Source: Spirochaetia bacterium
GTDB lineage: Bacteria; Spirochaetota; Spirochaetia; Treponematales; Breznakiellaceae
Reading direction: 5' to 3'
Assembly (NCBI GenBank): GCA_025997655.1
Contig: BNUW01000021.1
Location: forward strand, 1-23,198
Length of the DNA: 23,198 nt
Part shown: positions 1 to 23,198 of the stretch, one piece after another
How positions within the stretch are numbered: the first letter of the stretch is position 1
Layout of the letters: every line of letters begins with the position of its first letter
The notes under the pieces: generated by a model
Seen by the model: the letters and a program-made list of their open reading frames with translations, nothing else
Told to the model about the DNA's origin: nothing
The model's database searches: none
Program-made: the position numbers and the translations under genes

Positions 1-1273
1 ATACTTCTTCCGACTGTTTTTCAAGCCACTTATGAAAACTTACTATTATTGGTGTGCATCTCCGGATCCGTTCTTCAAGGAACTCCTCCAATGATATGAT
101 ACGCTCTTTCACCTTTTCCTGCAAATCTTTTTCAACGGTGTACAGCCCCTTTATGTATGAGATAGCCTCTGCTGCGCCGCATGTTTTTTCAGTCCCTACT
201 GCCCCCGCCGCTTTCATTGCTTCAAAGAACTTTCTTCGGGCATGGGCAAAACAGCCGACATGAACAACATCCGGATATCCTATAAGAGCAGCATTATAGC
301 TACCCCATCCGTCCGTTTGTAGGTATCCCTTGAAACCCTCAAGAAAGGGAATCACATTTTCGCTCGCACGGGTTTCATTGTATTCATAGAAAAGCGCCGG
401 TTTGTCCGGCGGCCCGCCGCGGGCAAGCCACATATACGATTTGCAGGTATTGCTTCGGCCCGGTTCACGCATTACCTCCATCGGCGTTTCGTCCATCTGC
501 ATCACTTCGCCGCTTTTCACATGGACTTTTAGTTTTTCTATCAGGGGTTCCAGCCGTTTCCCTGTCTTCATCTGCCAATTACTCATGTCCTGCCGGGATA
601 TATTCACTCCGATTCGTTCAAAACCCGCTTCCTGACGATAATACGGCACATGATCGTCATATTTCTTCACAAATATATAACTTAACAATCCCGCCGTCGC
701 TATGCTTCCCGGCATGATGGTTTCCGGTACTTTCCCGGTCCGTACTGCTGGTTTGCCTTCGTCCCCGGACCCTTCGCAATGATGACACGCATATTTTTTT
801 ACATGATACTGCTCAACATATATCTGTTCCGGTATTATTACTAATCGTTCCGTTATGTCTTCGCCAATGCAGACCAAGGGATGCCCGCAGGCGCACTGTT
901 TGTCTTCTTCTGGTATATCTACCGGTATTGCTACGCGGGGGATTTTGGGGTCAATCGGTTTACGTCCCTTAGCGTTCCGAATGTGGGCTTTTACCGGTGT
1001 GCCCGCAGGCTCAGGTGGTGCTGATTTACTCTCCGGGATTTCTTCGTTCCCAAACAGAGACTGCTGCCCTTTCCCGATAAACCGTTCGCTTGCCCGGCCA
1101 AATTGCCGGAACAGAGCCAGCCGTAACCTTTCTTCAAGCCGCTGGTTTTCCGCTTCAAGTTCTTTCCGCTGTTTCGTATTTTCATCAAGGGCGTGTTTTA
1201 ATTCTTTATTTTCGTTTTCAATTCGAAGAATATAGTTTTTTATTTCATCGCCTATTGTGGCTGCCATTTCCAT
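1..1273 (-). CDS. tnpC: IS66 family transposase TnpC, C-terminus beyond the window
   Basis: This is the DDE transposase of the IS66 element. The frame is open from an ATG at 1273 (or the in-frame ATG at 1267) to the window edge, about 424 codons. The N-terminus is a Leu/Glu/Lys-rich coiled-coil segment followed by the family motif LALFRQFGRASER. A zinc-finger-like region follows (CACGHP, later CHHCEG). The catalytic domain shows the first Asp in MQMDETP and the second in LQTDGWGSY, then HVGCFAHARRKF, which is typical of IS66. The catalytic Glu and the C-terminal domain lie outside the window. It begins 53 nt after tnpB. No good ribosome binding site precedes it, and a perfect 14-bp inverted repeat encloses the start codons, so its translation may be restrained. 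Confidence 0.93.
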   Translation of the reverse strand, partial: MEMAATIGDEIKNYILRIENENKELKHALDENTKQRKELEAENQRLEERLRLALFRQFGRASERFIGKGQQSLFGNEEIPESKSAPPEPAGTPVKAHIRNAKGRKPIDPKIPRVAIPVDIPEEDKQCACGHPLVCIGEDITERLVIIPEQIYVEQYHVKKYACHHCEGSGDEGKPAVRTGKVPETIMPGSIATAGLLSYIFVKKYDDHVPYYRQEAGFERIGVNISRQDMSNWQMKTGKRLEPLIEKLKVHVKSGEVMQMDETPMEVMREPGRSNTCKSYMWLARGGPPDKPALFYEYNETRASENVIPFLEGFKGYLQTDGWGSYNAALIGYPDVVHVGCFAHARRKFFEAMKAAGAVGTEKTCGAAEAISYIKGLYTVEKDLQEKVKERIISLEEFLEERIRRCTPIIVSFHKWLEKQSEEV

Positions 1274-1300
1274 GACAGTTATTCTACCACAATAGGCGAT
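1247..1300 (-). repeat. Perfect 14-bp inverted repeat enclosing the tnpC start codon
   Basis: ATCGCCTATTGTGG at 1247-1260 is the exact reverse complement of CCACAATAGGCGAT at 1287-1300. The 26-nt loop holds both candidate ATG codons of tnpC (1265-1273). In the mRNA this would be a stable hairpin with the initiation site in its loop, reaching a few codons into the gene. The pairing stops exactly at 14 bp on both sides. Confidence 0.75.
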
Positions 1301-1326
1301 CCTTGTAAATACTTTTTTTACTTTTT

Positions 1327-1674
1327 TTAACTTGCCCGTTTATATTTCAACGCTTTATGCGCTTTGAAAAAATCGATCCCTCGCAACAGCATCTGTATTT
1401 CTTCGCCCGTTATCTCCAGGGCTTCCTCTGCCGTAGACGGCCAGGGAAACCGATCCTTCTCTAGCCGTTTCTGGCTCATCCAGAACCCGGTCTCGTCCCA
1501 CCACACCGCCTTTAGCAGTTTCCCGTTCCGGCTGCAAAACAGATACACGCTTCCGCTGAAGGGATCTTGCTCCATCTTTTCTTTCACCAGCAGGGTCAGC
1601 CCATTGACCGCTTTTCTCATGTCCGTGTGTCCGGGCCGGATGTAGATCTTTGCTCTGCTTAAATCTATGGTCAT
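1327..1674 (-). CDS. tnpB: IS66 family accessory protein TnpB
   Basis: This 115-residue protein matches the IS66 Orf2/TnpB family in size and sequence. It begins MTIDLSRAKIYIRPGHTDMR, followed by the family features VNGLTLLV, the stretch around VYLFCSRNGKLLKAVWWDETGFW, and a C-terminal GIDFFKAHKALKYKRAS. Its ATG overlaps the tnpA stop codon by four bases (ATGA), so the two are probably translationally coupled. The frame is open further upstream, but the family start and the coupling place the start at 1674. TnpB is needed for efficient IS66 transposition in studied elements; its biochemical role is not clear. Confidence 0.93.
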   Translation of the reverse strand: MTIDLSRAKIYIRPGHTDMRKAVNGLTLLVKEKMEQDPFSGSVYLFCSRNGKLLKAVWWDETGFWMSQKRLEKDRFPWPSTAEEALEITGEEIQMLLRGIDFFKAHKALKYKRAS

Positions 1675-1967
1675 AGTTGCCACCCCAGACTTTGGATAAC
1701 CGCACGTAAATCCTGCCGGTTGATGGCTACCGGGATGTGAACCTTGATGTCCCCTTTTTCTATGAGGATTTCCGGCACGCATCCCATGGGAACGGGCATG
1801 GGGGGCTTTATTTCCACAAAATCCTGGGGTCCCTCGGCTTCTCTCACCCAGTTCTTTAAGGTTGCCGGGTTTAGGCCGTTCCGTTTTGCGTAGGTGTACC
1901 GGCCGCTTCCGCTTTCCTTCCAGTCCTCCACCCACATCCGCTTCTCGTCTTCGCTGTAACGCTTCAT
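1671..1967 (-). CDS. tnpA: IS66 family protein TnpA (helix-turn-helix)
   Basis: This 98-residue protein is the first gene of the element. It opens with MKRYSEDEKRMWVEDWKESG and has the Orf1 helix-turn-helix pattern ending in GLNPATLKNWVREAEG, consistent with DNA binding. The C-terminal half (IEKGDIKVHIPVAINRQDLR) resembles the conserved tail of IS66 TnpA. The ATG at 1967 is preceded by a good Shine-Dalgarno (GGAGG, 5 nt spacing); the frame is open further upstream but without such a site. The stop codon overlaps the tnpB start. Confidence 0.9.
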   Translation of the reverse strand: MKRYSEDEKRMWVEDWKESGSGRYTYAKRNGLNPATLKNWVREAEGPQDFVEIKPPMPVPMGCVPEILIEKGDIKVHIPVAINRQDLRAVIQSLGWQL

Positions 1968-2048
1968 TTTCGCCTCCGAAATATTTGATTCCCGGAAGTT
2001 TAGGGCTGTGACTGTTTTTTTATAAGGTGGGTCGCTTTTGACGTTTAC

Positions 2049-2514
2049 TTTAAATTTCATGGGGTTTTTGGTTTGAAACCGGCCCCGGTACACAATGGCA
2101 AAAGGGGGTAATCCGGGACCATGACATCACCTAATTCCTTGTACTGTAATAAATTACCCCCCCCACCCCCACCGATAGGTTTACTAGGATATAGCCGTTC
2201 CCCGTTTTTAGACCTATTTTCCCCTGAAAAAAATGAAACGTCCCGGTATAACGCGCCGCAGAGCCATCGGACCTCCGGTCCGCTGCCACCGGGGCGTTTT
2301 CCTTTTATAAACCTGACGTGGTGTCAAGCACCTTCAATAATGACTAAAGGTGATTTGACAGATGGCGTCGTGAAAGCGGGCTTTTCTGCGGAGGTGTTGC
2401 GTTCAGCGTCCCCGCTTGAAGTACTATACAGCGCTGAGACTGTGTTTCCACACAAAGACAGGGCGTATACAAGGAGTTCCGGTATGGAGCTCCAGAATAA
2501 TTAGGAGGTAGTTT
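2049..2514. other. Non-coding stretch between the IS element and the lipoprotein gene
   Basis: No convincing gene is seen here. One plus-strand frame is open (2121-2504), but its product is low-complexity with proline runs and no ribosome binding site. The stretch holds a C-rich run at about 2157-2173 and a strong terminator-like hairpin (2236-2306) that follows no intact gene. The likely reading is that the IS element removed or separated the gene this terminator once served. Confidence 0.5.
2236..2306 (+). terminator. Orphan rho-independent terminator with a nested hairpin
   Basis: The outer stem pairs 2236-2247 (core CCCGGT) with 2288-2299 (core ACCGGG), about 12 bp including one G-U pair, and is followed by TTTTCCTTTT. 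Inside it sits a second perfect hairpin, CGGACC-TCC-GGTCCG (2268-2282). The architecture resembles the terminator after the lipoprotein gene at 3033-3076. Confidence 0.6.
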
Positions 2515-2964
2515 ATGAAAACTACAAAAAGCAAAGTTTTTCTCTTTGGCATGGTCATCGTGGTGATGGCCGTAGGATTGGCGTTTGTCGGTTGCAAGAA
2601 AGTATTCGAAGGTGATGAGCCCGGGTACCTTTCCGGTGAGGAAGTTACGAAAAAGCTAACCGTTACGCTCTCGAAAAAGAAATGGGAAGTCAAGTGGGGT
2701 GACAAATCGGCCGACGGTAGTATAAATAAATATGAAAAAGAAGGTAACGATAAAGGTTACTGGTGGACTGACAATGGTACTGGGTCTGCCATTGTTAACA
2801 AAAACAAGACACTTGACTATTTCAGCCATACCTCCAAAGATGGTACTTGGTGGGTAACTTCGTATGGTGGTAATTTGAAGAAAAAATCTGTTGAGGGTGA
2901 CGAAAATGTCATTAGTTTGGATGACGTTGAACTTATCATTCTTGACGACGAAGACGAAGAATAG
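2515..2964 (+). CDS. Putative lipoprotein, Treponema-type
   Basis: A 149-residue secreted lipoprotein of unknown function. Residues 1-26 form a lipoprotein signal: basic MKTTKSK, a long hydrophobic core and the lipobox AFVGC, with Cys27 as the lipidated residue. The mature part is Lys/Gly/Trp-rich (for example KKWEVKWGDKSADG, GYWWTDNGTG, DGTWWVTSYGG), probably a small beta-rich domain, and ends in an acidic tail (LDDEDEE). The start is supported by AGGAGG 7 nt upstream. It is a single-gene unit closed by a terminator at 3033-3076. No enzyme motif is seen, and the family is not recognised beyond the general lipoprotein type. Confidence 0.8.
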   Translation: MKTTKSKVFLFGMVIVVMAVGLAFVGCKKVFEGDEPGYLSGEEVTKKLTVTLSKKKWEVKWGDKSADGSINKYEKEGNDKGYWWTDNGTGSAIVNKNKTLDYFSHTSKDGTWWVTSYGGNLKKKSVEGDENVISLDDVELIILDDEDEE

Positions 2965-3002
2965 CTGAATAGCTAAACGGTTCAAAAGCGGCTTACACCC
3001 TT

Positions 3003-3076
3003 GGGCATCTGTGCCCGGCGGTGCAAACACCGACCCGGTTTAGAGGACCATCGTCCAATAGACCGGGTTTTATTTT
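3003..3076 (+). terminator. Three tandem hairpins ending in a U-tract, downstream of the lipoprotein gene
   Basis: Three hairpins follow one another: GGGCATCTGTGCCC, CGGTG-CAAA-CACCG (3019-3032), and the terminator proper, ACCCGGT (3033-3039) with ACCGGGT (3062-3068), which carries an inner GGAC-CATC-GTCC. The last stem runs into TTTTATTTT (3068-3076). This is a rho-independent terminator, and the two preceding hairpins make the 3' end unusually structured. Confidence 0.7.
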
Positions 3077-3083
3077 GGGTTGA

Positions 3084-3527
3084 ATGATGGATATACCTAC
3101 TGAAAATACTTTTAAAATTTTAGAGGAAAGGAAGAAATTTCTTTTAAATAAAAATAAAAGCAATGATTATATTAAGGCAGAAATAAGTGCATTAGACAGA
3201 GTATTAAATTTTTCAAAATACATTATAAATAATTTTCCTGATGACATGATAAAGGATATGGCAGGAAAAAATGAAAATGCCGAAAAAAATATTGAAAAAG
3301 AATCGTTAGAAGAATATGAAACACTCTATTCATATGAGAAAAAAATAACTGAGAATAAAACATTAGAAATATCATATATAAAAAATACTTATGGAAAATA
3401 TATAATCTTAAAATTAAATAAATTCAGCAGAGCACAATATAAATGGTTTTCTCAAGGAAACATACAATTAAATCAGAAAACACTGGAAGAGATATTAAAT
3501 AATTATACTAAAATAAAAGATATATGA
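3084..3527 (+). CDS. AT-rich hypothetical protein
   Basis: A 147-residue, Lys/Glu/Asn/Ile-rich protein with no signal peptide or membrane segment, probably helical and cytosolic. Residues 1-60 look like an amphipathic helix or coiled coil (KILEERKKFLLNKNKSNDYI); the second half has beta-like stretches (ISYIKNTYGKYIILKLNKFS). No family is recognised. Codon use is extremely AT-rich, in sharp contrast to GC-rich neighbours, which suggests recent acquisition. The start is uncertain: ATG occurs at both 3084 and 3087, and only a weak GGGTTG lies upstream. It begins directly after the lipoprotein terminator, so it would need its own promoter. It is called a gene because of its length and sensible composition. 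Confidence 0.55.
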   Translation: MMDIPTENTFKILEERKKFLLNKNKSNDYIKAEISALDRVLNFSKYIINNFPDDMIKDMAGKNENAEKNIEKESLEEYETLYSYEKKITENKTLEISYIKNTYGKYIILKLNKFSRAQYKWFSQGNIQLNQKTLEEILNNYTKIKDI

Positions 3528-3601
3528 AAGCAAAAACAACTGCACCGCAGTAGCGGCTTGGCCGTATAGCTTTAACGTTCAGCGATATAGTGATGGCGCA
3601 G

Positions 3602-3738
3602 CGGGAGGAGAGGGGCGTGACGGGCCGAATGCATTTGGGTTTCCCCGCGTAGGGAGACCTATTTGGGCCCCTTGGGGCCGGGCTCCCGGAGTGGATTCCC
3701 CCAACAGCATGAGCGCCCGGCATGCCCCTCTCCTCCCG
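3602..3738. other. Strongly folded 137-bp intergenic element
   Basis: CGGGAGGAGAGGGGC (3602-3616) and GCCCCTCTCCTCCCG (3724-3738) form a perfect 15-bp inverted repeat. Between them lie further potential stems: GGTTTCCC with GGGAGACC around a CGCGTA loop (one G-U), GGCCCC-TT-GGGGCC, and CCGGGC with GCCCGG. It therefore folds as a multi-branched structure. It lies between the ends of two convergent genes, 17 nt after the butyrate kinase stop. No protein-coding content is apparent. It could be a structured RNA, a miniature inverted-repeat element or an elaborate terminator; no known RNA family is recognised. Confidence 0.55.
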
Positions 3739-3754
3739 GCTTTGTCAGCACGAA

Positions 3755-5182
3755 TCAATGGTACTGCGCGGCCTCTTCTGTTCCGCCGAGAACCCTGCGG
3801 ACACCGCTTACCAGGGCAAGCATTTCGTCCTCCCCGGGAAACACATGAACCGGGGCGAGCTTGTCCACGCGCTGTTTGATCGCACCGGTAAAGCGGGTTG
3901 AATAGGCAAGGCCGCCGGTGAGGATGATCGCGTCCACAAGCCCTTCAAGTACGGCAGCCATCGCTCCGATTTCTTTGGAAACCTGATAGGCCATGGAATC
4001 CAGCGCCAGGGCGGCAAACTCATCGCCATCGTTGATCATCTTCTGGATATCCCGCAGGTCGGCGGTTCCAAGATACGCCTTCATGCCGCCCTTGCCGGAA
4101 ATTTTTTCGATCATTTCCGCTTCGGTATATTCACCGGAAAAACACATATTGATAAGCGGAATAGCCGGAATCGAGCCGGTCCGCTCCGGGGTAAACGGCC
4201 CTTCGCCGGAAAGAGCGTCGTTGACGTCGATAACCCTGCCGTAGCGGTGCGCGCCGACCGTAATTCCACCGCCGAGGTGGGCCACAATAAAGCGGGTGTT
4301 TTCGTACTGCATACCGAGTTCCGCCGCAAGCCGGCGCGCGATGGCTTTCTGGTTGAGGGCGTGGAATACGCTGGAACGCTCAACGCCGGGCATGCCGGTA
4401 AGTTTGGCATTACGGTCCATTTCATCAACAACCACCGGATCCACAACATAGGCCGGAATCGAAAGCGGCCCGGCAATTTCCGCCGCGATAATCGCCCCCA
4501 ACGCGGAAGCGTGAATCGCCGCCGTGGCCGAGTGGAGATCCGTCAACATTTTCCGGTTGATAAGATACGTGCCGCTTTCGATAGGTTTTAAAAGCCCGCC
4601 CCGTCCCGCGACCGCGTCAAGGGAAGCATAGTCCAGGCCCGCTTCCTCAAGGCTTTTCATGATGCAGTCCCGCCTGAATTCCTTTTGATCCAGAACGGAG
4701 GCGCAGCGGGCAAGAGAAGCCGCGTCGTGCCGGATCGTTTTTTTCAGGATGCATTTTTCGTTGTCGTAAAGGCCGAATTTAGTTGAAGTAGAACCCGGAT
4801 TGATCGCGAGTATACGCAACGCGCCCGCTGTTTTCGGCGGAATTGTTACCGCAGCTTCGGAAAAAGGCGCCTGTTCCGGCGAATCCTGGGGGCGGCGGCG
4901 GAGGATTTTCCGGCCGTTCCGGATCATGGCGACGCTCAGCACGCAGTCCAGGTTGAGGATTCTGTCCATCACCTGGGCAAGTTTGGTATGGGTTCCCTCA
5001 ATGTCTATTTCCATGGTAGACGTACCCGCGCCGCCGGTTTTGTCCAGAGGCTTTTCGTCCTCGTCCACGATAAGGCGCTTGATATTCCAGCCTTCGTGGC
5101 GTATATGGCCGGCGACCCTGCCCAGTACGCCGGGCTTGTTCAGTACGGACAATTCTACCCGTTCTGTCTTTTTTGACTGCAT
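3755..5182 (-). CDS. ACT domain-butyrate kinase fusion protein
   Basis: The C-terminal region (about 122-475, 354 residues, a normal butyrate kinase length) is an acetokinase-family carboxylate kinase that interconverts acyl-phosphate plus ADP and carboxylate plus ATP. It shows INPGSTSTKFGLYD, VAHLGGGITVGAH, LSGEGPFTPERTGSIP and ILTGGLAYS. The specific subfamily is butyrate/branched-chain fatty acid kinase. Residues 9-87 are an extra N-terminal ACT domain resembling the acetolactate synthase small subunit (LSVLNKPGVLGRVAGHIRHE, then STMEIDIEGTHTKLAQVMDR). A basic, Pro-rich linker (88-121) joins the two. The fusion is one continuous frame. No phosphotransbutyrylase gene adjoins it. The start lacks a Shine-Dalgarno, but a TATACT hexamer ends 5 nt before the ATG. 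Substrate and effector are inferred, not shown. Confidence 0.88.
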   Translation of the reverse strand: MQSKKTERVELSVLNKPGVLGRVAGHIRHEGWNIKRLIVDEDEKPLDKTGGAGTSTMEIDIEGTHTKLAQVMDRILNLDCVLSVAMIRNGRKILRRRPQDSPEQAPFSEAAVTIPPKTAGALRILAINPGSTSTKFGLYDNEKCILKKTIRHDAASLARCASVLDQKEFRRDCIMKSLEEAGLDYASLDAVAGRGGLLKPIESGTYLINRKMLTDLHSATAAIHASALGAIIAAEIAGPLSIPAYVVDPVVVDEMDRNAKLTGMPGVERSSVFHALNQKAIARRLAAELGMQYENTRFIVAHLGGGITVGAHRYGRVIDVNDALSGEGPFTPERTGSIPAIPLINMCFSGEYTEAEMIEKISGKGGMKAYLGTADLRDIQKMINDGDEFAALALDSMAYQVSKEIGAMAAVLEGLVDAIILTGGLAYSTRFTGAIKQRVDKLAPVHVFPGEDEMLALVSGVRRVLGGTEEAAQYH

Positions 5183-5187
5183 AGGCC

Positions 5188-5216
5188 AGTATATAAGAAT
5201 CCCGCTCCCCGTACAA
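5188..5216 (-). promoter_or_regulatory. Promoter of the ACT-butyrate kinase gene
   Basis: On the minus strand TTGTAC (5211-5216), a 17-nt spacer and TATACT (5188-5193) precede the gene. Only 5 nt (GGCCT) separate the -10 hexamer from the ATG, so transcription would start at or just within the start codon. Confidence 0.5.
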
Positions 5217-5314
5217 TATCATCCCATCGCAAAAAAAACTTTACCACCCTCTGTTGAAAATCAGTGATACTGTCACCTGTATAAACCAATAGAAATGTCA
5301 CATTGGGTATAATG

Positions 5315-5369
5315 AAAACCGTTTGCGGTTTTTCTTCGCTGGACTATGCGGCAGGACGGTAAAACCGTC
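5315..5369. other. Hairpin-rich intergenic segment
   Basis: The gap 5183-5456 holds no gene. It contains AAAACCG-TTTG-CGGTTTT (5315-5332), GACGGT-AAA-ACCGTC (5355-5369), and a weaker stem around CTAACCAA/TTTGGTAG. The first is followed by TCTTC on the plus strand and could act as a weak terminator. Its position, upstream of buk and downstream of the OmpA-like gene on the same strand, fits termination of the latter. Confidence 0.35.
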
Positions 5370-5456
5370 GAAGCCGAACCCGGGTACGTCAAAGCCTACT
5401 AATACTAACCAATAATTTGGTAGTTAAAAAAGTAAATGCAGGAGCCCTGCGCCGCA

Positions 5457-6194
5457 TCATGGCAGCGGCTCGCCCCCATTCAGTATGGTAATTTCCACCC
5501 GGTTGTTCAGGCTGCGGCCTGTATTGGTGTCGTTGCTGACCAGGGGGTGGGTGCAGCCCCAGGTCCGGAAGAACAGGCGGTTTTCGTTTATGCCCCGGCT
5601 TTTCAGGGCTTCCACCAGGCCTTGGGCCCGCCGGAAGGACAGGTCCATGTCCCCGGCGAAGCTGCCGGTGGGGGCGGTATGTCCATCCACCAGGATCAGC
5701 GCGTTCTGTGGGAGACGCTTGAGCATGGCGGCCAGGGTGTCCAGGCGGTAGTATTCCGTGGGCAGGAACTGGTCCTGACCGGCTGCAAAATGGATAACAC
5801 GCTCCATATCCCCGGGTGGTGACGGGGCAAGGCTGGCCCAACTGGAAATTGGGGGCTGCCTCCCCCTTGCCACGGGCAGCGGATTGTATAATTCAGGGTT
5901 AGAGGTGTCGGAAAATAGCGATGGCAATTCCCGTTCCCTCTCCGGGATGACATTAAGGGACGGCATGTCGGCAGCAGCGGCAGGGCGGGATGACGCGCGA
6001 TTTAACGGCGGAGCGGCGGCGGCAGGACGCGGCGGTGGTGTACCGTCAGCGGCGGTACCGGGGCGGCTGGCTCTGAACACTTCGGCGCCGGCAGTGGCAT
6101 AGCTCTGCGATTCCTGCGATGGCTGGTCGGCGGCGGCAGCAAGGACAGGAAGGGCAAGTAGGGCTACTAAGAGATAAGCGAAGAATAATCGCAT
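5457..6194 (-). CDS. OmpA-like cell-envelope protein
   Basis: A 245-residue exported protein. Residues 1-22 are a signal peptide (MRLFFAYLLVALLALPVLAA). Next is a long low-complexity Ala/Pro/Arg segment, probably a flexible spacer. The C-terminal ~110 residues form an OmpA/MotB-type peptidoglycan-binding domain: IHFAAGQDQFLPTEYYRLD, LILVDGHTAPTGS, LSFRRAQGLVEALKSRGI, and a terminal SLNNRVEITIL matching the conserved NRRVEI region. It probably sits in the periplasm and anchors to murein. The ATG at 6194 has GGAAG at suitable spacing; a GTG one codon upstream is the alternative. It is divergent from the gene at 6314. Confidence 0.85.
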   Translation of the reverse strand: MRLFFAYLLVALLALPVLAAAADQPSQESQSYATAGAEVFRASRPGTAADGTPPPRPAAAAPPLNRASSRPAAAADMPSLNVIPERERELPSLFSDTSNPELYNPLPVARGRQPPISSWASLAPSPPGDMERVIHFAAGQDQFLPTEYYRLDTLAAMLKRLPQNALILVDGHTAPTGSFAGDMDLSFRRAQGLVEALKSRGINENRLFFRTWGCTHPLVSNDTNTGRSLNNRVEITILNGGEPLP

Positions 6195-6246
6195 CACTTT
6201 CTTCCTTCTTCTATTTCCTATTTATATCGGAATATTTTCAGGATAA

Positions 6247-6275
6247 TTGACATATTTATAGAAATCATATATAAA
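6247..6275 (+). promoter_or_regulatory. Sigma-70-type promoter for the gene at 6314
   Basis: TTGACA (6247-6252), a 17-nt spacer and TATAAA (6270-6275): a near-consensus promoter in an AT-rich divergent intergenic region. Transcription would start near 6282, giving a leader of about 30 nt with a GGAG ribosome binding site. Confidence 0.75.
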
Positions 6276-6313
6276 TTACATCGTACTACTAGGAATTGTT
6301 TTGGAGTAAGGGC

Positions 6314-7279
6314 ATGGCGTATAAAACCTGGTTTGCGGATGAAACGAACAATACGAAGGGCGCCTTTGTACGGCAGCAGAATCACTTTACCACCCCCTTC
6401 GGAATGGCGGCGGGGGAACTTCCGGTGGAAGCCGGGCGCTACCGGCTCATCTGGTCTGCGGCCTGTCCCTGGGCAACCCGGCAGATGATAGTCCGCAGCC
6501 TCTTGGGGCTGGAAAAGGTCCTGAGCGTGGGTCTGGTGGACCCCATCCGGCCCGCGAAGGAGTACAGCGACTGGAGCTTCAGCCTGGACCCGGAGGGGGT
6601 GGACCCGGTCTTAAAAGTACACTATTTAAGCGAGCTGTATCTGGCGGCAAACCCGGAATACAAGGGTCGCTTTACGGTTCCCGCCATCGTGGACATCCCC
6701 TCCGGCAAGGTGGTAAACAACGATTACTTCAATTTGACGTACTACTGGGAAACGGTGTGGCGGGGTTTCCACAAACCGGGCGCTCCGGACCTTTTCCCCG
6801 AAGAGCTGCGGCAGGATATCATGGCCCTCAACGATACTATTTTTCACGAAGTGAACAACGGGGTGTATAAGGCGGGGTTTGCCCGGAGCCAGGATGCCTA
6901 CGAGGCAGCTTACGCCACGGTCTTTAAACGCCTGGACTGGCTCGACGGGCGGCTCTCCACCGGGCGTTATCTTTTTGGCAACAGTATTACTGATTCGGAT
7001 ATCCGGCTCTGGGTAAGCCTGGCCCGGTTTGACGCCGCCTATTACAACGCTTTCCGGGTAAACCGGAACCGGCTGGCGGATTTCCCCAACCTTTGGGCCT
7101 ATGCCCGGGACCTCTACCAGATTCCGGCCTTTGGGGAGAATACCCATTTTGATCACATCAAGGCCCATTACCATGTCTGCTGTGATCCGGGGAATGTCTT
7201 CGGCCTTACTCCCAAGGGGCCGGACGCGGCGGCGTGGAAGACACCCCATGGCAGGGAAAAACTGGCTGCCATCCGTTAG
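6314..7279 (+). CDS. Glutathionyl-hydroquinone reductase-like protein (YqjG/Xi-class GST fold)
   Basis: A 321-residue cytosolic protein of the Xi-class glutathione transferase family, whose studied members reduce glutathionyl-hydroquinones. It shows the N-terminal family pattern (YKTWFADETNNTKGAFVRQQ), the catalytic-Cys motif AACPWATR, the thioredoxin-fold segment FTVPAIVDIPSGKVVNNDY, and a helical C-terminal domain with GRYLFGNSITDSDIRLWVSL and FDAAYYNAF. Length is typical. The frame is open to a TTG at 6296, but the ATG at 6314 has GGAG 7 nt upstream and fits family N-termini. It has its own strong promoter. In an anaerobic spirochaete the thiol cofactor may not be glutathione. Confidence 0.88.
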   Translation: MAYKTWFADETNNTKGAFVRQQNHFTTPFGMAAGELPVEAGRYRLIWSAACPWATRQMIVRSLLGLEKVLSVGLVDPIRPAKEYSDWSFSLDPEGVDPVLKVHYLSELYLAANPEYKGRFTVPAIVDIPSGKVVNNDYFNLTYYWETVWRGFHKPGAPDLFPEELRQDIMALNDTIFHEVNNGVYKAGFARSQDAYEAAYATVFKRLDWLDGRLSTGRYLFGNSITDSDIRLWVSLARFDAAYYNAFRVNRNRLADFPNLWAYARDLYQIPAFGENTHFDHIKAHYHVCCDPGNVFGLTPKGPDAAAWKTPHGREKLAAIR

Positions 7280-7348
7280 TTACCATTCCCTTCTGCACCG
7301 TCGCCGTACGCACTTTTCCCCTGGGTAAAAGTAGTGGTGTGAAAGGAC

Positions 7349-7371
7349 GGCTACCCAATTAATGGGCAGCC
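7349..7371 (+). other. Hairpin between the GST-like gene and hydF
   Basis: GGCTACCCA (7349-7357) and TGGGCAGCC (7363-7371) pair as two 4-bp blocks around one mismatch with a 5-nt loop. It lies 70 nt after the upstream stop and 12 nt before the putative hydF -35. No T-tract follows, so it is at best a weak terminator; it could instead be a regulator site. Confidence 0.35.
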
Positions 7372-7382
7372 TCCTACTCGAT

Positions 7383-7411
7383 TTGCTTCCCCGGGCTTTA
7401 TGGAGTATACT
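7383..7411 (+). promoter_or_regulatory. Putative hydF promoter
   Basis: TTGCTT (7383-7388), a 17-nt spacer and TATACT (7406-7411). Only six nucleotides separate the -10 from the ATG at 7418, so the predicted transcript start coincides with the start codon. Confidence 0.45.
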
Positions 7412-7417
7412 AGTCAC

Positions 7418-8626
7418 ATGGGATTAAACGAAACCCCTTCGGCGAACAGGGTTCACATCGGCTTTTTCGGCCTGCGGAATGCGGGCAAATCCAGCTTGGT
7501 CAACGCCGTGACCAACCAGGATCTGGTTATCGTTTCTGACGTCAAGGGTACCACCACGGACCCGGTTTCTAAGTCCATGGAACTGCTCCCCCTGGGGCCG
7601 GTGCTGATCATCGACACTCCGGGGATTGACGACGAGGGCGCATTGGGCGAACTCCGGGTCCGCCGGGCGCGGCAGGTTCTCAACAAAACCGATGTGGCGG
7701 TCCTGGTGGTGGACGCCCTTACCGGCAAGTCCCCTGCGGATGAGGACCTTATCAGGCTGTTCCGGGACAAGGATGTTCCCTTCATCATCGCTTACAATAA
7801 AAGTGACTTGCTTGAAAAGGCGCCCGAACCTACTGGCGAGAACTGCATTTATGTCAGCGCCACGGAGAAGCGTAATATAGAAGAATTGAAGGAGCAGATC
7901 GCCGCTCTGGCCAAGACCGATGAGCCGAAGCTGCAAATTGTGGGGGACATCATCAGCCCCGGTGATTTTGTGGTGCTGGTGATCCCCATCGACAAGGCCG
8001 CGCCTAAGGGCCGGCTGATCCTCCCCCAGCAGCAGACCATCCGGGATATTCTGGAGGCCGATGCCGCCGCCGTGGTGGTGAAGGAATTTGAGCTGCGGGA
8101 AACCCTGGAGAACATCGGCAAGAAACCCGCTCTGGTGATCACCGACAGCCAGGTCTTCGCCAAGGTTTCTGCGGACACCCCGGCGGATATTCCCCTCACC
8201 TCGTTTTCCATCCTCTTCGCCCGGTACAAGGGCTTCCTCGCCCCGGCGGTTCGGGGGGTGCGGATGCTGGACTCGATTAATGAAAAGAGCCGTATCCTCA
8301 TCGCCGAAGGCTGCACCCACCACCGGCAGTGTGACGATATCGGCAGAGTAAAACTGCCCCGGTGGATCAAGCAGTACACGGGCAAGGAGCCGGAGTTTGC
8401 CTTTACCTCCGGCGGCGAATTCCCCGAAGACCTTTCCTCTTATGACCTTGTCCTCCACTGCGGGGCCTGTATGCTCAACGAGCGGGAGGTGCGGTACCGG
8501 GAGGCCTGCGCTGCGGACCAGGGGATACCCTTTACCAATTACGGCATCACCATTGCCCACATCCAGGGCATCCTGAAACGGAGCGTCGCCATATTCCCCC
8601 ACATCCTCGCCGAGCTTGAGGAATGA
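7418..8626 (+). CDS. hydF: [FeFe]-hydrogenase H-cluster maturation GTPase HydF
   Basis: HydF is the scaffold on which the 2Fe subcluster of the [FeFe]-hydrogenase H-cluster is built with HydE and HydG before transfer to the apo-enzyme. The 402-residue protein starts MGLNETPSANRVHIGFFG. Its GTPase domain shows Walker A GLRNAGKSS, KGTTTDPV, DTPG, NKSD and SATEK. A middle dimerisation domain is followed by the iron-sulfur domain with EGCTHHRQCDD and HCGACM, giving the three cysteines and the His expected for the 4Fe-4S site. An in-frame ATG at 7400 is disfavoured because family members begin near MGLN. hydE, hydG and the hydrogenase are not in this window. Confidence 0.96.
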   Translation: MGLNETPSANRVHIGFFGLRNAGKSSLVNAVTNQDLVIVSDVKGTTTDPVSKSMELLPLGPVLIIDTPGIDDEGALGELRVRRARQVLNKTDVAVLVVDALTGKSPADEDLIRLFRDKDVPFIIAYNKSDLLEKAPEPTGENCIYVSATEKRNIEELKEQIAALAKTDEPKLQIVGDIISPGDFVVLVIPIDKAAPKGRLILPQQQTIRDILEADAAAVVVKEFELRETLENIGKKPALVITDSQVFAKVSADTPADIPLTSFSILFARYKGFLAPAVRGVRMLDSINEKSRILIAEGCTHHRQCDDIGRVKLPRWIKQYTGKEPEFAFTSGGEFPEDLSSYDLVLHCGACMLNEREVRYREACAADQGIPFTNYGITIAHIQGILKRSVAIFPHILAELEE

Positions 8627-10029
8627 GGGCTGATGCGGTGAGGAAAGAACGGGACGAACTGGGAGAACGGGATTTACCCGATGAAGCCCTCTATGGCCTC
8701 CAAAGTCTCCGGGCGGAGGAAAACTTTTCCCTGGACAATAGAAAAACTAACCGTCGGCTTATTTACGCCATAGTGAAGATCAAAAAAGCTGCGGCATTGA
8801 GTTACCGGAAAATTGCAGCCGATCCAAAGCATGACAACGATTCGGAGAGCGGACCGGGCTCCAGTGGCGGCAAGCCGGACAAAGCGGAAATCTGCGGGGC
8901 TATCGTTGCGGCCTGCGACAAAATCCTCGCGGGGGAAACGGAGGACGCCTTTATTGTTGACGCTCTTCAGGGCGGGGCGGGGACTTCCACCAACATGAAC
9001 GTCAACGAGGTGATCGCCAATCTTGCCCTGAAAATCCTGGGAAAACCGGCGGGGTCCTACGATATCATTCATCCGCTGGACGACGTGAACCGCCTACAGT
9101 CCACCAATGATGTGTATCCAACCGGCCTGCGTATCGCCGCCATAGAATTGCTGCGGGAATTGAGCGAGGGCTGCGCAAAACTGCAGGAGGCGCTTCAAAA
9201 AAGGGAAAACGAATTTGAGGATGTTAAAAAGCTTGGCCGCACGGAATTGCAGGACGCGGTGCCCATAAGCCTGGGGGCGGAGTTCGGCGCGTATGCCCAA
9301 GCCATAGGCCGGGACCGGTGGCGGCTCTACAAGGTAGAGGAACGGCTGCGGCAGGTAAACCTTGGGGGCGCCGCGGTAGGCTTTTCGAACAAACAGACAA
9401 CCCGCTGGCGTTTCGAGGTGTTAGAAGAACTGCGCTCCCTTACCGGCATGGGCTTGGCCGCCGCGGAATACCCCATGGACCTTACCCAGAACAATGATGT
9501 GTTTGTGGAAGTGTCGGGGCTCCTGAAAAGCCTGGGGGTTAACCTCACCAAGATTGCCAACGACCTCCGGCTCATGAGTTCCGGCCCCCACGGCGGGCTG
9601 GGAGAAATCAAGCTTGCCCCCATGCAGAAGGGGAGCACCATCATGCCCGGCAAGGTGAACCCGGTTATCCCGGAGATGATCATCCAGGTAGGGATCCGGG
9701 TGGCCGCCAATGATTTTGCCATCACCGCCGCAGCAGCCCGTGGGGAACTGGAACTCAACGCATTCTCCCCCCTCATTGCCGATGCGCTTCTGGAAAGCCT
9801 TTCCCTGCTGAACCGCGGAGTGTACCTCTTCCGTACCAAGTGCGTAGAAACACTAACGGCGAACCGGGAACGCTGTGCGGAATTGCTGGCCGCTTCCTAT
9901 GCCTTTGCCGCTTCCCATATTGGTCGGCTGGGGTATGACCGGGTTGCCGGAATAGTCGCGGAAAATCAGGGGGACCCGGAGCGGATCAGGCGGGCTTTGG
10001 AGGACGAAGGTGGAACTGATAATCGGTGA
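8623..10029 (+). CDS. Aspartate ammonia-lyase-like protein coupled to hydF
   Basis: A 468-residue member of the aspartase/fumarase superfamily, probably converting aspartate to fumarate and ammonia. Visible motifs are DELGERDLPDEALYGLQSLR, GGAGTSTNMNVNEVIAN, DVNRLQSTNDVYPTGLR, GRTELQDAVPISLGAEF and the superfamily signature GSTIMPGKVNPVIPEM. Residues 67-86 hold a polar Asp/Ser/Gly-rich insertion (HDNDSESGPGSSGGKPDK) in a segment usually shorter in aspartases. The ATG overlaps the hydF stop (ATGA), implying translational coupling; an in-frame GTG at 8638 (giving VRKERDELGE) is a plausible alternative because homologues start close to that point. Its link to hydrogenase maturation is suggested by position; the substrate is inferred. 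Confidence 0.9.
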   Translation: MRADAVRKERDELGERDLPDEALYGLQSLRAEENFSLDNRKTNRRLIYAIVKIKKAAALSYRKIAADPKHDNDSESGPGSSGGKPDKAEICGAIVAACDKILAGETEDAFIVDALQGGAGTSTNMNVNEVIANLALKILGKPAGSYDIIHPLDDVNRLQSTNDVYPTGLRIAAIELLRELSEGCAKLQEALQKRENEFEDVKKLGRTELQDAVPISLGAEFGAYAQAIGRDRWRLYKVEERLRQVNLGGAAVGFSNKQTTRWRFEVLEELRSLTGMGLAAAEYPMDLTQNNDVFVEVSGLLKSLGVNLTKIANDLRLMSSGPHGGLGEIKLAPMQKGSTIMPGKVNPVIPEMIIQVGIRVAANDFAITAAAARGELELNAFSPLIADALLESLSLLNRGVYLFRTKCVETLTANRERCAELLAASYAFAASHIGRLGYDRVAGIVAENQGDPERIRRALEDEGGTDNR

Positions 10030-10075
10030 TCGCGGTCCGTTTGCCGATAGAGCCAGTTCCAAAATGCAAGACCTA

Positions 10076-10116
10076 CCACGGACAAAAGAATGAATTTTCA
10101 AAACAAAAGTCCGTGG
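10076..10116. repeat. Dispersed palindromic repeat, copy A
   Basis: CCACGGAC (10076-10083) pairs with GTCCGTGG (10109-10116) around an A-rich loop (AAAAGAATGAATTTTC...). The whole unit matches the reverse complement of copy C (20075-20124) almost base for base, and its right end matches copy B (13862-13950). It lies between the convergent aspartase-like and ASKHA genes. Confidence 0.65.
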
Positions 10117-10152
10117 TTAAAAATGATTTAATACCCCCAATCCCTTCTCCCC

Positions 10153-12078
10153 CTACGCAAACAGCGCCTCGTCGGTATGGGGCAGGAAACAGGCCGCAAC
10201 AAATTCATCCATATAACTCGGATGGGAGGACAATTCCAGGTAGGTCATGCTTTGGGCGATTTCGCTCACCTTCGCGGCCGCCCCGGCGGAATTGACCATG
10301 GCATAGGCCCCGGTGAGGCTGGTATTGCCGATATAGTGGTACTTCTCCAGGGGGATCTTGGGGAACATGCCGATACGGATGGCTTTTTCCACATTGATAC
10401 CGCTCCCGATACCGCCAGCCACAAAGACTTCCTCAATGCCGTCAATGGAAAAGTCCATAATCGCCATCATGGTTCTGATGGCGGAGAAAATTGCCCCCTT
10501 GGCCCGGATAAAGCTGTCGATATCCGTCTCGTTCAGGGCAATATCCGCTCCGGTAGCGCTGTCTGCGGCAAAGGCGAGGACATAGCTGGCGGCGCCGTAT
10601 TCATCCCGGCTGATCCGCTTGCCGTCCCGGATGATTTTCCCCTTGGCGTTGATGATCTGGCACCGGAAAAGTTCCCCGATGGTGTCGATAAGCCCGGAAC
10701 CGCAGAGACCGCCGGCCTTCTGGCCTGCGTCCCCTATAATGGAAACGGTGGGCTCCATGCTTTCGGCGTCGATGGAGCAGGCTTCTATGGCCCCGTCGGT
10801 GGCCCGCATACCGCAACTGATGTCTCCGCCTTCGAAAGCGGGGCCGGCGGAACAGGCGCAGGACATGAGCAGATCCTGATTGCCTAAGACCAGTTCCCCG
10901 TTGGTACCCAGGTCAACGAAGAGGGAGAAGGTTTCCTTCTTATATATACCCGATGATAAGACCCCGGCGGTGATGTCCCCGCCAACGTAGCTGCCGATGT
11001 TGGGTGCCAGAAGCACTTCGGCGTCGGGGTTCAGGCTCAGGCCCAGGTCGAGGCTGCGGAAGCCATCTTTATGGAAAAAGGCCGGCACATAGGGTTCCAG
11101 CCGGAGGAAGTCCGCATAGACCCCGGTAAAGAGGTGGGCCATGGTGGTATTGCCTGCCATCACCGCCCGGTATATGGCCGTGCTCTCAATGCCCGCCTTG
11201 CTACATATCTCAGCAATCAGGGGAAGGATGGTATCCTCCATCACTGCATTCCGCAGCCGCTCCAGGCCGCCCTTTTTCGTACTGGCAATGATGCGGCTGA
11301 TAACGTCCGCGCCAAAGCGGATCTGGCCATTGCCCCCGGAGCCGCCTGCCAGCAATTTCCCGTCCCGAAGGTTCGTGAGTACCATGGCTACCGTGGTGGT
11401 ACCGATGTCTATCGCCAGGCCCGGCAGAACAGACTGATCCCCGGCGCTTGCGGGAAGGACATCCAGGATCAAATCCCGGGACTCGCCCTTCCTGACGACA
11501 CATATAATAGAAAAGTTTGATTCACGCAAGGTTTGGGGGAGCTTCCGCAGGGCGAAAATGCCCAGTTCCGCTTCTCCACCGGTGGTTTCGGTATACATAG
11601 CCAGGAGCCGTTCCCGGTCTGCCATGGCATCGTCCAAAGCGGGGGACGTCAGGGTGAGGGCGACGGTTTCGATACCGCTGTCACCCCGGTAGCCCAGCTC
11701 GTCCAGGTCCTTGCCCAGGGCGTCAAAGGCGGCCCGTTCCCGGCCTTCGCTGAGGTCCGTTACTTTGATGCGGCTCTTAAAGGCTCCGGCGGAAGCGGGC
11801 ACCTCGACCTTCAGATCCGATGTGGGCTTAATACCGCAGGCCAGCCGCCAACCACCGGTGTATTCCTCCGGGCTAATGTGCCGGGGGACTTCCCCCTCCA
11901 CGGTCCCTTCAAGGAGCTTCACCCGGCATTTGCCGCAGGTCCCATTCCCCGAGCAGGGGGCATCTATATCGACTCCGGCTTTCCGGGCGGTCTCCAGGAG
12001 GGTTTCCCCCTCGGGGGCAAGGGCGGTAACGGCGGCTCCGCCCTCGATGCTAAAAAGTATCTGGCAGTTGGTACTCAT
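10153..12078 (-). CDS. ASKHA-domain ferredoxin protein, corrinoid-protein reductive activator (RACo)-like
   Basis: This 641-residue protein resembles RACo/RamA-type activators, which use ATP to reduce inactive Co(II) corrinoid proteins to Co(I). The N-terminal ~95 residues form a [2Fe-2S] ferredoxin domain with Cys42, Cys48, Cys51 and Cys81 (C-x5-C-x2-C-x29-C). A linker domain follows, then a C-terminal ASKHA (actin-like ATPase) region with PGLAIDIGTTTVAMVL, AVMAGNTTMAHLFTG, FVDLGTNGELVLG, CACSAGPAFEGG and FVAGGIGSGINVEKA. Length and domain order fit the family. It is a single-gene unit, and no corrinoid protein, methyltransferase or cobalamin gene adjoins it, so the partner is unknown. The ATG has no Shine-Dalgarno; a TTGACA/TAAAAT promoter ends 9 nt upstream. 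Confidence 0.9.
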   Translation of the reverse strand: MSTNCQILFSIEGGAAVTALAPEGETLLETARKAGVDIDAPCSGNGTCGKCRVKLLEGTVEGEVPRHISPEEYTGGWRLACGIKPTSDLKVEVPASAGAFKSRIKVTDLSEGRERAAFDALGKDLDELGYRGDSGIETVALTLTSPALDDAMADRERLLAMYTETTGGEAELGIFALRKLPQTLRESNFSIICVVRKGESRDLILDVLPASAGDQSVLPGLAIDIGTTTVAMVLTNLRDGKLLAGGSGGNGQIRFGADVISRIIASTKKGGLERLRNAVMEDTILPLIAEICSKAGIESTAIYRAVMAGNTTMAHLFTGVYADFLRLEPYVPAFFHKDGFRSLDLGLSLNPDAEVLLAPNIGSYVGGDITAGVLSSGIYKKETFSLFVDLGTNGELVLGNQDLLMSCACSAGPAFEGGDISCGMRATDGAIEACSIDAESMEPTVSIIGDAGQKAGGLCGSGLIDTIGELFRCQIINAKGKIIRDGKRISRDEYGAASYVLAFAADSATGADIALNETDIDSFIRAKGAIFSAIRTMMAIMDFSIDGIEEVFVAGGIGSGINVEKAIRIGMFPKIPLEKYHYIGNTSLTGAYAMVNSAGAAAKVSEIAQSMTYLELSSHPSYMDEFVAACFLPHTDEALFA

Positions 12079-12087
12079 ATCGGTATT

Positions 12088-12117
12088 ATTTTATCAATTA
12101 AAATAGGATGCTGTCAA
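12088..12117 (-). promoter_or_regulatory. Promoter of the ASKHA ferredoxin gene
   Basis: On the minus strand TTGACA (12112-12117), an 18-nt spacer and TAAAAT (12088-12093). Nine nucleotides separate the -10 from the ATG, so the 5' leader would be about 0-3 nt. Confidence 0.55.
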
Positions 12118-12137
12118 TCATTTTTTTTGCGAAATGA

Positions 12138-12154
12138 GGGGAAATTTTGCCCCC
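12138..12154. repeat. GGGG-AAATTTT-GCCCCC inverted repeat, first copy
   Basis: GGGGAAATTTTGCCCCC is an imperfect palindrome between the divergent ASKHA and GNAT genes. A near-identical GGGGTAAATTTTGCCCCC occurs at 14421-14438, between the ends of the YgiW-like and VWA genes. Both follow a T-run on the plus strand, so neither looks like an ordinary plus-strand terminator. Confidence 0.4.
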
Positions 12155-12210
12155 ACATTCGGTCACTTGCAATTATTGCATAGGATTGAAAAGATAGTTG
12201 CGGGGAGAAA

Positions 12211-12792
12211 ATGCTTAGGTTCAGGGAAGCGGCTTCATCGGATATTACTAATATAATGGCGCTGGAAAGGGCTTGCTTTAACACGGATACGCAGGAAGCG
12301 GAGAGTACGTATCTTGAAAGGATTGACGCGTTTCCGCAGGGGTTCATTGTTATGGAATCTGCGGACCGATCGAACTTTAGTTCGCGGTCCGTGGGTGAGT
12401 TTTTAGGCGCCGTTTCCTCTGAAATATGGCAATACGAACCATCGATAGCCAGAGATTCCTTTACCCTTGGCCACTCAATAAAAAAACAATTAAAACTTGC
12501 AGGGGATGAATTGTACATTTCTTCAATAGGCATTTTCCCCCGCCATAGAAAATGCGGATATGGGAAATTGCTGTTCAGGGAATTGATAAACCGGGTACAC
12601 GTTTTGTTTCCGCTTGTGGTAAAAGGAATATTGCTTATAAATGAAGAATGGCACGGTGCACGAAAAATTTATGCAAACAATGGGTTCCACGATGCTGCCG
12701 TTTTTGATGATTTTTTTACCTCGGATAATGGAACAAAAACGAATGGTATCGTCATGAGAAACGATGACATCACAAAAATTATCATTGGGTAA
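12211..12792 (+). CDS. GNAT family N-acetyltransferase
   Basis: A 193-residue GCN5-related acetyltransferase. It starts MLRFREAASSDITNIMALER, the usual beta1-alpha1 opening. The acetyl-CoA site is in LYISSIGIFPRHRKCGYGKL, where RKCGYG matches the R/Q-x-x-G-x-G/A pyrophosphate loop. The C-terminal part includes KIYANNGFHDAAVFDDFF, the typical Y-x-x-x-G-F region. The substrate cannot be told. The start has GGGGAG 4 nt upstream. Around residues 51-60 the gene contains a 30-bp palindrome (12362-12391) that is read in frame (encoding approximately ADRSNFSSRSV) and looks inserted between two beta strands. No neighbour indicates a pathway. Confidence 0.88.
   Translation: MLRFREAASSDITNIMALERACFNTDTQEAESTYLERIDAFPQGFIVMESADRSNFSSRSVGEFLGAVSSEIWQYEPSIARDSFTLGHSIKKQLKLAGDELYISSIGIFPRHRKCGYGKLLFRELINRVHVLFPLVVKGILLINEEWHGARKIYANNGFHDAAVFDDFFTSDNGTKTNGIVMRNDDITKIIIG
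12362..12391. repeat. In-frame palindromic element inside the GNAT gene
   Basis: CGGACCG (12362-12368) pairs with CGGTCCG (12385-12391), and CGAAC (12371-12375) with GTTCG (12380-12384), around a TTTA loop with a two-base bulge. The 30 bp are exactly ten codons and keep the frame. The outer CGGACC/GGTCCG matches the inner hairpins at 2268-2282 and 19905-19919. Confidence 0.6.
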
Positions 12793-12836
12793 AATATTTT
12801 AAGCCGTCACTTGTCTACTATAACAAGGAGTTAATT

Positions 12837-13259
12837 ATGAACAGACATTCAAGACTTTTTTACATTCCATTCGGGCTGCTCAGTATAGCGGCCATGGCGG
12901 CGGTGTTCGGTACCATAACCATGCTGCTCTGGAACGCGCTTTTACCGCCTCTTTTCGGCTTGCCGCCGCTGAGCTGGCTGCAAGCGGCCGGATTATTGGT
13001 TCTTTGCAGGGTGTTATTCGGCGGGATTACCGGCGGTTTGGGGGGCATCATGGGCGGCAGAAGGCGGGGGCACGAAAACCTATTCCGCGGGAAGTGGGAT
13101 GCCATGTCTGACGAACAGCGCCAGCACCTGGCCGAAGAGATTAAGAAGCGGCACGGCTTTGACCCACGGGAAAGATTTAACGGTGGGCGGAACCCCTGGA
13201 ACCGGGGCGATACCGGCGGCCAGGAAAATGCGGACACCAAGAAGGATGGGGCGGACTGA
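12837..13259 (+). CDS. Small membrane protein paired with an ECF sigma factor
   Basis: A 140-residue protein with two predicted transmembrane segments (about 8-33, FYIPFGLLSIAAMAAVFGTI, and 42-70, Gly-rich LCRVLFGGITGGLGGIMGG). A charged, hydrophilic tail follows with WDAMSDEQRQHLAEEIKKRH, which resembles short helical motifs in small envelope-stress membrane proteins, and then an Asn/Gly/Asp-rich end. The start is supported by AAGGAG 7 nt upstream. The sigma factor begins 17 nt after its stop, so the two are probably co-transcribed; a role in controlling that sigma factor is inferred from position only. No classical anti-sigma zinc motif is seen. Confidence 0.7.
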   Translation: MNRHSRLFYIPFGLLSIAAMAAVFGTITMLLWNALLPPLFGLPPLSWLQAAGLLVLCRVLFGGITGGLGGIMGGRRRGHENLFRGKWDAMSDEQRQHLAEEIKKRHGFDPRERFNGGRNPWNRGDTGGQENADTKKDGAD

Positions 13260-13276
13260 GGTCCGTTAGACAGGCC

Positions 13277-13831
13277 ATGCCGCAGACGGTTGCAGCCCTT
13301 GCCTTTGCCGAGTTTCGTGACAAATTAGCGGGGTTTATCCGCAAGCGGGTATCCCGCTATGAAGACGCGGAAGATATTCTGCAGGAATGTTTTTATCAAT
13401 TTACCCGCATGGATGAACTCGGTAAACCGGTGGAACAAACGGCGGCATGGCTCTACCGGGTGGCGCGCAACCTCATCATCAATCGTTATAAAAAAAAGCA
13501 GGAAATGCAGTTTCCGGTTGCAGACGACGATGATGAGGACGCAAATTTTCTGGATGAGATTACCGATGTTGCTTTTGGCGGGGAAACGACACCGGAAACA
13601 AAGTATTTGCGCGGCCTTATTTTAGACGAAATTAAAAATGCGGTGGATGAGCTTTCGCCTGAACAGCGCGAGGTGTTTGAATTAACGGAATATTACGATA
13701 TGCCCGTAAAGGAAATTGCAAAAAATACCGGCGTCAGCGTTAATACCGTGCTTTCCCGGAAGCATTATGCGGTGGTGCATTTGCGGAAAGCGCTTAAGGA
13801 ATTGTACCGTAATGTTGTTGGAGACCGGTAG
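13277..13831 (+). CDS. RNA polymerase sigma factor, ECF (sigma-70) family
   Basis: A 184-residue group 4 sigma factor. Region 2 (about 10-78) shows LAGFIRKRVSRYEDAEDILQ, the Q-E-C-F-Y-Q-F core-binding stretch and AAWLYRVARNLIINRYKKK for -10 recognition. An acidic linker follows (DDDDEDANFLDEI). Region 4 (about 118-178) shows LSPEQREVFELTEYYDMPVK and a helix-turn-helix in EIAKNTGVSVNTVLSRKHYA. Length is typical for ECF factors. The ATG has only a weak upstream site (ACAGG). The preceding small membrane gene is likely its partner. Its target promoters are not evident in this window. Confidence 0.92.
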   Translation: MPQTVAALAFAEFRDKLAGFIRKRVSRYEDAEDILQECFYQFTRMDELGKPVEQTAAWLYRVARNLIINRYKKKQEMQFPVADDDDEDANFLDEITDVAFGGETTPETKYLRGLILDEIKNAVDELSPEQREVFELTEYYDMPVKEIAKNTGVSVNTVLSRKHYAVVHLRKALKELYRNVVGDR

Positions 13832-13861
13832 GTAGACACGAACTAAATTGTGTATACCGGC

Positions 13862-13950
13862 GAAATTTAACCACACGGACGGCACGGACAAAAGAAAAAG
13901 ACAAGCAAAAAACCGGTCCGTCCTGTCCGTGTGGTCAGTGGTTAAATTTC
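13862..13950. repeat. Dispersed palindromic repeat, copy B (long form)
   Basis: GAAATTTAACCAC (13862-13874) is the exact reverse complement of GTGGTTAAATTTC (13938-13950), and an inner pair, 13871-13889 against 13916-13934, matches at 17 of 19 positions (CCACACGGAC core). The right flank, GTGGTTAAATTTCTTCTG, recurs at 20121-20138. The element fills much of the gap between the sigma factor and the YgiW-like gene. Confidence 0.7.
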
Positions 13951-14034
13951 TTCTGTCCGTGATTATGGAAAACCCCATTGCAAAGATATTTTTATTATGG
14001 TATGCTTTAAGTACGTTTATTATAGGAGGTACAT

Positions 14035-14409
14035 ATGAAAAAATCTACATTTTGGGTCATGTGTTCTTTATTGATTGTCCTTTCGGCTGGTTCCGTATAT
14101 GGACAAGGGTTTACCGGGCCGGGCGCCGGAACAGCCAATGGTCAGGTTCAAACCGTTACGGTCATTCAGGCAAGAGGGCTTCCGGATCATTCCCTGGTAA
14201 TATTGACCGGTTCTATCGTACAATCACTTGGACGTGAAAAATATACATTCCGTGATTCTACCGGTGATATTACCGTTGATATTGATCGGGACCTTTGGAC
14301 ATTACTCGGTATTTCTGTCGGCACAAATGACCGGATAGAAATAGGAGGCAAAATTGATGTTGAAAAACGAGTGGTTGAGGTTGATGTAAAGTACATCAAG
14401 AAATTGTAA
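14035..14409 (+). CDS. YgiW/YdeI-type OB-fold (BOF) periplasmic protein
   Basis: A 124-residue exported protein. Residues 1-23 are a signal peptide (KKSTFWVMCSLLIVLSAGS, cleavage likely after VYG). The mature part matches the bacterial OB-fold family: FTGPGAG near the N-terminus, then VTVIQARGLPDHSLVILTGS, IVQSLGREKYTFRDSTGDIT, VDIDRDLW, DRIEIGGKIDVEKRVVEVDV and a terminal YIKKL. Members in enterobacteria (YgiW, YdeI) are linked to peroxide, metal and antimicrobial stress tolerance; the molecular role is not settled. The start has AGGAGG 6 nt upstream. It could be a target of the upstream ECF sigma factor, but that is inference. Confidence 0.88.
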   Translation: MKKSTFWVMCSLLIVLSAGSVYGQGFTGPGAGTANGQVQTVTVIQARGLPDHSLVILTGSIVQSLGREKYTFRDSTGDITVDIDRDLWTLLGISVGTNDRIEIGGKIDVEKRVVEVDVKYIKKL

Positions 14410-14437
14410 TTCAGTTTTTTGGGGTAAATTTTGCCCC

Positions 14438-15898
14438 CTACCATGTCTCCCGCCGCACCACATCATCCCGCAGCAACACGGTATCGAACACCGACACGAA
14501 GCGCCGTATATCTACGGGGTTTTTCTGGTAATTGGCGTTGGAACCGATGGCGGAAAACCATTGTTCAAACGATAATTCCCGGCTAAGCCTGCCGTATCCC
14601 ACGGCGGTCTTTTCGCAGCCCAGGTCACGGGCCGCACCCAGCCAGTCGTTGAGGTCGTCCTGGAAATCGCTGATGATAAAGAAACTGGACCGTTCATTGA
14701 GGTACCGCTTGCAGTATTCAATCCCCGCGCCCAGCACGGTACTGCCCCCGGAACTAACAGCCCCGATGTCCGCCAGGATGGTGTCGGAGCAGAGGCGGTC
14801 GGACCAGCAGACCAGCCGGCTCAGGCGTTTATTAAAGGCCCCCTCGGCCCGCATGATAGTTTGTATGACCCGCTTTACAAAGCCCTGGGGAACGCTGCCG
14901 GATACGTCCAGCAGGATACACAGGTTGTTCAGGTTATAGTTTTCAATGCGGTAGCGGCGGGGAATGAGGACATCACCAAACCGGTTGCGGTTAATATTGT
15001 AGAGAATATCCGTGTGGAGCCGGTTCCGCTTGAGGAGAAGGCTCCGTTCCCGCAGTATCCGTACCAGGTCCTTCACATCGTTTAGTTCAGTAACGGTGTT
15101 GACCGTTGCGGTATCGGCATAATTATCGGTCCTGCCATGCCGGATAATTTCCGGTTCGTAGGCGGCGTTGCTTTCCGCGTCCGCGGCTGTCTTCCGGGTT
15201 TCCTGGATGTCCTGTATACGCCGCTCGGCGGCTTGCATAGCGTTATAGGTACTGACATCGCTGGACTTAATTTTCTTACCCGGCCCGTCCCCGATATGGT
15301 CCAGGAAGGAGTTCAGTTCGGTGCAGAGGAAACTCATATAGCTCATCCAGTCCAGACCCTCGGGCCAACCTTCACGGGGAAAGATAAATCCCGCAAGCGG
15401 GCCGCCCTCCATGCCGCCGCCGGGGGAGGGCGCCTGTGTTTTGCGGTTCTCTGAGAACAGAATTTTTCTGTCCTCTTTGAAAAGTTTGGTGTTGATCTCC
15501 ATGGCCTGGGCTATGTCGGAAAAACGGTTGTAGATGTAGGTAGTATACGTACCCAGCTTGGAAGTTAAATTCCGTTCCGGAGGGAGACGATCCATGAATT
15601 TATGGCGGTTGCGCCCGAAAAATTCCTCGAACTGCTGGCGGTGCGCATGGGGCCGGTTAAAGTGGTTGTAGAGGATGTGCCCCTTCTCATGAAGGTCCCG
15701 GGCCATAAAGGCCGCCCGGTCAAGGGTACGGTCAATGTAGATACAGTATTCCCCCCGCATGGCCCGGTAGGAAAAACTTATGGGGGCGCCCGGTATCCCC
15801 GGCGCGTCAATATAACTAATGCGGATATTGAGCCGTTCCAGCAGCTTATTTGTTTCCCGGTATTGGGCCGGCTCCCAAGCGGCGAATCGGGAATCCAT
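14438..15898 (-). CDS. VWA protein with metallopeptidase-like N-terminus (DUF2201/ViaA-like)
   Basis: A 486-residue protein with no signal peptide. The N-terminal part carries HEKGH at residues 70-74 with His79 nearby, an HExxH zinc-type motif, and DIAQAMEINTKLF around residues 128-140, as in putative metallopeptidase (DUF2201_N-type) domains. The C-terminal part is a von Willebrand A domain with the MIDAS motif DVSGS at 331-335, the later Thr in SSGGSTVLGAGIEY, and FFIISDFQDDL. It begins one base after the MoxR stop, so the two are translationally linked. MoxR-VWA pairs such as RavA-ViaA act as ATPase and adaptor on metal- or membrane-linked targets. Peptidase activity is not certain. Confidence 0.82.
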   Translation of the reverse strand: MDSRFAAWEPAQYRETNKLLERLNIRISYIDAPGIPGAPISFSYRAMRGEYCIYIDRTLDRAAFMARDLHEKGHILYNHFNRPHAHRQQFEEFFGRNRHKFMDRLPPERNLTSKLGTYTTYIYNRFSDIAQAMEINTKLFKEDRKILFSENRKTQAPSPGGGMEGGPLAGFIFPREGWPEGLDWMSYMSFLCTELNSFLDHIGDGPGKKIKSSDVSTYNAMQAAERRIQDIQETRKTAADAESNAAYEPEIIRHGRTDNYADTATVNTVTELNDVKDLVRILRERSLLLKRNRLHTDILYNINRNRFGDVLIPRRYRIENYNLNNLCILLDVSGSVPQGFVKRVIQTIMRAEGAFNKRLSRLVCWSDRLCSDTILADIGAVSSGGSTVLGAGIEYCKRYLNERSSFFIISDFQDDLNDWLGAARDLGCEKTAVGYGRLSRELSFEQWFSAIGSNANYQKNPVDIRRFVSVFDTVLLRDDVVRRETW

Positions 15899-17293
15899 TT
15901 AAAAGGCACTTTTCATCATGAGCTGCGTTGCCTCATCCCGGAGTGCGGAATAGGCGTCACGGATACTGCGGAGCAGCTTCAACGGCCCATTTTCGTCGGC
16001 CTTTTCCTCCTCCAGTATGCCGATAAGGTAGTCCAGGCGCTGCATCTCGTTAGAAAAGGTATACAGATCCGCCTTGTTATGGGTAATGCGCTGGCGGAGA
16101 CGCTCGGTGTCTTCGGCATTCACGCCGTAGGATGCGCCGATGTGGGCAGCCAGGGCGTCAAGGTTCGGGTCATTGATGTCCCGGAGTACCGAAGATTCGT
16201 GGAAAAGGACCCATTCATTGACGGCGTCCGCGGCGCTCTTGCCACGGAAGTCCAGGGACGCGCTAAGCGCTTCACCGGAGACAGGGCCCGTGTCCGCCTC
16301 ATTCCGGGAAGACAGGATATCGTAGAGCCGCCGGTACAGGGTTTCTGCGCTTTTCATATAGGCCTTGCGCTGCTTTTCAGTAAAGGTGTTGGTGCCCAGG
16401 CCGATGAGGCCGAAGACCATGTTGAGGATGGACGCGCCGTGTTCTGTTGTGGTTAGGCCCTTGCGGAGGAAGGACAGGGTGATCTGGTAGAGATACCAGA
16501 GGGTGCGGCCGGAGATGAAGTTATACACATACCGGGAGTCGTCGTCATACATGGTGTTGTAGACCTGGTTGTTGATGTCCATGGTGTAGACAAGGTCCTT
16601 GTCAATGTCCCGGTTGTCCTCCTCGAAGGAACGGAACAGGGTGCGGAACATCATCTTCAAGCCATCCCGCAGGTAGTTTTTCTGCCAGGGGGTGATTTCC
16701 TTTTCCGTAAAAACCACCAAATCCTTCGATAAATCAGCCTCGTCCTGAAGGAATTCGTCAAGAAAACTATCGTTGCTTTCGTAGGATAGGTTGATGATGC
16801 AGAAACGGTTGAGGATGGGGGCCATGATATTGAACTGGAAGGGGATGTTCTGTTTGTAGTTCGCCGCGGCAATCACCAGTGTCGATTCGGGCAGGGTCCG
16901 GCCGTTTCCAATTTTCCGCTCAAAGACTAACTGCAGCAAAGCGCCCTGGACATTTTCCTGGGCGGTGCTCAACTCATCCAGAAACAGCACGGAAGGCACT
17001 TTTCGGGTTTCCTGGTCCAGGATGTTCCGGTACCAGTGGGGGGCCAGCAGTTCCAGGTAATGCTCCCCGGTTTCGCGGTCCTCCGCCCGGACCTGGAAGC
17101 CCAGGATCTCCTCCTGGGAAAACCGGGAACCGATCAATGTTTCTATATGGTAACCATTGCGCCTGGCCCAATTATACACCACCGTTGACTTGGCAAGCCC
17201 CGGATTCGCCATCAAAAGAGCGGGAACCTTGCTGTCCCTGGTTATCTCTATCGCTATTTCGATCCGGTCCCGGATTTTGTTTATGCCAGCCAT
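15899..17293 (-). CDS. MoxR-type AAA+ ATPase
   Basis: A 464-residue AAA+ ATPase. Walker A is ANPGLAKST (residues 29-37), the MoxR form of the P-loop with Ala in place of the usual first Gly. Walker B is VLFLDEL (102-108), followed by the MoxR-typical STAQENVQGALLQLVFERK. Sensor 1 is LVIAAANYKQ (139-148) and a likely Arg finger is in APILNRFCIINL. The C-terminal ~200 residues are helical and less familiar. It starts 2 nt after the stop of a 30-residue membrane peptide and abuts the VWA gene downstream, so all four genes form one operon. It probably remodels a target chosen by the VWA partner. Confidence 0.9.
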   Translation of the reverse strand: MAGINKIRDRIEIAIEITRDSKVPALLMANPGLAKSTVVYNWARRNGYHIETLIGSRFSQEEILGFQVRAEDRETGEHYLELLAPHWYRNILDQETRKVPSVLFLDELSTAQENVQGALLQLVFERKIGNGRTLPESTLVIAAANYKQNIPFQFNIMAPILNRFCIINLSYESNDSFLDEFLQDEADLSKDLVVFTEKEITPWQKNYLRDGLKMMFRTLFRSFEEDNRDIDKDLVYTMDINNQVYNTMYDDDSRYVYNFISGRTLWYLYQITLSFLRKGLTTTEHGASILNMVFGLIGLGTNTFTEKQRKAYMKSAETLYRRLYDILSSRNEADTGPVSGEALSASLDFRGKSAADAVNEWVLFHESSVLRDINDPNLDALAAHIGASYGVNAEDTERLRQRITHNKADLYTFSNEMQRLDYLIGILEEEKADENGPLKLLRSIRDAYSALRDEATQLMMKSAF

Positions 17294-17295
17294 AA

Positions 17296-17388
17296 TTAAG
17301 CGTCCCTGTTCTTAATCTCCTGGATTTTTAGAACAAGACTTATTGAACTTGCAATAACGACAACTATACCGGTAATTATCAACGCCAT
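17296..17388 (-). CDS. 30-residue single-pass membrane peptide in the MoxR operon
   Basis: The minus strand encodes MALIITGIVVVIASSISLVL then KIQEIKNRDA: one hydrophobic helix (residues 2-20) and a short charged tail, probably cytoplasmic. The ATG has GGAG at the right distance (AAAGGAGATAAATATG), the best ribosome binding site of this operon. It begins 2 nt after the stop of the 39-residue peptide and ends 2 nt before MoxR. The tight packing and good start signal argue that it is real. Function unknown; it may tether the ATPase complex to the membrane. Confidence 0.65.
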   Translation of the reverse strand: MALIITGIVVVIASSISLVLKIQEIKNRDA

Positions 17389-17390
17389 AT

Positions 17391-17510
17391 TTATCTCCTT
17401 TCTATTAACCAGACTATTCCCTGGACAATTGTAAAAATCCCGGCAATCAGTGATATCACCATCATTAAACAACCTACATACTCTTTTCCACGAGGCCTGG
17501 GCTTATTCAT
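17391..17510 (-). CDS. 39-residue single-pass membrane peptide, first gene of the MoxR operon
   Basis: The minus strand encodes a basic N-terminus (MNKPRPRGKEY), one hydrophobic segment (about residues 12-35, containing MMVISLIAGIFTIVQGIVWL) and a terminal ERR. This looks like a small inner-membrane protein. The ATG at 17510 has no Shine-Dalgarno, but a GATACT hexamer ends 6 nt upstream, so the mRNA may be leaderless. Met16/Met17 are alternative internal starts but would cut into the hydrophobic segment. Its stop overlaps the ribosome binding site of the next peptide. Function unknown. Confidence 0.6.
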   Translation of the reverse strand: MNKPRPRGKEYVGCLMMVISLIAGIFTIVQGIVWLIERR

Positions 17511-17516
17511 AACTAT

Positions 17517-17545
17517 AGTATCGGCATTTCTATGCTTGCAGTCAA
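17517..17545 (-). promoter_or_regulatory. Promoter of the micropeptide-MoxR-VWA operon
   Basis: TTGACT (17540-17545), a 17-nt spacer and GATACT (17517-17522) on the minus strand, six nucleotides before the ATG of the 39-residue peptide. Confidence 0.55.
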
Positions 17546-17592
17546 GCCAGGGAATATATACCGTAAGATTACCGTATGTTTAAGGTGTGCGC

Positions 17593-17608
17593 CGTGAGAA
17601 TTCTCACG
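17593..17608. promoter_or_regulatory. Perfect 16-bp palindrome, possible operator
   Basis: CGTGAGAATTCTCACG is perfectly self-complementary and lies 47 bp upstream of the -35 of the MoxR operon promoter. Its length and symmetry suit a dimeric regulator. It has no loop, so an RNA role is less likely. Confidence 0.45.
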
Positions 17609-17657
17609 AACAATCATGAAATTTCAAGGAAACCGGGTAATTTTTCAGGTTCCGGGT

Positions 17658-17749
17658 GACACACCGGTAGTTATCGGTACGACACACCGGTAGCTATCGG
17701 TACGACACACCGGTAGCTATCGGTACGATACACCGATTCCAACCGGTGT
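17658..17749. repeat. 23-bp tandem repeat array, three good copies and one degenerate
   Basis: Units at 17658-17680, 17681-17703 and 17704-17726 differ at one position (TTATCGG versus CTATCGG); a fourth (17727-17749) is degenerate. Each holds the near-palindrome ACCGGTAGCTATCGGT, which would form a stem in RNA with G-U pairs. There are no spacers, so this is not a CRISPR array. It lies upstream of the MoxR operon promoter and beyond the end of the DUF4469 fragment. Confidence 0.8.
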
Positions 17750-17768
17750 GCCGCACGCATTGGAAGGG

Positions 17769-18089
17769 CTATGGGACCTTGGAGGGATCTTTCCCCGTGT
17801 ATTGGGTGATAACATGGAGGGTGTAGTCCCCGGGGGGCAGGTCCGGGGCGATAAAGGTGAGCTTCTTTGGGTTGTTCACCGAGATGGCGGAGTCGGGCAC
17901 CCGGATAGGGGCGATGTTGCCGTCTGAGAAGTAAATGCCGTTTAGGGGGGACGGACCCTCCACCTTAAGCCGGGAGCCGACGACGCTGATGTTGGCATTT
18001 GGATGGATGGCGGCGTTTGCAATACCGGTGGACAGGTCGATAACCGGGCGGCAATTGAATAGTCCGCTTTCGTGCGTATTATCCGGCAA
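17769..18089 (-). pseudogene. DUF4469-domain fragment
   Basis: About 106 codons match the Ig-like DUF4469 domain usually found at the C-terminus of HU-related DNA-binding proteins: VIDLSTGIANAAIHPNANIS, VVGSRLKVEG, GIYFSDGN and LTFIAPDLPPGDYTLHVITQ. The DNA-binding N-terminal half is missing, and the domain ends early (TGKDPSKVP then stop) where relatives continue through an LLKEPR-like strand. The only possible start is a TTG inside the end of the Uma2 gene, 11 nt before that gene's stop. It is therefore best read as a truncated remnant, although translation by coupling to the Uma2 gene cannot be excluded. Confidence 0.6.
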
Positions 18090-18654
18090 AAACCGGTTCC
18101 AGAGCTATTTCAAGACCCGGTAAGGTCTCAACAAGGGCGGTTTCTGTGGCGCCGTAAGAACGGAAAAAGAAAAAGTCGCCTTCAAAACCATAGCAATGGA
18201 GGGTTTTATGCTCAGGATCAATAACCCAGTATTCCTTCACCCCCGCCTGCCGGTACAGGTCAAATTTGAGTTCCATTTCAACCGCCTTATTGGAAGGCGA
18301 CAGGATTTCCGCCACAAACTCAGGCGCGCCCCGGCAGCCCTCCGGCCCCCGCTTCTTTTTATCACAAACCACGACAATGTCGGGCTGGAGAACCGTATCG
18401 TCACTTTCATCCTCTTCATAAAAGAGCCGCACGTCATAGGGGGCGGGAATTACTTTGCAGGGCTTGCCGATCAGATAATTCGCAATCTGCCTGGCCAGTT
18501 CCACAAGAATTAACTGATGATACTCGTTCGGGGCCGCCATAGCCATGGCTTTACCCCGGAAAAGCTCATACCGTTCGCCCGGGGCCAGTTCCCAGTCCTT
18601 GTAAGCGGCGTAGGTCCAGCGTTCGTCTTCCTTCAACAATGCGTTTCCGTTCAT
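18079..18654 (-). CDS. Uma2 family (DUF820) PD-(D/E)XK nuclease-fold protein
   Basis: A 191-residue protein of the Uma2 family, a restriction-endonuclease-like fold common in bacteria with many paralogues and no settled function. Visible features are ERYELFRGKAMAMAAPNEYH near the N-terminus, VRLFYEEDESDDTVLQPDIV, whose QPDIVVV is the usual core Asp strand, then GAPEFVAEILSPSN (the E-x-L/I-S-P-S family motif), KFDLYRQAGVKEYWVIDPEH and a terminal strand. The frame is open to 18690, but the ATG at 18654 fits the family start and lies 6 nt after a TATACT hexamer. It overlaps the DUF4469 fragment at its 3' end. Confidence 0.88.
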   Translation of the reverse strand: MNGNALLKEDERWTYAAYKDWELAPGERYELFRGKAMAMAAPNEYHQLILVELARQIANYLIGKPCKVIPAPYDVRLFYEEDESDDTVLQPDIVVVCDKKKRGPEGCRGAPEFVAEILSPSNKAVEMELKFDLYRQAGVKEYWVIDPEHKTLHCYGFEGDFFFFRSYGATETALVETLPGLEIALEPVFAG

Positions 18655-18660
18655 CCGCTC

Positions 18661-18690
18661 AGTATACCATAGGCGGTTGAATTGACACAA
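18661..18690 (-). promoter_or_regulatory. Putative promoter of the Uma2 gene
   Basis: TTGTGT (18685-18690), an 18-nt spacer and TATACT (18661-18666) on the minus strand. Six nucleotides (GAGCGG) separate the -10 from the ATG at 18654. Confidence 0.4.
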
Positions 18691-18754
18691 TATTCAAATT
18701 TGGAATTACTATAATTCGGCGGGTTTCCGGGTATCTTTTTATGGGGGTCTTGCT

Positions 18755-19102
18755 CTAATTTTTAGGTATGCCTTCAACCTGGGAATGATAATAATTGTAG
18801 ATGGTTTTGAGGGATTCAGAGACGGCTAAAACGACCTCCTCATTGTATTTTGAAAAGAGCCTGGAAACCGTAGGCGGTACGGCATCGGCAGGCTTAAACA
18901 GTTCGTAGGGTTCGATGTTGAGGACGGATGCAAATTTTACCATAGTGGCCGGTGAAATCCATTTTTTGCCATTCTCAATATCACTGAGAAAGTTAATGGA
19001 AATATCAATTTTTTCGGCAAGCTCGGCTTGCGTCCATTGCCGGTAGTCCCGATACCGCTTGATATTTGTTTGGACTATTGCCCGAAGTTCGTTTTCAGTC
19101 AT
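18755..19102 (-). CDS. XRE-family helix-turn-helix transcriptional regulator
   Basis: A 115-residue DNA-binding protein. Residues 10-70 form a Cro/C1-type helix-turn-helix: NIKRYRDYRQWTQAELAEKI, then DISINFLSDIENGKKWISPA and TMVKFASVLNIEPYELFKP. The remaining ~45 residues (LFSKYNEEVVLAVSESLKTI and following) form a short helical tail, perhaps for dimerisation. The ATG has GAGG 8 nt upstream, and a TTGTCA/TAGGAT pair about 25-55 nt further up could be its promoter. It is separate from the Uma2 gene by about 65 nt. Its targets are unknown. Confidence 0.88.
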   Translation of the reverse strand: MTENELRAIVQTNIKRYRDYRQWTQAELAEKIDISINFLSDIENGKKWISPATMVKFASVLNIEPYELFKPADAVPPTVSRLFSKYNEEVVLAVSESLKTIYNYYHSQVEGIPKN

Positions 19103-19297
19103 TCATCATCCTCATAGGGAATAAATCATCCTATTATTAGCTTGATCCGCTTGACAAACACCAACTGGCATGATAGATTTTTCGCCAGTTGTGTAATATT
19201 CAAAACGTAAAGCATGGCGGGAGGGAGTATAGGAGTTTGTTATAAGGAATTTGCGGCTTTTACGCCGTTTGAGGCGGCTTATTAATAGGAGGTTTTT

Positions 19298-19768
19298 ATG
19301 AAAAAGGGGCTTGTTTTGACGGCAGTGCTCGGCAAAGTTGCTTTAGCAACCGCGCTGGTATTGGGAATGGCGCTTGTTGGGTGCGACAACGGTTCAACCA
19401 GTAGCGGCAGCGGTAGCAACGGCGGCGGAGGTGGCGGTGGAAATCCTTTCATAGGAACATGGTATGGAACAGCTCCCGGTCCTTGTTATATAACTTTAAC
19501 GATAGCAGGATCAACGTGGACTCAAACACAAACGGGAGCTGTTACTGGCTCAAGCAGTGGTACATATACTTACAGTTACACTAATGCCAGCTTTACCGTA
19601 GGGACAGTTAGCGGTCTAGGGGGATATGTTACTGTGGGAAGTACATGGTCTGCAAGTATTAGTGGTAGCGCACTAAATGCTGGTGTTGTCATATATACAA
19701 GAACCGGCAGCGGCGGCGCTCCGGACCCAAGTCCGGACCCATCCCCGAGCGATAAGCGAGCGGGATAA
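19298..19768 (+). CDS. Putative lipoprotein, Treponema-type
   Basis: A 156-residue secreted lipoprotein. Residues 1-28 are the signal, with a long hydrophobic stretch and the lipobox ALVGC (Cys29). A Ser/Gly-rich spacer follows (STSSGSGSNGGGGGGG). The body resembles repetitive beta-strand lipoproteins of termite-gut and oral treponemes: NPFIGTWYGTAPGP, LTIAGSTWTQTQTG, SGTYTYSYTNASFTV and a Thr/Ser/Gly-rich end. It closes with a Pro/Asp/Ser repeat (PDPSPDPSPSDKR). The start has AGGAGG 6 nt upstream. Function is unknown; surface exposure is plausible. Confidence 0.8.
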   Translation: MKKGLVLTAVLGKVALATALVLGMALVGCDNGSTSSGSGSNGGGGGGGNPFIGTWYGTAPGPCYITLTIAGSTWTQTQTGAVTGSSSGTYTYSYTNASFTVGTVSGLGGYVTVGSTWSASISGSALNAGVVIYTRTGSGGAPDPSPDPSPSDKRAG

Positions 19769-20152
19769 CCTCAGCCGGGGTCGGAGAGCGGGGCAAATGT
19801 ACGGAAGGTCATACGGGAACGTGTGAGGACTCATCAACTCTGGACGTAAAATGCCGCAATGGGATAAAAGCGGGTAACGGAAGTTTCACCTTTCTGGGCT
19901 TCATCGGACCTTTGGTCCGCCATTACTGGGTGAAGTCACGGAAAGGGATGTGGATAATCGGACGGAAAACGGACAGCAAACGGTTAAGCCGGGGTCTAAA
20001 AGCGATAGGACAATGGTGCACAGCGCTTTGAAATCCATGCCCAATGAAAAAAATTTAAAAAACCACTTTTCCACCCATGGACTTTTGTTTAGAAATTTCA
20101 TTCTTTTGTCCGTGTTGTCCGTGGTTAAATTTCTTCTGCCCATGCCGCGTAA
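19769..20152. other. Non-coding stretch with a nested hairpin and a dispersed repeat
   Basis: No convincing gene. The stretch contains a nested hairpin, TTCACC (19885-19890) with GGTGAA (19929-19934) around a perfect CGGACC-TTT-GGTCCG (19905-19919), and then repeat copy C. The nested hairpin shares CATCGGACC and GGTCCGC with the orphan terminator at 2236-2306 but lacks a T-tract. Short open frames here read through the repeat and are not credible genes. Confidence 0.5.
20075..20133. repeat. Dispersed palindromic repeat, copy C
   Basis: CCATGGAC (20075-20082) faces GTCCGTG (20108-20114) and a second GTCCGTGG (20117-20124), then GTTAAATTTC. The reverse complement of 20075-20114 matches copy A (10076-10116) with a few changes, and GTGGTTAAATTTCTTCTG (20121-20138) is identical to 13938-13955 in copy B. 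It lies just upstream of the infA promoter. Confidence 0.65.
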
Positions 20153-20181
20153 TTGACGTTCTCGCCCGTCCGCTATACCAT
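20153..20181 (+). promoter_or_regulatory. Putative infA promoter
   Basis: TTGACG (20153-20158), a 17-nt spacer and TACCAT (20176-20181), about 30 nt before the infA start. The -35 is good and the -10 is fair. Confidence 0.4.
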
Positions 20182-20210
20182 ATTAGGGAGAAACTACTAT
20201 AGGAGTTTAT

Positions 20211-20435
20211 GTGGCGAAAGAAGAAGCGATTGAGGTCGAAGGGGTAGTCCGGGAAGCCCTTCCCAATACCATGTTCAGGGTAGAGCTGGATAATCAGAAC
20301 GGACACCTTATACTGGCCCATCTTTCCGGAAAGATGCGCAAACATTACATCCGTATCGTCCCCGGCGATCGGGTACGGATTGCCCTATCCCCCTACGATT
20401 TAAGCCGCGGCCGTATCATCTACCGCGAACGTTAA
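20211..20435 (+). CDS. infA: Translation initiation factor IF-1
   Basis: A 74-residue single OB-fold protein matching IF-1, which binds the ribosomal A site during initiation with IF-2 and IF-3. Family features are [60 protein letters not shown] and [12 protein letters not shown], with a normal length. It starts with GTG, preceded by AGGAG at 6 nt. It is not in a ribosomal protein cluster here. Its TAA stop overlaps the stop of the convergent Smr gene, so the two mRNAs overlap at their 3' ends unless terminated within the genes. Confidence 0.95.
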
Positions 20436-20935
20436 ATAACACCGGTCCCCTGATCCGCCTTTAAGAGGACCCAGGTAGCCCCGCTTCCCCCGTCGGAGGC
20501 CTCCCCCTGACCGCTTTCCCCGGCAAAGGGACAGCGTTCAATAAAATCCCGGACGGTCCGCTTCAATACCGCATCCTTTTCGGAGTGCAGCCCCTTCCCA
20601 TGGATGATGAGGAGTTTCTCCAGTTCCTGCTGTTGGCCGGCGCGGAAAAACTCCTCCAGGGCTATCCAGGCTTCGTCATTGGTGAGGCCGTGGAGGTCCA
20701 GTGTCGCGTCCGCTTTCTTGGCCCGGAGCCGGCGGCGGCGCTTAGCGGGCGGCACGGCGGCCTCGGCGATTTCGGCGTCCTTGTCAGGAATACCGTATAC
20801 CCGCAGCCAGGCCGTAAGGGGATCAACCTTTTGCGCGGAACGCTGGTCCCCGGTATCTTCTTCCGCCTTCACCGCTTTTTTCCCTGCATTCCCGGTCTGC
20901 CGGTCCCACTGATCCAAAATATCACCAAAATCCAT
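20432..20935 (-). CDS. Smr-domain protein
   Basis: A 167-residue protein whose C-terminal ~90 residues form an Smr (small MutS-related) domain: [20 protein letters not shown], with the LDLHGL motif, then [20 protein letters not shown], with H-G-K-G, and a final GATWVLLK strand. Smr domains are nucleic-acid-binding or endonuclease modules. The N-terminal part is polar and charged, with a basic patch ([11 protein letters not shown]) that could help bind nucleic acid. It starts 11 nt after the BatD-like stop and has AAAGG at 6 nt, so it is probably the last gene of that operon. Confidence 0.87.
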
Positions 20936-20946
20936 GATTATTACCT

Positions 20947-22431
20947 TTAATAAAAAACCAGATTATCCTGCGGCACCCACCCGGCATCCCCATCAGGGCT
21001 TTCCGCATAGGCCCAAAGGCCGGCAACGGCGCGAATGTGTACCGGCTGGCCTTCCATCCAGCGGACACTGACTGCCCCCCGGGTATCCGGCACCCGGTAG
21101 GCCGCTGCTGCCCGAACTACCGCAGCGCTTCCCCATAAGTATCCTGTTTCCGGGGCGGTCTTTGCAAGAGGGGCGCCTTCAATGGCAGAACGGAGGGCCT
21201 TTAGTCTCGGTTGAGGAGCAATCCCCAAAATACCCGCCACGAGTAACAGGACAAGCCCGTAACGGGAACTCCGGAAAAACAGAGAATGTGCGCCCTTTTT
21301 CACCATGGTTAATAGCAATAAACAAGCGCTCAGGATGATCAGGGCTACAAAGAAATTCCGGGGACGCCATTTTTCATCCATCGCAGCGGCGGTCTGCGTA
21401 AGCCCCAGGGCTTGTTCCGCCGCCCGGCGCGGGGCGGCAAGTTTCGGACCCGCCAACAGATCCCGTTCCCCCCGGCGAAGTTCAGCCAAGGCTTCGGCAT
21501 AGCGGGCGCGGCTCCAGAGTTCACGGGCTCTGTCCAGGGTTTCCCCATAGGCTTTGCGGAAAAGGGGAAACGGCTCATCCGAGGTTTCGGGGAACGGAGG
21601 CGGCGGCATCCGGGACAGGGATAGGGCTGCTTCAGGGACAGGAATGCCGGGATCAGCCGCCGGTAAGGCCGGGGCGGCGGCGTTAGCAGTTGCCTGCGGC
21701 CGGAGCCGTATCGAGATGGCCGGGGCTTCCAGGGCAAGGGTATCAAACCGGAGAGTGAAGGGTCCCAGGGAAACCACACCGGCGGCGCCCGAAAGAGGGG
21801 TAAGGCGTACTCGTAATACCCTGCCCTGATCCAAATCCGCGTTGGTCAGGGGGACTTCCTCCAAAATCGCATCCACCGGGACGGTAGCGTGAAATGGCCC
21901 CGGACGAAAACTTTTTTCGGGGTCCCAATCGCGGATACGGAGGCTCAGTTCCGCCGGTTCCCCGATGTTCAGGGCGGCGGGCAGGGCATCCCAGACCAGG
22001 CGCGGGTGGTATTCCTCCAAGGCGCCCCCCTGGGTGGTCACGTAGGTTCGCAATTCTTCTGTCATGGTTCTGTATCCCGGAGCCAATACCTCGAAGGGAC
22101 CCAGGGTGACCGGCCCCGTTCTATGGGGGACATACAAAAATTCCGCCAGGGTCCAGCGCCCTCGCCGGGTTTCCTTCCGGGACTGGGCAAAGGTGAGGGA
22201 GGGCGGCAGTTCCGGCGGGATAACCGTCACTTCATCAGGCACGGGATGATCCACCAGGATAGAAATCCGCCAAACGCCGTCCAGAACCGGGCGTTCCGGG
22301 GAACTTTCCACCAGCACCATTGATTCTCCCCCCGGAACCTCCGCAGATTGCCCAAGCAGTAAAACTAAGGGGAGCAGAATTAGTAATCGGGTCCCGAAGA
22401 AACATCCTCGGCCCATTCCCGGCTTTTCCAT
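20947..22431 (-). CDS. BatD-like membrane protein with C-terminal SH3-like region
   Basis: A 494-residue envelope protein. Residues about 13-30 are a signal or anchor (LLILLPLVLLLGQSAEV). The next ~250 residues are beta-rich like BatD: GVWRISILVDHPVPDEVTVI, GPVTLGPFEVLAPGY and VSLGPFTLRF repeats. A Pro-rich linker and a helical TPR-like stretch (RELWSRARYAEALAELRRGE) lead to two membrane segments (FFVALIILSACLLLLTMV and YGLVLLLVAGILGIA). The C-terminus resembles a bacterial SH3 domain (MEGQPVHIRAVAGLWAYAES, ending AGWVPQDNLVFY). It overlaps the TPR gene by 52 nt and has AAGGAG 8 nt before its ATG. This matches aerotolerance (Bat) operon order; the exact function of BatD is unknown. Confidence 0.8.
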   Translation of the reverse strand: MEKPGMGRGCFFGTRLLILLPLVLLLGQSAEVPGGESMVLVESSPERPVLDGVWRISILVDHPVPDEVTVIPPELPPSLTFAQSRKETRRGRWTLAEFLYVPHRTGPVTLGPFEVLAPGYRTMTEELRTYVTTQGGALEEYHPRLVWDALPAALNIGEPAELSLRIRDWDPEKSFRPGPFHATVPVDAILEEVPLTNADLDQGRVLRVRLTPLSGAAGVVSLGPFTLRFDTLALEAPAISIRLRPQATANAAAPALPAADPGIPVPEAALSLSRMPPPPFPETSDEPFPLFRKAYGETLDRARELWSRARYAEALAELRRGERDLLAGPKLAAPRRAAEQALGLTQTAAAMDEKWRPRNFFVALIILSACLLLLTMVKKGAHSLFFRSSRYGLVLLLVAGILGIAPQPRLKALRSAIEGAPLAKTAPETGYLWGSAAVVRAAAAYRVPDTRGAVSVRWMEGQPVHIRAVAGLWAYAESPDGDAGWVPQDNLVFY

Positions 22432-23009
22432 TGGTCTTGCTCCTTACGGCGTATATAATCAAAAAGAACCTGGGGCCCTTTTTGCTCCTCTTGAACATTC
22501 AGGGAGAGTGATGCTGCGGCGCCGGAATTTTGGTAGGACAGGGAAAGGAGGCTGAGCTCCAGGTTCCGTTTTGCCTCAATACGGCTGCCATCGGTTTCCA
22601 GGGCGGTGCGGAACTGATCCGCCGCAGAGGCGAAGTCCCCGTCATGGAAACGGACCACCCCGCTATTGTAATGGATCCGGTAGATCAACTCCCGGTGATC
22701 CTTCCGCAGTACATTGGTCAGCCCTTCTTCGGCGGCGGAAAAATGCTGCAGCGCCGCCGCGCTCTCATCCAGGGCAAGGTACACCGAACCAAGGCTGTAT
22801 TCGGCATAGGGCGCGGTTTCGGGAAGGGTCAACGCTTCCAGGTAGGCGAGTATCGCCTCGGTATACATGCCCTGGGCATTAAAGAAATTACCCCGCAGCA
22901 TCATGAGTTTTCCCGATACCGAGCTCCCGCAGGAAGTGATACACAGAAACAGTACTACTAACAGGCCCCCAAGGCGCCTATTGCACAGGGAGTGTTTCCG
23001 TTCAGCCAC
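22380..23009 (-). CDS. TPR lipoprotein of the Bat-type operon
   Basis: A 209-residue protein starting with GTG at 23009. Residues 1-26 form a lipoprotein signal with the box CITSC (Cys27). The body has tetratricopeptide-like repeats: MYTEAILAYLEALTLPETAP, YAEYSLGSVYLALDESAAAL and YNSGVVRFHDGDFASAADQF, followed by IEAKRNLELSLLSL, typical of BatC/BatE TPR proteins. The GTG is chosen over an upstream open extension because GGAGG lies 7 nt before it, it gives a clean signal peptide, and it overlaps the stop of the preceding VWA gene by 8 nt. It probably lies in the periplasm and binds the VWA and BatD partners. Confidence 0.83.
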   Translation of the reverse strand: MAERKHSLCNRRLGGLLVVLFLCITSCGSSVSGKLMMLRGNFFNAQGMYTEAILAYLEALTLPETAPYAEYSLGSVYLALDESAAALQHFSAAEEGLTNVLRKDHRELIYRIHYNSGVVRFHDGDFASAADQFRTALETDGSRIEAKRNLELSLLSLSYQNSGAAASLSLNVQEEQKGPQVLFDYIRRKEQDQWKSREWAEDVSSGPDY

Positions 23010-23198
23010 GGTTCCGCCTCCCCTTTTCCGCCATTTTCGAGATGCCCATAAAGACCAGGGCGGCGATGACAAAGATATACCCCAGGGGCCGGGTTTCCCG
23101 CCGGAATCCCCGCAGGGTAATTCCGGACAGGGATGTCAGATGATCCGCCAGTAACCCTGCGGCATTGCTCCGGTTTCCATCTATATAGATCCCCCCGG
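23002..23198 (-). CDS. BatA/BatB-like VWA membrane protein, C-terminal end only
   Basis: The last ~65 codons of a minus-strand gene that enters from the right edge. The protein ends GGIYIDGNRSNAAGLLADHL, then RRETRPLGYIFVIAALVFMG (a C-terminal membrane helix) and a basic tail (KMAEKGRRNRG). This agrees with the end of BatA/BatB proteins, which carry a VWA domain and a terminal transmembrane helix. Its TGA stop overlaps the GTG of the TPR gene. The VWA domain itself is outside the window, so the assignment leans on the context with the TPR and BatD-like genes. Confidence 0.65.
   Translation of the reverse strand, partial: GGIYIDGNRSNAAGLLADHLTSLSGITLRGFRRETRPLGYIFVIAALVFMGISKMAEKGRRNRG

Follow-up and report, generated by a model that had tools for sequence, protein, structure and literature searches.

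A conserved and apparently undescribed fusion of butyrate kinase with an ACT domain that keeps the amino-acid-site signature

Introduction

ACT domains regulate enzymes of amino-acid metabolism such as aspartate kinase and phosphoglycerate dehydrogenase (PDB 3aaw and 1psd), which have another enzyme fold and belong to another pathway than the protein reported here. With respect to the ACT domains of AHAS small subunits, passages of two reports tie residues L9, N11, L16, N29 and V35 of IlvH (PMC11893703) and residues N86, G89 and N104 of the yeast protein (PMC8406616) to valine. As for the activation of short acids, the Buk/Ptb pair of Listeria is described in part of one paper as activating external 2-methylbutyrate (PMC10026030), and an excerpt of another describes rumen anaerobes as forming valine, leucine and isoleucine from the precursors isobutyrate, isovalerate and 2-methylbutyrate (PMC7356843).

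The combination of both elements was not met in the titles or abstract openings of the related literature. The terms "butyrate kinase" and "ACT domain" occurred together in none of 5.39 million open full texts, and "butyrate kinase", "amino acid-binding" and "Treponema" had no joint mention in the open full-text literature. Since most subscription papers lie outside the searched literature, this is weak evidence of novelty. In this study, we report a gene in which an ACT domain of the AHAS-small-subunit type is joined to a butyrate kinase, together with its distribution and its genomic context.

Results

Structure of the fusion gene

The window, that is, the whole stretch of DNA that was analysed, comprises 23,198 nucleotides of contig BNUW01000021.1 (assembly GCA_025997655.1) from a Spirochaetia bacterium. 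On its minus strand, the ORF at 3755-5182 starts with ATG and encodes 475 amino acids with zero internal stops. Its parts are the following:

3755..5182, minus strand: ACT-butyrate kinase fusion gene, a single ORF of 475 amino acids (PF22629 and PF00871; TIGR02707 with 512 bits)
4919..5167, minus strand: ACT domain of the AHAS-small-subunit type, residues 6-88 (PF22629 at residues 10-82; AlphaFold2 order b-a-b-b-a-b; PDB matches IlvN/IlvH)
4820..4918, minus strand: basic, proline-containing linker, residues 89-121, poorly conserved (conservation 0.45)
3758..4819, minus strand: butyrate kinase domain, residues 122-475, active-site residues conserved

An earlier note on this DNA had read here, without naming a strand, one frame made of an ACT domain, a basic proline-rich linker and a complete kinase. 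The reading is borne out by the minus-strand ORF, which matches both Pfam PF22629 and NCBIfam TIGR02707. The N-terminus scores as ACT with 34.1 bits against a PF22629 cut-off of 27, the limits being residues 10-82 in Pfam and 6-88 in the AlphaFold2 models (9-87 had been claimed), and the linker at residues 89-121 is basic at its beginning and holds several prolines. Promoter and terminator scans gave hits at chance level only.

Both PF22629 and PF00871 were matched at E<=1e-3 in each of 80 aligned relatives. Among these, the most frequent residue of a position had an average share of 0.81 in the ACT core (residues 7-44 and 55-88) and 0.82 in the kinase (residues 122-471), compared with 0.45 in the linker (residues 89-116) and 0.22 in the loop at residues 45-54.

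The kinase part matched the NCBIfam butyrate kinase model TIGR02707 over residues 123-471 with 512.4 bits against 289.1, covering model positions 1-349 of 351, and Pfam Acetate_kinase (PF00871) with 74.5 bits (cut-off 22). Its matches among PDB sequences were Thermotoga butyrate kinase 2, followed by acetate and propionate kinases. Residues N128, H224, D248, H302, R334 and E451, which together with R194 correspond to the acetokinase active-site positions of acetate kinase, were present in 80 of the 80 relatives, and R194 in 96%.

Regarding the ACT part, the AlphaFold2 monomer models gave the secondary-structure order b-a-b-b-a-b over residues 6-88, and the best PDB matches of the model of this part were AHAS regulatory subunits, with the valine complex of IlvN (5ypp) as the top match by Foldseek and two valine-bound entries, 5ypp and 6vz8, among the nearest structures. 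When the profile of this part was compared with PDB sequences (E<=0.01), six matches were obtained, all of them AHAS small subunits. The likeness is to the ACT type only, as the whole-protein model of the AHAS small subunit (TIGR00119) was matched with 30.1 bits, below its cut-off of 56.9, and the ACT part covers only positions 6-84 of this 158-position NCBIfam model.

By alignment, the positions tied to valine in the passages cited above correspond in the fusion protein (P0001) to V13 (for IlvH L9), N15, L20, N33 and V39, and to G18 (for yeast G89). They are 90-100% conserved in 80 sequences, V13, N15, G18 and N33 being invariant, L20 conserved in 99% and V39 in at least 90%. In addition, the fused proteins retain H26 (97.5%) and R28, E30 and W32 (100%), which the two aligned AHAS small subunits do not share; these residues may be a peculiarity of the fused group. 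Control of the kinase by an amino acid, as the earlier note had suggested, is quite probable given an ACT domain of the AHAS-regulatory type that keeps the valine-linked positions; the link to energy metabolism proposed along with it is less well supported.

Distribution and phylogeny

In a search with the full protein, precomputed annotation placed both domains in 108 of the best 120 of 7999 scored candidates. The named entries among these best 120 were mostly called butyrate kinase, and the organism, where given, was Treponema sp. or Spirochaetaceae. With residues 1-95 as query, 113 of 204 candidates matched, and 108 of the 113 carried PF22629 and PF00871 in their precomputed domains; the other five had PF22629 only (three proteins of 263-295 amino acids) or PF00871 only (two proteins). 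The two sets overlap, and the resulting count of two-domain proteins, at least 108, is a lower bound. Because so many database proteins bear both domains, the fusion is not a sequencing artefact, and neither a sequencing error nor two genes run together can explain it.

When one genome of each species was scanned for two short ACT patterns, a method that misses relatives lacking them, 26 loci were obtained, 19 spirochaetal and seven from Bacillota, the latter named Oscillospiraceae, Christensenellaceae, Peptococcaceae or Firmicutes. The architecture is found among spirochaetes and also more widely, Bacillota included. A sample of 247 spirochaete genomes, in which the window's family had few members, contained the fusion only in the window's own genome, while 37 others matching at E<=1e-60 aligned only from residue 98 or later. 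Likewise, among 43 genomes from the class of one Bacillota member, the fusion occurred in that member alone.

The window's family appears to be that of the termite-gut Breznakiellaceae, judging by the isolate codes of the named loci, which are those of termite-gut studies, and by part of one paper (PMC13067680). Its 145 genomes included 32 with a match at E<=1e-20, of which 17 had the fused kinase (16 of them complete, and G005 in pieces at contig edges) and 15 a plain kinase only (including the partial G029 and G101, assigned as plain by low identity). Two fused genomes, G083 and G023, encode a plain butyrate kinase (Buk) alongside the fused one.

In a tree of 70 kinases, from which identical rows and kinase matches shorter than 300 residues were dropped and to which 14 database proteins without organism were added by choice, the 39 fused rows formed one clade inside the butyrate kinases (89/69, which places it outside the strongly supported branches). 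For the spirochaetes, the 19 fused rows formed one group (98/92), and the named Bacillota rows fell in several groups. A single fusion event with transfer between phyla would be the simplest reading of this tree and has moderate support. The unfused kinases L044/L077 (G073) and L101 (G422), 61% and 59% identical, branch beside the fused clade and may be either its nearest plain relatives or cases of ACT-domain loss; an ACT match was searched for in L044 and none was found.

Gene neighbourhood and ptb

The gene immediately upstream of the fusion gene is the following:

5457..6197, minus strand: OmpA-family gene (PF00691)

Among the loci compared, this neighbour was common only to the window, L001 (which is the same place) and L003. 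No neighbour family was found in more than seven loci when the window and 28 loci were considered, many of them short and with neighbours annotated by sample. The genes of 730 and 202 amino acids lying upstream in some loci had been candidates for IorA/IorB, and were rejected after the two tested, from L009, proved to be GlgX and an NT5C-type nucleotidase. In the Bacillota locus L021, a radical-SAM pair (TIGR03960/TIGR03936) adjoins.

A ptb match within 5 kb on the same contig was present for none of 16 full-length fused genes vs. 14 of 20 full-length plain genes (Fisher p=1.3e-5, uncorrected for phylogeny), a comparison that leaves out the partial genes of G029, G101 and G083:C590 (plain) and G005 (fused), scores a ptb fragment at a contig end in G051 as ptb, and may miss pairs hidden by contig breaks. 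For 11 of the 20 plain genes, ptb lay within 300 bases. At the genome level, a strong ptb match (>=200 bits) was found in 4/17 fused, 11/15 plain-only and 3/113 Buk-less genomes, with the curated Ptb cut-off of 410.5 passed by none of the 145. Pta was found in 14 of the 17 fused genomes (G023 below cut-off) and in 106 of the 145 overall; G031, 96% complete, had neither Pta nor a strong Ptb match. In L076 (G073), matches to ptb, IOR alpha and buk are clustered on one contig, ptb being in two pieces, one with an internal stop.

Branched-chain pathway genes

Of the 17 fused genomes among the family's 145, 14 had no IlvC (E<=1e-10) and no IlvD above cut-off, with LeuA present; these 14 are 62-97% complete and related. 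IlvD and LeuA matches were counted to E 1e-120, a limit at which gene fragments next to contig ends may escape notice. The LeuA of G018 was partial and below cut-off, and G083 and G111 had IlvD-like matches also below cut-off (575 and 503 bits, respectively). Of the remaining three, G031 had IlvC and IlvD only, and the window's genome (G000, 70% complete) and its 99%-identical match G121 had all three genes. Given that ilvC, ilvD and leuA are kept in these two genomes, the fusion is there an addition and not a replacement, and a complete replacement of AHAS in the window's genome is not supported.

The 15 plain-only genomes comprised 13 with all three genes, one with LeuA only and one with none, while the 113 Buk-less genomes were divided into 40 with all three, 20 with LeuA only, 13 with none and 40 mixed. 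Expressed as fusion frequency, the fused gene was found in 14 of 35 LeuA-only genomes, in 2 of 55 with IlvC, IlvD and LeuA, and in 0 of 14 with none (14/35 vs. 2/55, Fisher p=1.7e-5, uncorrected for phylogeny). IlvC was present in 3/17 fused, 13/15 plain-only and 64/113 Buk-less genomes (fused vs. others p=0.0013, fused vs. plain-only p=0.0002, the genomes being related). All these counts treat related genomes as independent. At the genus level, ilvC was found in 2 of the 12 fusion-bearing genera vs. 35 of 44 others (p=1e-4), which lessens the kinship problem but does not remove it, because genera share ancestry too. In this regard, the loss of IlvC and IlvD looks like a lineage trait, since 20 LeuA-only genomes had no Buk and some of them belong to the genera of fused genomes. 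Among the Bacillota fused genomes, ilvC was present in three of seven, and two further Treponema (L005 and L010) were without it.

LeuA acts on 2-ketoisovalerate. Therefore, genomes with LeuA and without IlvC and IlvD require another source of this compound, which could be isobutyryl-CoA carboxylation or imported valine. IorA-like matches were present in 118 of the 145 genomes, below the family cut-off in every fused one, and for this frequency the presence of IOR was of no use as a discriminator of fused genomes. The assimilation model discussed below was formulated ahead of the pathway tests; two of its expectations, the presence of Ptb and the absence of AHAS, were not confirmed. The genes for the AHAS large subunit and cimA (citramalate synthase) adjoin in L083 (G018), L084 (G104) and L088 (G023); leuA joins them in L084 and L088, and the AHAS small subunit in L088. 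All three genomes are among those with neither IlvC nor an IlvD above cut-off.

Other features of the window

The rest of the window contained the following genes:

2-1273, minus strand: IS66-family transposase, at the left edge of the window
7400-8626, plus strand: HydF
8623-10029, plus strand: aspartate ammonia-lyase subfamily gene, with a 4-base overlap with the end of hydF
10153-12078, minus strand: AcsV-type corrinoid activation protein (925 bits, cut-off 800)

The predicted AcsV-type protein and HydF would be in keeping with a spirochaete that is acetogenic and metabolises hydrogen. Shortly beyond the 3' end of the fusion gene there is a 24-base inverted repeat (92%) at 3602-3625 and 3715-3738, with arms 89 bases apart. 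Its 15-base core occurs in the window only within the two arms, and an exact 14-base word of the repeat was found in none of the 108 loci scanned except L001, which is the same place.

Discussion

According to the sequence data, the fusion of butyrate kinase with an ACT domain is real and conserved, apparently undescribed, and retains an intact amino-acid-site signature. As regards its role, we give nearly even chances to an acid kinase that would work in the assimilating direction under feedback control by a branched-chain amino acid. The butyrate-kinase-family enzyme would phosphorylate a short, probably branched acid (isobutyrate, 2-methylbutyrate or isovalerate) to the acyl phosphate, and its activity would be set by a branched-chain amino acid, the ligand that we infer, held where the two ACT domains meet in a putative dimer, as in AHAS small subunits. 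The acyl phosphate would be converted to acyl-CoA by Pta or Ptb, and a ferredoxin-dependent 2-oxoacid oxidoreductase acting in reverse would then turn the acyl-CoA into the 2-oxo acid. This would finally give valine, leucine or isoleucine, the product presumably exerting feedback on the kinase. That the fused gene lies away from ptb, and mainly in genomes where IlvC and IlvD are missing and LeuA is kept, points to assimilation for amino-acid synthesis. The assimilation model does not account for the AHAS large subunit, which was above cut-off in 10 of the 14 fused genomes devoid of IlvC and IlvD.

In a broader and rather more doubtful form, the proposal would be that gut anaerobes without IlvC and IlvD import short branched acids and make their branched-chain amino acids by a substitute pathway, with an AHAS-type valine sensor transferred to the acid kinase at its entry for feedback control; a single origin of the fusion in Bacillota, followed by its passage to gut spirochaetes, may belong to this picture. 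If true, the acetate/butyrate kinase family would have a member under allosteric control, whose sensor comes from the enzyme whose pathway it would replace. The gene could then serve as a marker of bacteria that, as is known of rumen anaerobes, form branched-chain amino acids out of short branched acids, and both this activation step and its regulation would become directly testable.

The opposite direction must also be considered, in which the kinase would obtain ATP from acyl phosphate as the last step in the fermentation of branched-chain amino acids, with the ACT domain sensing amino-acid supply and responding by activation and not by feedback inhibition. The plain Buk genes, mostly beside ptb (14 of 20 within 5 kb, in G073 with an IOR alpha gene too), are consistent with such a dissimilatory role, and the genomes without IlvC and IlvD may import branched-chain amino acids. 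We nevertheless regard it as fairly unlikely for the fused kinase, whose gene was near ptb in 0 of 16 cases. Moreover, 13 of the 17 fused genomes had no strong Ptb match, and G083 and G023 have a plain Buk besides the fused one. LeuA in all 14 fused genomes devoid of IlvC and IlvD suggests leucine synthesis and not breakdown alone, although valine import could feed LeuA as well.

The Listeria pair, which activates external 2-methylbutyrate according to the part of the paper cited above (PMC10026030), would also agree with branched acids being activated for membrane fatty acids (FabH priming) and with the amino acid as a signal; this is unlikely, as it leaves the link to the kept LeuA and the missing IlvC and IlvD unexplained. 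It seems quite unlikely that the ACT domain mainly dimerises the kinase, docks it on a partner or has a different ligand, either a carboxylic acid or some other amino acid. ACT domains may indeed bind other ligands or serve as contacts, as that of AcuB with AcuC in an excerpt of one report (PMC13121692), and H26, R28, E30 and W32 are conserved here and not in the two aligned AHAS small subunits, but the positions tied to valine in the cited passages are kept. Finally, the lack of a conserved neighbourhood would suit an artefact or a decayed, functionless fusion, which is extremely improbable in view of at least 108 two-domain proteins, an ACT core conserved at 0.81 against 0.45 in the linker, and one clade spanning two phyla.

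Compared with described systems, the assimilatory acid kinase proposed here resembles AcuB, a Bateman-ACT protein that acts on the deacetylase AcuC controlling acetyl-CoA synthetase, in that an ACT domain takes part in the control of short-acid activation; as described in the same excerpt (PMC13121692), AcuB differs in being a separate protein that senses adenine nucleotides via CBS modules and is not fused to a kinase. Butyrate kinase (Buk; TIGR02707), represented by Thermotoga maritima Buk2 (PDB 1saz/1x9j), is alike in the whole kinase domain (residues 122-475), in the active-site residues and in fold. The fusion protein is distinguished from it by the N-terminal ACT domain and, unlike most plain Buk genes in the same bacterial family, by having no ptb close to its gene. 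The AHAS small subunit IlvN/IlvH (PF22629; PDB 5ypp, 2f1f and 6vz8) is alike in ACT family, fold and, as far as the passages cited describe them, valine-site residues, whereas in the fusion the ACT domain is joined to an acid kinase, and a free-standing AHAS small subunit is encoded as well in two of the genomes inspected, the window's own and G023.
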